Source of the DNA: Saccharothrix sp. HUAS TT1
GTDB taxonomy: Bacteria > Actinomycetota > Actinomycetes > Mycobacteriales > Pseudonocardiaceae
Length of the DNA: 64,000 nucleotides
Assembly (NCBI RefSeq): GCF_040744945.1
Contig: NZ_CP160453.1
Location: 5,270,001 to 5,334,000, forward strand
Reading direction: 5' to 3'
The notes beneath the pieces are model-generated. The model saw only the letters and a program-made list of their open reading frames with translations, did no database searches and was not told the origin of the DNA. The translations under genes were made by a program, and so were the position numbers. Positions 1 through 64,000 of this stretch are shown here, in pieces. Each line of letters opens with the position of its first letter. The first letter of the stretch is position 1.

Positions 1-1
1 G

Positions 2-3000
2 ATCACCCACGCGCTGATCCCGCCGTCGGTGCTGGCGACGGTGCCGGACCGGCCGTTCCCGGACCTGGACACGCTCGTCGTCGGCGGCGAGGCGTGCCCG
101 GCCGAGGTCGCCGCCCGGTGGGCGCGGACCTGCCGGCTGGTCAACGCCTACGGGCCGACCGAGGCCACGGTGGTGGTGTCGGTCAGCGACCCGGTGGAGC
201 CGGACGGCGGTGTTCCGGCGATCGGCAGGCCGATCGCCGGGCACCGGGTGTTCGTCCTGGACGGCGCACTGGCGCCGGTGCCGTCGGGCGCGGTGGGGGA
301 GTTGTACGTGGCCGGCCCCGGTCTGGCCCGGGGTTACCGGAATCGTTCCGGCCTGACCGCGCTGCGGTTCGTGGCGTGCCCGTTCGGTGTTCCGGGTGAG
401 CGGATGTACCGGACCGGGGATCTGGTGCGGTGGCGGGCGGACGGGCAGTTGGAGTTCGTCGGGCGGGCCGACGACCAGGTGAAGATCCGGGGTTACCGGA
501 TCGAGCCCGGCGAGGTCGAGGCGGCTCTCGCGGCCGCGCCCGGAGTGGCCCGGGCGGTCGTCATCGCCCGCCGCGAGCGGGGGACCGCCTACCTGGCCGC
601 CTACGTGGTGCCGGTCGCGGACGGACCGCCGGTCACGGCGAGCCGGCTGCGCGAGTGGGTCGCCGCGCGGCTGCCCCGGTACCTGGTGCCCACCGCGATC
701 ACCGTGCTGGCCGCGCTGCCGCTGCTGGCCAGCGGCAAGGTGGACCGGGCCGCGTTGCCCGCACCCGCGCGCCAACGGCCCGACACCGGGTTCGTCGCGC
801 CGCGCACCACCACCGAGCGGGTCGTGGCCGAGGTCTGGGCCGGTGTCCTGGGAGTCGACCGGGTCGGGGCCGAGGACAGCCTCTTCGACCTCGGGGGCGA
901 CTCGATCGCCGCGATGCGGGTCTCGTTCGCCCTGGCGCGGGACCACGGGCTGACGGTGCCGGCCGCCCGGTTGATGGCCGCGGCGACGGTCGCCGCCGTG
1001 GCCGGCCTCGCCCGCCCGGCCGGTGACCGGGCGCTCACCCCCACCACCGGTGCGACCGCGCCGATGTCCCCGGCGCAGCAACGGCTCTGGTTCCAGCACG
1101 AGCTCAGCCCGGACACCGCCGACTACAGCACACCGGTCGGCTACCGCTTGTCCGGCCCGCTCGACCCGGCCGCGCTCGCCACCGCGCTCACCGGGCTGGT
1201 CGAGCGGCACGAGGCGTTGCGCACCACGTTCGACTGGCTCGACGGGCACGGCGTCCAGACCGTCCGCCCGGCGCCACCGGCCGTGCTGGGGTTCGCCGAC
1301 CTGTCGGACCTGCCGGCCGACCGGCGGGAGACCGGGCTGGCGGACTGCCTGGCCGACGAGGTCGAGCGCCCGTTCGACCTGCGCACCGGCCCCCTGTTCC
1401 GGGCGCTGCTGGTCCGGTGCGCGCCCGAGGAGCACGTGCTGGTGCTCAACGCGCACCACATCGTGTCCGACGGCTGGTCGGTGGGCGTCCTCGCCCGCGA
1501 CCTGGGGCCGCTCTACGAGGCGGCCCGCCGCCGTGCGCGCGCGGACCTGCCGGCGCCGCCGGTGCGCTACGCGGACGTCGCCGCGTGGCAGCGGGACTCG
1601 GTGTCCGGTCCGGCGTTCGCCGACCGGCTGGCGTACTGGCGGGACCGGCTGGACGGCTTGCGCCCGCTGCGACTGTCCACGGCGGACACCGCGGGAGGAC
1701 CCGGCACGCCGCGGGGCGGCGTCCACCGGTTCCACGTCCCGGACGAGGTGGTGGTCGGGCTCGAACTGCTCGGCCGGCGCTCCGGCGCCACGCTGTTCAC
1801 GGTGCTGGCCGCCGCGGTCACCGCGCTGCTGGCCCGGCACACCGGGCGGCGGGACGTCGCGATCGGCACCGCGACCACCGGGCGCACCCGGCCGGAACTC
1901 GCGGACGTGGTCGGCTTCTTCGTCAACACGGTGGTGCTGCGGTCGCAGGTCGAACCGACGGCCTCGTTCGAGGACCACCTCGGCGCGGTCCGGGACACCG
2001 TGCTGAGCGCCTTCGAGCACGAGGACGTGCCGTTCGACCAGGTCGTGGAGCTGCTGGCACCCGAGCGGACCGGGGGTGGCAACCCGCTGGTCCAGGTCAT
2101 GCTGGTGCTGCAGAACGCGCCGGCCGAACCTCCCGCGCTCGGCGGGGTCGCCGCGGCGGAACTGGTCCTGCCGCAGCCGTTCGCGCTGTTCGACCTCACC
2201 ATCGAGCTGTGGCGCCGGCCGTACGGGCTCGACGGCGCCCTCACCTACCGCTCGGACCTGTTCGACGAGGACTGGGCCGCCCGGCTGACCGGGCACCTGA
2301 TGACCCTGGTGCGCGGGGTGGTGGCCGATCCGGGTCGGCGGGTGGGGGAGTTGCCGCTGTTGTCCGTCGAGGAGCGTCGGGCGTTGCTGGCCATGGGGAG
2401 TGGTCTGGTGACGTCGTTTCCTCGGGATGTCGGTGTGCATGGGGTTGTTGAGGGGCATGCTCGGGTTCGGCCGGATGCGGTTGCGGTGGTGCACGGCGAT
2501 GTCGTGCTGACCTACGGGGAGCTGGACAGCCGGGCCGCGCGGTTGGCGGAGCACCTGCGGCGGTTGGAGGTCCGTCGGGGTTCGCTGGTGGTGCTGTCGT
2601 TGCACCGGGATGTCGACCTCGTGGTGGGCATCCTGGGGATCATGAAGGCGGGTGCGGCTTACGTTCCGGTTGATCCGGATTATCCGGTTGATCGGATTGC
2701 GGTCATGGTGGCGGATGTGGGTGCGCGGGTGGTGTTGACGCAGGAGCGTTTCCGTGACCGCTTCACTGATGTCGGTGCTGGTGCGGGTGGTGTGTCCGTG
2801 GTTTGTCTGGATGTGGATTGGTCGGTGATCGAGCGGTGTCCTGATGATCTTCCGTCGTGCGCTGTGTCGGGTGATGATCTGGCGTGTGTGTTGTTCACGT
2901 CGGGTTCGACGGGTGTGTCGAAGGGTGTGGCGTCGTCGCACGGGGCGGTTTTGCGGACTTTTTTCGGTCAGGATTACATCCGGTTCGGGCCGGATGAGGT

Positions 3001-6000
3001 GGTGGTGCAGAGTGCGCCGATCTGGTGGGATGGTTTGGCGTTGGAGTTGTGGTCGGTGTTGTTGCACGGTGGCACGAGTGTTCTCCAGAGTGGACAGACC
3101 CCGGACGCCGACGAAATAGCCGCCCTCGTGGCGCGGCACAAGGTGACGACGGTCCTGCTGCCCGCCAGCCTGTTCAACGCGATGGTGGATCACTACCCGG
3201 GTGTGTTCGACGCGGTGGGGCAGGTGATGACGGGCGGGCAAGTCGCGTCGTTGCGGCACATGCGGCGGGCGCGGGCCGAGCACCCGGATGTGTTGCTGCT
3301 CAACGGGTACGGCCCGGTGGAGAGCATGGTCTTCGTCACCTGCCACCACGTCGGCGAGGAGGTCCACACCGATCACACCGTGCCGGTCGGTCGGCCGATC
3401 GCGAACACGTCGATGCACGTGTTGGACGATCGGTTGCGGTTGGTGCCGGTGGGTGTGACCGGTGAGTTGTACGTGTCCGGTGCGGGGTTGGCGTGGGGGT
3501 ACTGGAATCGTTTCGGGTTGACCGCGTCGCGGTTCGTGGCGTGTCCGTTCGGCGCTCCCGGCGAGCGGATGTATCGCACCGGAGATTTGGTGCGGTGGCG
3601 GGCGGACGGGCAGTTGGAGTTCGTCGGGCGGGCCGACGACCAGGTGAAGATCCGCGGTTACCGGATCGAGCCGGGCGAGGTCCAGGCGGTGCTGGTCGAG
3701 GCCGAGGGCGTCGACCAGGCGGTGGTCGTGGCGCACCACGACCACACCGGGGCGGCATCGCTCGCCGCGTACGCGGTGCCCGCGGGCCCGGTGTCGGCGC
3801 CGGAGTTGCGGGCGTGGTTGGAGCGCAGGCTGCCCCGGTACATGGTGCCCTCGACGTTCACCCTCGTGGACCGGATCCCGCTGCTGGACAACGGGAAGGT
3901 CGACCGCGATGCCCTGCCGGCGCCGGACCGGCGAGCGGCCGAGGAACCGGTGGCCCCGCGCACGGACGCCGAACGCGTGCTGGCCGACGCGTGGCGCCGG
4001 GCGCTGGGCGTGGCCGAGGTCGGGGTCCACGACAACTTCTTCGACCTCGGCGGCGACTCGATCCTCAGCCTCCAGGTCGTCGCCGCCGCGCGGGCCGCCG
4101 GCCTGCACCTCACCTCCCGGGACGTGTTCACCCACCAGACCATCGCCGCGCTGGCCGGTCACACCGCCACCGGCCCGCGACCCGCCCTCCCCGCGACCGG
4201 CGACCCGGCCGGTGACGCCCCGCTGACCCCGATCCAGCACTGGTTCTTCGACCGGTACCGGCCCGACACCCCGTTCCACCAGTACGTGGTGGCCGACCTC
4301 GACCCGGACGTCGACCCGACCGCCCTGGACACCGCCCTGGCCGCCCTGCTGGCCCGGCACGACGCGCTGCGGACGACGTTCGGCGCCGACGGGCGGCAGC
4401 GAGTGGCCCCGGTCCCCGCCGGTCCCGTCCTCGCCGTCGACGACCGGGACGTGGCCACCGTGCTCGAAACCGCGCTGGCGTCCGGGGTGGACCTCGTCGC
4501 GGGACCGCTGCTGCGGGCCGTCCTGGTGGGCGCCGCCGCCGGTCGGCCCCGGCTGTTGCTCGCGGTGCACCACCTCGTGGTCGACGGCGTGTCCTGGCGC
4601 GTCCTGCTCGAAGACCTCGACCGCGCCTACCACCAGGCGGCCCGGGGCGAGCCGGTCGACCTCGGCACGCCGACCACCTCCTTCACCGACTGGGCCCGGC
4701 GGCTGGCCGACCACGTCGCGGCCGGGCGCCTGGACGACGAGATCCCGTACTGGACCGACCCTGCCCGGCGCACCGCGGCCCAAGCCGTGCCCAGGCGAGG
4801 CGCCGCCACCCCCGCCGGCGCCACCCGCGTGATCACCGCGGAACTCGACCCGACCACCACGCGGGCCCTGCTCCACGACGTCCCGCGCGTCTACCGCACG
4901 ACGGTCAACGACGTGCTGCTGACCGCGCTGGCGCGGGTGCTGACCGCGTCGAGCGGGCGGGACCGGGTGCTCATCGGCATGGAGGGCCACGGGCGGGAGC
5001 CGATCCTCGACGTCGACGTGTCCCGCACGGTCGGCTGGTTCACCACGCACTTCCCGCTGGTGCTCGACGCCGTTCGGGACGGCGGGTGGGGCGCCGCGCT
5101 CAAGGCGACCAAGGAGCAGGTCCACCAGGTCCCGCGGCACGGCCTGGGCTACGGGGCGCTGCGCCACCTGCGCGCCGATCCCGTCACCGACCTCGCCGCC
5201 GACCCGTACCCCGAGGTCTGCTTCAACTACCTCGGGCGGTTCACGCCGCCGCGCGGCGGCCTGTTCACCTCGGTGTCCCCGATCGGCCTGCACCAGGACC
5301 CGGCCGCGCCCCGTCCGCACCTGCTCGACGTGGTGGGCGCGGTCGAGCGGGACCGGCTCGGCTTCAGCTGGACCTACCTGGCGGAGGTCTACGACGACGA
5401 GGTGGTCGGGACGCTCGCGACGGACCTGGTCGCGGCGCTGCGCGAGATCGTCGAGCACTGCGCCGAGGCCGGCGCCGGCGGGCGGACGCCGTCGGACTTC
5501 CCGCTCGTCGCCCTCGACCAGCCCGCGGTGGACGGCCTGGTCGGGGACGGGCGCGCGGTGGCCGACGTCTTCCCACTGGCGCCGATGCAGGACGGGATGC
5601 TGTTCCACGCGCTGCTGGACCCCGACTCGCGCCCCTACCTGGAGCAGCTGTCGCTGGTGCTGGACGGGGTGACCCGACCGCACCTGTTCGACCTCGCCTG
5701 GCAGCGAGTGGTGGACCGGACGCCCGCGCTGCGCACCGCCGTGGTGTGGCAGGGCGTTCCGCGGCCGGTCCAGGTGGTCCGGGTCGAGGTCCGGGCGCCG
5801 GTCACCCACGCCGACTGGCGCGGGCTCACCGAGGCCGACCGGGAACGCCGGCTCGCCGACCACCTCGACGCCGACCGCGCGGCCGGTGTCGAGCTCGACG
5901 CCGCGCCGCTGTTCCGGGTCGTGGTCTTCCGCCTCACCGACGACCGCGTCCACCTCCTGTGGACCCTCCACCACGTCGTGCTGGACGGGTGGAGCGTGAT

Positions 6001-8716
6001 GGCGGTCCTGTCCGAGGTGTTCGCGGAGTACGCCGCGCTCGCCGGCGGCAGCCGGGTCACCCCCGGGAACCGCCCGCCCTACCGGGACTACGTCGCCTGG
6101 CAACTGGCCCAGGACGCCGAGGTCGCGATGCGCCACTGGCGCGGTGTGCTGGCGGGCTTCACCGAGCCGGTCCCGCTGCCCTACGACCGGCCGCCGGGCC
6201 GGGGGCACCGCGTCTACTCCCACGCCGCGCGGCGGTTCGAGCTCCCCACCGAGGTCTCCGACCGGCTGACCGCGTTCACCCGGCGGGCCAGGGTCACGGT
6301 GAACACGCTCGTGCAGGGCGTGTGGGCGCTGCTGCTGGCGCGCTACGGCGGCCGGGCCGACGTGTGCTTCGGCGCCACGGTCTCGGGCCGCCCGCCGGAG
6401 CTGCCCGGCGTCGACTCGATGATCGGCCTGCTCATCAACACGCTGCCGGTGCGGGTGACCGTCGGCGGGGACGACCTGGCCGGGTGGCTGCGGGAACTCC
6501 AGGACCGGCAGGTCGAGTCCCGGCAGTACGAGTACGTCCCGCTCGCCGACATCCAGGCCGTGAGCGAGGTCCCCACCGGGGCGCGGCTGTTCGACAGCGT
6601 GGTGGTGTTCGAGAACTACCCGATCGACGCCGACCTGGCCGCGGCGCACGGCCTCACGCTGCGCTCGGTCACCGGGAAGACCGGCACCAACTACCCGATC
6701 ACCCTGGTCGCCTACCCCGGCGCGCCGCTGTCGTTCCTGGTGCACTTCGACCCCGCGCTGTTCGACGAGCCGACCGTCGACCGGCTCGTCGGGCACCTCC
6801 GGGCGCTGTTCGAGGGGATCGCCGCCGACCCGGACCGGTCGCCCGACCGGTTGCCGGTGCTGTCCGACGCGGAGCACCGGACACTCGTGCGGCGGTGGAA
6901 CGCCACCGACCCCGGCCACCCGGCCGGGCTGTGCGTGCACGAGCTGGTGGCCGGGCACGCGCGGACGACGCCGGACGCGGTGGCCGTGGCGCACGGGGCG
7001 GACACCCTGACCTACGCCGGGCTGGAGGCCCGGGCGAACCGCCTCGCGCACCACCTGGTGCGGCTGGGCGTCGGCCCGGGTGCGGTGGTCGGTGTCCTGC
7101 TGGACCGCGGCCTGGACCTGGTCGTCGGGCTGCTGGGAGTGCTCAAGGCGGGTGGCGCGTACCTGCCGATCGACCCGGCGTACCCGGCCGAGCGGCTGGC
7201 CGTCATGGTCGCCGACGCGGCCCCGGCCGTGGTGCTGACGCACAGCCGCCACGCCCACCGCCTCGACGGGACGCCCGCCCGGGTCGTGCCCGTGGACCGG
7301 GAGCACCCCGACGGCGACCCGGTCGCGCCGCCCGCCGTGCCGGTGACCCCGAACGACCTCGCCTACGTCATCTTCACCTCCGGCTCCACCGGTCGACCCA
7401 AGGGCGTGCTGATCGAGCACCGGTCCCTGGTCAACACCGTGCTCGCGTCCGCGTCCCGGTTCGGAACCGGGCCGGGGGTCCGGGTGCTGCAGCTGTTCTC
7501 GATGAGCTTCGACGGCGGCACCTGGGACGTGTTCCGCGCGTTGGCCTCCGGCGCCACGCTCTGCCTCGCCCGACCGGGGGACAGCACGACCTGGCTGGCC
7601 GACCAGCTGCGAGCCGACCGGATCAGCGAGGTGGCGCTGCCGCCCGCGCTGCTGGGGACCGTCGACCCGGACGCCGTGCCCGGCCTGCGGGTCGTCGCGG
7701 TCGGCGGCGACGTCTGCCCACCCGACCTGGTCGCGGCGTGGGCCGGCGACCGTCGGCTGCTCAACTGCTACGGCCCGACCGAGACCGCCATCGCGGCCAC
7801 CGCGTTCGAGGCGGTCCCGGCAGGGGAGGCGTCCGGCGCCGGCCGGGTGCCCATCGGCCGCCCGCTGGCCGGCGTGCGGGTCTACGTGCTCGACGCCGCG
7901 CTGCGGCCGGCGCCGGTCGGGGTGCCCGGCGAGCTGTACGTCGGCGGCGCGGGCGTCGGGCGCGGGTACGTCGGACGTCCCGCGCTGACCGCCGAGCGGT
8001 TCGTGGCCGATCCGTTCGGCCCGCCCGGCTCCCGGCTGTACCGCACCGGGGACGTGACCCGCTGGCGGGCGGACGGGAACCTGGAGTTCCTGGGGCGGGC
8101 CGACCGGCAGGTCCAGGTGCGCGGTCACCGGATCGAGCCGGGCGAGATCGAGCACGCGTTGCTGGCCCACCCCGGTGTCGCGGCGGCCGCGGTCGTCCTG
8201 TGGCGGGACGACGCGGGCCCGGCCCGGTTGGTGGCCTACGTGGCGCCGCCGCCGGGGACACCCGCCCCGTCCCCGGCCGACCTGCGCGACCTGCTCGCCG
8301 CATCGCTGCCCCAGCACCTGGTGCCCGCCCAGGTCGTGCCGCTCACCGCGCTCCCGTCGACCCCCAACGGGAAGCTCGACCGCGACGCCCTGCCCGACCC
8401 GCGCCCCACCCGACCGGCGGCGGCCCGTCCGGCCAACCCCACCGAGCGGGCGATGCTGCGCGTCTGGGCCGAAGTCCTGGGCGTCGAGCCCTCGGGACCG
8501 GACGCCGACTTCCTCGAACTCGGCGGCGACTCGATCCTCGTCCTCCGCCTGGTGGCCAGGGTGTCCGCCGCCTTCGGGGTCGCGCTCTCGCCGCGCGAGG
8601 TCTTCGACAACCCGACCGTCGCCGCGCTGAGCGACACCGTCCGGCAGAAGGTCTTCGCGCTGGTCGAGGACCTGGCGACCGCCGGCGACCAGCCACGAGC
8701 AGGAGGCACGACATGA
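2..8716 (+). CDS. Non-ribosomal peptide synthetase, 5'-partial: (A)-T-C-A-T-E-C-A-T
   Basis: Multimodular NRPS; the reading frame is open from base 2, so the true start lies upstream. Approximate domain positions are: C-terminal half of an A domain 2-790 (NAYGPTE, YRTGDL, final Lys in SGKVDR); T 800-1010 (LGGDSI); C 1063-2330 (HHIVSDG); A 2430-3930; T 3960-4160; E 4220-5480 ([22 protein letters not shown]); C 5560-6840 (HHVVLDG, position after E implies a D-accepting C domain); A 6935-8390; T 8440-8640; then a short tail that may dock to the next protein. Aligned to GrsA numbering, the second A domain has D235 G236 L239 L278 M299 G301 G322 V330 F331 and the third D235 G236 W239 A278 A299 G301 C322 I330 A331. 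I do not match either code to a substrate with confidence. The stop overlaps the next start as ATGA. Confidence 0.95.
2311..3730 (+). repeat. A-domain cassette, copy 1 (near-identical to 10107-11520)
   Basis: This stretch covers the end of a C domain through the A8 region of the A domain and is nearly identical in DNA to the copy in the second NRPS gene. Long runs match base for base, including third codon positions. A block near 2550-2645 differs, and identity resumes at 2648. Part of it (about 2640-3080) uses many T-ending codons, unlike the strongly C/G-ending codons around it. Both features point to recent duplication or gene conversion. Confidence 0.8.
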
Positions 8717-11700
8717 CGACCTCGTCGGCGGACGACGCGCGGATGGCTGCCCTCCCCGAGCACGTCCGCGAACTGCTGCTCCGCAGGCTGGCGGGCGAGG
8801 CGGACGACGTGGCCGGTGCGGACGCGACGGCCACCATCACCAGGGCGCCGGACGGCGGCCCGCCGCCGCTGTCGTTCGGCCAGCGGCGGCTGTGGTTCCT
8901 GCACACCCTGGACCCCGACGACACCTCGTACAACTCGACGGTGGCGCTGAGGCTGACCGGACGGCTCGACGAGCGGGCGCTCGGCCGCGCGCTCGACGCG
9001 CTGGTCCACCGGCACGAGACGCTGCGCACCACCTTCCTGTCCACCGACGGCACCGTCACCCCGGTCGTCCAGCCGCCCGACGGCCAGCCGATCACGACGA
9101 TCGACCTGACCGAGCTGGACCGCGCGGAGTTGGCCGCCGAGCTGGACGAACAGCTCCGCGCCGAGACGGGGCTCGCGTTCGACCTGGTGCGCGGACCGGT
9201 GCTGCGGGCGACCCTGCTGCGGCTCGACCCGGAGGAGCACGTCCTCGTGCTGGCCGTGCACCACATCGCGATCGACGGGTGGTCGTTCGGGGTGCTCGTG
9301 CGGGAGCTGGGCGCCCTGTACGCCGACCCGCACGCGGCCCCGACCGGGCCGCGGGTCCGGTACGCGGACTTCGCCGCGTGGCAGCGGGACCGGCTCGCGG
9401 GACCGGACGGGGTCCGGCTGCTCGACTACTGGCGCGAGCGGCTGGCCGGGATGTCGGTGCTCGAACTGCCGACCGAACGGCCCCGCCCCGCGGTCGAGTC
9501 GTCGCGCGGCGCGGTGCACCACTTCCAGGTCCCGACCGAGGTCGCGGTCGCGCTGCGGCGGCTCGGCCGCGAGTGCGGCGCGACCCTGTTCACCGTGCTG
9601 ACCGCGGCCTGGCAGGTGCTGCTGGCGCGCTACTGCGGCCGGCGCGACGTCGCGGTGGGCACCGTCACCTCCGGGCGCGGGCACCCCGACCTCGACGAGG
9701 TGGTGGGGTTCTTCGTCAACACCGTCGTCCTGCGGTCCGACGTGGACGAGGAGCAGCCGTTCCGGCGCTTCCTCGCCTCGGTGCGCGAGGTGGTGCTCGG
9801 CGCGTTCGAGCACGACGAGCTGCCGTTCGAGAAGCTGGTGGAGGTGCTCGCCCCGGAGCGCATCGCCGGCCGCACACCGCTGGTGCGGACCATGGTCGTG
9901 CTGCAGAACGCGCCGCGGGCCGCAGCCGGCCTCCCCGACCTGCGCGTCGACGAGATCGCCATCCCCGCGACGTCGGTCAACTTCGAGGTGATGCTCGAAT
10001 TCACCGAGCACGACGACCGGTTGGAAGGCGCGCTGTTCTACCGGACCGAGCTGTTCGGGGCGCAGTGGGCGCGCCACTGCGCCGAGCACCTGGTGACCTT
10101 GCTGCGCGGGGTGGTCGCGGACCCGGGTCGGCGGGTGGGGGAGTTGCCGCTGTTGTCCGTTGAGGAGCGTCGGGCGTTGTTGGCGGTGGGGCGTGGTCCG
10201 GTGACGTCGTTTCCTCGGGATGTCGGTGTGCATGGGGTTGTCGAGGGGCATGCTCGGGTTCGGCCGGATGCGGTTGCGGTGGTGCACGGCGATGTCGTGC
10301 TGACCTATGGAGAGCTGGACAGCCGGGCCGCCCGGCTGGCCGCCTACCTCACCGGCCTCGGGGTCGGGCGCGGGTCGAGGGTCGTGCTGTCGCCGCACCG
10401 CGGTGTCGAGCTGGTCGTGGGCATCCTCGCCGTGCTGAAGGCGGGTGCGGCTTACGTTCCGGTTGATCCGGATTATCCGGTTGATCGGATCGCGTTCATG
10501 GTGGCGGATGTGGGTGCGCGGGTGGTGTTGACGCAGGAGCGTTTCCGTGACCGCTTCAGCGGCATTGGCGCGGGTGGTGTTTTGGTGGTTTGTCTTGATT
10601 CGGATTGGTCGGTGATCGAGCGGTGTCCTGATGATCTTCCGTCGTGCGCTGTGTCGGGTGGTGATCTGGCGTGTGTGTTGTTCACGTCGGGTTCGACGGG
10701 TGTGTCGAAGGGTGTGGCGTCGTCGCACGGGGCGGTTTTGCGGACTTTTTTCGGTCAGGATTACATCCGGTTCGGGCCGGATGAGGTGGTGGTGCAGAGT
10801 GCGCCGATCTGGTGGGATGGTTTGGCGTTGGAGTTGTGGTCGGTGTTGTTGCACGGTGGCACGAGCGTTCTCCAGAGTGGGCAGACACCGGACGCCGACG
10901 AGATCGAGAGGTTGGTGGCGCGGCACAAGGTGACGACGGTCCTGCTGCCCGCCAGCCTGTTCAACGCGATGGTGGATCACTACCCGGGTGTGTTCGACGC
11001 GGTGGGGCAGGTGATGACCGGTGGTCAGGTCGCCTCTCTGCGGCACATGCGGCGGGCGCGGGCCGAGCACCCGGATGTGTTGCTGCTCAACGGGTACGGC
11101 CCGGTGGAGAGCATGGTCTTCACCCATTGCCACCACGTCGGCGAGGAAGTCCACACCGAGGACACCGTGCCGGTCGGCAGGACCATCGCCAATACCAGCG
11201 GGTACGTGCTGGACGATCGGTTGCGGTTGGTGCCGGTGGGCATGACCGGTGAGTTGTACGTGTCCGGCCCCGGTCTGGCGTGGGGGTACTGGAATCGCTT
11301 CGGCCTGACCGCGTCGCGGTTCGTGGCGTGTCCGTTCGGTGTTCCGGGTGAGCGGATGTATCGCACCGGAGATTTGGTGCGGTGGCGGGCGGACGGGCAG
11401 TTGGAGTTCGTCGGGCGGGCCGACGACCAGGTGAAGATCCGCGGTTACCGGATCGAGCCGGGCGAGGTCCAGGCGGTGCTGGTCGAGGCCGAGGGCGTCG
11501 ACCAGGCGGTGGTCGTGGCCCAGCGGGAGCCGGACGTCCTGCTCGCCTACGTCGTCCCCTCGGCCGGCGCCACCCCCTCGCCGAAGGAGCTGCGGGCACT
11601 GGTCGAACAGCGGCTGCCCCGGTACATGGTGCCCTCGGCGATCACCATCGTGGACCGGATCCCGTTGCTGGACAACGGGAAGGTCGACCGGGCCGCGCTG

Positions 11701-14700
11701 CCCGCGCCGGACCGGAGGGAGGCGGTCGAGGAGGTCACCGCGCCGAGCACCACCGCCGAGCACGCCCTGGCCGCCGTCTGGAGCCGCGTCCTGGGCGTTG
11801 ACGAGATCGGCGTCCACGACAACTTCTTCGACCTCGGCGGCGACTCCATCCTCAGCCTCCAGGTCGTCGCGCACGCCCGCGCCGCCGGCCTGCACCTCAC
11901 CTCCCGGGACGTGTTCACCCACCAGACCATCGCCGCCCTCGCCGCGGCCGCGACCGCGCACAGCCCCCGGCCCGAGACCGCGCCGTCCGGTGGACCGGCC
12001 CCCCTCACCCCGATCCAGCACTGGTTCTTCGACACCGTCCGGCACGCGCCGCACCACTTCCACCAGGCCGTGTACCTGGAACTGGCCGAGCACGCCGACC
12101 CGCGGGCCGTGCGCGCCGCCGTCCAAGCCCTGCACGCCCACCACGATGCCCTGCGCACCCGGTTCGACACCCACGAGCGGCGCCAGCACGTCGAGCCGGT
12201 CGCGGCCGACGGCTTCGAGCGGCTCGACCTCGGCGCGCTGCCGCCGCCGGAGCAGGACGCCGAGATCGACCGCGCGGCCCGCGCCGCGCAGACCGGCATG
12301 GACCTCGCCACCGGTCCGCTGTTGCGCGCGCAGGTGTTCCTCCTGGGCGCCGGCCGCCGGCCCCGGCTGCTGCTCACCGCGCACCACCTCGTGGTCGACG
12401 GCGTGTCCTGGCGCGTCCTGCTGGACGACTTCGACCGCGCCTACCACCAGGCGGCCCGGGGCGAGCCGGTCGACCTCGGCACGCCGACCACCTCCTTCAC
12501 CGACTGGGCCCGGCGGCTGACCGCGTGGGCCACCGGCGGCGGGGCCGCCGACGAGATCGCCCACTGGACCCGGACCGCCGCCGAGGCCAGGGCCGTGCCC
12601 CCGCCGCCGACCGACGACACCGGGCCCGACACCGTGGCCCACCTGGCCACCGTGCGCGTCCGGCTCGACCGGGGCCGGACCCGCGCGCTGCTCAAGGAGG
12701 TCCCCGGCGCCTACCGGACCCGGATCGACGACGTGCTGCTGAGCACGCTCGGACCCGTGCTGGCGCGGTGGACGGGGCGGCGGCGGGTGCTCGTCGGGCT
12801 GGAGGGCCACGGTCGGGAGGAGCTGTTCGACGACGTCGACCTCTCCCGCACCGTCGGCTGGTTCACCAGCCTGTACCCCCTGGTGCTCGACGTCGACCCG
12901 GAGTCGGGCTGGGACGGCACCATCAAGTCGGTCAAGGAGCAACTGCGGGCGGTGCCCGGCCGCGGCGTGGGGTACGGCGTGCTGCGCTACCTCGCGGGCG
13001 TGCCCGACCTCGAAGTCGAGCCGGCGATCACCGTCAACTACCTCGGCCAGTTCGCCTCCGGTGCGGCGGACCCCGCGAGCGCGTACTGCGTGCTCCCGGA
13101 GCGGCCGGGCGCCGACCAGGACCCCGGGCAGCGGCTGACCCAGACGATCGGGGTCGTCGGCGTGGTCGAGGACGAGGAGCTGACGCTCACCTGGGTGTAC
13201 TCCACCGGCCTGCACCGCGAGGCCACCGTGGCCGGGCTCGCGGCCGAGCACCTGCGCGCGTTGCAGGAGCTGATCGAGCACTGCACGCGTCCCGGGACCG
13301 GCGGGTCGACCCCCTCGGACTTCCCGCTGGCCGGTCTCGACCAGGCCGCGGTGGACCGGATCTGCGGCACCGGCCGGCAGGTCGAGGACGTCTACCCGCT
13401 CAGCGCCATGCAGACCGGCATCCTCTTCCACGCGCTCGCCGAGCCCGGCTCCGACCTCTACACCGAGCAGCTGCGCCTGACCCTCGACGGGGTCGACCGC
13501 CCCGAACTGCTCGCCGAGGCGTTCCAGCGCGTCGTGGACCGGACGCCCACGCTGCGCACCGCGATCGTCTGGGAGGACGTGCCCCAGCCGCTGCAGGTGG
13601 TCCACCGCGCGGTCCGGCTCCCGGTCACCCACCAGGACCTGAGCGCCACCGCGCCCGCCGAGCTGGAGGACCGGCTGCGCCGGGTGGCCGACGCGGACAA
13701 GGCCGCCGGGGTCGACCTGGCCACCGCCCCGCTGATGCGGCTCACGCTGGTGCGCCTGTCCGCCGACCGCGTCCACCTGGTCTTCACCATCCACCACGTC
13801 CTGGTCGACGGGTGGAGCCTGTCCGCCGTCTTCGCCGACCTGTTCGCGCACCACGCGGCCCTGCTCACCGGACGCCCCGTCGAGGCGCCCGCGCGCCGAC
13901 CGTTCCGCGACCACATCGAGTGGCAGCTCGGCTGGTCCTCCGCGGACGCGGAACGGCACTGGCGGCGGCAGCTGTCCGGGCTGTCCTCGACCACGCCCCT
14001 GCCGTACGACCGCAGGCCCACCGCCGCGCACCGCGCCAGGTCCTCCCGCGAGGTGGAGATCGGCCTGTCGGCCGACGTGTCCCACCGGCTGTCGGCGCTG
14101 TGCCGGCGCGAGCACCTGACGGTCAACACGCTGCTTCAGGGGGCGTGGGCGATCCTGCTCACCCGGCACGGCGCCGGCCCGGACGTCTGCTTCGGCGCCA
14201 CCGTCTCCGGCCGGTCGGGCGACCTGCCGGGGGTGGACGCCATGATCGGGCTGTTCATCAACACGATCCCGGTCCGCGTCACCGTCGACCGGGACCGGCC
14301 GCTGCTCGACTGGCTGCGCGCCCTGCAGGAGGCCGGGGTCGAGGCGCGCCAGCACGAGCACCTGCCGCTCACCCGGGTGCGCTCCTACAGCGACCTGCCG
14401 GCGGGCGCCGCGCTGTTCGACAGCATCGTCGTGTTCGAGAACTACCCGGTGCAGGCCGACCTGGGCACGGTCTCCGGGGTGCGGCTGGTCGGGGGCAGCG
14501 CGAACACCGGCACCAACTACCCGCTCAACCTCGTGGCCAGGACGACCGACCGCCTCGAGGTCACCCTGCACGTCGACCCGGACCTGTTCACCGACGACAC
14601 GGTCACCCGGCTGGCGGCGCACCTGCGCGTGCTGCTCACCGCGATCGCCGACGACCCGGCGCGGTCGGTCGGCGCGCTCCCCGTGCGCACCGCCGAGGAG

Positions 14701-17700
14701 CACCGGGCACTGGACCGGTGGACCGACACCGGGGACGACCGGTTCCTCGACCGGTGCGCGCACGAGCTGGTCGCCGACCGCGCCCGGGAGCACCCGCAGG
14801 CCGTCGCGGTCCGCCAAGGCGGCGACGAGCTGACCTACGCCGCGCTCGACGCCGCGGCCAACCGCCTGGCGCACCACCTCGTGGAGGCGGGGGTGCGGCC
14901 CGGCGCGCTGGTCGGGGTCCTGCTGGAGCGCGGCGCCGACCTGGTCGTCGCACTGCTGGCGGTGCTCAAGGCCGGCGGCGCGTACCTGCCGATGGACCCG
15001 GCGTACCCCGCCGAGCGGCTGCGGGTGATGACCGACGACGCGGCCCCCGCCCTGGTGCTGACCAGCCGCCGGCTCGCGGCCAGGGCTCCGGGCGCGGCGA
15101 CCTGCCTGGAGGACCTGGTGCTCGCCGGCCGCCCGGACACCCCGCCGCCGGTGCGGGTCTCCCCGGACGACCTGGCCTACGTCGTGTTCACCTCGGGATC
15201 GACCGGCCGGCCCAAGGGCGTGCTGGTCGAGCACCGGTCGCTGTGCAACACCGTGCTCGCGACGGCGGAGCGGTTCGGCACCGGACCGGGCAGCCGGGTG
15301 CTGCAGCTGTTCTCGATGAGCTTCGACGGCGGCACCTGGGACGTGTTCCGCGCGCTGACCGCCGGGGCGACGCTCTGCCTCGCCCCGCCCTCCTCCACCG
15401 AAGACGCCGAACGGCTCACCGACCGGCTGCGCGAGGAGCGGATCACCGAGGTCGCGCTCCCTCCCGCACTGCTGGCCGGCCTGGACGACCGGGACCTGCC
15501 CGACCTGGTCACCGTGGCGGTCGGCGGTGACGTCTGCCCGCCGGACCTGGTGTCGCGGTGGGCCGTCGACCGCCGCTTCCACAACGCCTACGGCCCCACC
15601 GAGACCGCGATCGCGGTGACCGTCTTCACCACCACCGGACCCGGTGACGCCGAGGCGCCCGTGCCGGTCGGGCAACCGTTGGCGAACACGCGGCTCCACG
15701 TGCTGGACGACCGGCTGCGGGTGGTCCCCATCGGGGTGCCGGGTGAGCTCTACGCGGGCGGGGCCGGGGTCGGCCGGGGATACCTCGGGCGGCCGGGGGC
15801 CACCGCGGAGCGGTTCGTCGCCGACCCGTTCGGACCGCCCGGCTCCCGGCTCTACCGCACGGGCGACCTGGCGCGGTGGCGCGCGGACGGCAACCTCGAC
15901 GTGCTCGGGCGCGTCGACCGGCAGGTCAAGGTGCGCGGGTACCGGATCGAGCCGGGGGAGGTCGAGCACGCGCTGCTGGCCCGACCCGAGGTCGGTGAGG
16001 CGGTCGTCGACGTCTGGCGGCAGGACGGCCGGCCGCGGCTCGTGGCCTACGTCGCGCCGCCGCCCGGCGGCCGACCGCCGACGCCCGAGGCCGTGCGGAC
16101 CGGGCTCGCCGCGTCGTTGCCCGCGCACCTGGTCCCGGCCGACGTCGTCGTCCTGCCCTCCCTGCCGCTCACCGCCAACGGCAAGCTCGACCGCGCGGCG
16201 CTGCCCCGGCCCACCGGCCGCCTCGCCGAGGCCGAGCACGTGCCCCCGGCCACCGACGTCGAGCAGGCGCTCGCCGGCCTCTGGGGCGAGCTGCTCGGCG
16301 TGGAGGGGATCGGCCTGGGCGACGACTTCTTCGACCTCGGCGGCGACTCCATCCTGTGCATCCGCCTGGTGTCCAGGGTGCGGGCCGAGCTGGGCGTCGC
16401 CCTGTCCCCGCGCGACGTCTTCGACGCGCCGACGCTCGGGGCGCTGGCGGCGGCCGTGGCGACGGGCCGGACGGCCGGAGCCCGGGAGACCGGCGCCATC
16501 CCCCGACTCGACCACGACGAACCCACGCCGCTGTCGTTCGGCCAGCTCCGGCTGTGGGTCCAGCAGGAGCTCGTGCCGGGCAGCACCGCGTACAACTCGA
16601 CCCGCGCGATCCGGCTCACCGGAGACCTGGACCTCGCCGCGCTGCGGGAGGCCGTGGCCGCCGTCGTCGCCCGGCACGAGGCGCTGCGCACGACGGTCAC
16701 CGCCGCCGAGGGCCGGGTCACCCAGGTCGTCCACCCGGCCGGTCCGGTGCCGGTCCCGGTCACCGACCTGGCGGAGGCCGAGCTGGCCGTCACCCTGTCC
16801 GCCTGGTGCGCGGAGCCGTTCGACCTGGCGCGGGGGCCGGTGCTGCGGGTGCGGGTGGCGCGCCTGCGGCCCGACGAGCACGTCCTCGTGTGGTCGGTGC
16901 ACCACTTCGCGGTCGACGGCTGGTCGTTCGACGTGCTGCTCCACGACCTCGGCGCGGCCTACACCGCCGCCGTCCGCGGCGCGTCCGCCGAGCTGCCCCC
17001 GCCACCGGTGCGGTACCGGGACTTCGCGGCGTGGCAGCGACACCGGCTCACCGGCTCGGTGGGCGAGGAGCTCACCGCCTACTGGCGCGATCGGCTGGCC
17101 GGCCTGACGCCGCTGCCGTGGCCGGCGGGCCCGTCCCACGCCGGCGAGGTGTCCCCGGCGGGCGCGGTGCACGTCTTCGAGCTCCCTGCCGGGATCGGGC
17201 GGGCGCTGCGCGAGGTGGGTCGCGGCTGCGGGGCGACGGTGTTCATGGTGCTGATGGCCGCCTGCCAACTGCTGCTGAGCCGCTACGCGGGCCAACGGGA
17301 CGTCGCGGTCGGGACGGTGACCTCGGGGCGCGGCCGGCAGGAGCTGGACGAGGTCGTCGGTTTCTTCGTCAACACCGTCGTGGTGCGCACCGACGTCGAC
17401 CCCGCACTGAGCTTCCAGGAGCTGCTTGCCGGGGTGCGGGAGACCGTGCTGGCGGCCTTCGAGCACGACGAGATGCCGTTCGAGAAGCTGGTGGAGCTCC
17501 TCGCGCCGGAACGGGTGGCCGGCCGAGTGCCGCTGGTGCGGACGCTGGTCGTGCTGCAGGGCGCGGCCGAGTCGGCGGTCGAGCTGCCCGGCCTGCGGGT
17601 GGCGGACGTCGCACCGCCCGTCGACGCGGTCGACTTCGACCTCATGCTGGAGTTCCACGAGCGCGGCGACGAGCTGACCGCTGTCGTCTACCACCGTGCG

Positions 17701-19575
17701 GAACTGCTCGACGCGGACGCGGTGCGCCGCCTGGGCGGCCACCTGTCCACGGTGCTGGCCGGAGTGGTGGCCGATCCCGACCGGCGGGTGGGCGGCGTCC
17801 CGCTGCTGTCGGCGGAGGAGTCGCGGCGGCTGACGGCCTCGGTGGCCTCCGACGTCGAGCCGGTGGCGCTGCCCGAGCTGTTCGCCGCCCGGATCGCCGG
17901 CGTCGCGGACGCGGTCGCCGTCGAGTGCGGCGCGACAGCGGTCGGGTACGCCGAGCTGGCCGCCCGGGTCGAGGACCTGGCCCGCCGGTTGGCCGGTCGC
18001 GGGATCGGCGCCGGCGACGCGGTGGCGGTCGTGGTCGGGCGGTCGGTCGACGCCGTGGTGTGCGCGCTGGCCGTCATGCGGACCGGCGCGGTGTACGTGC
18101 CCGTCGACCCCGAGTACCCGGCGGCCCGCATCGAGCTGATGCTCTCCGACGTCGAGCCGGCGCTGGTGCTGGTGTCCCGGGAGTGGGAGGGCGTGGTCTC
18201 CGGTGTGCCGGGTGTCCGCGCGGCGGTGGTCGACGAGGTGGACGGCCCCCCGGGTCGGCTGCCCGACGCGCTCCCGGCCGACGGCGCGGCCTACGTCATC
18301 TACACGTCGGGCTCGACCGGCGTGCCCAAGGGCGCTGTGGTGTCGCACGCGGGCCTGGCGGCGTTCGCCGCGTCGGTGATCGACAGCTGCGGGATCGGGC
18401 CGGGCAGCCGGGTGCTGCAGTTCGCCTCGCCGAGCTTCGACTCCTGGGTGCTGGAGCTGTGCGCCACCCTGCTGAGCGGCGCCACGCTGGTGGTGTCCCC
18501 CCGCGAGCTGCTGGCCGGTGAACGGCTCGGCGACGTGCTGGCCGACGAGCGCGTCACCCACGCCCTGGTCCCGCCGTCGGTGCTGGCCACCGTGCCCGAG
18601 CGGGACTTCCCCGACCTGCACACGATGATCGCGGCGGGCGAGGAGTGCTCGGCGGAGGTGGCGTCCCGCTGGGCGCGGACCTGCCGGCTGGTCAACGGCT
18701 ACGGCCCCACCGAGACGACCGTGCTGGCGACGCTGAGCGACCCGGTGCCACCGGACGGCTCGGCCCCGCCGATCGGCCGCGCGGTGGGCGGCGCGCGGCT
18801 GTACGTGCTGGACCCGGGCCTGGCGCCGGTGCCGGTCGGGGTGGCGGGCGAGCTGTACGTGGCCGGTCCGGGTGTCGCGCACGGCTACCACGACCGACCC
18901 GGGCTGACCGCGCACCGGTTCGTGGCCTGCCCGTTCGCCGGGCCGGGGGAGCGGATGTACCGCACCGGCGACCTGGTGCGGTGGCGGCCGGACGGCCAGC
19001 TGGAGTTCGTCGGCCGCGCGGACGACCAGGTCAAGATCCGCGGCTACCGGATCGAGCTGGGCGAGGTCCAGGCCGTGCTGGAGGCCGCGCCCGAGGTCGC
19101 CCGAGCCGCGGTCCTGGTCCGCCACGACCGGCGCACCGGCGCCGCCCACCTGGCCGCCTACGTGGTCCCGGCAGCGGACCCGGAACGGCTCTCCCCGGCA
19201 CGGCTGCGCGCGGTGGCCGCCGAGCGCCTGCCCCGCTACATGGTCCCCACGACGTTCACCGTCCTGCCCCGGATGCCACTGCTGGTCAACGGCAAGCTCG
19301 ACCGCGCCGCCCTGCCCGCTCCCGACCACCACCAGACCGAGGAGGCGTTCGTGGCTCCTCGCACCGAGACCGAACGCCTGCTGGCCGGGATCTGGACCAG
19401 GGTCCTGGGCGCCGACGCGATCGGTGTGCACGACAACTTCTTCGACCTCGGCGGCGACTCCATCCTCAGCCTCCAGGTCGTCGCCAACGCCCGCGCCGCC
19501 GGGCTCCACCTGACCTCCCGGGACGTCTTCACCCACCAAACCATCGCCGCATTAGCCGCAACCCGGACCGGGTAG
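8713..19575 (+). CDS. Non-ribosomal peptide synthetase: C-A-T-E-C-A-T-C-A-T, no terminal domain
   Basis: Protein of 3620 residues starting at the ATG that overlaps the upstream stop, preceded by AGGAGG; the frame is open far upstream but only this start is coupled and gives a normal N-terminal helix. Approximate positions: C 8863-10130 (HHIAIDG); A 10220-11720; T 11750-11950; E 12000-13290 ([10 protein letters not shown]); C 13390-14640 (HHVLVDG); A 14750-16200; T 16230-16450; C 16530-17790 (HHFAVDG); A 17870-19320; T 19345-19560. Codes in GrsA numbering: first A as in the upstream gene (D G L L M G G V F); second D235 G236 W239 A278 A299 G301 A322 I330 A331; third D235 S236 L239 L278 I299 A301 G322 V330 L331. 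The protein ends right after a T domain carrying [15 protein letters not shown], a signature shared with the two T domains that feed E domains here. No thioesterase or reductase is fused. Confidence 0.95.
10107..11520 (+). repeat. A-domain cassette, copy 2
   Basis: Partner of 2311-3730 in the first NRPS gene. The A-domain core 10440-11130 matches that of the first gene almost base for base, including silent positions, and encodes the same predicted pocket. A block at about 10330-10435 differs. The A8-A9 segment (about 11340-11470) also resembles the partial A domain at 388-510, so this part occurs in three similar copies. Confidence 0.8.
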
Positions 19576-19660
19576 CGGATTCAGGTCGCCGCCACGTCGA
19601 CCGACACCGCCGAGCAGACCGGGCCGGAGCCGTCCCGTCGGAAGTCGAACGCGGGCTCGC

Positions 19661-20021
19661 AGCATCACCAGCCCCAACGGCGTCGTGACGGTCACCGTGG
19701 ACGCCGACGGGGCGCTGGTCGACGCGACGTTCGCCGACGGGATCGTCCGGACCACGCCGGACGAGTTGAGCGGGCAGTTGCTCATCGCGCTCAGCCGGGC
19801 CGAGGCGCAGATCACCGGACGCGTCCGCGAGGTCGCCGGCGAGACCGTCGGCGAAGACGGCGCCGACCGGATCGCCGGCTACTACGCGCAGAAGTTCGCC
19901 GGGCTCGGGGAACCCGACCAGGGCGCCGTGCGCCCGGACCAGCGGTGGCGCCGCCACCGACAGCCACAACGACAGTCGTTTCAAGGTCGTCGACGTCGAC
20001 GTCAGCCTGTTCGGCCAGTAA
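19661..20021 (+). pseudogene. YbaB/EbfC-like protein remnant, N-terminus missing and frameshifted
   Basis: The frame from 19661 reads ITSPNGVVTVTVDADG and continues with a beta-strand/helix pattern typical of the small actinobacterial YbaB/EbfC-like proteins (nucleoid-associated or secretion-linked families). The usual N-terminal helix is absent: the 85 bases after the NRPS stop contain no start codon leading into it. Near 19920-19935 the coding sense moves to the +1 frame, which ends plausibly as FKVVDVDVSLFGQ before TAA at 20019-20021. The gene is therefore probably dead, or it is damaged at a junction with the NRPS gene end. A start at GTG 19685 would give a shorter protein with an unnatural basic tail. 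Confidence 0.5.
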
Positions 20022-20080
20022 GTCCGGACCCCGCGAGGCTTCGTCGCACAGGACAACGAGACCATGACATGACCCGTATA

Positions 20081-20117
20081 ACCCGTCCCGCACCCCACGC
20101 GCGGCGGGTCTTTCGGC
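20081..20117 (+). terminator. Possible terminator hairpin after the YbaB remnant
   Basis: The arms 20081-20091 and 20101-20109 can pair through nine base pairs with a 2-base bulge around a 9-base loop, followed by CTTTCGG. It is GC-rich with only a short T run. Confidence 0.3.
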
Positions 20118-20451
20118 GTCTGTGGGCGTCGGCGGCGCCCACCCCTGCGCTCGGAACGGCGGTACGTTTCGCCCTTTGCGGGGCTCGCTGATCGCCGTAC
20201 CGGGAACGGGCTGCACCGGGATGTTGCCGCAGCCGGACCACCGCACGGCGAGGCTCCCGGTCGGGGCATCGGATCTTGGCCGACTGCGGTCCTGTCGGGG
20301 CCCAGCCCGTCCAGCACCCGACCGCGCAGCCTGCGCCATGACCTGGGACGTCACGACGAAGGCTGACTGTTCGCGCAGTTTCCGCATGATTACGGGTGAC
20401 TCATCGTGCGTGGTGAAAGTTCAGGTCAAAGGAGGGTTTGATCGGCGGTAT

Positions 20452-20623
20452 GGGGTTGGATTCGGTGGTATTTGGAACCGAACGCATCCAAAGGACCTCG
20501 GCCGGCTCAGCCCCGACGAGTGCGAAGCCGCCTGGCACGCAGCCCGGACAGAGCTGACTGCCATCCCGGCAGCACCGACCCGATCCAGGTAACAACCACC
20601 TCGGATATCGGGGGAACCTCAGT
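20452..20623 (+). pseudogene. IS3-family transposase C-terminal remnant (copy 1)
   Basis: The frame ending at 20592 reads WNRTHPKDLGRLSPDECEAA, the extreme C-terminus of an IS3-type OrfB (consensus-like RIQKDLGWLSPDEYEAAWH). About 45 codons survive. The bases after the stop to about 20623 resemble those after the stop of the second remnant at 38103-38303, so they are probably the IS right end. The catalytic core is absent. From here to 20921 I see no gene I can support on either strand. Confidence 0.55.
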
Positions 20624-20921
20624 GTTGCCTTCCCCACGTGGTGGTCGGTGGCGATCCGCTCGGCGAGCGCGGTCGGGCGCGGCAAGGCGGACACCGACGT
20701 GGCGCGGTTCGCCTTGCCCGTCGGAGCGGCTGTGGAATCCGCGCCTGCGGAGTCCAACCGGGAGCCATCGCTCGGCAGCCACGGTCGGTTACCACCTCCG
20801 CGCGGTGCTCGATTGGTGGGTTGGCCGGAGCGCCCGGGGGTAGCCGAGGTCACGTCAGTCGCGTCCCGGGTCCTGCGCACCGAGGCGTTCCACAGTGCGC
20901 GATCGGATGCGGAGGCCGCCC

Positions 20922-21920
20922 ATGACCCCACCGGCAAGCCTGGCTGGAAGGCGAAGAAGGCAGGACGAGGTGCAGGGGCGGGGCCGGCGACTGGGTTGGC
21001 TGAGCTTCGCCCTGGGCGTGGTGCAGTTGGCGGCGCCGGGTGCGGTGCGCCGGCTCAGCGGGGTGGACGATTCCGCGCGGTCGCGGGCGGTGGTGCCGGT
21101 CGTCGGAGCGAGGGAGCTGGTCCACGCGGCCGGGCTCCTGACGAGCCGGCGGAAGGGCGCTTGGGCGTGGACCAGGGTCGTGGGCGACGCGATGGACCTG
21201 ACCGCGCTGGGGGTGGCCCTCGCCCACCGCGGCGGGGGCCGCCGACGACGGCTGGTCGGGGTCACCGGCGCCGTCGCCGGGATCACGGCACTGGACCTGC
21301 TGACCGCCGTGCAGGCCACCCGGGAGGCACGCACCAGTTCCGCGCCGGCGGCGCGGGGCGCACGTACAGGAGGATCCGTGGAACTGACGGCAACGACAAC
21401 CATCCGCAAACCGGCGTCGGAGGTCTACGCGTTCTGGCGCGACCTGGAGAACCTCCCGACGTTCATGGCGCACCTCGAACAGGTCCGCACCACCGGTGAC
21501 CGGACGAGCCACTGGACGGCCAGTGCCCCGTTCGGGAAGGACGTCGAGTGGGACGCGGAGATCATCGACGAGACGCCCGGCGAGAAGATCGTGTGGCGGT
21601 CGATCGGGGAAACCGCCGTGCCGAACGCCGGCACGGTGCACTTCACGCCCGCCCCTGACGGTGTGAGCACCGAGGTGTTCGTCGTCCTGGTGTACGACAT
21701 CCCGGGCGGCGCGGTCGGCAAGGCGGTCGCCAAGTACTTCGGCGAGGAGCCGCACCAGCAGCTCGACGACGACCTGCGCCGGTTCAAGCAGGTCGTGGAG
21801 ACCGGTGAGGTGGTCCGCTCCGACGGCGCCCCGTGGGGCAAGAGGGCACGCGAGGAGTTCCCGCAACGCCCCGCGCAACCCCTGTCGGATTCCGAGCTCG
21901 CGAAGGGAGCGGACGCGTGA
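20922..21920 (+). CDS. SRPBCC (START/COQ10-like) protein with N-terminal hydrophobic segments
   Basis: 332 residues. The first 120 or so contain hydrophobic stretches ([30 protein letters not shown]) separated by a basic loop, suggesting membrane anchoring. Residues about 150-300 form an SRPBCC fold: [20 protein letters not shown], then the WDAEI and VEV-type strands and a C-terminal helix that would cover a hydrophobic pocket. This layout matches the integral-membrane SRPBCC proteins of actinobacteria; ligand and role are unknown. The ATG start is chosen because GGAGG lies 6 bases upstream; a GTG 27 bases earlier is possible. Its stop overlaps the next start (GTGA), so the two genes are translationally coupled. 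Confidence 0.8.
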
Positions 21921-23092
21921 GGGCTACCACCTGGGCGGGCCGCAACAAGGTCGAGGTCCGCGACGTGCCGGACCCGAAGATCCTCAACAGCCGCGATGCG
22001 ATCGTCCGGATCACCTCCACCGCGATCTGCGGCTCGGACCTGCACCTGGTCGACGGCTACGTGCCGACCATGCAGGACGGGGACGTCCTGGGGCACGAGT
22101 TCATGGGCGAGGTGGTCGAGGTCGGCTCAGGGGTCGATCCGGGCCGGCTGCGCGTCGGGGACCGGGTCGTGGTGCCGTTCCCGATCGCCTGCGGCGCGTG
22201 CGCCGCCTGCGCAGCCGAGCTGTACTCCTGCTGCGAGAACTCCAACCCCAACGCCGGGATCGCGGAGAAGATGTTCGGCCACCCGGTCGCCGGGATCTTC
22301 GGCTACTCCCACCTGACCGGGGGTTTTGCGGGCGGTCAGGCGCAGTACGCGCGGGTGCCGTTCGCCGACGTCGGCCCGCTGAAGATCGAGTCCGACCTGA
22401 CCGACGAGCAGGTGCTGTTCCTGTCCGACATCCTGCCCACCGGCTACATGGGCGCCGAGATGTGCGACATCCAGCCCAGCGACGTGGTGGCCGTCTGGGG
22501 CGCCGGACCGGTCGGCCAGTTCGCCATGGACAGCGCCCGGCTCCTGGGCGCCGCGCAGGTCATCGCCATCGACAAGGAGCCCTACCGGCTGGAACTGGCG
22601 GAACGGGCGGGTCACACGCCGGTGAACTTCGAGGAGGTCGACGTGCGCTCCCGGCTGCTGGAGCTGACCGGTGGGCGCGGCCCGGACAAGTGCGTCGACG
22701 CCGTCGGCCTGGAGGCCACCCACGGCAGCGCGCACATCGCCGCCTACGACCGGATCAAGCAAGCCGTGCGGTCGGAGACCGAACGCCCGCACGCGTTGCG
22801 CCAGGCGATCATGTCGTGCCGCAGCGGCGGTGTGGTCTCGGTGATCGGCGTGTACGGCGGCCTGCTGGACAAGTTCCCCGCCGGTGCGTGGATGAACCGG
22901 TCGCTGACCCTGCGCACCGGGCAGTGCCACGTGCAGCGCTACATGAAGCCGCTGCTGGAGCACATCGAACGCGGGGACATCGACCCGACCCGGATCATCA
23001 CCCACACCCTGCCGCTCGACGAGGCGGAACACGGCTTCGACATCTTCAAGAACAAGCAGGACAACTGCGAGAAGGTCGTCCTCAAACCCTGA
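21917..23092 (+). CDS. Zinc-dependent alcohol dehydrogenase (formaldehyde-dehydrogenase-like MDR)
   Basis: 391 residues, medium-chain dehydrogenase/reductase. Catalytic zinc region [11 protein letters not shown] and [12 protein letters not shown]; structural zinc cysteines in [15 protein letters not shown]; nucleotide-binding [19 protein letters not shown]. The long insert [20 protein letters not shown] and the middle segment [17 protein letters not shown] are typical of the glutathione-independent formaldehyde dehydrogenase-like branch often found in actinomycetes. It should oxidise an alcohol or aldehyde with NAD(P)+; the physiological substrate cannot be read. The GTG start overlaps the stop of the SRPBCC gene, and a GAAGGGA sequence precedes it. 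Pairing with an SRPBCC membrane protein suggests a two-gene stress or lipid-related operon (inference). Confidence 0.9.
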
Positions 23093-23169
23093 GGGCGGCG
23101 CCGGTCCGCCGGGTCGGGTGGTGTGGCCCGTCCCGGGGAACCGGAGGCCCCGACGAGCGAGGGGATCAC

Positions 23170-23288
23170 ATGAGTGCGCCGCGCCAGGTGGCCGTCGGGG
23201 TGCTGGCCGACGGAGGCCTGCCCGAGCGGGTGATCACGACGATCGCAGACGAGCTGCCCGACCTCTTCTCCGCCAGGGTGAGCGGGCG
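23170..23288 (+). pseudogene. Decapitated gene: intact start, body lost
   Basis: A normal start (GAGGGG then ATG) opens MSAPRQVAVGVLADGGLPER and about 20 more well-formed residues (ITTIADELPDLFSARVSG). It resembles the N-terminus of conserved actinobacterial hypothetical proteins with an amphipathic beginning. From about 23290 the frame runs antisense through a P450 remnant and has no sensible protein character. The gene body was apparently replaced by unrelated DNA. Confidence 0.45.
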
Positions 23289-23289
23289 G

Positions 23290-23610
23290 CGCGCGGTAAC
23301 CGTTGGAGATGAACGAGTCCAGGTGCGCCGGCCCCTCCGGCGCAACCGCGAACGCCATCGCCGGGAACCGGTCGAACAGCGCGGGCAACGCGATCGTCGC
23401 CTCCAGCCGGGCCGGCGGCGCCCGGGCAGTAGTGCGCGCCGCAACCGAACGCGACGTGCGATTCGTCCGCCTGGGTGATGTCGAACTCGTCGGCGTCCGT
23501 GCCGTGTCGTGCCGGGTCACGGCCCAGCGGCGCGTACCCGGCGAGGATCGCGTCACCCCGCCGGATGACGACCCCGCCGACGTCGGTGTTCGCCCGTGGC
23601 GGGGTCTTCG
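23290..23610 (-). pseudogene. Cytochrome P450 C-terminal remnant
   Basis: Reading the minus strand from about 23610: TDVGGVVIRRGDAILAGYAP, then GRDPARHGTDADEFDIT and the haem loop HVAFGCGAHYCPGA (consensus FGxGxHxCxGA; the haem-ligand Cys is present). Directly after the haem loop the coding sense shifts frame, as if one base were lost, and continues ARLEATIALPALFDRF and LDSFISNGYRA, the normal P450 C-terminus. Everything upstream of the last third of a P450 is missing. Non-functional; it presumably came from a deleted biosynthetic or catabolic gene. Confidence 0.75.
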
Positions 23611-23751
23611 AATATCTGCCGCAATCGAACAACCGGTACGGAATTTCTCGGGTATAACCATCTATTGTTCGGCCTGCGTCAGGCGTCGTGAGTTGCGGTC
23701 GGTCCGAAGACCGGTCAGCCAGTCGGTTCGGTCTCGGTAGCCGTTTTCGAG

Positions 23752-24482
23752 CTACTGGGGTTGGGTGAGTCGGCGGCTGGTGATGCGGATCATCGCCCAG
23801 CGCACCACGGCCTCGTGGTGGTGGCACAGTCGTTCGTGGTCCCGGACGCAGCGGCGGTGTCCGGTGACCCAGGCCAGAGTGCGTTCGACCACCCACCTTT
23901 TGGGCAGCACGGTGAAGTACGGCACTTGCGGACGTTGGACGATCTCCACCACCAGGCGGAGTGCCCTGCGTGCCCAGTCGATCAGGGATCGGTGTAGCCA
24001 CCGTCGGCCCACACCGACGTGGCCCGTTCCCGGTGGTGTCGCGCAGTCGCCGCAGCAGGCTGCGGGCGGTGACCCGGTCCTGCGTCGAGGCCGGAGTGAC
24101 CAACACGGCCAACAGCAGCCCCCATGGTGTCCACGACGATGTGCCGCTTGCGGCCGGCGACCTTTTTCCCGCCGCCCCACCCGCGCGTGGCCCGGCCCTC
24201 CGCCAGGCGGACGCGGTCGCGCAACGCATCCAGCAGCCGCTGCGACGCACCCACCTTCTCCCACGCGGCGAAACGCTTGTAGACCGTGGGCCACGGCGGG
24301 AAGTCCGCCGGCAGAGCCCGCCCTTGATCCCGTCGTCGACCACGTACAGGACCGCGTCCACGATCACCCGACGGCAGTGCTTCTCCCACCGCCCACCCCG
24401 ACCGGCCAGACACGCCGGATCGGGCGACAACGGATCCAGCTCGACCCACTGGCCGTCGGTGACGTCGGTGGGATACCGGGCC
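23752..24482 (-). pseudogene. IS5-family (IS402/IS112-like) transposase, decayed
   Basis: Collinear pieces of one transposase lie in different minus-strand frames: YPTDVTDGQWVELDPL, GRGGRWEKHCRRVIVDAVLY, then WPTVYKRFAAWEKVGASQRL, then KVAGRKRHIVVDTMG, GLLLAVLVTPASTQDR, and finally VVERTLAWVTGHRRCVRDHE up to the stop. At least three frameshifts separate them. The segment that should carry the first catalytic Asp (an IDSQS-type motif before the GRKRH box) is deleted. The element cannot make active transposase. No terminal inverted repeat was found by eye. Confidence 0.8.
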
Positions 24483-24572
24483 GTCCGTCGGGTGGGCCGG
24501 TGGGAAGCGGACAGACGGCAACACTGGGAACCTGCGGTCGACCCGCCCGCGGGCATCGGGCACGACAACAAC

Positions 24573-24624
24573 GGAACTCCTGGCAGAGCGGCGCTTCGAC
24601 AACGTCCGATCTACCAGGAGTTCC
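24573..24624. other. Perfect 11-bp inverted repeat upstream of the dead IS5 gene
   Basis: GGAACTCCTGG (24573-24583) and CCAGGAGTTCC (24614-24624) are perfect complements around a 30-base spacer. It lies just 5' of the decayed minus-strand transposase and may be part of the IS leader or end. Between 24625 and 24994 I see no gene I can support. Confidence 0.4.
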
Positions 24625-24994
24625 TTGCGTCCGAACCAAAGCCCTCCACCAACCCAAGCTCGGAAACGGGCACTCAGGCGCTCTTACTCTGTCGCAGGGC
24701 TCGGCGGGCGACTGGCGCAACGGTTCCGGCAAGGGCGTCGAACGCCGGTTCGTGGCGTTGTGCGCACAGCTCACCCATCAGGGGTAGCACGTCCGGCAGG
24801 CCCGGTCGGGACCCGACATCGTCGCGCACCCGATCACGACACAGGGTCGGGTCGGTCCTGTCGAACCGAAGCGGACGAGCGGTCGGCACCGGCTGCGGCC
24901 GTGAACGCACCCTCGACAGCCGGGCTGACCCGACCGGCTTTCGCGCGGAGGACGAAGGCCGGTCGGGTCGTCGGATTGGGCGACGTGTCGGCGA

Positions 24995-26155
24995 TCAGGT
25001 CAGGATCAGCGACAGGCCGTAGGCGGACAGGATCGGGTTGACCTCCTGGTAGTACGTGGTTCCACCGGTCGAGCAGTTGCCCGAGCCGCCCGAGGTCACG
25101 CCTTGGGCCTGGTTCGAGCTGAGCCACGAGCCGCCGGAGTCGCCGGGCTGGGCGCAGACGTTCGTGCGGGTCAGGTTGTAGACGACGCCCTGGGGGTAGT
25201 TCACGGTCTGGTTACGGGCCTGGATGTAGTTGCACCACATACCGGTGGTCGAGCCCGAACGGCACACGCCGGAGCCCACCGGGACCTGCGCGGAACCGCG
25301 CACGTAGTACCAATAGCCGTCGTAGCCCTCCATGTAGCCCCACAGGTTCACGCCCCCGACGGTCTGCACCCACGCGTAGTCGTAGTAGGGGAACGTGGAG
25401 CCGGCGAAGTAGCCGTAGAGCGCGCCGTACTGGTCGGTGGCCTGGGAGCCGGGGGTGCCGCAGTGGCCCGCGGTCACGAATCCGCCGTACACGGCGAAGC
25501 CGATGGAGCACCGGCCCGCGTTGTTGATCCAGTACGGCCAGCCGCCGACGACGTCGGCGTAGGGCACGGGGGAGTGGTCCTCCTGCACCACGCGCACGGC
25601 GGGGTGCAGGGCCTTGGCCTCGTCGACGAACGCGGTCACGGCGGCGTCGACCTTGTGCCGGTTGACGGTGACGACGACCGTGTTGGTCTGCACGTCGACG
25701 TACCAGCCGTTCACCCCGGCGGGCGCGGCCTTGCCGGACCGCCGGTCGAGGGCGGTCTTGGTGGCGTCGAGCTGGGCATAGGTGTGCGCGACGGGCACGA
25801 CGGTCACGTCGAGACCGGTCTTGTCGGCAGCGGCGTCACCGGCTACCGCGACGGCGAGCTTGCCGGTCGCGGGGTCGAACCAGCTGCCCGCGTAGGCGGC
25901 GCCGTAGAGCTTGCGGGCGACGACCTCGGTGCCGCGGGCCCTTTCCTCTTGGGCCAGGCGTGTTCGCACGCCCTCGGCGGTGAGGCCGAAGTCGCGCTGC
26001 ATCGCCTCGGTCATACCGAGGGAGACGCGCGGTGCGGAGGTGGAGGACGTGGTCGCCACACCGCTGGGTGCGGCGACCGCGGGCAGGGACGGAACGGCGA
26101 GACCGATCGCGAGGACGACCGCACCGGCTAATCGGACGATACGCGGAGAAGTCAC
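24995..26155 (-). CDS. Secreted S1-family serine protease, streptogrisin/alpha-lytic type
   Basis: 386-residue preproenzyme. Residues 1-29 form a Sec signal (basic start, AGAVVLAIGLAVPSLPAVAA). Residues 30-199 are a pro-domain of the alpha-lytic protease type (MQRDFGLTAEGVRTRLAQEE), which acts as folding chaperone and inhibitor in this family. The mature enzyme probably starts near residue 200 (ADVVGGWPYWI). The catalytic triad is visible as His231 (TAGHC), Asp259 (YYDYAWV) and Ser340 (GDSGGSW). Paired cysteines fit the usual disulfides. The start is GTG with AAAGGG 8 bases upstream. It is monocistronic and divergent from the secreted protein at 26813. The primary specificity is not obvious from the sequence. 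Confidence 0.93.
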   Translation of the reverse strand: MTSPRIVRLAGAVVLAIGLAVPSLPAVAAPSGVATTSSTSAPRVSLGMTEAMQRDFGLTAEGVRTRLAQEERARGTEVVARKLYGAAYAGSWFDPATGKLAVAVAGDAAADKTGLDVTVVPVAHTYAQLDATKTALDRRSGKAAPAGVNGWYVDVQTNTVVVTVNRHKVDAAVTAFVDEAKALHPAVRVVQEDHSPVPYADVVGGWPYWINNAGRCSIGFAVYGGFVTAGHCGTPGSQATDQYGALYGYFAGSTFPYYDYAWVQTVGGVNLWGYMEGYDGYWYYVRGSAQVPVGSGVCRSGSTTGMWCNYIQARNQTVNYPQGVVYNLTRTNVCAQPGDSGGSWLSSNQAQGVTSGGSGNCSTGGTTYYQEVNPILSAYGLSLILT

Positions 26156-26812
26156 TTGGGCAACCCTTTCAGGCGAGGGTGCAGGGAGGCGCCGATCGGT
26201 CGCCCGAGAGATGCGAGCGGAGCTCGGTAACCGATCGGCAACGCCGTTTATGAACCCGGCGGATCCGGAACGATACTTTTCGGCCCGGCACGCTCATACC
26301 GCCGAGTCGGTGGCGTTCGATGATTGTTTCTGCAGGTCAAAGGCAGGTGGAATCATCGGGTGCGCCAAGCGTGTCGCCGAAACAGGGGATGCGGTGTTCC
26401 GTAGTGACGCGACTCGACGTGTCGGGCAGCTTCGGGCTGAAGTGCCCCGTCCCCGAGCGGTTGTCGCCGGTCACCACGTCCTGTCTCATCCGGTGATCCG
26501 AGCCGTCACGAGGTGTGCTGAACGCATCACGCCGCCTTCACCTGACCCTGACCCGCTTCCCTTCGCGAGGGTGAAGGCGTACCGGATGCCTCGAGAGAAA
26601 TGCTATTCGAGGTGACCGGGTATATCCGCATTTTTAGGGCCGACAGGCGATGTGGTGCTGGTTTGGGTGGGTGAGCGCTGCGGGGTCCGTGGTGATCGGG
26701 TGGTGTGCGCGAGCCAAGCGGGTGCGGCCTCCCGGCCGGCGCTAATGCGCCTTCCCGCGGTGGACGAAGGAACCGGTGTCCCACCTTTCGCACCGAACAA
26801 GGGAGTTCATCG
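26156..26812. promoter_or_regulatory. Divergent intergenic region, 657 bases, with a 10-bp hairpin
   Basis: This region separates the protease from the secreted protein and should hold both promoters; no clean -35/-10 pair stands out. CGCCTTCACC (26533-26542) and GGTGAAGGCG (26570-26579) form a perfect 10-bp stem. Open frames here have no protein character on either strand. Confidence 0.4.
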
Positions 26813-28525
26813 GTGGCCACGTCTTCGCCCGGTCGGCACAGGGGCAGAGCCCTGCCGGCGATCGTCGCAGCACTGACGGTCGTACCGCTCGCGCTCGCCG
26901 TCACCTCCGCGCAACCGGCCTCTGCGGCACCGGGCGTCCCCCAGGCGCCGGTCGTGGTGTTCGCCGAGGACTTCGAGAACGCCCAAGGCGCCACGCCCGT
27001 CCTGCTCACCGACTACACCGGCGCGCCGCCGATCGCCCAGACCTACACCGCCGATCCGGCCTGGCTGACCGCCTGCAACGGGTGGCTGGCCTCGCCGCAG
27101 CAGCCGGCCGCGCCGCCGCCCGGCAGCGGGTGCAGCGCGGGCAACTGGCAGTCGGTCCGGACCATGGCCGGGATCCTGGGCCAGTGGTCGGGCGGCGACC
27201 CGGCCACCAACCACGCCGTCACCGCCTACACCGCCGGCAACCCCGGGGCGGGCAAGGTGCAGTTGCGCACCGAGCAGCCCATCCCGCTGCCCGAACCCGA
27301 CCGGTTCCTGACCTTCTCCGTGGACGCGGCCGAGCAGAACTGCTTCGCCAACCACGCGCTGTTCGAGTTCTACCTGCTCGACGGCGCGACCGCGGTGCCC
27401 ACCTTCACCACCCCGATCGAACCCTGCGCCAACCCCTCCACCGTCATCGGCGGCACCGCCGTGGGCACCTACACCAGCGACCGGCCCGTGCTGTTCGGCG
27501 GCTCCTCGGTCGGGGTGCAGCTGCTCAACGCCCAGGGCAGCGGCACCGGCAACGACGCCGCGTTCGACAACGTCCGCGTCCTGGACGTCACCCCGCAGCT
27601 GGACGTCGCCTACAGCCCGCCCCCGGTGCAGATGGGGCAGACGGCCACCCTGACCTTCACCGTCACCAACACCAGCGAGCTGGCGGTCAAGGACGGCTGG
27701 TCGTTCACCGCGAACCTGCCGACGGGACTGACCGCCACCGCCCAGCCCACCACGGACTGCACCGACGCCACCGCCTCCACCGCCGCCGGCGCGGTCACCG
27801 CCACCGGCGCGCTGGCCACCGGCCAGTCCTCGTGCACCGTCTCCGTCACGGTCACCGCCGCCCGCCCCGGCACCTACACCACCTGCGCCACCGACGTGAC
27901 CGCGCGGGTCGGCCTCAACGCGCCGGGGTGCGCCTCGGTGCGGTTCATCGCGCCGGTGCTGGTGTTCGACGCCCACGCCCACGGTGGCAAGCTGACCGCT
28001 CCGCTGGTCGGCGTGGGCCCGCTCGCACCGTCGGACCTCACCTGCACCCCCCAACCGGGCCTCGACCAGGACCAGGCGCTCGGCGCCCCCCTGCCGGGGA
28101 TCGGCTCGCTGGGCGTCATCGACACCGAGGCCCGCGGCACCGTCGGCGGTGACGGCCAGCGCACCGCCACCGCATGGGCCCGCACCGCGAAGGTCTCCCT
28201 GCTGGGTGGCCTCATCACCGCCGACGAGATCCACGCCACGGCCACCGCCGCGGAGGACCTCGACGGCGCGGTCACCACAGCCGGGCAGGTCGAACTGGTC
28301 AACCTGCGGATCAACGGCACCCCCGTGGTCGACCCCGCGGTCGACCTGACCATCACCATCCCGCTCGTGGCCACCATTGTGGTCAACGAACGACGGCCCC
28401 TGGCGGGTGGCGCGGGCATCGCCGTCAACGCCCTGCACGTCCGCCTGCTCAACGGCGTCGACCTCGTGATCAGCCACGCCCGCGTCACCCTGACCCACCC
28501 CGGCGACCCCTGCCCGGTCAGCTGA
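26813..28525 (+). CDS. Large secreted protein, choice-of-anchor P-like
   Basis: 570 residues. Signal peptide at the N-terminus (basic GRHRGRALP, then IVAALTVVPLALAVTSA, cleavage near ASAAPG). Residues about 45-260 form a beta-rich, lectin-like or jelly-roll-like domain beginning VVVFAEDFENAQGATPV. Residues about 265-385 are a DUF11-like Ig-fold repeat (TLTFTVTNTSELAVKDGW) with cysteines. The C-terminal third (FDAHAHGGKLTAPL through DEIHATATAAE to HVRLLNGVDLVISHARV) resembles the choice-of-anchor P family of actinobacterial exported proteins. No LPXTG or transmembrane anchor is visible. The GTG start is chosen because GGGAG lies 8 bases upstream and it gives a proper signal; a longer frame exists upstream but lacks signal character. 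Probably cell-surface or released; function unknown. Confidence 0.8.
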   Translation: MATSSPGRHRGRALPAIVAALTVVPLALAVTSAQPASAAPGVPQAPVVVFAEDFENAQGATPVLLTDYTGAPPIAQTYTADPAWLTACNGWLASPQQPAAPPPGSGCSAGNWQSVRTMAGILGQWSGGDPATNHAVTAYTAGNPGAGKVQLRTEQPIPLPEPDRFLTFSVDAAEQNCFANHALFEFYLLDGATAVPTFTTPIEPCANPSTVIGGTAVGTYTSDRPVLFGGSSVGVQLLNAQGSGTGNDAAFDNVRVLDVTPQLDVAYSPPPVQMGQTATLTFTVTNTSELAVKDGWSFTANLPTGLTATAQPTTDCTDATASTAAGAVTATGALATGQSSCTVSVTVTAARPGTYTTCATDVTARVGLNAPGCASVRFIAPVLVFDAHAHGGKLTAPLVGVGPLAPSDLTCTPQPGLDQDQALGAPLPGIGSLGVIDTEARGTVGGDGQRTATAWARTAKVSLLGGLITADEIHATATAAEDLDGAVTTAGQVELVNLRINGTPVVDPAVDLTITIPLVATIVVNERRPLAGGAGIAVNALHVRLLNGVDLVISHARVTLTHPGDPCPVS

Positions 28526-28530
28526 CACCC

Positions 28531-28570
28531 CCGGGTGGTGCAGGTGCGTCCCTCACCTGCACCACCCCGG
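28531..28570 (+). terminator. Strong hairpin terminator after the secreted protein
   Basis: GGGTGGTGCAGGTG (28533-28546) pairs perfectly with CACCTGCACCACCC (28554-28567) around a 7-base loop, six bases after the stop codon. It has no T tract, as is common in actinomycetes. Confidence 0.75.
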
Positions 28571-28630
28571 CAGTCGGGGAAACACGGTCGGACGGGCACG
28601 CCGCAGCCGTGTGCGGGCCTGGGGACTGTG

Positions 28631-30310
28631 GAACGAGTGGTTTGTCGCTGATTGCGTGATCAACGATCTGAGTTGGGAAGGGCGAGGAATGCTGAGTGTT
28701 GCTACTGGTTGAGCAGGATTCGCTTGCTTATCAGGGCGAAGCTTGCCCGTCCGTAGGTCTGCCGCTTGAGCATCTCGATCTTGTTGACGACTCCTTCGGT
28801 GGGACCGTTGCTGTGGGGCAGGGTCAGCCCTGCCAGCACCGCCTCGTTGTCCTCGCGCAGACGGTGGACGAAGCGGTGCAGGGCGGGCAGGTCGTCGCCC
28901 AGAACCGCGTCGATCCAGGCGTCGAGATCGTGCCCTCGGCGGCGGGTGGGGATCGTGGCGAACTCGCGGACCCGCTGGGCGAGCGTCGTCATCGGCGGAC
29001 AGCTGGTGATCAGATCCTGGAGATGGCTGCGATCATGCTCGGGCAGGTTCTCCGGTTTGCTCGTCAGCCAGGTGACCCGGCGCCGTGGGGAGGGTGGGAC
29101 GCGGTCGGGTTCGGCGCGGCCTTGTTTGAGGTAGCGGACCAGGAGGTTGGCGCTGCCGGGGTAGCCCAGGGCGTGGATCTCGGCGAGCAGGTGGGTGACC
29201 GGGACGTCGGGCTGTTGTGCCAGGCGGCGGCGTAGGTGGTCGCGGCAGGGGTCGACCATGCTGCGCCGGTAGGGCGGAGGCGCCGCAGCTGCTCGGCGGA
29301 GGGGATGCGGGCGTAGCGCTTGACCGTGTTGAGCGATATGCCGAGTCGTCGTGCGCATTCCAGCAGCCCGACTTCCTGGTCGAGCAGGCCGTGGACCGTG
29401 GTGTGCCGCTGCAGGGCCCGCTCCCCCTCGGCCTTGGTGCGCCTTGCCGGTCCGACGTACCAGCACGTGCTGTGGGCGGTCACGGTCCTCTCCGCCGCCG
29501 CGACCGGGTTGTTCCAGATGTGCCACCGGTCGCCGATCTGGACGGCGTCGGGGGCGCCTTGGCGGACGGCTTCGGCGTAGGTGGCCGAGCCGTCCCCGCA
29601 GACCATGGAGACGCCGGGATGCTCGCGCAGCCAGGCGGTCAGGGGCGCGGCCCTGCGGTTGGGCAGCACGTCGACCCGGCGGTGCGTGACCGCGTCGATC
29701 AGCACGGTCGCGTAGCGGCGACCACGCCGCAGGGCGAAGTCGTCGACCCCGAGCACTTCACCACCCCGATCGACGGATCGGGCAGGGCGTGTACCAACCG
29801 CAGCAGCGTGCCTCGACTGGTGGGCAGTCCGAGACCGGCGGCCAGACGTGCTCCGGTCCGGCCCGCCAACGCCAATCCGATGCGTTCCAACGCGGTGCGC
29901 GACAACAAGGTGCGCCGCGTGTACCCGATGGTCAGACCGTCGACCTGTTCAGCGAACGTCCCCACCGAGCAGCCCTGGTCGTCGCAGAAGAACCGGCGCA
30001 CCCGTAATCGCAGCACCACCGGCCGACCGGCCACGGGCGCGTCGTCCGGCTTCCGGTCGTAGCGGCTGTGCACCCGACCCGACCGCGCACCGCAGGATGG
30101 ACAAGGCGCGGACTTCACCTTCGTACATGCTCGGACCCGCACGCCCGAGGAGCTCCTCTCGACCCGCTCCACCTTCACACCGGCGAGGTGCGGCAGCAGA
30201 ACGTCCAACCAGTCATGATCACACCCCGGCCATGATCACAGACTCGCCTGAGCTGCCATTGGACACCTAAACTCGTTGATCACGCAATCAGCGACAGAGC
30301 CGGCTCGTTC
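28631..30310. mobile_element. ISL3-family insertion sequence with long terminal inverted repeats
   Basis: The left end 28643-28666 (TGTCGCTGATTGCGTGATCA and four more bases) is perfectly repeated in inverse at 30273-30296. With a small gap the repeats extend outward to GAACGAG at 28631-28637 and CTCGTTC at 30304-30310. Length about 1.68 kb. No clear 8-bp target duplication is visible. The transposase inside is frameshifted, so this copy is probably immobile by itself. Confidence 0.85.
28702..30208 (-). pseudogene. ISL3-family transposase, two frameshifts
   Basis: Minus strand, three collinear frames. Frame 1 (30208 to about 29757) has the zinc-ribbon CPSCGARSGRVHSRYDRK and a second Cys pair in FFCDDQGCSVGTFAEQ. 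Frame 2 (about 29756-29280) has the DDE core LGVDDFALRRGRRYATVLID with VCGDGSATYAEAV, then an HTH-like ARRLGISLNTVKRYAR. Frame 3 (about 29270-28702) carries the C-terminus with the expected Glu (GPTEGVVNKIEMLKRQTYGR). The shifts are near 29756 and 29275. All catalytic residues are encoded, so the damage is recent or an artefact of sequencing. Confidence 0.85.
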
Positions 30311-30410
30311 GACAGACCCCTTCGCCGAACGCTGCACACGCGACTGGGCACACACCGACTGCTTCGACGGCGACCACCGCAGTGGGGCCACGGCCCGGTC
30401 TGGACTCGGG

Positions 30411-33400
30411 TCAAGGTCCGCTATGGACCAACGACGCCCATAAATCCGGACGGGCGGGTTGCTCGTCGCGCAACTCCCTCACGACCGCGTTGAGGACGTA
30501 CGCGGCCCTGCCCGCATCCGGGCTATCCGGCAGGCCCAGGTAGAACCGCTTGGCGGCGACCGCCGCGAAGGAGTCTCCCAGCGGCCACAAACCGGCGATC
30601 ACGTGCTTGAACCCCGCCAGGTGGAACGCCGAGGAGAGGTGGATCGACTCGTCGGGCAGTTGCGGCCCGCTGTACGCGGTCGAGCAGGCCGACAGGTACG
30701 CCAGTTCCGCCGACTCCATCCGCAGGCGGCTGATGCGGGCGGCGGTGAGAGGGCGGTCGTGCAGGGCCAAGGCGCTGCGCGACGGGCTCCGCGCGTCCTG
30801 CACGGCATGGCAGGCGAAGTGGCACCAGGTGCTCCGCCCCAGGTGGGTCAGCACCGCTTCGGTGGTGGCGCGGTTGTCATCCAGCAGCGGCAGGTCCGGC
30901 CGGGCGGTGTGCAGGGCTTCGGACTCGGCGGTCGTTCCCGGCAGGTCCCCGAGCCCAGGGGTGTGCTCCAGCGCGACGACCAGTTGCCGCCGCTCTCCCG
31001 CGGTTGGACGGTTGCGGGCGTGGGCGAGTGCGCGCAGCGTCGGCACGTAGGAGGAGACGCAGTGGTCCAGCGCGCCCGGTCGGCCCGGGTGTCCGGCGGC
31101 GTGCAGGGGGAGGGAGCCGATGAGCCCCATCGGCAGCCACCAGAGCCTGGTCGGTCGATCCGGGTCCCGGCCGGGCACGGCGTTCAGCACCGGGGACACG
31201 ACACCGTCCCACAGCCAGGCCAGGGTCTCGGTGAACACCTGCTGCCGGACCCGGATGGTATGCAGGGTCGGGCGACCGTGCACGACCTCCCGGAACTGCG
31301 CCGCGCGGTCGGCCGTCTCCCGCAGCCCCGGCAGTTCCACGACGACCGGCGGACCTGCGGGGTCACGATGACGGCGTCTCCGCGACGCCGGTCCGCGTTC
31401 ACCAGCACGGCGACACCTCCCGCCACGGCCATGCGCAGGTCCTCGTACGCCGGGGGCAGCAGGAACCGGTGCAGGCCGGGTAGGGCGCGGATCTGCTCCA
31501 ACAGGTGGTCGTATTCCCGCCACAGCCGCCGTCGAGGGTGATCGGCGCCCGACTCGCCGTCGTCTCCGGCCGCCGGTTCGAGCAGGACGCGCACCTGCTC
31601 GAACCGGTCCGCCAGCGCTGCGTCCACCGCGCGCAAGTCGGTGAGGTCGGAGCGGGAGTCGAGTTCGGCCGCCAGCATGACGCCCCGGCCCAACTCCGCC
31701 AGTTCCACCGCGCCGACTGCGTCGTCCACGGCCAGGTGCGACGCCACCGCCCCACCGACCAGGTCCAGCCCTTGGCCCAACAGGTATTCGCGGTCACTCC
31801 GGTCCGCCCTGGGCGCGGCCACGACCGGCAGCAGTGACACGGCCTCGTCCCACGACCCCACCGCCGTGCGCCAATCCTCCGCCAGCGCAGCCAGAGTGCC
31901 GACCGCCCGACCTGCGGCGACGCGGTTGACCGGGGACGCGGTGCGCGCGGTCGCCAGTGCGGAGGCGAGCCGTCGCACCCGGCCGGCATGTTCCGCGATC
32001 GCGTCGCCGTACCGCGCGGTATAGGCCCCGCACAGCGTCATGACCGTCATGGGCAGGCTGGTGTGACCGTCCGGGGTCGCCGCTATGGCCCGCTCGCCGA
32101 GTTCGACGGCCTTGCGCGCGTCTTCCTCGTCGTGGTTCGCCGTGTACCTGGTGATGTGCAAGCTGGCCAGGTTGGCGAGATCGAGTGCCCGTCGCGGGTG
32201 GTTCTCGGGCATCACCGACACGTTGATCTCGTCGGTGATGATGGCCTTGTCGAGATCGGTGGGATCGGCGGCATGCCGGTAGCGCGCTCGGTAGGCCGCG
32301 GCGAGGGCGGAGAGGGCGTGGGGCAATTTGATCGGGTCGTCGGCGACCGCGCCGGCCGCCTGCTCTCCGGCCTCCACCGCCCGGTCGGCGTCGGCCGGGT
32401 CTCGGGTCCGTTCGAAGCGCCTGCGGCGGGCGACCGCCAGGTTCGACAGGTACATCGGGTAGGCCAGGTCGGTGCCCGGCCCGCACGCGGCGGCCCGTTC
32501 ACCGAGTTCGATCGCCCGGTCCAGGGCCGCGGCGTCGCCGTGTGCCTGGAACCTCGCCAGGTGGGCCCCGGCGGTGTTCGCCAGCGTTCCGACGAGGTCG
32601 TCGTCCCCGTCCGGGGTCGCCCGGACCGCCTGCTCACCCATTTCGACCGCGGTCTCCAGGTCGTCGGGGTCACCGGTGCCCCGGTGGCGTTCCAGGTGGG
32701 AGAGCGACAGGTTGGACAGGCGGACCGCGTATTCGGCGTGGCCCGGTACCGCCGCGGCGACCGCCTGGGCGCCCATTTCGACCGCGAGGTCGGCGTGGTG
32801 CGTTTCCTCGGTGCGGATGAACGCCCGGCGGTGCAGTTCGCCCAGGATGTTGAGTCGCCTGCCCAGCATCGGATCGCCCGGGGCTGTCATGCGCACGCTC
32901 TGCTCGGCCGTCTCCAACGCGCGTCGGAGGTCGTCGACCGCGTGCGTCATCTCGTAGCGGTGGTGGTACAGGCGTCGCATCTTGGACAGGAACATCGGGT
33001 AGTCTTGGTCGTCGGTCCGGGTGCGGGCCAGGACGATATCGCTGATCGTGATGGCGTGCCGCAGGTCTGTGGCGTCTCCGCGTCGCAAGAACCGCGTCTC
33101 GTACGCTTCGCTGAGGGTCGACCGGCCGATCGGGAGGAGCGGGTGTTCCTCGGGCAGGTGGACGAGGGCCGCGGTCATCAACGCGATGCCGACGTCGAGC
33201 ACCACTGGGTCGATCTCCCCGGGATCCGCGCCCAGGAACTCCGCCGCCGTCATGAACTGCGCCTCGACGCGGCGCGACGGGCCGACGAGCGGCCGTAGAG
33301 GTGGTGGGACGTGGTCGTCGACCGCGATCGCGTAAGGGCGGAACAACGCGATCGACGCGGCGAGTTCTCGGTGGATCGCGCTGTCGGGCACGGAGGCGAC

Positions 33401-33667
33401 ACCGGCCTGGCGCCGTGCGCCCAGGGTTTGCAGGCGAGCGAGGTGGAACGCGCCGACGACGAGGTGCGCGGTGAACAGTCGGTCGGACTCCGCTGCCGTC
33501 GGGTGGTACCGGTCGGTGGGCTCGGCCGCGTGCAGCAGTGCCTGCGCGTCGGTCGACGCGGCTTCGGAGAGGAGGTCCGGCTGATGGCGATCGTCCTCGC
33601 TCAGCTCACGCACGCGCATGAGAAGGCGGTCGAACCCCATCCCGGGCCGGTCCGACGCACGTGTCAC
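30411..33667 (-). CDS. TPR-CHAT protease (second of the operon), interrupted by one frameshift
   Basis: About 1085 residues if the frame is restored. The N-terminal two thirds are tandem TPR-like helical repeats (units of the type LDRAIELGERAAACGPGTDL). The C-terminal third is a CHAT domain, a caspase/separase-clan cysteine protease fold: TRLWWLPMGLIGSLPLHAAG, the His motif WCHFACHAVQDA and the Cys motif AYLSACSTAY, ending LWASLVHSGP. Both catalytic residues are present, but they lie in a different frame from the TPR part. The switch is at a run of four G (+ strand 31359-31362), where one extra base would join AVIVTP to AGPPVVVELPGL. Start GTG overlaps the stop of the upstream gene (GTGA). 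Family members cut specific protein partners when activated; the partner here is unknown. Confidence 0.8.
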
Positions 33668-34857
33668 GACGTGCCGCCGTCCGGTACGAGCAGGTAGGCC
33701 GCCGCCTGGAAGTTCTTCACCACGACGTCGACCCGTCGGAAGTCGATCTCGGAAAACTCTTCGAAGCGGCTGATCAGCATGTGGTGCACGGTGTCGGACA
33801 CGAGTACCGCGACCGGCACGTCCGGGTGCCGGCGCACGACCTCGCGGAGCGGGTCGCTGTCGACCAGCCGGCAGAAGTTCACGATCGCGTCGGCGGTGAA
33901 CCCGAGTGGGCCCAGGCCGACGGTGCCGACGTCCATCGCCAAGCGCAGCCTGATCGGGTCCTCGTGCGCCGCGTTGTCCGCCGCCAGCCGCCGCGGCAGA
34001 GCCGTCAGGAGCGTGTCGAGCGCCTTCGGCAGGTCGGTGTCCGGTTCGAAGAAGGCGACCACGCCGTCCCCGGTGCCCTGGAAGTAGTCGCCGTTCAGGA
34101 CGATGCCCGCGTCCTTCAGCACGCCGTCCACGACCTCACGAAGGCGCTCTTGGACCCGTTCGCGTTGGCGGATGGTCCGTTTGCCGTAGCCGACCACGTC
34201 GAGGGTGAAACCCAACCGCACGTTGATGGCCGCGGTGCGCACCGGTTCGACGTGGGGGAGGCGGATGGTGAACCCGTCGGCACGACCGCGGGGGTGCAGG
34301 CCCCAGGAGTCGGCGGGGCGCAGCGCGTAGTCCGCGACCGCCTCGCCGACCAGTTCCCGGCACCCTTGCGGTGTCACGACCGTCAGCCAGCCCACGTCCG
34401 AACCCGACCGGACCCCTTCGGTGCGCCGCCAGCGGACGCCCGGGCCGCCGACCTCCACGCACTCCAGCACCGGCGTGGTCGGAGGCACGGGCACTTGGTC
34501 GTGGAGCACTCGGCCTGACAGGTCGGATTCGTAGCGGATGAAGTCGAGGTCGTGCGTGACCGCATAGCGGGTGTGGGGCACTTCCGCAGTCACCGACCTC
34601 GGGAGCACGTCGAAGACCAGCACGCCGGGCGTGGTGAAGCGCAACCCGACCTCGGCCCACGTCGGCGGGGGCGCCTCCGGGTCGAGCAGGGTCGCGTAGT
34701 TCACCTTGACCAGGTAGGCGTCGTGCCCTGCCTGCGCGGCGGCCAACGGGTCGACGCGCATCCCGTGAAAGGTGACGCCGCCCAGACGGATGTCGGTGCT
34801 GTGGAACGACCTCAGCTCCTCGGCGAGCATGAGGTCGACGTGCGCGAGGGTCTGCAC
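33664..34857 (-). CDS. Protein with C-terminal nucleotidyl-cyclase-like domain, between two CHAT proteases
   Basis: 397 residues. Residues 1-190 form a compact domain of mixed strands (RLGGVTFHGMRV, AYLVKVNYATLLDP, LRFTTPGVLVFDVLP) that I cannot assign; it may correspond to the N-terminal domain of the CATRA (caspase and TPR-repeat associated) class I recall from comparative genomics. Residues 215-365 look like a class III nucleotidyl cyclase fold in its actinobacterial conflict-system form: LDVVGYGKRT with Asp220, GTGDGVVAFF with Asp264, then MDVGTVGLG and AIVNFCRLV with Asn327 and Arg330. Both metal-type aspartates are kept, so activity is possible, although many relatives are thought inactive. 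GTG start with TGGAG 7 bases upstream, 15 bases after the first CHAT gene. It could sense or make a nucleotide signal for the flanking proteases (inference). Confidence 0.75.
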   Translation of the reverse strand: MQTLAHVDLMLAEELRSFHSTDIRLGGVTFHGMRVDPLAAAQAGHDAYLVKVNYATLLDPEAPPPTWAEVGLRFTTPGVLVFDVLPRSVTAEVPHTRYAVTHDLDFIRYESDLSGRVLHDQVPVPPTTPVLECVEVGGPGVRWRRTEGVRSGSDVGWLTVVTPQGCRELVGEAVADYALRPADSWGLHPRGRADGFTIRLPHVEPVRTAAINVRLGFTLDVVGYGKRTIRQRERVQERLREVVDGVLKDAGIVLNGDYFQGTGDGVVAFFEPDTDLPKALDTLLTALPRRLAADNAAHEDPIRLRLAMDVGTVGLGPLGFTADAIVNFCRLVDSDPLREVVRRHPDVPVAVLVSDTVHHMLISRFEEFSEIDFRRVDVVVKNFQAAAYLLVPDGGTS

Positions 34858-34872
34858 AGGCGCTCCAGGTGG

Positions 34873-37800
34873 TCAGTTGCCGACGTGGATGGACGCCGCC
34901 CACGTCATCGGGGCGGTGAGGTGCTCCGCGCGCACCAGGCGCACCGCGTGGTGCAGGGCGAGCGCGGTGTCCGGCAGGTGAGGGGCGATGCTCCCGCCGC
35001 GGGTCAGGAACCCGTGGACGGCCGCGCCGATCCGCGCGGCCGTCGAGTTGACCGGGGTGAGCGTGCCGATCACGTTGGCGCAGCCCGCCAGGTGGAACGC
35101 CGCCGTGATGTGCACCGCCTCGTCGGCCAGCCGGACCGCCGTCAGGGAGGTGTGGCACGCCGACAGCAGCGCCAGGCCCGTGCCGCCCAGGTCGAGGCGG
35201 GAGAGCAGCTCGACGGTCAACGCGGCGTCGGCGTGGTCGTGCAGCAGCAACCGCCCGGCACCCGGGTCGACCGGGTCGCCGACGGCGTGGCACGCGAAGT
35301 GCACGACCGAGCAGCGCGGCAGGGCGTCGAGCACCGCATCCCGGGTCGCCTCGGCCGAGACGAGCGTCCGGGCGCCGGGCAGCAGCGCGACGACCTCGTC
35401 CAGTTCGGCGACGGCGGAGGGCAGCGGGGGCGCGCCGGGCGTGTCCGGCATCGCCACGACGAGCGCGGGGCCGTTGGCGCCGGTCGCGCGGCGGCGACTG
35501 TGCGCAAGGCCGCGGATCGAGAACGTGTAGGACGACACCACCCGGTCCAGCACCGACCGCCCCTTCCCGTCGAGGTGGCGACCTGCCGCGTGCAGTGGCA
35601 GGTGGGTCAGCACGCCGACCGGGCACCACCACAGGCGCGGCCACTCGCCTTCCGGTGCGGCGCGCAAGCCGAGCTCGTTCAGGATCGGTTCGGTCACGTT
35701 GTCCCACAACCACTCCAGGACCTCGTGCGCGGCCCGGTGCGCGGCGGCGCGCGCGCCGTAGGTGGGCGCCGTGGTCATCTGGGCGACGTCGAACTTCTCC
35801 GCCTGCTCCGCGACGAGCCGGTGTGTCACCTCCGGTAGCGGGACGACCCGCACGGGCTGTCCTTTGCGGAGCACCAAGGCATCCGAGCGTGATGCCGTGG
35901 CGTAGACGTATACGACCGGCCCATGGTCGGCGTGTTCGGACAGCTCGGAGGCCGACTCGGGCATCAGGAAGCGGTCCAGGCCCGGCCTGCGGCGGATCTC
36001 GTCCAAGAGCGCCGACATCCGCTGCCGCAGGGTTTCACGGCGGTGCGGGGGCACGGCGAACGCAGCTTCCCCGGAAACAGGGTGCTCGGCGGCGTCCAGT
36101 TCGTCGCGCACGCGGTGGAACTCGCCGTGCAGCACGGGTTCCTGCCGCTCCAGGCGGCGCAGGTCGCCCAAGGTGTCGATCTTCTCCGCGTGCAGCAGCA
36201 CCCGGGCCTGTTCGAGCAGTTCCACGGCCCGGTCGGGCCGTTCTGCCGTCACAGCCGTCGCGGCGGCGTCCGCGGCGAGCCCGGACGCCTGCCCCAACCC
36301 GAACTCCCGATCGGCCTGGAGCAGGCGGCGCGGGGCGAGGGAGGGCAGCACCGCTACCGCTTCCTCGTACGCGGCGACGGCGGCCGCCGGGTCTCCGGCA
36401 GCGAGTTCCACCTGTCCCAGCCCTCGTGCGGCTGCGACGCGTTCCGACGCGGTCGCGGCCGTCGACCTCAGCACGTGGGCGAAGGTCGTGCGGGCGTCGT
36501 CCAGCGCCCGACGCTCCGACAGGTGCTCGCCCAGGGCCAGCAGCGCGGCGCCGAGGGTGAGCAGCAGGGGCGGTTCCTGCGGCGAGGCCACCGACTCCTC
36601 GACCGCGTCCGCGGCGAGCAGGCAATGGGCGATGGCGGCGCGCAGGTCGTTCACGTCGCCGGTGCGCGGATACCTGTTCAGCAAGGCGTAGGCCGTGTTG
36701 GCCAGGGCGGACTTCGGGACCTTGCGCCCCGCGACCGCTGCGGTCGCCCGCTTGCCCACCTCGACCGCCTCGTCCACCAGAGCCAGGTCGTCGGTGTGCG
36801 CTGCGAGCGCCATCAACGGAATGATCAACTGCGTCCGGTCGTCCGATCCGGGAGCGGCCAGTGCCTCCCGACCCAGCTCGACTGCGGTGCGCAGCGCCTC
36901 CTCGTCACCGTCGCGCTCGAAGCGCAGGACGGTGACGGCCGCGGCGCCCAGCAGGATCGACGCGCGTTGGACGTGCCCGATCGGGACGGCGCCAGCAGCC
37001 TGCCGGGCCGCCGCGATCGCTTCGGCCAGGACCGACCGCTCACCGGTGCGTTCGTAGAGTGTCCGCAGCGTGCCGCCCAGTTCGGCCAGGACCAGTGCCC
37101 GGTCGGCAACGCCCGCATCCGTTCGCGCCACTGCGGTCGTCGCGGCGGCGGCCGATTCGACCAGCGCGCCGACATCGCCGGTGAGGTTGAACGACCCCCT
37201 CAGGACGGCGGCGAGGAGCGCCTCGGCGTGCGCCCGGTCCGGGTCGTCCTCGGAAAGGGAGTCGACCGCGCGCCGCGCCAGGGCGACAGCCTCCTCCAGC
37301 GCCTCTCGGTCACCCGCCCGCACCGCCACGGAGCTGCGGCGGAACGCGAGGTTGGCGAGCATGGCCGGTTTGTCGCCGTCATGATCCGGGGTGTTGTCGT
37401 AGGCGGTTTGGAACGCCCGGACGGCTTCGGACGCGGCCCTGTCGTCACCGGTCTCCTCGAACAGGTCCCACAGCGCGTTCGCCAGGCTCGCCCACGCCAC
37501 ACCGAGATCCGGCCCTGCGGCCACGGCGTCGCGCCCGACCGCGACCGCTTCGTGCAGCGCGTCCACGTCCCCGAACTGCATGTAGAGCGTGCGCAGCGAC
37601 GCGCACAGGTTCGCCGAACGACCGGCGAGGTTCGGGGTGCCGGGGGGCGACGCGGCCAGGGCGCGGCGGCCCGTGTCGACGGCTTCCCGCAGGGTCGAGT
37701 GGTCCGAGGTGGCCTGGAACCACGCTTCCAGCATCGCGGCGAGGTTGGACAGGGCGAGCGGGTCATCCGGCGAGCGTTCGAGCGCACGGCGGGTCGCGGT

Positions 37801-38022
37801 GACCGCTCCGGCGAGCGCGTCCACGTCATCGGTGCGGCTGTGCAGCATGAACAGGGCCGCGCCCAGGTCGCACAGACGATCGGCTGGTGGGTTCACGATG
37901 TCGACCGCACGTCGGAACAGGTCGACTGCCTCGCGCAGTACGGCCAGTTCCCCTGTCCGCTGGTACCGGCGCGCGAGTTCGCGCGCCCTCCGGTGGAGGG
38001 CCGCGGAATCGCCGTTCGCCAT
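34873..38022 (-). CDS. TPR-CHAT protease (first gene of the operon)
   Basis: 1049 residues. Residues 1 to about 620 are TPR-like helical repeats of roughly 45-50 residues with recurring LANLA/ALAA cores and D-x-x-AL-x-EAV-x-x-GR motifs. A linker helix bundle follows (LLEQARVLLHAEKIDTLGDL). The CHAT domain covers about 700-1049: LWWCPVGVLTHLPLHAAGRH, His912 in VVHFACHAVGDP, Cys956 in ALLSACHTSL, then DEAVHITAAFHLAGCANVIG. The His/Cys dyad is complete. No signal peptide or membrane segment, so cytoplasmic. It is transcribed first in a three-gene minus-strand operon; a leaderless promoter can be proposed directly upstream. Proteases of this type are known in caspase-like bacterial immunity and in Gram-negative type III-E CRISPR partners; no CRISPR is present here. 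Confidence 0.88.
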   Translation of the reverse strand: MANGDSAALHRRARELARRYQRTGELAVLREAVDLFRRAVDIVNPPADRLCDLGAALFMLHSRTDDVDALAGAVTATRRALERSPDDPLALSNLAAMLEAWFQATSDHSTLREAVDTGRRALAASPPGTPNLAGRSANLCASLRTLYMQFGDVDALHEAVAVGRDAVAAGPDLGVAWASLANALWDLFEETGDDRAASEAVRAFQTAYDNTPDHDGDKPAMLANLAFRRSSVAVRAGDREALEEAVALARRAVDSLSEDDPDRAHAEALLAAVLRGSFNLTGDVGALVESAAAATTAVARTDAGVADRALVLAELGGTLRTLYERTGERSVLAEAIAAARQAAGAVPIGHVQRASILLGAAAVTVLRFERDGDEEALRTAVELGREALAAPGSDDRTQLIIPLMALAAHTDDLALVDEAVEVGKRATAAVAGRKVPKSALANTAYALLNRYPRTGDVNDLRAAIAHCLLAADAVEESVASPQEPPLLLTLGAALLALGEHLSERRALDDARTTFAHVLRSTAATASERVAAARGLGQVELAAGDPAAAVAAYEEAVAVLPSLAPRRLLQADREFGLGQASGLAADAAATAVTAERPDRAVELLEQARVLLHAEKIDTLGDLRRLERQEPVLHGEFHRVRDELDAAEHPVSGEAAFAVPPHRRETLRQRMSALLDEIRRRPGLDRFLMPESASELSEHADHGPVVYVYATASRSDALVLRKGQPVRVVPLPEVTHRLVAEQAEKFDVAQMTTAPTYGARAAAHRAAHEVLEWLWDNVTEPILNELGLRAAPEGEWPRLWWCPVGVLTHLPLHAAGRHLDGKGRSVLDRVVSSYTFSIRGLAHSRRRATGANGPALVVAMPDTPGAPPLPSAVAELDEVVALLPGARTLVSAEATRDAVLDALPRCSVVHFACHAVGDPVDPGAGRLLLHDHADAALTVELLSRLDLGGTGLALLSACHTSLTAVRLADEAVHITAAFHLAGCANVIGTLTPVNSTAARIGAAVHGFLTRGGSIAPHLPDTALALHHAVRLVRAEHLTAPMTWAASIHVGN

Positions 38023-38059
38023 TATTTGATTCTAACACCATTTCCAATGTAGATTTCAA
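38023..38059 (-). promoter_or_regulatory. Proposed leaderless promoter of the CHAT operon
   Basis: On the minus strand TTGAAA (38059-38054) and TAGAAT (38034-38029) are spaced 19 bases, or 18 if TTAGAA is taken. Only 6 bases separate the -10 box from the ATG at 38022, so transcription would start at or next to the start codon. No Shine-Dalgarno sequence is present. The AT-rich patch abuts the IS3 remnant that begins near 38103. Confidence 0.5.
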
Positions 38060-38102
38060 ATGGTGAAGTTCTCCGCATGATTACGGATTTTTCGAGATGA
38101 GC

Positions 38103-38303
38103 TTCCCCCTGATAATCCGAGATGGTTGTTACCTGGATCGGGTCGGTGATGCCGGGATGGCAGTCGGTTCGGCCTGGACTGTGTGCCAGGCGACTTCGTA
38201 CTCGTCGGGGCTGAGCCAGCCGAGGTCCTTCTGGATGCGTTCTCGGCTTCGTCGCGGGTGCGCCAGGAGCGGCGGTAGACCAGCTCGATCTTGAGCGTGG
38301 AGA
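38103..38303 (-). pseudogene. IS3-family transposase C-terminal remnant (copy 2)
   Basis: Minus strand: STLKIELVYRRSWRTRDEAE in one frame, then after an internal deletion, in another frame, IQKDLGWLSPDEYEVAWHTV and a C-terminus ending TRSR before the stop. These are the last parts of an IS3-type OrfB. The bases after the stop match those after copy 1 at 20593-20623 (GATCCAGGTAACAACCA in both). The upstream side is joined directly to the truncated IS5-type transposase at 38304. Confidence 0.7.
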
Positions 38304-39080
38304 AGAGATGCGGAGAATGGTGGGGAGTTCGGCCAGGCGGGCGCGGTAGCCGGTGGCGAGGATCTTCCAGTTCTTCAGGTGGGCGATGGCGTGCTCGACT
38401 GCCCATCTGATGCGGCTGACGCTGGTGTTCCAGGTCTTGTCGGCGGGTGTGCGGCGTCTGTGGCCTGGGCGTTTGCGGCGGGGTCGGAGGGTGGGGGTGT
38501 CCTGGTGGCCCAGGTCGGCGATCACGGTGGTGTCGGTGAGCAGGTCGGCCAGGCCGGTGCGGGTGTAGGCGGTCTTGTCGTGGGCGCGGCCCTCGACCGG
38601 CTGGGAGACCGCGAGCAGGGCGCCGTCCAACGCGGCCAGGACCCTGCACCGTCACGCCGGCCCGGAGGTGTTCGCTGTTGTAGTTGGCCCTGCGGTGGTC
38701 CGCGTGGTCGCTGGTGGGGATCAGGGCGCCGTCGACCAGCACCACCCGTTCTCGCAACACGTCGGGCAGCGGTGGGGTGTGGGGGGCAGGTGACCTGGCC
38801 GATCAGGGGTGCGATGCGGCGGAACACGCGGGAGACGGTGGGCTGGGAGCCGCCGAACCAGTCCGCCGCGACGGTCTGGGCCAGGTTCTGGCGCAACAGC
38901 ACCAGGGTGAGCAGCACCGACCGGTACAGGCCCAACGCCGGCGGTCGTCCTACCCGCCGACCGGCCGGTCCCAGGACCTGGTGGATCCGGGCGACCAGCT
39001 CCTGGATCCGGTCGTGGTCGAGCCCGGTCGTAGACTGGTAGCGCAACAGCCCCGCCTCGTGGTGGATCGTTTCTGTGAGA
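38304..39080 (-). pseudogene. IS5-family (DDE_Tnp_4-like) transposase, frameshifted and 3'-truncated
   Basis: Minus strand pieces in three frames: LRYQSTTGLDHDRIQELVAR with the helix-turn-helix region NLAQTVAADWFGGSQPTVSR; then LRERVVLVDGALIPTSDHAD with the first catalytic Asp and YNSEHLRAGVTVQ; then DGALLAVSQPVEGRAHDKTA, TTVIADLGHQDTPTL with the second Asp, and RWAVEHAIAHLKNWKILATG with the Glu. It stops abruptly at PTILRI, where the IS3 fragment begins, so the normal C-terminus is lost. The start lies near 39080; inverted repeats are not evident. Confidence 0.75.
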
Positions 39081-39147
39081 GGAAACCGACCCTGCCCAGA
39101 CGGGGCTGTTGCGCTGTCACCCCAAGACCAACCTTCCGAATAACGCT

Positions 39148-39327
39148 CTAGAACTCGGCTCCGGCGAGCAGGCGGAGGTGTTCGTCGGTTGCCGCGGTGG
39201 CGGACAGGCCGGGTTGGGTCAGCGCGGCGTGGCACAGGGCGTGTGCGGTTCCTCGTCCCGACCCGCCGTCCGCGTGGTTGACACCGACACCGACAACCGG
39301 CCGGAGGCGAAGCTGATCAAACCGGGC
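39148..39327 (-). other. Short open remnant of an unidentified gene
   Basis: Minus-strand frame of 59 codons, closed by a stop at 39148 and opened after another stop at 39330, with no clear start codon. It reads FDQLRLRPVVGVGVNHADGG and later TAHALCHAALTQPGLSATAA, which looks like real protein rather than random high-GC frame. I cannot assign a family. It could be the surviving C-terminus of a gene removed by the neighbouring IS decay. Confidence 0.25.
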
Positions 39328-39376
39328 TCACCCGGCTGACCACCCGTGACCGGGCGCGATCCGAAGGGGTTCTACA

Positions 39377-40324
39377 GTGGCGTTCGTGATCACCGAGGAG
39401 GAACGAGCCGCTCGCTCACAACGCGCCTGCGATGCCGCAGTCGCCGCCGTGACCGCGCTGGGGCTGGACGTGTCGGAGGCGAAGGTCCTGTACGACGTCT
39501 TCTCGGTGGTGGTGGACCTCGCACCGTCGCCGGTCGTCGCGCGCGTGCCGGTGGTGACCCCTCGCGGCATCACCTCGACGGGCTTTCAACGCACGGAGTT
39601 GGACGTGTCGAGTTGGATGGCGTCGCGCGGCGAGCCGACGGTCGTGCCCAGCCCGCTCGTCCCGGCGGAGCCCGTCGAGCGCGACGGTTTCGCAATGACC
39701 TTCTGGGAGAAGGTCGAGGGCGTGCTTCCCAGCGACTACGACGCGGTGAAGCGCATGCCCGCCGTCGCCCGCCTGCACTCGATCCTGGCCGAGTACCCGG
39801 GCGAGACCGGCTTCTTCCCGGGGATGCAGGGGTACGTCGACCTCGCCTTCGACGACCTGGAGGGCCGCGAGGACCTGTTGCCCGCCGCCGACCTGGCCCG
39901 CGCCCGCGCCGAGTGGGCCGTCCTCTCGCCCGTCGTCGCGTCACCCTCAGCTTTCGCGCAGGCGTTTCCCGGCGTTCCCGTCCAGGTGGTCCACGGCGAC
40001 GCCCCGTTCTACAATCTGATCGAAACGGCCGACGCCGTGCTGTATTCCGACTACGAACACGTCGGCGTCGCCCCGGTCGAGTGGGATCTCGCGCACACCG
40101 GCGAGGAGGCGATCGCCTCCTACAACGCCACCGCGGTCGACCTGGGGTTGCGCACGGTCGACACCGACGTCCTGCGCGCCATGGAACGCCTGCGCGACCT
40201 GCAGATGGTCGCGGCCCTGGCGATGATCCCGCAGCTCCCGCTGCTGGCCGACGGCCTGTCGCCGACGCTCCAGACCTGGCGGGCCACCGATCCTTGGCAG
40301 GATGTAAACGGCTCCTCGCAGTGA
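39377..40324 (+). CDS. Aminoglycoside-phosphotransferase-like kinase (APH/choline-kinase fold)
   Basis: 315 residues. Catalytic Brenner motif VVHGDAPFYNLI (HGDxxxxN) at about residue 205 and metal-binding YSDYEHVGVAPVEWDLA at about 225 are intact. The N-lobe (VLYDVFSVVVDLAPSPVVAR) fits the APH fold. Members phosphorylate antibiotics, choline, hydroxylated metabolites or other small molecules; nothing here identifies the substrate, and resistance should not be assumed. GTG start with AAGGGG about 9 bases upstream. It is monocistronic, with no coupled neighbour, and lies just outside the IS-bounded CHAT island. Confidence 0.82.
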   Translation: MAFVITEEERAARSQRACDAAVAAVTALGLDVSEAKVLYDVFSVVVDLAPSPVVARVPVVTPRGITSTGFQRTELDVSSWMASRGEPTVVPSPLVPAEPVERDGFAMTFWEKVEGVLPSDYDAVKRMPAVARLHSILAEYPGETGFFPGMQGYVDLAFDDLEGREDLLPAADLARARAEWAVLSPVVASPSAFAQAFPGVPVQVVHGDAPFYNLIETADAVLYSDYEHVGVAPVEWDLAHTGEEAIASYNATAVDLGLRTVDTDVLRAMERLRDLQMVAALAMIPQLPLLADGLSPTLQTWRATDPWQDVNGSSQ

Positions 40325-41077
40325 AACCGACCGGTTGGAGCCTTCGCCTGTGACAAGACGACAGCACGTCCGCGGGCCGGTTCGCAGGTCATGGTGACGA
40401 TCACGCCGATCGTGACCTGTTGAGGATGCCGCCCAGTCGTCGGCGGATGTCGAGGTACTCCCGCCCAACGTCGGAGCCCCTGCAACGACAACTCGAAGAC
40501 GCACTCACGCACAACGCCCAGCTCGAAGCCGACAAGAAGGCCCGGTAAGGCCGCATCGACACCCTTCGCCGCTCGAAAAGTCGTCGCTGCTGGTCAAGTG
40601 ACGTGTCTGTACTCGTTGACGAGGCGACCGAGGATGCGGGTGCTGCGCAGTCCGCGGGTGTCTCGCCGCTGTGACCGCCCGCGCTGAGCGTCTTGCCGCC
40701 GAGGCCCTGCCGGTGTGGGCGCAGCGGGCCACCGATCCGACCGCCGCCCACGTGCTGCGCTCGGCGCACCGGTTGTTCGCCCTGCATCGGGTCCAGGCGC
40801 ACAGCGGCTCCTGCTCGTCTTGGGCGACCTTGATCCGGAGCAGGTCCGAGCGCTGTCCGACCTGGTGGAGCACACCATCGCCGGCATCGTCGTGCATGCC
40901 CGGACCATGGTCGACGCCTTCGACCGGCCGGAATGAAGCACACCCGGCGGATGCCGCGACATCGGCATCGGGGAGGAAGCACTGCCGAGGTCGCCGTCGT
41001 ACACACCGTCGGCCTGCACTTCGCGCTGATGTGGCTGAGCGGTGGGTTCGTCGCTGCACCGCGATGGGCGTTCCGCT
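40325..41077. other. Region without a confident gene; broken plus-strand coding stretch
   Basis: At 40671-40936 two plus-strand frames join plausibly: MTARAERLAAEALPVWAQRA in one and, after a shift near 40810, LVLGDLDPEQVRALSDLVEH in the next, ending DAFDRPE and a stop. It looks like a helical protein of about 88 residues with a frameshift. A fragment ending LQRQLEDALTHNAQLEADKK near 40546 is coiled-coil-like. I recognise neither. The minus-strand frames here look like shadows. Confidence 0.3.
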
Positions 41078-41389
41078 CTAACGTTGTTCGACGGTGAAGT
41101 GGCTTACCGTCGAGGTCGCTGCGCTGAGCCACACGTCCTCCGCCACGATGTCGCTCATCGTCACCTGTGGTGCCGGGAGAGGGGGAAGTGGCGTGCTCCC
41201 GTTCAAGGTGATCGGAACCTGACCGAAAAGCCTGCCCGACAACGACTCGGCCCTCAGGACCACTGTGCCGGAGAACGTCGAGCTGTCGATGCGGATCACC
41301 GCGCCGGACCCGGTGGTCAACACGACACCGGTCAGTTCCAGCGACTGCATCCGCAGTACGAGCTTGCCGCCGAGGTCGTGCTGGGCCAT
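41078..41389 (-). CDS. Small hypothetical protein, beta-rich
   Basis: 103 residues from ATG: MAQHDLGGKLVLRMQSLELT, then repeated beta-strand-like segments (GVVLTTGSGAVIRIDSSTF, GTVVLRAESLSGRLFG) and a proline-rich linker. The frame continues open upstream without a better start (TAVAH precedes the Met), so the protein could be longer. No Shine-Dalgarno is obvious. No family recognised. It follows the membrane protein at 41456 on the same strand and might have been joined to it before frameshifting. Confidence 0.4.
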   Translation of the reverse strand: MAQHDLGGKLVLRMQSLELTGVVLTTGSGAVIRIDSSTFSGTVVLRAESLSGRLFGQVPITLNGSTPLPPLPAPQVTMSDIVAEDVWLSAATSTVSHFTVEQR

Positions 41390-41455
41390 GTGCGCGACGG
41401 CTGTCCGCGCCTGTAGACGGCTGTGCGTCGTATCGTTCGACGAGTCCGAGGCCGA

Positions 41456-41779
41456 TCACCACTGCGCCGAGGGCGGTGCCGTGCCCGGGAGTCGCCACAG
41501 TGCTGCGCCGGTCGTCACCAGGCCCACGGCGACGAGCACGGAGCCGATCCCGCCGACGCCTTGGACCAGGAGGTACCGGTAGCCGGCGATCGGGACCAGC
41601 AGGATCTCCAGTCCGGCCAACATGGCCAGACTGCATACCCTCCTGCTCGAGTCGCCGAGCACCGCGTACTCGTAGCGGGCCGGCCGCTCGATGATCTCCT
41701 TCAGCGCGTAGACCCGCCCTCGCCGGCCACGAACCCGCACCACGTGCCGCGAGATGCCCCGCTGAGGCACGGTGAGCAA
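41456..41779 (-). CDS. Small membrane protein, DUF6232-like
   Basis: 107 residues, TTG start, or an internal GTG four codons later. The N-terminus RGISRHVVRVRGRRGRVYAL resembles the opening strands of DUF6232 proteins. Two hydrophobic segments follow (MLAGLEILLVPIAGYRYLL and GSVLVAVGLVTTGAALW). Full-length relatives usually carry a soluble tail; here the frame ends just after the second segment, while the +1 frame reads ALGAVVIGLGLVERYDAQ, so a frameshift may have cut it. Function unknown. Confidence 0.4.
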   Translation of the reverse strand: MLTVPQRGISRHVVRVRGRRGRVYALKEIIERPARYEYAVLGDSSRRVCSLAMLAGLEILLVPIAGYRYLLVQGVGGIGSVLVAVGLVTTGAALWRLPGTAPPSAQW

Positions 41780-41870
41780 CTAGCCGGCCGGAACCGGTGA
41801 GCGGGTGGGCCGAGCCGATCCGACCAGCCGCTCAGGGCATCGGGTCGGCGCACGCCGACACCCCGGCGAC

Positions 41871-42923
41871 CTACCCGACCGCGGGCGGCGCGGTGAACCG
41901 CAGCACCACCTGCGTCACCTGCTCCGGCCGGGTGTCGATCAGCTCGTAGGCCGAGGCTGCCTCCTCGACCGGCAGCACGTGCGACACCAGCGGTCGCAGC
42001 AGGAGGCGCCCGGCCACGGCCAGGTCGATGACGGTGGTGTTCAGCCGCCTGCGGTCCCAGCGGTGGGACAGGCCGGGCGCGACGCCGGAGATCTGCGAGC
42101 AGACCAGGTCGACCCGGTTGTGGTGGAACTCCTCGCCGAGCAGCAGGCCGCGCGCCTCACCCTGGTAGAAGCCGCCCGCGACGACGCGCGCGTTGTAGGC
42201 GACGGTGCGGACGGCCTCGTTGAGGGCCTGCGGGTTGCCGCTGACGTCGAGCGCGACGTCCGCGCCGCGCCCGCCGGTCAGCACCCGCACCTGCTCGGCG
42301 ACGCCGCCCACCCGCGCGTCCAGCGTCTCGTCCGCGCCGAGCCGCCCGGCCAGCTCCAGGCGGTGCGGGATGGCGTCCACCGCGACGATCCGCGCGCCGT
42401 TGAGCCGGGCCAGCTGCGCCACGATCTGCCCCACCACGCCCAACCCGAACACCACGACCGTCTCGCCGACGTGGATGTCGGCGTCCAGCACGACGTTGAG
42501 GGCCACCGCGCCGATGTGGCTGAAGATGCCGAGGACCGGGTCGGCCCGTGGGTCGAGCACCCGGTCCGCCGCGTATGACTCCTCTACCACGGCCGTCGAG
42601 CGGTGCCCCCAGGTGCCCCAGACCACCTGACCCGGTTGGACGGCGGTGACGTCCTCGCCGACCTCGACCACCTCGCCGACCTCCTCGTACCCGACCACCG
42701 CCGGGTACCCGGCGGTCGGCTGCCCCGGCACGAACAGGCGCAGGTCGGGGTCCCACGTCTTGACGAAGTGGGCGTTGGTGCCGCGGTACTGGGTCATCTC
42801 GGTGCCCGCGGAGATCCCCGAGTACAGGGTGCGGAGGCGGACGCCGGTCGGCCCGGGCGGCGAGTCGGGCTCCTCGGCGAGCGAGACGGACCGGGGCGCG
42901 TCCAGCCGTACTACCGTTCCCAT
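41871..42923 (-). CDS. MDR-family sugar/polyol dehydrogenase-like protein
   Basis: 350 residues, medium-chain dehydrogenase/reductase. The N-terminal catalytic domain has the SGISAGTEMTQYRG motif and GYEEVGEVVEVGEDVT in place of the zinc-ligand GHE; no four-Cys structural zinc loop is present, so this belongs to the zinc-poor branch. The Rossmann motif is VVVFGLGVVGQIVAQLARL. The start ATG has AGGAGGG 7 bases upstream, and it begins 13 bases before (overlapping) the stop region of the hydrolase gene. Last gene of a minus-strand operon with an epimerase-like TIM barrel and a glycoside hydrolase. It probably oxidises or reduces the sugar released by them; cofactor preference is not clear. Confidence 0.85.
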   Translation of the reverse strand: MGTVVRLDAPRSVSLAEEPDSPPGPTGVRLRTLYSGISAGTEMTQYRGTNAHFVKTWDPDLRLFVPGQPTAGYPAVVGYEEVGEVVEVGEDVTAVQPGQVVWGTWGHRSTAVVEESYAADRVLDPRADPVLGIFSHIGAVALNVVLDADIHVGETVVVFGLGVVGQIVAQLARLNGARIVAVDAIPHRLELAGRLGADETLDARVGGVAEQVRVLTGGRGADVALDVSGNPQALNEAVRTVAYNARVVAGGFYQGEARGLLLGEEFHHNRVDLVCSQISGVAPGLSHRWDRRRLNTTVIDLAVAGRLLLRPLVSHVLPVEEAASAYELIDTRPEQVTQVVLRFTAPPAVG

Positions 42924-44269
42924 CGCTGCCCTCCTGGTTCGCTTGCGAGGACGTCCAGCAGGAGCGCGGCCGTCCAGCTGAAGTGGTCGGCGCCCAGGCC
43001 GTCCCCGGTCACCGGGTCGAAGTACTCCCGGAACCCGGCGCCGGCGACCAGGCCGGCCATGTCGGACGCCAACCGCTGAGCGTGCCCGGTCTCGCCCTGC
43101 CGCCGCAGCGCCGTCCACAGCAGCCAGTTGGTGTTCATCCAGGTCGGCCCGCGCCAGTACCGGTGGCGGTCGACGTCGGGCGCGGTGAGGTCGTAGCTGG
43201 GCACGCCGCGCACGTCCGACGAACCCAGGCCGAACGCGGGGCCGGTGAGCGTCGCCAGCAGCGCCTCCCGCCGCCCGGCGGGCAGGTCCGGCAGCAGCAG
43301 CGGCACCAGACCGGCCACCGTGCGCCTGGGCACGGCACGGCCGGTGCGCGCGTCGAGCGCCACGTAGCAGCCCAGCGCCGGGTCGAATAGCCGTGTGTGG
43401 ATGTGGTGCGCCAGCTCCCCGGCCCGCTCGACGTGCCTGCCGGGGTCCGCGCCGGCGCGTCGGGCCAGGTCCGCCAGCGCGCGCTCGGACCAGGCCAGCA
43501 CGGCGCAGAACAGCGGGTCGACCACGCAGAACGGCAGGCCGGTCAGGTCGTCGTCGGCGTAGCCGCGGTCGCGGTAGGCGGCGACGATGCCCATGTAGCG
43601 GGCGTAGTCCTGGTCGGTGGGCCGGTGCCCGGCGTCGGCGTGCCGCAGGTCGCGCCGCAGGCCGGTGATGTCGTCGGCTGACTCGGGATCGGCCGCGCGC
43701 AGAGGCTCGTCCCACGACGGGCTGTTGTCCAGCCCCGACTCCCACGGGTGCACGATGCCCACCAGGCCGGAGGCGACGCGCCGCCGTTCGAACAGGTAGT
43801 CGTGGAACCGGGCGAGCGCGGGGTAGAGGCGTCGGACCGCCGCGTCGGTCGCGTCGCCGGGGTGGCGTTCGGCGACGGCGAGCACGGCGGCGGCGTGCAC
43901 CGGCGGCTGCACCAGGCCAGTGGTCGACACGCCCGCCGCCGGTCCGGCGGGCGGCAGCGGTCGCCAGAACCCCGGACCGGGGAAGTAGGCGTCCTCGGGG
44001 ACGGTCGGGTTGAAGACGATCTGCGGCACCCGCCCGTCACGCCACTGCGCGCCGTGCAACGCGATCAGCTCGGCGAACGCCCGCCGCGGGCTGAGGTGGG
44101 CTTGGCCGATGGCGATGAACGCCGAGTCCCAGCTCCACTGGTGCGGGTACAGCGTGCCGGTCGGCACGGTGGCCGAGCCGCGCCAATTGCGCAGCAGCGT
44201 CGCGGCGGCCCGCCGCCGCAGGTCGACTTCGTCGGGCGCGGAAGTCGTCCCGGTGCTCACCGCCCTCAC
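42911..44269 (-). CDS. MGH1/GH63-like glycoside hydrolase, (alpha/alpha)6 barrel
   Basis: 452 residues. Motifs of the GH63-related mannosylglycerate/glucosylglycerate hydrolase-like group: LYPHQWSWDSAFIAIGQA near the N-terminus, HPWESGLDNSPSWDEPL with the acidic residues of the active site, RYWRGPTWMNTNWLL, and a C-terminal FREYFDPVTGDGLGADHFSW. No signal peptide, so it acts on an imported substrate in the cytoplasm. The GTG at 44269 overlaps the stop of the upstream gene (GTGA), which decides the start; a second GTG lies 9 bases downstream. Likely role is release of a hexose from a small glycoside (inference from family and operon). Confidence 0.85.
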   Translation of the reverse strand: MRAVSTGTTSAPDEVDLRRRAAATLLRNWRGSATVPTGTLYPHQWSWDSAFIAIGQAHLSPRRAFAELIALHGAQWRDGRVPQIVFNPTVPEDAYFPGPGFWRPLPPAGPAAGVSTTGLVQPPVHAAAVLAVAERHPGDATDAAVRRLYPALARFHDYLFERRRVASGLVGIVHPWESGLDNSPSWDEPLRAADPESADDITGLRRDLRHADAGHRPTDQDYARYMGIVAAYRDRGYADDDLTGLPFCVVDPLFCAVLAWSERALADLARRAGADPGRHVERAGELAHHIHTRLFDPALGCYVALDARTGRAVPRRTVAGLVPLLLPDLPAGRREALLATLTGPAFGLGSSDVRGVPSYDLTAPDVDRHRYWRGPTWMNTNWLLWTALRRQGETGHAQRLASDMAGLVAGAGFREYFDPVTGDGLGADHFSWTAALLLDVLASEPGGQRWER

Positions 44270-45048
44270 CCGCCGGCCTGCCGGAGCAAGCTCACCGCGG
44301 CCGGCAGCACGGACTCCGCCGGACCGGACAGGTCGCACGCCAGGGACACCCAGCCCCGGTGGCCCGCGGCGTCGAGCGCCGCGAACGCCGCCCACCAGTC
44401 GACGTGGCCCGCACCCGGTTCCAGCCCGGTGGAGTCGGCCAGTTCGACGTGCCCCAACCACGGCCCGGCGGCCAGCAGCGCACCGGGCGGGTCGACCTCC
44501 TCGACGTTCATGTGGAAGGTGTGCGCGGCCACCCGCAACGACGGCAGCCCGATCACCCGGCACAGCTCCACCGCCTGGTCGAGGGTGTTGACCGGGCGGC
44601 CCTCGTAGCGGTTGACCGGCTGCACGCACAGCGACACGCCCTCGCCCTCGGCCCGTTCGGCGAGCCGGCGCAGGTCGTCCAGCGGCACCCGGTAGTCCTC
44701 GACGGACGGCGCCGCCGCGTGCCCGTCGGTCACCGGCAGCACCACGACCCGACCGCCCAGCGCCGCGATCACGCCCATCCGCTCGGACACCTGCCCGATG
44801 ATGTCCACCCGCCGGTCCACGTCGCCGACGAGTGGCAGCACGTCCAGGCACACCGAGGGCACGACGACACCGCGGCCAACGGCCCGGTCGAGGTCGCCGA
44901 GGCGGGCGCCGAACGCCTCGCCGCCCGGCGCGCGCAGCTCGATGCCGTCGAAACCCGCCAGCCGCGCGAACTCCCACTTCTCCTGCACCGAGGCGCCCGG
45001 CAGGAGGTGCTCCTGGCAGGCGATCTTCCACTGCGGCATGTCGGCCAT
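44266..45048 (-). CDS. Sugar phosphate isomerase/epimerase-like TIM-barrel protein
   Basis: 260 residues, Xyl-isomerase-like (AP endonuclease 2) TIM barrel: KWEFARLAGFDGIELRAPGG, a central VCLDVLPLVGD, SLCVQPVNRYEGRPVNTLDQ with the metal-site Glu, RVAAHTFHMNVEE, and GHVELADSTGLEPGAGHVDW near the end. These acidic and His residues are where the divalent metal binds in the family. It isomerises or epimerises a keto or inosose-type sugar; which one is unknown. ATG 45048 is preferred, with GACGGGA 5 bases upstream; a second ATG lies 9 bases on. First gene of the minus-strand operon, divergent from the ABC importer. Confidence 0.82.
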   Translation of the reverse strand: MADMPQWKIACQEHLLPGASVQEKWEFARLAGFDGIELRAPGGEAFGARLGDLDRAVGRGVVVPSVCLDVLPLVGDVDRRVDIIGQVSERMGVIAALGGRVVVLPVTDGHAAAPSVEDYRVPLDDLRRLAERAEGEGVSLCVQPVNRYEGRPVNTLDQAVELCRVIGLPSLRVAAHTFHMNVEEVDPPGALLAAGPWLGHVELADSTGLEPGAGHVDWWAAFAALDAAGHRGWVSLACDLSGPAESVLPAAVSLLRQAGG

Positions 45049-45174
45049 TAATCCCGTCATCGGGCAGAACGGCAATGCGGCATACCGATCCCGGCCCGCC
45101 CCTGTTCGGCAAACGCCTGCGCACCACCCGAACCGGGCCCGAAGCGGTCTCCGGGTTGGCGCTTGTCACGGGAC

Positions 45175-45202
45175 GAACACGGGTGTTCAGTGGCGCCCAC
45201 TG
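45175..45202. promoter_or_regulatory. Two overlapping perfect palindromes between divergent sugar operons
   Basis: GAACAC-GG-GTGTTC (45175-45188) and CAGTGG-CGC-CCACTG (45188-45202) share one base. Both are exact inverted repeats and lie in the 206-base gap, 53-80 bases before the importer start. They are good candidate operators for the ROK regulator encoded downstream, positioned to control both operons. Confidence 0.55.
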
Positions 45203-45254
45203 ACGCCAAGGACATGGCCCGTGCCAGGTCGCGGACCACCGGAAGGGAGCAACC

Positions 45255-46646
45255 ATGACCGGACGAGGACTCCGCGTGCTCGCCGCCGCGGTGCCCGTCG
45301 CCCTCGTGCTGGCGGCCTGCGGGAGCGACGAGTCCGGCGGCTCGGCGGACGGCCCGCTCGTCTTCTGGACGATCGAGGACACCGCCGACCGCGTGCAGGC
45401 CCAGGAGCGCCTGCTGGCCCGCTTCACCGAGAAGACCGGGGTGCAGGCCAAGCTCGTCGCGGTCGCCGAGAACCAGCTCACCACCGTGCTCACGTCGGCC
45501 GCCGCGTCCGGCGAGCTGCCCGACGTCATCGGGTCGATCTCGCTGCCGATCATGAGCCGGCTGCGCACCGACGACCTGCTGGACACCGAGGCGGCCAAGC
45601 AGGTCGTCGACAGCCTGGGCGTCGGGACGTTCGCGGAGCAGTCGCTGGACCTGACCCGCGAGGGCGACACGCAGCTCGTGGTGCCCAGCGACGGCTGGGC
45701 CCAGTTGCTGTTCTACCGCAAGGACCTCTTCGCGCAGGCCGGGCTCCAGCCACCCACCACGTTCGACGCCATCCGGGCCGCCGCCGAACGGCTCGACCAG
45801 GGCGACGTCGCGGGCATCACCGCCAGCACCACGCCCGCCGACGTGTTCACCCACCAGACGTTCGAGCACCTCGCCCTGGCCAACGACTGCCGGCTCGTCG
45901 GCGACGACGGGACGGTGGCCCTGGACAGCCCGCAGTGCGTGAACGCGTTCCGCTTCTACACCGACCTGATCGGCGAGCACTCCGTGGCGGGCAACCAGGA
46001 CGTCGACACCACACGTGCGACGTACTTCGCGGGCAAGTCGGCCATGGTGATCTGGTCGTCCTACCTGCTCGACGAGCTGGCGGGCCTGCGCGACGACGCC
46101 CTGCCCACCTGCCCGGAGTGCCAGGGCGACACCGCGTTCCTGGCCAGTAACACCGGCGTGGTCGCCGGGCTGCGCGGACCCGACGGCGGCGAGCCGACCA
46201 CGTTCGGCGAGACCGCGTCGTTCGCCGTGCTCAAGGACGCCGCCACGGACGACGCCAAGCGGCTGGTCGAGTTCCTGATGACCGACGGCTACCGGGACTG
46301 GCTGGCCGTCGCGCCGGAGGGCAAGGTCCCGGTCCGCGCGGGCACCGCGCAGAACCCGCAGGAGTACGCCGAGGCGTGGCGCGGGCTCGACGTCGGCGTG
46401 GACACCAAGGCCCCGCTGTCCCGGTTCTACGACGCGGAGACGCTGAAGGTGGTGCAGGACAGCCCGAAGACGTTCCGGCGCTGGGGCTTCAACCAGGGCA
46501 AGGCCGAACTCGCGGGCGCCGTCGCCGGGCAGCTCGTCGTGCCCAAGGCGCTGGCCGAGGTCGTCAACGGCTCCGGTGACGCGGCGACCGCGGCGGGCAA
46601 GGCGACCGAGCAGGCCGCGGCCATCGCCCGAGAACTCGGCGAGTAG
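45255..46646 (+). CDS. ABC sugar transporter, solute-binding lipoprotein
   Basis: 463 residues, extracytoplasmic binding protein of the carbohydrate (CUT1) class. Lipoprotein signal with lipobox LVLAAC, lipidated Cys22, then a Gly/Ser-rich linker. Body features: LVFWTIEDTADRVQAQERLL, PSDGWAQLLFYRKDLF and the late VVPKALAEVVNGSGDAATAA. GGAAGGGAG lies about 6 bases before the ATG. Two permease genes follow directly, and no ATPase gene is in the operon, so a shared MsiK-type ATPase is expected to energise uptake. Cargo is inferred to be an alpha-galactoside or similar from the downstream enzymes. Confidence 0.93.
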   Translation: MTGRGLRVLAAAVPVALVLAACGSDESGGSADGPLVFWTIEDTADRVQAQERLLARFTEKTGVQAKLVAVAENQLTTVLTSAAASGELPDVIGSISLPIMSRLRTDDLLDTEAAKQVVDSLGVGTFAEQSLDLTREGDTQLVVPSDGWAQLLFYRKDLFAQAGLQPPTTFDAIRAAAERLDQGDVAGITASTTPADVFTHQTFEHLALANDCRLVGDDGTVALDSPQCVNAFRFYTDLIGEHSVAGNQDVDTTRATYFAGKSAMVIWSSYLLDELAGLRDDALPTCPECQGDTAFLASNTGVVAGLRGPDGGEPTTFGETASFAVLKDAATDDAKRLVEFLMTDGYRDWLAVAPEGKVPVRAGTAQNPQEYAEAWRGLDVGVDTKAPLSRFYDAETLKVVQDSPKTFRRWGFNQGKAELAGAVAGQLVVPKALAEVVNGSGDAATAAGKATEQAAAIARELGE

Positions 46647-46653
46647 GCCCGTC

Positions 46654-47625
46654 GTGGCAGCGGGAACCCGCGTCGCACCGGCGCGACGCGGGCGCACGGT
46701 CAAGCAGCAGGACGCCCGCACGGGTCTGCTGCTCCTCACCCCGACCCTGGTGATCGTGTTCGCGGTCGTGCTCGTGCCGCTGGCGTGGTCGGTGCTCATC
46801 GCGTTCCAGCGGGTCCGGCTGATCGACGTCGGCCGGACCGGGCTGTTCACGAGGCTCACGCCGGACAACTTCGCGCGGGTGTTCGCCTCCGACGTGCTGT
46901 GGGAGAGCCTGCGCACCACGGTCGCCTACACCGCGGGCTCGACGGTCCTGGCGGTCTCGCTGGGACTGGTCGCGGCGCTCGCGCTGCGCAAGCCGTTCCG
47001 CGGCCGGTCGTTCGTGCGCGCGGCGATGCTCATCCCGTACGTCGCGCCGGTCGTCGCGGTCACGTTCGTCTGGCGGGTGCTGCTCAACCCGGAGTTCGGC
47101 ATCGTCAACAGCTGGGGCAGGGAGCTGTTCGGGTGGGACGACCCGATCGCGTTCCTCTCCCAGGCGCGCGCCGAGGTCCCGCTGTTCGGCCTCGACGTCC
47201 CGGTGCCGACCGCGCTGCTGACCGTCATCGCGTTCGAGGGCTGGCGGTACTTCCCGTTCGCGTTCCTGTTCCTGCTCGCCCGCTTGTCGGCGCTGCCCGC
47301 CGACCTGGAGGAGGCCGCCACCGTCGACGGGGCGACGCCGTCGCAGCGGTTCCGGCACATCGTGCTGCCGCAGCTGATGCCGGTGATCGCCGTGCTGGTC
47401 GTGCTGCGCAGCATCTGGACGTTCAACGAGTTCGACGACATCTTCCTGCTCACCGGCGGCGCGGCGGGCACCCAAGTGGTGAGCGTGCGCGTCTACGAAC
47501 TGCTCACCGTGCAGCGCAACGTCGGCGCCGCCGCCGCCCAGTCCGTGCTGCTCGCCGTCGTGCTGGCGGTGCTGCTCGGCGCGTACCTGTGGTTGCTGCG
47601 GCGTCGGGAAGGAGCCAGGCCGTGA
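46654..47625 (+). CDS. ABC sugar transporter permease 1 (MalF-like)
   Basis: 323 residues with six predicted membrane segments, the first LLLLTPTLVIVFAVVLVPLA. The cytoplasmic EAA loop is EEAATVDGATPSQRFRHIVL, the contact site for the ATPase. The N-terminus is short and basic. The GTG start at 46654 lies 7 bases after the binding-protein stop; the open frame extends further upstream but would overlap that gene. The stop overlaps the next start (GTGA). Confidence 0.93.
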   Translation: MAAGTRVAPARRGRTVKQQDARTGLLLLTPTLVIVFAVVLVPLAWSVLIAFQRVRLIDVGRTGLFTRLTPDNFARVFASDVLWESLRTTVAYTAGSTVLAVSLGLVAALALRKPFRGRSFVRAAMLIPYVAPVVAVTFVWRVLLNPEFGIVNSWGRELFGWDDPIAFLSQARAEVPLFGLDVPVPTALLTVIAFEGWRYFPFAFLFLLARLSALPADLEEAATVDGATPSQRFRHIVLPQLMPVIAVLVVLRSIWTFNEFDDIFLLTGGAAGTQVVSVRVYELLTVQRNVGAAAAQSVLLAVVLAVLLGAYLWLLRRREGARP

Positions 47626-48515
47626 GCCGGACCGCACCGCCCCGGCCGTGGACGCGCGACCGCGTCGAGCGCGCCGTGTTCGGCGTCCTGCGGCCGGTGG
47701 TGATCGTGTTCTTCCTGATCGCCACCCTGCTGCCGTTCTACTACATGCTCGTGCTGTCGGTGCGGCCGATCGAGGACCTGCTGCGGCGGCCCGACTCGCT
47801 GCTGGTCGACCTCTCCGAGCTGACCCTGTCCACCTACGCCACCGTGCTGCGGCCGGTGCGCGAGGGCGGCCAGGGATTCCTCAGCCTGCTGGGCAACAGC
47901 GCCGTCGTGGCGTCCGCGTCGGTGCTCGTGGCACTGGTGATCGCCATCCCCGGCGCGTACGCGGTGAGCAGGCTGGAGTTCTTCGGCAGGCGGCAGGTCA
48001 GCTCGCTGTTCCTGGTGGTGTACCTGTTCCCGGCGATCGTGCTGGCGATCCCGCTGTTCGTGCTGCTGACCCGGATGCAGCTGCGCGGCTCGTTGGCGGG
48101 CCTGGTGCTGGTCTACATCGCGCAGACCGTGCCGGTCGCGATCTACATGCTCAAGAACTACTTCGAGACGATCCCGGAGAGCGTGGAGGAGGCCGGTCTG
48201 GTCGACGGGTTGACCCGGGTCGGCGTCATCCGCCGGATCAGCCTGCCGCTGGCCATGCCGTCGGTCATCGCGACCGGGATCTTCGTGTTCATGATCGCCT
48301 GGAACGAGTTCCTGTTCGCCCTGCTGTTCCTGGTCGAGCGACGGGACCGGTGGACGGTCTCGCTCGGCCTGGCGCAGCTCTCCGGCAGCATCGAGGTGCC
48401 CACCACGGTCCTGATGGCCGGGTCCGTCGTCATCACGCTGCCCGTCGTGCTGCTGTTCTTCCTGACCGAACGGCTACTCTCGCAAGGGCTGACCAGCGGC
48501 GCGGAGAAGGGCTGA
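47622..48515 (+). CDS. ABC sugar transporter permease 2 (MalG-like)
   Basis: 297 residues with six membrane segments (VVIVFFLIATLLPFYYMLVL first). The EAA loop reads ESVEEAGLVDGLTRVGVIRR, followed by ISLPLAMPSVIATGIFVF. The GTG start overlaps the permease 1 stop. Together with permease 1 it forms the membrane channel for the sugar captured by the lipoprotein. Confidence 0.93.
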   Translation: MSRTAPPRPWTRDRVERAVFGVLRPVVIVFFLIATLLPFYYMLVLSVRPIEDLLRRPDSLLVDLSELTLSTYATVLRPVREGGQGFLSLLGNSAVVASASVLVALVIAIPGAYAVSRLEFFGRRQVSSLFLVVYLFPAIVLAIPLFVLLTRMQLRGSLAGLVLVYIAQTVPVAIYMLKNYFETIPESVEEAGLVDGLTRVGVIRRISLPLAMPSVIATGIFVFMIAWNEFLFALLFLVERRDRWTVSLGLAQLSGSIEVPTTVLMAGSVVITLPVVLLFFLTERLLSQGLTSGAEKG

Positions 48516-48522
48516 CCCGCCG

Positions 48523-49767
48523 GTGGCAGCCGAGCCGACGCCCGTGGCGAGGAGGGGACACCCGGTGGCGCGCAGCGGTTTCACGGCGTCGCAGGGCGAG
48601 ATCCTGGTGCTCGTCCGGTCCGGGCGGGTGAAGACCCGGCGCGACCTCCAGGAGCTGACCGGGCTGTCCCGCTCGACGGTGTCGCTGCGGGTCGACCAGC
48701 TCATCTCGGCGGGTTACCTGCGGGCGGTCGAGCGGCGGCGCGGCGCCGCGGGCAGACCCGCCGAGCTGCTGTCGTTCGAGGAGGGCGACAAGCTGGTGCT
48801 GGCCGCCGACCTCGGCGCGACGCACGCCCGCTTCGCGTTGACCGACGCGGGCGGCCGGATGATCGCCGAACGCACCGAGGACCTGCTCATCGGGCAGGAC
48901 CCGGACGTCGTGCTGAAGATCGTCATCAGGCGGTTCCGGGAACTGCTCAAGGGCGCGGGCCTGGACCGGGCGCGGCTCGCCGGGATCGGCGTCGGCCTGC
49001 CCGGCCCGGTCGACTTCCGGACCGGGCGCCCCGTGCAGCCACCCATCATGCCGGGCTGGCACGGCATCCCGGTGGCCAGGACGCTCGCCGACGCGCTGGG
49101 CTGCCCGGCGTTCGTGGACAACGACGCCAACGTGCTGGGCCTGGGCGAGGTCCGCGAGCGCTACCCCGACGTCGACAACCTGCTGTTCGTGAAGGTCGGC
49201 ACCGGCATCGGGGCCGGCGTGATCCTCGGCGGACGGCCCGAACGCGGCGCCACCGGCCAGGGCGGCGACATCGGCCACATCCGGATCGCCCGCCCGATGG
49301 ACGGCGCGCGGTGCCGGTGCGGCGCCACGGGCTGCCTGGCCGCGCACGCGAGCGGGGCGGCGCTGGCCCGCCAGCTCACCGAGCGCGGCATCCGGGCCGG
49401 GACCAGCCGTGACGTCGTCCGGCTCGTCGAGGAGGGCGACCCGGACGCGATCACCCTCGTCCAGGACGCGGGCCGGCTGCTGGGCGAGGTGCTGGCGACC
49501 GCCGTCGCGCTGCTCAACCCGACCGTCGTGGTGATCGGCGGCGACCTCGCGCTCACCCGCGAGCACCTGCTGGTCGGCGTCCGCGAGCGCCTGTACGAGC
49601 GCACCGTGCCGGGGCTGACCAGCAGCCTGGCCGTGGTGGAGAGCCGGCTCGGGGACCAGGCGGGCGTGCACGGGGCCCGGCACATGGTGATCGACCAGGT
49701 CTTCTCGGCCGAGGCGGTGGACGCCCGGCTCCCGCACGAACCCGCGCGGGCCGCGCTCACGACCTGA
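48523..49767 (+). CDS. ROK-family transcriptional regulator
   Basis: 414 residues. An N-terminal winged helix (residues about 18-75: SGRVKTRRDLQELTGLSRST, SLRVDQLISAGYLRAVERRR) is followed by a ROK sugar-kinase-like domain: VLAADLGATHARFAL, GIGVGLPGPVD, FVDNDANVLGLGE and the zinc-binding CRCGATGCLAAHASG. The last motif usually has Glu where Ala follows Leu, so binding may be altered. Such proteins repress sugar operons and release DNA when a sugar binds. It sits inside the operon it probably controls; GTG start 8 bases after the permease stop. Confidence 0.9.
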   Translation: MAAEPTPVARRGHPVARSGFTASQGEILVLVRSGRVKTRRDLQELTGLSRSTVSLRVDQLISAGYLRAVERRRGAAGRPAELLSFEEGDKLVLAADLGATHARFALTDAGGRMIAERTEDLLIGQDPDVVLKIVIRRFRELLKGAGLDRARLAGIGVGLPGPVDFRTGRPVQPPIMPGWHGIPVARTLADALGCPAFVDNDANVLGLGEVRERYPDVDNLLFVKVGTGIGAGVILGGRPERGATGQGGDIGHIRIARPMDGARCRCGATGCLAAHASGAALARQLTERGIRAGTSRDVVRLVEEGDPDAITLVQDAGRLLGEVLATAVALLNPTVVVIGGDLALTREHLLVGVRERLYERTVPGLTSSLAVVESRLGDQAGVHGARHMVIDQVFSAEAVDARLPHEPARAALTT

Positions 49768-49814
49768 CCCCCGGACGACACGACACCGAGACCGGGCGAC
49801 CTCGAAGGAGCGCG

Positions 49815-52061
49815 ATGCCTGCCGATCCCGCCGCACCCGATCCCGTCGAATTCGATCCCGCCGAATCCGGTTCTGCGGCACCGGTTCCCGCCGGATCCGA
49901 CCCCCCGATCACGCGGACGACCTGCGCCGGACGCCCCGCCTGGCTGCTGCGGACCGCGCGGAACGCGATGCTGCTGTCCGTCGCGGACGGCGGGTCGCTG
50001 CGCCTGGACCACTGGGGCGGCGACGGCGGCGGTCTCGGTGGCGACTCCTACCTGCCGCACACCCCGTGGAACCGGCCGTCGCAGGCCCACTTCCTGGACG
50101 GCGTCCCGCTGGCCTACTCCGCCCACGGCGACCCCGCCTTCAAGGAACCGGCCCTGGTCGTCGCGCGCGAGGACGGCTCGTCGGTCACCCGCCTCACCTG
50201 GCGGGAGGACCGGGTCGGGACCGACGCGGGCGCGCCCGTCCTGTTCCTGGTCTTCGAGGACACCGCCACGGGCCTCGTGGTCGAGCACCGGTTCACCGTC
50301 CACGCCGAGCACGGCGTCGTCGTCCGCGACGTGCGCGTGGAGAACCGGGGGCTCGCGCCGCTGCGCGTGGAGCGGATCGCGAGCGCGGTCCTCGGCTTGC
50401 CGCCGGCGCACTACGAGTCGTGGACGCTGCACGGCAGGTGGGGCGACGAGTACCAGCTGATCCGACGCCCGTTGGCGGCGGGCAAGCTGGTGCTGGAGAG
50501 CAGGCGTGGGTTCACCAGCCACGAGGCCAACCCCTGGTTCGCCGTCACGCGGGCGGGGGAGGAGGGACCGGTCTGGTTCGGCGCGCTCGCGTGGAGCGGG
50601 AACTGGGTGATCAGCCTGGAGACCGAGCGCAACGACGCGCTGCACGTCGTCGCGGGCATCCACCCGTTCGACTCGGCCTGGCACCTCGAACCCGGCGAGG
50701 ACTTCCGCACCCCGGCGCTGGTGTGCGGCTACGCCGACGACGGCCTCGACGGGGCGGCCCGCCTCATGCACCGCTACCAGCGCGACCACGTGCTGCCCGC
50801 CCGGCACCGCGACTCGCCGCCACCGGTGCACTACAACACCTGGCTGGCCACCTCCTTCGACGTCGAGGTGGGGCACCAGATCGCACTCGCCAGGCAGGCC
50901 GCCGACCTCGGCGTCGAGTTGTTCGTGGTGGACGACGGCTGGTTCGGCGCGCGCACCGACGACCACGCCGGGCTCGGCGACTGGGTGGTGGACCGGACCA
51001 AGTTCCCCGATGGCCTGGGACAGCTCGTCGACGAGGTCACCCGGCTCGGCATGGGGTTCGGCATCTGGCTGGAACCGGAGATGGTCAACCCGGACAGCGA
51101 CCTGTACCGCGCGCACCCGGACTGGGTGCTGCACCTGCCCGACCGCGAGCCCACGATGTCGCGCGACCAGCTGGTGCTCAACTTCGCCAGGAAAGAGGTG
51201 CGCGAGGGTGTCCTGGCCCAGCTGCGCGCGCTGCTGACCGACCACCGGATCGACTTCGTCAAGTGGGACCACAACCGCCCGTACACCGAGGTCGGCTGGC
51301 CCGGGGCGCGGCCGGAGCGGCGGCGCGAGGTGTGGGTGCGCCACGTCCGGGGCGTCTACGAGGTCATCGGCCGGCTGCGCGCCGAGTTCCCCGACCTGAT
51401 GATCGAGACGTGCGCGGGCGGTGGCGGCCGGGTGGACCTGGGCATCCTGGGCCTGGCCGACATGGCGCAGGTCAGCGACAACACCGACCCGGCCGACCGG
51501 CTGCGGGTGCAGCACGGGTTCAGCCGCGCCTACGCGCCCAGGGCGATGGTCGGCTGGGTGGCCGACACCCCGGAACCCACCACCGGCCGTACCACCCCGC
51601 TGGAGTTCCGCTTCCGCGTGGCCATGCAGGGCGTGCTGGGCATCTCCGGCGACATCCTGCGGTGGGGCGAGGACGACCGGGCGCGGGCCCGCGAGCTGAT
51701 CGCCGAGTACAAGCGGCTGCGCCCCCTCGTCCAGGACGGTGACCAGCACTGGCTCGTCCCGCCCAGCGACACCGAGCCGTGCGCCGTGCAGTACGTGTCG
51801 CGCGACCGTGGCGAGGTGGTCGTGTTCCTCTACCAGGTGCGTGGTGTCGCGGGCGAAGGCCAACGCAGGATCGGGTTGCGCGGCCTGGACCCCGCCCGCC
51901 GCTACCGGCGCGAGGCGGACGGGCTGGTCACCACCGGAGCCGCGCTGATGGCCGCCGGCCTGCCCGCCGCGTTCCCGCCGCCGCCGGCGCCCGGGCACAC
52001 CGAGGACTGGCGCAGCCGGGTCGAGTTCTGGCGCGCGATCGACGAGGAGGCGACCCGATGA
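49815..52061 (+). CDS. Alpha-galactosidase, GH36
   Basis: 748 residues. Family 36 architecture: N-terminal beta-supersandwich (to about 330), (beta/alpha)8 barrel and C-terminal sheet. The nucleophile Asp lies in FVKWDHNRPYTEVG (about base 51265) and the acid/base Asp in MAQVSDNTDPADRL (about 51476); CAGGGGRVDLGIL precedes it. FVVDDGWFGARTDDHAGLGD and GIWLEPEMVNPDSDL are also typical. No signal peptide, so it cleaves terminal alpha-galactose from imported substrate inside the cell. The ATG has GAAGGAG upstream, and its stop overlaps the next start (ATGA). Confidence 0.95.
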   Translation: MPADPAAPDPVEFDPAESGSAAPVPAGSDPPITRTTCAGRPAWLLRTARNAMLLSVADGGSLRLDHWGGDGGGLGGDSYLPHTPWNRPSQAHFLDGVPLAYSAHGDPAFKEPALVVAREDGSSVTRLTWREDRVGTDAGAPVLFLVFEDTATGLVVEHRFTVHAEHGVVVRDVRVENRGLAPLRVERIASAVLGLPPAHYESWTLHGRWGDEYQLIRRPLAAGKLVLESRRGFTSHEANPWFAVTRAGEEGPVWFGALAWSGNWVISLETERNDALHVVAGIHPFDSAWHLEPGEDFRTPALVCGYADDGLDGAARLMHRYQRDHVLPARHRDSPPPVHYNTWLATSFDVEVGHQIALARQAADLGVELFVVDDGWFGARTDDHAGLGDWVVDRTKFPDGLGQLVDEVTRLGMGFGIWLEPEMVNPDSDLYRAHPDWVLHLPDREPTMSRDQLVLNFARKEVREGVLAQLRALLTDHRIDFVKWDHNRPYTEVGWPGARPERRREVWVRHVRGVYEVIGRLRAEFPDLMIETCAGGGGRVDLGILGLADMAQVSDNTDPADRLRVQHGFSRAYAPRAMVGWVADTPEPTTGRTTPLEFRFRVAMQGVLGISGDILRWGEDDRARARELIAEYKRLRPLVQDGDQHWLVPPSDTEPCAVQYVSRDRGEVVVFLYQVRGVAGEGQRRIGLRGLDPARRYRREADGLVTTGAALMAAGLPAAFPPPPAPGHTEDWRSRVEFWRAIDEEATR

Positions 52062-53017
52062 AGGTGGCGTTGATCGGCACCGGCTACATCGCCGGGCGGC
52101 ACGCGGCGGCGTTGACCGGCCTGGGCGCGGAGGTCGTCGGTCACGTCGGCCGCACCGACGTCGAGCGGGCCGCCGCGCGCTGGGGCGGCCGGGCCTACCG
52201 GGACACCGCCGGGCTGCTGTCCGCCGAGGAGGTGGACGCGGCCTGGATCTGCGTGCCGCCCGATGCCCACGGCGACATCGAACTCGCGCTCATCGAGCAC
52301 GGCGTGCCGTTCTACGTCGAGAAGCCGATAGGCCGCGACCTCGACGTGCCGCGCCGCATCGCCGCCGCGCTCGCCGACGGCGGGCCGATCGCCTGCGTCG
52401 GCTACTACTGGCGCGGCATGGACGTCGTACCCGGGTTGCGGCGGATGCTCGTCGAGACTCCGCCGCACCTGGTGCGCGCCGCCTGGCACGGCCTCGTCCC
52501 GCCCGTGCCGTGGTGGCGGGTCGAGGCGCGCAGCGGCGGACAGGTCGTCGAGCAGGCGACCCACCTGTTCGACCTGGCCCGCTCCCTGCTCGGCGAGGCC
52601 GAGGTGCTGCACGCGGTCGCACGGCACTCCCCGGTGCCCGACCACCCGGACCTGGACGTGGCCACCGTCAACGCGGCCACCCTCGAATTCGCCTCCGGCC
52701 CGCTGGGCGTCTTCACCTCGACCTCCGTCCTGCACGCCACGGTGGACGCCGGCATCGAGTTCCACTGCGAGGGCCGCAAGCTGACCCTGACCACCAAGTC
52801 GCTGCGCCGCGAGGACGCCGGGGGCACGCACGAAACCCCGGTCGGTCGCGACCCGCTCGTCACAGCCGACGAGCGCTTCCTGACCGCCGTGCGCGAGCGG
52901 GACCCGAGCCACCTGGTGTGCGACTACGCCGACGCCCTGCGCACCCAGGAACTGTGCTGCCGGGTCCGCGACCTGGCGAGTCGAGCGGACGTCACATCAC
53001 GTGGAATGCCGCAGTGA
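52058..53017 (+). CDS. Gfo/Idh/MocA-family oxidoreductase
   Basis: 319 residues. N-terminal Rossmann fold (VALIGTGYIAGRHAAALTGL, ICVPPDAHGDIELALIEHG) and the EKPIGRDLDVPRRIA motif whose Lys takes part in hydride transfer in this family. The C-terminal alpha/beta domain contains GGQVVEQATHLFDLARSLLG with the expected His. It oxidises or reduces a sugar or inositol derivative with NAD(P). It is translationally coupled to the GH36 enzyme (ATGA), with GAGGAGG just upstream, which suggests it acts on the released sugar. Confidence 0.92.
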   Translation: MKVALIGTGYIAGRHAAALTGLGAEVVGHVGRTDVERAAARWGGRAYRDTAGLLSAEEVDAAWICVPPDAHGDIELALIEHGVPFYVEKPIGRDLDVPRRIAAALADGGPIACVGYYWRGMDVVPGLRRMLVETPPHLVRAAWHGLVPPVPWWRVEARSGGQVVEQATHLFDLARSLLGEAEVLHAVARHSPVPDHPDLDVATVNAATLEFASGPLGVFTSTSVLHATVDAGIEFHCEGRKLTLTTKSLRREDAGGTHETPVGRDPLVTADERFLTAVRERDPSHLVCDYADALRTQELCCRVRDLASRADVTSRGMPQ

Positions 53018-53084
53018 CGCGTGGAAAGGGGTGACAGCGGGTCGAGCCGCGCCGATCCCCGCCGTGTGAACGGCCGTCCCGACC

Positions 53085-53432
53085 GTGAGAGGAAGGCGAC
53101 ACCATCGCCGCTCCGCGATGTGCGACGTCGTCATGCGGCTGTTCACCGAAGCAGGTCTGACACCGCGGATCCGCCACGAGGTCGGCGAGACCTCCACCCT
53201 GGTAACCCTCGTCGCCGGCGGGCTCGGCCTCGCCGTCGTGCCTCAACCGGTCAGCGCACCACCCCTCGACGGCGTCACCTGTCTCCCACTCGTCCGACCA
53301 GTCACCACGATCACGCTGGCCATCGCCCACCGCGCCCACCGCGCCGAACCACACATGCAACGCACCCTCACCGCCATCAGCGACCTCGTGCGCATGTCCA
53401 ACCGAGCCATCGACGACGGGACCCGCGCCTGA
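53085..53432 (+). pseudogene. LysR-type regulator, C-terminal remnant
   Basis: From about 53118 the frame encodes the end of a LysR effector-binding domain: LFTEAGLTPRIRHEVGETST, LVTLVAGGLGLAVVPQPV, DGVTCLPLVRPVTTITLAI, then a C-terminal helix. About 110 codons remain; the helix-turn-helix and the first half of the effector domain are missing. Residues before 53118 do not fit the family. It is probably the left part of a region broken when the IS701 element and aromatic genes arrived. Confidence 0.7.
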
Positions 53433-53510
53433 CAGCGCTCGTCAACGCCCGCGGCCTCCCGCTCTCCATTGTGCACAAGAACTTCGACTCGCAAGCAGCA
53501 GCGAGTTGCT

Positions 53511-54889
53511 CTAGTACTCCAGCCGCACTTCGTGATCATGTTCTGGTAGCTTGTCGATCTTGTGTTGGTTGATGAGGACATCCAGGCTTGGGTGAGCGGC
53601 TTGGACGAGTTGTTCGGGCGGGTGGCAGGACGGTTTCTGCGGGCGGAGCCGCGGCGTCGGGCTCGGGCGTATGTTCGAGGTCTGTTGGCTCCGATCGCGG
53701 GCAAGAACGGCTGGACGTTGGCCGAAGTGGCTGGTGAGACGACGCCGGACGGGATGCAGCGGTTGCTCAACGCCGCGACATGGGACGTCGACGGGGTCCG
53801 CGACGACGCCCGCGACTATGCCGTGGAGCACCTGGCCGACGGCGATGGCGTGCTGGTGGTGGACGAGACCGGGTTCCTGAAGAAGGGCGACAAGTCGGCC
53901 GGGGTGCAGCGGCAGTACTCCGGTACCGCCGGTCGGATCGAGAACTGCCAACTGGGCGTGTTTCTCGCTTACACCACGGGCAAAGGTCGCACGCTGATCG
54001 ACCGGGAGCTGTACCTGCCCAAGTCCTGGGTCGCCGACCGGGAGCGGTGTCGGGAGGCGGCGGTGCCCGACACCGTGGAGTTCGCGACCAAGCCCGTGCT
54101 CGCCCGCGCGATGCTGGCCCGGGCGTTGGACGCCGGTGTGCCGGCCCGTTGGGTGACCGCGGACGAGGCATATGGCGGCGACTCGAAATTCCGGGCCTGG
54201 CTTGAAGATCGACGTATCGCCTATGTGGTAGCCGTGCCGAGCAGTCAGACCATTCCCGCCACCGCGGGCGCCACACGCGCCGACCATCTGACCGCCGACG
54301 CCCCGGAAGCGGCATGGAAGCGCCGCAGTTGCGGCCAGGGTGCGAAAGGGCCACGTCTGTTCGACTGGGCGGTGGCCTCATTACCCGTCTACGACGACAC
54401 CACACCTGCCGGGTGGCGACGATGGCTGCTGATCCGCCGCTCCCTGACCGCGAACCGTCGTGGTGAGCACGAACTGGCCTATTACTTGTGTTGCGCCCCA
54501 ATGGGAACCACCGACGACGACCTGATCCGGGTGGCCGGAGCCCGCTGGGCTGTCGAGGATTGTTTCCAGACCGCCAAAACCGAGGTCGGCCTGGACCAGT
54601 ACCAGGTCCGCCGTTACGACGCCTGGTACCGCCACATCACCCTCGCGATGCTCGCCCACACCTACCTCGCCGTTACCGCCGCCATCGCCCCAAAAGCCCT
54701 GGCAGCGGCCTCATCCCGGTCACCCTCGGCGAGGTCAGGCGTCTCCTGGCACACCTGATCACCACCATCCCCGAGCGTGCCACCACCTGGGCCTGGTCCC
54801 ACTGGCGCAGGCGCCACCAACACCGCGCCAAACAAGCCCACTACCAGCGAAGACATGCCATATACAACGAAGTGCGGCTGGAGTACTAG
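53511..54889. mobile_element. IS701-family insertion sequence, complete ends
   Basis: CTAGTACTCCAGCCGCACTT plus CGT (53511-53533) is repeated perfectly in inverse at 54867-54889. CTAG at both borders fits the 4-base YTAR-type target duplication of IS701; if so the element proper is 53515-54885. Length about 1.38 kb, with one transposase gene filling it. Confidence 0.88.
53562..54889 (+). pseudogene. IS701-family transposase, one late frameshift
   Basis: About 440 residues if the frame is repaired. DDE residues are present: VLVVDETGFLKKGDKSAGVQ, VTADEAYGGDSKFRAWLE, and Glu in ARWAVEDCFQTAKTEVGLDQ. The main frame runs to HITLAMLAHTYLAVTAAIAP, then near 54690-54712 the sense moves to another frame reading GLIPVTLGEVRRLLAHLI and ending EVRLEY; its stop codon lies in the right inverted repeat. 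The catalytic core is intact, so whether this copy is dead depends on whether the C-terminus is needed or the shift is real. GTG start. Confidence 0.85.
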
Positions 54890-55149
54890 GCGCACCAACC
54901 GATCTCGCCCGCCTTAGCGCCTGGCCGGGGAGCCGTCGGTCCGCCAGACTCGGTCGATCCAGCCTGCGCCTTCCTCAGGAAGAGACGCTCTTCGCTCGTC
55001 ATCCCAGAACCGCGGGACCTGACACATCTGCCAGGCACGGGCGGGTCAGAGATCGCCGCCAACCCGGGTCGCTGGGTGAAGCTGACTGAGAAGTCCGCGC
55101 AGGCGGTGAAGAAGTACCGGCTGATGAAGGGGTCAAGCCCAGGCGTGAG

Positions 55150-55320
55150 CCGTGCCGGCCGGTTGACGAGCAGGATCGCGACGGCGTCACCGCGCTCGAC
55201 GCCGAGACCCGCCAGACCGGCGGCCACGCGCTCCGCCGGCTCCCCGAACGTGATCTCGGTCCCGCCGCATGGCGTCCGCAACGCCACGCCGTCCGCGCGC
55301 TCGGCGAGAAATCCTGCCAC
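55150..55320 (-). pseudogene. AMP-dependent acyl-CoA synthetase, N-terminal remnant
   Basis: Minus strand from GTG 55320: AGFLAERADGVALRTPCGGT, then ITFGEPAERVAAGLAGLGVE and RGDAVAILLVNRP, the opening of an ANL-superfamily acid-CoA ligase. After about 55 residues the similarity ends and the frame continues through unrelated sequence to 54886. The rest of the gene has been lost. It is divergent from the AraC gene and may have belonged to the aromatic cluster. The stretch 54890-55150 shows nothing else I can support. Confidence 0.6.
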
Positions 55321-55358
55321 GTCGGCCGCCGGACGGGGTGGCGAGTAGGCTCCGGGGG

Positions 55359-56348
55359 GTGAGACAGGTCACGAGGACGGTTCCAGGCGGCGCTGCTGAC
55401 CCGGTCGCGTTCTCGACGGTCGGCCTCCCCGAGGAGCAGCGCGTCGAGCTCTGGGAGAGCCACAATGCCGACGCACTCATCGCGCTGCGCTGTCGCACAC
55501 TGACGGCTGCGGTCCTCGATGCGACGGAGATCAACGTCCAGGTAGAGCGCGTCCATCTGGCACGTGTGCGTGGCAGCTCCCATGTCGTGGAACGTGACCT
55601 GACCATGATCCGCCAGCGCCCGGCTGACTCCGTGGCGCTCTTCTTCAGCTTGGCCGGCGAGGCGTTCTTCTATCACGACGACGGCGTCCGGACGGCGCAG
55701 CCGGGCCAGATGTTGATGTGCGACGCCGACCGTCCGTTCATGCGCGGCTTCTCGCAGGGGCTCGAGGAGCTCGTGCTCAAGATCCCCCGCGACGTGTTCG
55801 CCGACGTCACCGGCATCAATGGGATCAGGCGTCCTATGGTGTTCAACTTCGCGGCCGGGACCAACTCGTTCGCCCACACGCTGGCTCGTCAGGTTGGTCG
55901 AGCCGCCCGGGACCTCGACTCGGATCCCGCCGACGAGCAGACGCTCCTGGAGCTCGTGGCCGCCGTGGTCGGCGGCCACCGGGACGCCGACCTGGCGGCG
56001 GCTCATCGCGCCGCGGCGCACACGTACATCGACCAGAACCTCTTCGATCCGACCCTCTCGGCGGCGCAGGTGGCGACCGCGGTCGGCATCAGCACGCGGC
56101 ACCTCTCCCGCGTCTTCGCCGAGGCCGGCACCAGTGTTCCCAAGTTCGTCCTGACGCGGCGGCTGGAGGCCGCCCGTCGGCTGCTGGCCAAGCCGGACGC
56201 GACCTCGATGACGATCGCCGAGGTAGCTCACCGCTGCGGGTTCACCTCCGCCGCCCACTTCTCCAACGCCTTCGCCACCCACTACGGCGAGCGCGCGAGC
56301 GATGTACGCCGGCACGCGGCCGCATCGCGCGCGATCCCGCTGGACTGA
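55359..56348 (+). CDS. AraC-family regulator, likely activator of the aromatic operon
   Basis: 329 residues. The N-terminal half is an AraC-binding-like sensor domain (VALFFSLAGEAFFYHDDGVR, QPGQMLMCDADRPFMRG), followed by a double helix-turn-helix: LSAAQVATAVGISTRHLSRV with FAEAGTSVPKFVLTRRLEAA, and TIAEVAHRCGFTSAAHFSNA. This layout is common for regulators of aromatic catabolism, with a pathway compound as inducer. GTG 55359 is chosen because the longer frame upstream has no protein character and overlaps the divergent ligase remnant. It lies 152 bases before the monooxygenase, same strand; that gap probably holds the controlled promoter. Confidence 0.88.
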   Translation: MRQVTRTVPGGAADPVAFSTVGLPEEQRVELWESHNADALIALRCRTLTAAVLDATEINVQVERVHLARVRGSSHVVERDLTMIRQRPADSVALFFSLAGEAFFYHDDGVRTAQPGQMLMCDADRPFMRGFSQGLEELVLKIPRDVFADVTGINGIRRPMVFNFAAGTNSFAHTLARQVGRAARDLDSDPADEQTLLELVAAVVGGHRDADLAAAHRAAAHTYIDQNLFDPTLSAAQVATAVGISTRHLSRVFAEAGTSVPKFVLTRRLEAARRLLAKPDATSMTIAEVAHRCGFTSAAHFSNAFATHYGERASDVRRHAAASRAIPLD

Positions 56349-56500
56349 CGGGCGAACGACGGCGCCGCCACGAGGGATGCCTGGATCGGCCATCTCTTCG
56401 CGTTCTCGCCGAGATACCCGTCACACATCGACCGCGGTCTCGTGATTCCTGACACTGGACGTTGTCAGCCGGCAGGGTGCCCGGCGAGGAAGGCGGAACG

Positions 56501-58303
56501 ATGCCCGGGTTCGAGGACGGCCAGACCGAGACCGAGCTGCCCACCACGGCGACCGTGACGACCGACGTGGTGATAGTCGGCTCCGGTCCAGCCGGCTCGG
56601 CAGCGGCCCTGCTCCTGTCGTCGCTCGACGTGCCGAACATCATGATCACCAAGTACCGGTGGACGGCAAACACCCCGCGTGCCCACATCACCAACCAGCG
56701 GACCATGGAGATCTTCCGCGATCTCGGCATCGAGGACCAGGTGCTGGCCGACGCCACCCCGCACCACCTCGTCGGTGACACCGTCTTCTGCACCTCGATC
56801 GCGGGAGAGGAGATCGGGCGCATCCACACCTGGGGCACCCGCCCGGACCGCGAGGCGGATTACCAGCTGGCCTCGCCGTGCCTGACCGTCGACATCCCAC
56901 AGACCTACCTCGAGCCGATCCTGGTGCGCAACGCCACGGCCCGCGGCACGCAGTCGCGCTTCTCCACCGAGTACCTGTCCCACACCCAGGACGCCGACGG
57001 CGTCGACGTGCACGTGCTGGACCGGCTCACCGGTGCGGAGTACACGATCCGCGCCAAGTACCTGATCGGCGCCGACGGCGCCCGCTCGAAGGTGGCCGCG
57101 GACATCGACCTCCCGTTCGAGGGCGCAATGGACATCGCGGGCTCCATGAACATCACGTTCAAGGCCGACATCTCGGCGTACTGCGACCACCGCCCGTCGG
57201 TCCTCTACTGGGTCATCCAGCCCGGGTCGAACGTCGGTGGCATCGGCGCCGGCCTGGTCCGCATGGTCCGCCCCTGGAACGAGTGGCTCATCGTCTGGGG
57301 GTACGACATCAACGAGGAGCCACCGGTCGTCGACGAGGCAGCGGCCACGCAGATCGTGCGCAACCTCCTCGGGATGCCCGACCTCGAGGTCGAGATCACA
57401 GGAACCTCCCTGTGGGGCAACAACGAGATGTACGCGACCCACCTCCAGTCCGGACGGGTGTTCTGTGCCGGAGACGCGATCCACCGGCACCCGCCGAGCA
57501 ACGGGCTCGGGTCGAACACCTCCATCCAGGACTCCTACAACCTGGCGTGGAAGCTGGCGGCCGTGCTCAAGGGACAGGCAGACGCCTCGCTCCTCGAGAC
57601 CTACTCCGCGGAGCGGGCGCCGGTCGCAGAACGCATCGTCAAGCGCGCGAACAAGTCCAGTCGCGAGTTCATCGACCTCTTCGTCGCACTCGGCATCACC
57701 GAGGCGGAGACCGAGGAGGACATGGTCCGCCGGATCGAGGAGCGCAAGGCCAACACGCCCGAGGGTGCCGCGAAGCGCGCCGCACTGGTGAAGGCGATGG
57801 ATCTGAAGAACTACGAGTTCAATGCCCACGGCGTCGAGCTCGGCCAGTTCTACGACTCGACGGCGATCGTGCCCGACGGCACCAGCCGGCCCCAGCCCAC
57901 CCGCGACCCCGACCTCTACTACGAGGCCTCGACCGTCCCGGGCTCCCGCCTCCCGCACGCCTGGGTCGGGGACCACAGGCATCGGCTGGCGATGATGGAT
58001 CTCGCGCCGTACGACCGGTTCACCGTCATCACCGGCATCGCGGGGGAGCAGTGGGAGGTCGCCGCGGAGAAGGTGGCACACGATCTCGGCGTCCACCTGG
58101 AGACCGTCGTCATCGGGCCCGGCCGCGAGGTCACGGACCTCTACTACGACTGGGCCAAGCTCCGCGACATCGAGGAGAGCGGAGCGCTGCTGGTGCGACC
58201 GGACAAGCACATCGCCTGGCGGTCGAGCTCGCTGCCCGCCGATCCCGAAAGCGCTCTGCGCACAGCGCTCGGACAGGTCTTGGGCAAGGGCGTCTCGGCA
58301 TGA
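56501..58303 (+). CDS. FAD-dependent aromatic hydroxylase (TfdB/phenol-hydroxylase-like)
   Basis: 600 residues, class A flavoprotein monooxygenase of the PheA/TfdB group. FAD-binding VVIVGSGPAGSAAALLLSSL, the DG-type motif YLIGADGARSKVA, and VFCAGDAIHRHPPSNGLGSN near residue 320 are intact. The C-terminal thioredoxin-like domain (LAPYDRFTVITGIAGEQWEV) is typical of this group. It hydroxylates a phenol ortho to the hydroxyl using NAD(P)H and O2. Given the downstream hydroxyquinol dioxygenase, the substrate is probably resorcinol or a related dihydroxy- or chlorophenol giving hydroxyquinol (inference). GAGGAAGG precedes the ATG. The stop overlaps the next start (ATGA). Confidence 0.92.
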   Translation: MPGFEDGQTETELPTTATVTTDVVIVGSGPAGSAAALLLSSLDVPNIMITKYRWTANTPRAHITNQRTMEIFRDLGIEDQVLADATPHHLVGDTVFCTSIAGEEIGRIHTWGTRPDREADYQLASPCLTVDIPQTYLEPILVRNATARGTQSRFSTEYLSHTQDADGVDVHVLDRLTGAEYTIRAKYLIGADGARSKVAADIDLPFEGAMDIAGSMNITFKADISAYCDHRPSVLYWVIQPGSNVGGIGAGLVRMVRPWNEWLIVWGYDINEEPPVVDEAAATQIVRNLLGMPDLEVEITGTSLWGNNEMYATHLQSGRVFCAGDAIHRHPPSNGLGSNTSIQDSYNLAWKLAAVLKGQADASLLETYSAERAPVAERIVKRANKSSREFIDLFVALGITEAETEEDMVRRIEERKANTPEGAAKRAALVKAMDLKNYEFNAHGVELGQFYDSTAIVPDGTSRPQPTRDPDLYYEASTVPGSRLPHAWVGDHRHRLAMMDLAPYDRFTVITGIAGEQWEVAAEKVAHDLGVHLETVVIGPGREVTDLYYDWAKLRDIEESGALLVRPDKHIAWRSSSLPADPESALRTALGQVLGKGVSA

Positions 58304-59361
58304 CCCTGCGGTTCGAGCACGAGACCCTGGAGCAGCGGATCCGGTTCGCGTCGGGCACTGCTCGCCAGGCGCTGGCTGCCGAGGTCGAGGCGCTCGGAGC
58401 CAGGCGTGCGATGGTCATCGCGTCTGCCGCCGAGGCCGAGCTGGCCGCGCGGATCACCGAGGGCCTGCCCGTCGCGCTCGTGCACGACGAGGTCGTCATG
58501 CACGTCCCCGTCCCCGTCGCTGAGCGTGCCCGCGAGGCCGCCGTGCGTCACGACGTCGACGTGCTGATCAGTGTTGGTGGCGGCTCGACGACGGGGCTCG
58601 CCAAGGCCGTCGCGCTGACGACGGGGCTGCCCGTCGTCGCCGTGCCCACGACGTACGCCGGGTCGGAGGCCACCAACGTGTGGGGCCTCACAGAAGGAGC
58701 CACGAAGACCACCGGCGTCGACGCGCGGGTGCTGCCGCGCTCGATCGTGTACGACGCGTCGCTGACGCTCAGTCTCCCGGTGGACATGAGCGTCGCCTCC
58801 GGCCTCAACGCGCTGGCGCACTGCGTCGACTCGATGTGGGCGCCACGGGTGGACCCGATCGACGCGGCGCTGGCGGCCGAGGGCATCCGGGCGCTGGCGT
58901 CGGGCCTGCCCCGCGTGGTGGACGACCCCGCCGACCTGGAGGGGCGGGAGGAATCGCTCTACGGCGCCTACCTCTCGGCTGTCGCGTTCGCCTCGGCCGG
59001 CTCGGGTCTGCACCACAAGATCTGCCACGTCCTGGGCGGCCGCTACGACCTCCCTCACGCGCCGACCCACGCAGTCGTGCTGCCGTACGTCCTGGCGCTC
59101 AACGCCCCGGCAGCGCCGGGCGCCGACGCCCGCATCGCCCAGGCCTTCGGCACGGAGACCGGCCTCGAGGGGTTGCAGGCCCTTCGGGCCCGGCTCGACG
59201 CGCCCCGGGCGCTTCGCGACTACGGCTTCGAGGAGGACCAGATCCCGGACGCCGTCAAGGCGATCCTCCCGTCGGTGCCGGAGAGCAACCCTGCGACCGT
59301 GACCCCCGAGAACCTCGAGCGCCTCCTGCAGAGCGCCTGGGAAGGAGCAGAACCGCGATGA
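58300..59361 (+). CDS. Maleylacetate reductase
   Basis: 353 residues, iron-containing alcohol dehydrogenase fold, short maleylacetate reductase subgroup. NAD-binding loop [20 protein letters not shown], the [14 protein letters not shown] motif typical of the subgroup, and the His-rich metal region [20 protein letters not shown]. It reduces maleylacetate to 3-oxoadipate, the last dedicated step of the hydroxyquinol pathway. Coupled by ATGA overlaps to both neighbours, so all three enzymes are made from one message. Confidence 0.94.
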
Positions 59362-60278
59362 GCATCCCCGCCGACACCCCAGCGGTGAGCGACGAGCAGC
59401 ACGCCCGTGAGGACGAGCTCGTTCAGCGCGTGCTCGACTCCTTCGCCGACACCCCTGACCCGCGGCTCCAGCAGATCATGCGCGCCGCCGTCCGGCACCT
59501 GCACGCGTTCCTCCGAGACGTGCGGCTCACGGAGAGGGAGTGGAAGCAGGGCATCGACTTCCTGACGGCGGTTGGGCACATCACCGACGGCCGGAGGCAG
59601 GAGTTCATCCTGCTGTCGGACACGCTCGGTGCGTCGATGCAGACGATCGCGATCAACAACGAGGCGTACGCCGACGCCACCGAGGCGACGGTCTTCGGCC
59701 CCTTCTTCGTCGAGGACGCCCCTCATGTCGAGCTCGGCGGTGACATCGCTGGTGACGCCACGGGCCAGCCGTGCTGGGTCGAGGGGACCGTCCGCGACAC
59801 CGACGGGAACGCCGTCGCCGGCGCGCGCATCGAGGTCTGGGAGGCCGACGAGGACGGCTTCTACGACGTGCAGTACGGCGACGACCGCGTCGCGGGACGC
59901 GCCCACCTCTTCAGCGATCGCGACGGGACCTTCCGGTTCTGGGCCGTCACCCCGACGCCGTACCCGATCCCGCACGACGGGCCAGTCGGGGCGATGCTCG
60001 CCGCGACCGGCCGCTCGCCGATGCGCGCCTCGCACCTGCACTTCATGGTGACTGCGCCCGGTCTGCGGACGCTGGTCACGCACATCTTCGTCCGGGGCGA
60101 CGAGCTGCTCTCGTGCGACAGCGTGTTCGGGGTCAAGGACTCGCTGGTCAAGGACTTTGTCGAGCAGCCATCCGGCGCGCCGACCCCCGACGGGCGCGAC
60201 CTGGCCGGCGCGACGTGGTCGCGCACGAGGTTCGACATCGTCCTGGCGCCCGCCGATGCGGAACCGGGCGGTGCCTGA
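59358..60278 (+). CDS. Hydroxyquinol 1,2-dioxygenase (intradiol)
   Basis: 306 residues. An N-terminal helical dimerisation domain (residues 15-110: [20 protein letters not shown]) is followed by the intradiol beta-sandwich. The iron ligands are visible as Tyr in [10 protein letters not shown], Tyr in [12 protein letters not shown] and two His in [13 protein letters not shown]. It opens the hydroxyquinol ring between C1 and C2 to maleylacetate, which the preceding enzyme reduces. The length and [20 protein letters not shown] segment fit hydroxyquinol rather than catechol enzymes. GAAGGAG lies about 10 bases upstream; ATGA overlap with the reductase. Confidence 0.95.
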
Positions 60279-60338
60279 TGGGCCGGCCCCGCCCGGTTCC
60301 GTCGACATGATGGCGTCTGTTCGCGAAGGACCCACACC

Positions 60339-60600
60339 ATGAACGCCCAGCTTCCGCGCACCCTCTTCGACGACGACCACAACGCCTTCCGGGCGGTGGT
60401 GCGAGTTCATCGAAGGTGAAGTCGTCCCGCACCTGGACCATTGGGCAGCCGACGGCAGCGTCGATCGGGAGTTCTACCAGGCAGCCGGTCGTGCCGGGCT
60501 GCTGGGCCCAGCCGTGCCCGAGCCGTACGGTGGCGGCGGAGTCGACGATTTCCGGTACAGCGTGGTCATCACCGAGGAATCGGTGTCCCTCCGCACGACG
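60339..60600 (+). pseudogene. Acyl-CoA dehydrogenase N-terminal remnant, frameshifted
   Basis: ATG 60339, with AAGGA upstream, opens MNAQLPRTLFDDDHNAFRAV. Near 60403 the sense shifts frame and continues FIEGEVVPHLDHWAADGSVD, AAGRAGLLGPAVPEPYGGGG and YSVVITEE, the N-terminal helical domain of an acyl-CoA dehydrogenase. After about 60580 the similarity stops. It follows the dioxygenase by 60 bases and was probably part of the same transferred cluster. From here to 60931 I see no gene I can support. Confidence 0.65.
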
Positions 60601-60935
60601 ACTCGCGAGCACCTCCCACTCAAGATTGGAGAACCCGCCTGCCGACCAGCTCATCGGACCGGTTCCCGGGACCATGACCCTAGGCCGCAGCACTAGTCCA
60701 TCCGGGCGCATCCCTGAAATTCCTCGTCATCGTGGCGTGGATGTTCCGTCACCTCGGCATCCAACCCCGTCCCGACGTCGAGGACCGGCTCATGACGTTG
60801 TCCGCCCTGCCAAGTCCGATCACGCTCGCCGAGTGGATCGCCTCCACTGTCCCGCCGGGCATCGTGTCACTGGATGCCGCTCCGGCCGGGAGTCTGCGGT
60901 TCTCTACGGCCGCGCTTCCACCCGCGAGCACTAGG

Positions 60936-62030
60936 AGCTGTTTGAGGTTCGGATCATGTGGCTGAAGCCAGGGCTCTCAGCCACATGATCGCTCCTCGTA
61001 GATGCAGCCCGGCCTCGTAGCTCTCCGGTGTTTTGTCGTAGCGGGTGGCCAGGCCGCGCCATGTCTTGATCTTCTGGAAGCAGCGTTCGACGGTGTTGCG
61101 CCGCCTGTAGCGCGCGGGATTGAAGGACACCGGCCGCCCGCCGGCCGGGCCTTTCTTCTTGCGGTTGGCCTGCTGGTCGGTCTTCTCCGGGATCACGGCG
61201 GTGATCCGGCGGCGGCGCAGGTAGGACCGGTTGGCCTTGGAGGAGTACGCCTTGTCCGCGGCCACCGCGTCCGGGCGGGTGCGGGGTCGGCCGGTCGGGC
61301 CGGGAACCCGGATCCGGTCCAGCACCGTCCGGAACCGCGGGCTGTCCGCGGCCTGGCCGGGTGTGAGCACGAACGCCAACGGCAGCCCGGCGGCGTCGAC
61401 CGCGGTGTGGATTTTGCTGCTCAGCCCACCGCGGGACCGGCCGAGCCCGGCCGCCTCAGCCCGCGCCTTCCGACGCCGCCGGAGGGCGGCACGGTCCCGG
61501 CCGGCAGACGTGCCCGCGCCGGACGCGTGAGACGCGGACGGCGGCGCATCACCCGCAGCACGCTCTGCTGTGTGGGCAGCGGAGCCCCTTTTTCCTCGGT
61601 CAGGGCCTGTTCCAACGCATCGAGGGTCTCCCCGGCCACCGCGAGTCCGGCCGATTCGTGATGCGCCCGCACGATCGTGGAGTCCACGCTCACCAGCTCC
61701 AACCCGACCTGCCCGCGGGAGGCGGCCTCGGCGATCAGCGCCTCCATCAAGGTCTGGAACACCCCCGCTTTGGCCCAGGCGTTGAACCGGGAGTAGACGG
61801 TGGACCAGGGCCCGTACCGTTCGGGCACGTCACGCCAACCCGACCCGGTGCGGAACCGCCACAGGATCCCGTTGAACTGCTCCCGCGCCCGACGCGGCAA
61901 CGGCCCGGTGGCCGCCACCGGCACATGCGGCTCGATCAACGCCCACTCGGCATCGGTCAGATCAAAACGCGCCACACCCGTGTTCTACCAGCGCACCACA
62001 GGGTCGGTAGATCCGAACCCCAAACAGCTC
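60936..62030. mobile_element. IS5-family (IS427-like) insertion sequence, intact, CTAG duplication
   Basis: The ends GAGCTGTTTGAGGTTCGGAT (60936-60955) and its near-perfect inverse ending 62030 (one mismatch) bound a 1095-bp element. It is flanked by CTAG on both sides (60932-60935 and 62031-62034), the expected 4-base target duplication. The transposase is complete if read through a -1 frameshift. Intact ends, duplication and gene suggest the most recent insertion in the window. Confidence 0.9.
60954..61975 (-). CDS. IS5-family transposase made by -1 frameshifting (OrfA/OrfB)
   Basis: OrfA runs from 61975 to 61421 in its own frame: MARFDLTDAEWALIEPHVPV, WSTVYSRFNAWAKAGVFQTL and the first catalytic Asp in LELVSVDSTIVRAHHESAG. 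OrfB continues one base back: GRSRGGLSSKIHT, AVAADKAYSSKANRSYL with the second Asp, and RRNTVERCFQKIKTWRGLAT with the Glu. The frames join at a run of five A followed by four G on the minus strand (+ strand 61585-61593), a typical -1 slip site that changes EEKGAP into a reading beginning with RGSAAH. The fusion protein of about 340 residues would be a full DDE transposase. Confidence 0.85.
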
Positions 62031-62034
62031 CTAG

Positions 62035-62459
62035 TCGAGGGCCACGGGTCTACCGGTGCCGGTCTGATCGCTGTCCAGGCGGGATCGCTGGTCCGGCGGG
62101 TCCGCGAGGAGGCTCTGGTCCAGTGGTTGACCGACTCGGCGCTGTGGGGCCGGGACATCGAGGACGAGCGCTACCTGCTGCTCAGTGCGGGGCCTCACCG
62201 CTCGTGACATGTCGATCTTGGCGACCTGCGGGTTCGCAGCTGTCTCACGACGATGTCACCCAAGATCAGTCTCAACTCCGTGGCAGTTCCTCGGCTTCGC
62301 GCACCCGGGTGGACCGGGAAGCGTGGTATCCGTTCCGCTCGAAGTTGGCGGAGGACCAGGCCGCTGACCTGCGGTCCGCCGGCTAGGTCCGTACAACCGG
62401 CAGGTGCAGGGTCCGGACTTACTGTAGATGGCGGAATCGGGAGAGCCTACTGTTGGATC
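62035..62459. other. Right flank of the IS5 insertion; no confident gene
   Basis: A plus-strand frame to 62207 reads AGLIAVQAGSLVRRVREEAL and WGRDIEDERYLLLSAGPHRS before a stop, which looks like a genuine C-terminus. With the IS and one CTAG removed, the frame continues upstream across the insertion point, so the IS may have split a gene, but I recognise no family. The rest holds repeat A and the upstream region of the AlbA_2 gene. Confidence 0.35.
62325..62405. repeat. Imperfect direct repeat A, left of the AlbA_2 gene
   Basis: About 80 bases resembling repeat B at 63814-63895 in the same orientation. Shared blocks include TCGAAGTTGGC, GACCTGCGGTCCGC and AGGTCCG-ACAAC-GGCAGG. The two copies bracket one gene exactly. 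Confidence 0.7.
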
Positions 62460-63743
62460 ATGCCGATCAAGTCGTCCCGCATCCACGTCGAGCTGGGTCT
62501 GGGGCCCGTCCCGCTGTCCTTCGAGATGGTCGCGCAGGCTGTCCAGGCCAGGATGGCCGAGGCCGAGGACCTGGACTGGAAGCAGGCTTTCCCCCCGCCC
62601 GGGGTCGAGAAGAAGTGGTGGGACGCGGCCAAGGATGTGGCCGCGATGGCCAACACCGGTGGTGGCTTGATCGTCTATGGAGTCGCTGAACAGCGGGAAC
62701 GGGCGGACCGGCTCGTCGGGGTCACTGACGGAGCGCAGGCGCAAGGCATGTTGCAGGCGTGGGTCACCCGGTGGGTCAAGCCCCTGGTCGACGGGTTGCG
62801 CATCGAGGTGCTCGACAACCCGGACGGCGGGCCGGGCCTGGTTGTGGTCGCCGTGCCCGCAAGTCCGAACGCGCCCCACGTGGTGGGCGAGAAGAACGAG
62901 ATGGGCTTCCCCTACCGCTACGGGGCGCACACCAACTGGATGACGGAGAACGAGATCGAGCGCGCCTACCGCGACCGGTCCGCCCGGCGCGCCGACGACC
63001 GGGGAGCCCTGACCGCGCTCATCGACGACCTCGCCGGTGAGCTCGACCTGGGCAACGACGTGTGGATGGCGGTCGCCACCCGTCCCCGCATCACGCTGCC
63101 GCCACCACGCGAGCGCGTGTCCGACCAGGCGACCGCGACCATCCGGGCCGCCAGGGAGGTGGCCGAGAAGATCTTCCCGGAGAAGCACGGCCGGTACTCG
63201 ACCCTGTCAGAACTGCTCCAAGGGGAAGGGCCGCGGGTCGGGCTGCGTCGATGGACCGTACGCTCGATCGACTGGCGCGATGAAGGACCGTTTGTGTGGG
63301 CTGCGGTCGAGCTGCACCAGGACGGCTCCATCGCCGTCCTGGTCTCCCTGAGCACCTTCGACCGTACTGCTCAGGTCCACGGGGCCCCCGACAACGCGTT
63401 GCCGGTCTCGGTCAGGCACATCGACTCCGTCATCGCCGAGGCGGTCGCCCTCTCCACCGCCCACATGCGCGCCCTCGTCGACGCCAGCACCGTCCAGGTC
63501 CGCGCCACGCTGTTGCGACCCCACGACCTCCAGGCCCACCCCCTGGCCGCCATCGCCAACCTGAGCAGCGACTTCCGACGAAGCTTCCACCATCCCCCCG
63601 AGTCGCGGCTGGTGAAACGCCCCGCTGCCGTGGAAGCCGAGTTCGCCACCGACGACGACGTCGAATACCTGCGCGCCGCAGCATGCCAACTCGCCGACGA
63701 CATCGACACCCAGTTCGGGATCAACGGATCGAGCATCTATTGA
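62460..63743 (+). CDS. AlbA_2 (Schlafen-type) domain protein
   Basis: 427 residues. Residues about 35-170 match the AlbA_2 putative DNA-binding domain: EDLDWKQAFPPP, DVAAMANTGGGLIVYGVAEQ and, later, FPYRYGAHTNWMTENEIERA. The central GGGLIVYGV motif is the usual ANxxGGxxxxGV signature. The C-terminal 250 residues contain FVWAAVELHQDGSIAVLVSL and helical segments I cannot assign. AlbA_2 domains occur in regulators, helicase fusions and several phage-defence proteins. ATG 62460 is chosen because protein character begins there, although no strong Shine-Dalgarno sequence is visible; the longer frame upstream runs through repeat A. Monocistronic, bracketed by direct repeats. Confidence 0.75.
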   Translation: MPIKSSRIHVELGLGPVPLSFEMVAQAVQARMAEAEDLDWKQAFPPPGVEKKWWDAAKDVAAMANTGGGLIVYGVAEQRERADRLVGVTDGAQAQGMLQAWVTRWVKPLVDGLRIEVLDNPDGGPGLVVVAVPASPNAPHVVGEKNEMGFPYRYGAHTNWMTENEIERAYRDRSARRADDRGALTALIDDLAGELDLGNDVWMAVATRPRITLPPPRERVSDQATATIRAAREVAEKIFPEKHGRYSTLSELLQGEGPRVGLRRWTVRSIDWRDEGPFVWAAVELHQDGSIAVLVSLSTFDRTAQVHGAPDNALPVSVRHIDSVIAEAVALSTAHMRALVDASTVQVRATLLRPHDLQAHPLAAIANLSSDFRRSFHHPPESRLVKRPAAVEAEFATDDDVEYLRAAACQLADDIDTQFGINGSSIY

Positions 63744-63813
63744 TAGCGCGCCAGATCCGACGGCGGGCGCAGGCGCAGCCGTAGTGGCCCAGCAGCCACA
63801 GGGGAGGGCCACC

Positions 63814-63895
63814 GGTGTCCGTTCCACTCGAAGTTGGCAGCCGCCTGAGCGGCCGACCTGCGGTCCGCTGGCCAGGTCCGGACAACTGGCAGGCG
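63814..63895. repeat. Imperfect direct repeat B, right of the AlbA_2 gene
   Basis: Second copy of the repeat at 62325-62405. It starts 70 bases after the AlbA_2 stop. From 63896 to the window end I see no gene. Confidence 0.7.
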
Positions 63896-64000
63896 AAGAA
63901 CCCAGGCCTGGTCGAGTTCGAGCGTGTTCGGTCTGGGACGTGTCTTCGCGAACGTCGTCGGTTCGAGCCGACTCAGAAGGTCGCGGCGAGCGCGAAGACC

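What the first reader, a model, noticed from the sequence alone, without database searches (positions are those of the whole stretch)
30411..38059. CHAT - cyclase-like - CHAT operon: candidate conflict or signalling system
Two large TPR-CHAT cysteine proteases flank, in one minus-strand operon, a protein whose C-terminus keeps the metal-type aspartates of a nucleotidyl cyclase (Asp220, Asp264) and whose N-terminal domain I cannot assign. The layout resembles the CATRA (caspase and TPR-repeat associated) conflict systems I recall from comparative genomics. A paired-protease version with a possibly catalytic cyclase-like centre would be worth describing. Genes are spaced 15 bases apart or overlap by 4, and the island is enclosed by decayed IS elements, as defence cargo often is. 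Seen: domains, motifs, spacing. Inferred: that the middle protein senses or makes a nucleotide that controls the proteases.
Basis: partly seen in the sequence, partly recalled or inferred. Interest (0 to 1): 0.8.

Follow-up and report, generated by a model that had tools for sequence, protein, structure and literature searches.

The report
Cyclase and caspase-like protease defence pair
An actinomycete carries a small operon pairing a caspase-like protease with a two-part protein, an undescribed beta-rich domain joined to a nucleotide-cyclase-type enzyme, and relatives of this enzyme sit beside known anti-phage effectors, so it is probably an infection sensor that signals to kill or stall the infected cell.

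Summary
The three minus-strand genes are real, but the second TPR-CHAT gene is split by a frame break, and the trio is not conserved. The conserved unit is a pair: TPR-CHAT-A plus the middle protein. In the five other loci with full-length or nearly full-length relatives of the middle protein, a TPR-CHAT frame abuts or overlaps it. The middle protein is a fusion. Its C-terminus (about 214-393) is a class III nucleotidyl-cyclase fold with metal aspartates Asp220 and Asp264 invariant in 32 of 32 rows. The N-terminus (6-203) is a beta-rich domain in no library searched; elsewhere it is fused to TIR domains, often near CHAT or pPIWI_RE genes. Five of 26 loci of this cyclase clade carry PycTM, the Pycsar effector, three directly after the cyclase gene. 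I read it as a CATRA/Pycsar-like signalling-defence variant: N-domain senses, cyclase makes a cyclic nucleotide, TPR-CHAT (and PycTM where present) executes. Architecture and gene association are shown; catalysis, product, direction of control and phage defence are inferred. New variant of a known kind.

The parts
34873..38022 (-). TPR-CHAT-A: helical TPR-like N-terminal part and C-terminal CHAT cysteine protease domain; His912 and Cys956 of the dyad present
   Evidence: PF12770 E 2.9e-42; TPR models weak, best TPR_12 E 1.3e-4, below cut-off; His and Cys in 37 of 37 CHAT rows
33664..34857 (-). Middle protein (397 aa): N-domain fused to a class III-type nucleotidyl cyclase domain
   Evidence: no Pfam, NCBIfam or PADLOC family over a cut-off
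34243..34842 (-). N-domain of the middle protein (residues about 6-205): beta-rich, not in Pfam, shared with TIR proteins often near CHAT or pPIWI_RE genes
33679..34221 (-). Cyclase domain (residues about 213-393): Asp220, Asp264, Arg305, Arg330 invariant in 32 of 32, Lys381 in 31 of 32
31184..33667 (-). TPR-CHAT-B, TPR half (reading frame ends in sequence foreign to the family after the frame break)
   Evidence: (27% to A's TPR part over 584 aa)
30411..31523 (-). TPR-CHAT-B, CHAT half in another frame; CHAT domain about 30417-31262
   Evidence: (PF12770 E 2.4e-44); CATRA-type lineage
33663..38095 (-). Block of DNA shared with G110 (88%, 4434 columns): TPR-CHAT-A plus middle gene plus about 70 bases upstream; defines the conserved unit
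28702..30208 (-). ISL3-type transposase remnant, split over frames (left boundary)
   Evidence: DDE_Tnp_ISL3, Zn_ribbon_ISL3
38022..39235 (-). DDE_Tnp_4 / HTH_Tnp_4 transposase remnant, split over frames (right boundary)

Best explanation
The conserved unit is a two-gene conflict (probably anti-phage) system: TPR-CHAT-A plus an N-domain-cyclase fusion. Shown: the fusion, the class III cyclase fold with its metal aspartates, membership in the clade of CATRA cyclases, recurrent coupling to TPR-CHAT, and PycTM beside several cyclases of that clade. Inferred: the N-domain, which elsewhere is fused to TIR domains in conflict loci, senses or docks an infection signal; this releases the cyclase, which makes a cyclic nucleotide; the signal leads to activation of the effector, the TPR-CHAT cysteine protease (and PycTM where it is present), so that the infected cell dies or stalls. 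TPR-CHAT-B is a CATRA-lineage protease gene that came to lie downstream and is now split.
For: Full-length N-cyclase proteins in five loci (window, G110, G085, S. purpureus L109, S. barkulensis L110) and a nearly full-length one in Streptomyces LUP30 (L111) have a TPR-CHAT frame within 15 bases or overlapping. In the cyclase clade (100/99 support) CHAT lies in the held flanks of 19 of 26 loci by my profile, 20 with L051 by Pfam, against 0 of 13 loci of cyclases placed outside. PycTM lies in 5 of 26, and CHAT or PycTM in 22 of 26 (L051 counted by Pfam). PycTM follows the cyclase directly in G085 (Pfam E 2.6e-15), L113 and L125 (E 1.6e-18), sits upstream on the same strand with CATASP in L127, and is convergent to the CHAT gene in L110. 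Two loci (L113, L125) have PycTM and no CHAT in the held flank, most have CHAT and no PycTM: they look like alternative outputs. CHAT is listed as an abortive-infection protease in other defence systems (Borvo, type III-E; table passage of PMC10952713). Catalytic residues are invariant; the Asp-Asp spacing of 44 equals that of EaPycC and AnPycC (numbers from passages of PMC11224242). Profile hits to class III cyclases, best E 2.2e-6; Foldseek 1wc1, 5d0h, 8jsz uridylate cyclase. The N-domain is fused to TIR in 21 of 24 intact N-domain places of the family and to the cyclase in 3.
Against: No activity has been measured. The asparagine four residues before the transition-state arginine of class III cyclases (position recalled) is absent in 18 of 18 clade rows and present in 2 of 32 in the wider set, and the base-selecting positions match neither published pyrimidine set, so the product cannot be named. 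No cyclic-nucleotide-binding domain was found in either TPR-CHAT. The window genome has no PycTM, so its output could only be the protease or something unknown. PADLOC's PycC model hits 3 of 32 cyclase domains, best E 0.011, and none of the four window frames scanned. Four of 26 clade loci have neither CHAT nor PycTM (L053, L055, L068, L124). Two PycTM genes stand beside cyclase hits that I did not place on the tree (G022, G060), so PycTM may not be limited to this clade. No phage challenge data; no match in the phage collection of 50,697 records.
Confidence: 0.5

Rival explanations
1. Order reversed: the TPR-CHAT protease is the sensor and switch. When triggered, it cleaves the linker of the middle protein (about residues 200-213), frees or activates the cyclase, and the cyclic nucleotide acts elsewhere (on PycTM where present, on an unidentified receptor in the window strain).
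For: In CATRA systems an 'effector position' is named, held for instance by GT4 domains (one sentence in PMC8195603); the cyclase may stand there. A low-confidence linker at 206-209, longer in the Streptomyces relatives, separates the domains. Three loci hold CHAT and PycTM together (L039, L110, L127), which fits protease, then cyclase, then PycTM.
Against: L113 and L125 have the cyclase with PycTM and no CHAT in the held flank, so a neighbouring protease is not always needed. No cleavage site was tested.
Confidence: 0.28
2. The cyclase-like domain only binds a nucleotide or dimerises; the middle protein is a scaffold or inhibitor that gates the protease by binding.
For: The usual asparagine is missing in all 18 clade rows and present in only 2 of 32 in the wider set; inactive cyclase domains are described in related conflict systems (PMC7159879, passages).
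Against: Both metal aspartates and Arg330 are invariant in 32 of 32 and Lys381 in 31 of 32, over identities to the window row down to 23%, which is hard to explain without catalysis; PycTM neighbours imply a diffusible product.
Confidence: 0.15
3. A regulatory pair with no role in phage defence (for example development or stress signalling in a multicellular actinomycete).
For: Cyclases of the wider family are common in this bacterial family (68 of 150 genomes), and the 13 examined loci placed outside the clade lack CHAT and PycTM; no phage test exists.
Against: Rare and patchy distribution (N-domain in 22 of 390 genomes); outside the pair no DNA shared with G110's locus, IS flanks, and partners (CHAT, TIR, PycTM, pPIWI_RE) that are conflict-system domains.
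Confidence: 0.07

Closest known systems
CATRA ternary conflict systems (Pfam CATRA-N PF20269, CATRA-C PF20270, CATASP PF20271; Burroughs and Aravind 2020, not read, cited in PMC8195603)
   Same: Cyclase domain of one clade at the C-terminus of a protein coupled to a TPR-CHAT gene; TPR-CHAT-B belongs to a CATRA-linked CHAT lineage.
   Different: CATRA-N and CATRA-C are absent and replaced by an unrelated domain (hhalign probability 0.3%); no room for CATASP between the genes. Not every CATRA protein has this cyclase: the window genome's own one (L126) gave no match to my cyclase profile.
Pycsar (PycC cyclase plus PycTM or PycTIR)
   Same: Class III cyclase fold, same Asp-Asp spacing, PycTM beside several cyclases of the clade, including a bare 193-aa cyclase with PycTM in Nocardia crassostreae (L125).
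   Different: The window locus has no PycTM and a protease instead; an extra N-terminal domain; PADLOC PycC barely or not matched; product unknown.
TPR-CHAT proteases such as Csx29 of Craspase (type III-E CRISPR)
   Same: TPR-like part plus CHAT domain with His-Cys dyad; the Csx29 model aligns to the CHAT parts (NF041237, E 2.6e-9 and 1.1e-4, far below its cut-off of 300 bits).
   Different: Partner is an N-domain-cyclase, not Cas7-11 (CRISPR arrays were not searched for).
N-domain-TIR proteins near pPIWI_RE or CHAT genes (found here)
   Same: Same N-domain: 25-35% identity in the eight TIR rows of the profile; E 4.0e-38 to 1.5e-77 for 13 places not used to build it.
   Different: TIR in place of the cyclase.

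Membership tests
CATRA system | CATRA-N domain (PF20269) | tested here: not met
   no match in the middle protein at E up to 1; 13 of 19 proteins scanned match, as many as the CATRA-type proteins put in; the six N-cyclase proteins were the rest (the table names only the window one, no match)
CATRA system | CATRA-C domain (PF20270) | tested here: not met
   as above
CATRA system | Adjacent TPR-CHAT or caspase gene | tested here: met
CATRA system | CATASP small protein (PF20271) | tested here: inconclusive
   no room between the genes (15-base gap, 4-base overlap); small frames outside the operon were not scanned
CATRA system | C-terminal effector domain of the type found in CATRA proteins | tested here: met
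   cyclase clade 100/99 with CATRA cyclases
Pycsar | Class III cyclase domain with two metal aspartates | tested here: met
Pycsar | PycTM or PycTIR effector at the locus | tested here: not met
   no PF18967 match in the window genome; met in the G085 and S. barkulensis relatives. PycTIR was not searched
Pycsar | Match to the PycC family model | tested here: not met
   no match; 3 of 32 cyclase domains, best E 0.011, the window's not among them
Pycsar | Product cCMP or cUMP | not testable with these tools
   base-selecting positions match neither published set
CHAT cysteine protease | CHAT fold with His-Cys dyad | tested here: met
   PF12770 over cut-off for A and for the CHAT half of B; His and Cys in 37 of 37 rows
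CHAT cysteine protease | Proteolytic activity | not testable with these tools
   no assay

The most novel reading that the evidence does not exclude
TPR-CHAT proteases are a third effector class of Pycsar-like signalling: a cyclase that carries a new infection-sensing domain makes a cyclic nucleotide that switches on a caspase-like protease, and the same sensor domain is plugged onto TIR enzymes in CHAT and pPIWI_RE loci, so that one undescribed domain serves as an interchangeable front end of several defence systems.
Probability: 0.33. Interest if true: 0.8.

Novelty: new variant of a known kind. Interest (0 to 1): 0.6.

Why it matters
It links three things that I did not find joined in the passages read here: CATRA/CHAT caspase-like systems, Pycsar cyclic-nucleotide signalling, and an uncatalogued domain that is also fused to TIR domains near pPIWI_RE. 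If right, it gives a testable answer to what the cyclase in CATRA-type systems is for (it signals to PycTM or to a protease), and names a short two-gene unit that can be assayed directly. A full-text search for Pycsar, CATRA, 'CHAT protease' and TPR-CHAT (at least two of four) listed eight papers. Two of them hold Pycsar with CATRA or CHAT: a Panoptes paper that names CATRA in one figure legend (passage) and a review that lists CHAT and Pycsar as domains of separate systems (passages). A search for both 'pPIWI-RE' and 'TIR domain' found none. The key 2020 J Bacteriol paper on CATRA is not held, and most subscription papers are not in the library, so part of this may be in print.

Tried and rejected
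Single-sequence scan of genome contigs with the middle protein: nothing. Profile of the N-domain against PDB: no match at E up to 1. N-domain as a divergent CATRA domain: rejected, hhalign probability 0.3%. Single C-domain against PDB by phmmer: only a chance hit; it needed the 32-row profile. Profile of the 18-row alignment A5 against PDB: weak, best E 0.22, an adenylate cyclase. Pfam on the 32 cyclase domains: no significant family; Guanylate_cyc in 1 of 32 at E 0.12. Foldseek also listed beta-rich pore-forming toxins, at rmsd 13-26 A and TM-scores of 0.17-0.34: rejected as generic beta-sheet matches. Phylum-wide N-domain search: 1 of 396 genomes, the window's own, with only 8 candidates scored per genome; family-wide 22 of 390. 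Search of 297 genomes around S. barkulensis with its N-cyclase protein at E 1e-40: only itself. Plasmid collection: 2 weak matches to the cyclase half; the better one lies beside an AAA ATPase and an IS5 transposase, no CHAT or PycTM annotated. Empty-site test through the right-hand neighbour gene: the gene is in 12 of 25 genus members, but the three examined share no flanks with the window, so insertion could not be shown. Paper search 'pPIWI-RE, TIR, CHAT' returned noise. A second AlphaFold2 job (N-domain alone) had not finished at the last look and is not used. Programmed frameshifting in TPR-CHAT-B: nothing seen points to it, but it was not excluded; assembly error and decay also remain open.
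Full report
WHAT IS THERE. On the minus strand, TPR-CHAT-A (34873-38022, 1049 aa) is followed after 15 bases by the middle protein (33664-34857, 397 aa) and then, with a 4-base overlap, by a TPR frame (31184-33667). The CHAT part that should follow lies in another frame (30411-31523); the frames change over within about 31340-31370. So the second protease gene is split as the sequence stands; whether by mutation, assembly error or programmed shifting (nothing points to it) cannot be told. Broken ISL3-type and DDE_Tnp_4-type transposase genes bound the island.

THE MIDDLE PROTEIN IS A FUSION. It matches no Pfam, NCBIfam or PADLOC family over a cut-off. A family-wide search showed two separate halves: residues about 210-393 match 9 further places in the window's own genome and most of the matches in 68 of 150 family genomes; residues 1-204 match a different, rarer set.

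C-TERMINAL HALF. A 32-row alignment (A3) has Asp220, Asp264, Arg305 and Arg330 invariant, and Lys381 in 31 of 32. As a profile it finds 28 PDB sequences at E up to 10; the best 21, and 25 in all, are named as nucleotidyl cyclases or cyclase receptors (best 3mr7, E 2.2e-6; uridylate cyclase 8jsz, E 0.063). AlphaFold2 on an 18-row alignment (mean pLDDT 75.2, pTM 0.56; most ten-residue blocks of the C-terminal half between 75 and 95) matches class III cyclases in Foldseek (5d0h TMt 0.74, 8jsz TMt 0.45). The two metal aspartates are 44 residues apart, as are D102/D146 of EaPycC and D62/D106 of AnPycC (passages of PMC11224242). Against full catalysis: the asparagine normally four residues before the arginine (recalled from class III cyclases) is absent in 18 of 18 clade rows. 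Base-selecting positions (T218, Q260, T262, V267) match neither published pyrimidine set.

LINK TO CATRA. Three proteins scanned singly (L042, L050, L113) and 13 of 19 scanned together, as many as the CATRA-type proteins put in, match CATRA-N and CATRA-C and carry this cyclase at their C-terminus. They were found through the cyclase, so this does not say how many CATRA proteins have one; the window genome's own CATRA-N/C protein (L126, beside a CHAT gene) gave no match to my cyclase profile. In a 47-row tree the six N-cyclase proteins, 15 CATRA cyclases, a bare PycTM-linked cyclase and three others form one clade of 25 rows (100/99), with the window genome's nine other cyclases outside; a 40-row tree repeats the clade and adds L068. 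The window protein has no CATRA match, and the N-domain profile does not resemble CATRA.

LINK TO CHAT AND PycTM. Of 26 loci in the clade, CHAT lies in the held flanks of 19 by my profile, 20 with L051 by Pfam; of 13 examined loci outside it, 0. CHAT density in nine genomes (92 matches in 80 Mb) gives about 2% by chance per locus (loci are not fully independent, L122 and L123 are near copies). PycTM (PF18967) lies in 5 of 26: directly after the cyclase gene in G085 (L039), L113 and L125; upstream on the same strand with CATASP in L127; and convergent to the CHAT gene of the N-cyclase pair in S. barkulensis (L110). In Streptomyces LUP30 a PycTM also lies about 3.3 kb past the CHAT gene of the N-cyclase locus, beyond the stretch held. 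CHAT or PycTM is present in 22 of 26; the exceptions are L053, L055, L068 and L124 (the last a fusion with a kinase-like domain). L127 was fetched because of its neighbours; without it the counts are CHAT 18 (19), PycTM 4, either 21, of 25. Two further cyclase hits that I did not place on the tree (G022, G060) have PycTM about 0.2 kb away. The window genome itself has no PycTM.

THE N-DOMAIN. It is found in 22 of 390 family genomes, 25 places: 3 are N-cyclase fusions, 21 are fused to TIR domains (Pfam TIR_2 confirmed on two; the others by my profile) and 1 is a fragment. Of the 21 N-TIR loci, 9 have a pPIWI_RE gene in the stretch held, 8 a CHAT gene, 2 only a caspase-DEAD helicase gene, 2 none of these (local profiles, seeds checked by Pfam; the CHAT match in L099 is weak). 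The AlphaFold2 model makes the N-domain all beta with a low-confidence stretch at 85-129. No solved relative was found by sequence. Its recurrence in front of two unrelated enzyme types in conflict loci suggests a sensing or docking role; that is inference.

THE UNIT IS A PAIR. Full-length N-cyclase proteins: window, G110 (89%), G085 (41%), S. purpureus (39%), S. barkulensis (36%); Streptomyces LUP30 matches residues 136-397. In the first five a TPR-CHAT gene lies within 15 bases or overlaps; in LUP30 the CHAT frame runs through the cyclase gene, so its start is unknown. DNA shared with G110 covers only A plus the middle gene (33663-38095). In a 37-row CHAT tree, A groups with the CHATs of G110 and G085 (100/96), while B groups with CATRA-linked CHATs L050 and L121 (100/99). 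So B is a CATRA-lineage protease that came to stand behind the pair. His and Cys are kept in 37 of 37 CHAT rows; A's spacing (912-956) is close to H585-C627 of the Craspase TPR-CHAT (passages of PMC9729208).

MECHANISM. Most likely (0.5): N-domain senses, cyclase signals, TPR-CHAT executes, with PycTM as an alternative or additional output. The interchange of CHAT and PycTM beside one cyclase clade is the main argument for CHAT as output. Main rival (0.28): TPR-CHAT acts first and releases the cyclase. Binding-only cyclase (0.15) and a role outside defence (0.07) are less likely. None of the enzymatic steps was shown.

LITERATURE. Seven full-text searches. Passages only were seen of PMC7159879, PMC8195603, PMC12657218, PMC11224242, PMC3702460, PMC9729208 and PMC10952713. 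The 2013 pPIWI-RE paper (PMC3702460) has no occurrence of TIR, caspase or CHAT as whole words. The primary CATRA paper is not held, so what it says of the cyclase is unknown to me. Verdict: new variant of a known kind, interest 0.6.

Noticed in passing
L044, L045, L047, L048, L049, L096, L097, L100, L104 (unnamed Pseudonocardiaceae genomes): The N-domain, fused to a TIR domain, sits near pPIWI_RE modules in 9 of 21 N-TIR loci; the 2013 pPIWI-RE paper does not hold the words TIR, caspase or CHAT.
   Followed up: partly
   Followed up: partly
L127:5115-11842 (Streptomyces sp. LUP30): PycTM, CATASP and CATRA-cyclase in a same-strand run with convergent TPR-CHAT: a CATRA system that carries a Pycsar effector.
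   Followed up: yes
L125:7977-9279 (Nocardia crassostreae): A bare 193-aa cyclase of the CATRA clade overlapped by the reading frame of a PycTM gene: a minimal Pycsar-like pair.
   Followed up: yes
L105:10041-13121, L108:9980-13015: N-TIR genes followed by proteins that fuse a caspase domain (Peptidase_C14) to a DEAD helicase.
   Followed up: no
L124:6548-8596: Cyclase of the CATRA clade fused to a kinase-like domain.
   Followed up: no
window 39377-40324 (+): 315-aa gene with no Pfam match at E up to 0.001, in 12 of 25 genus members; the three examined share no flanks with the window, so it may be a mobile single gene.
   Followed up: partly
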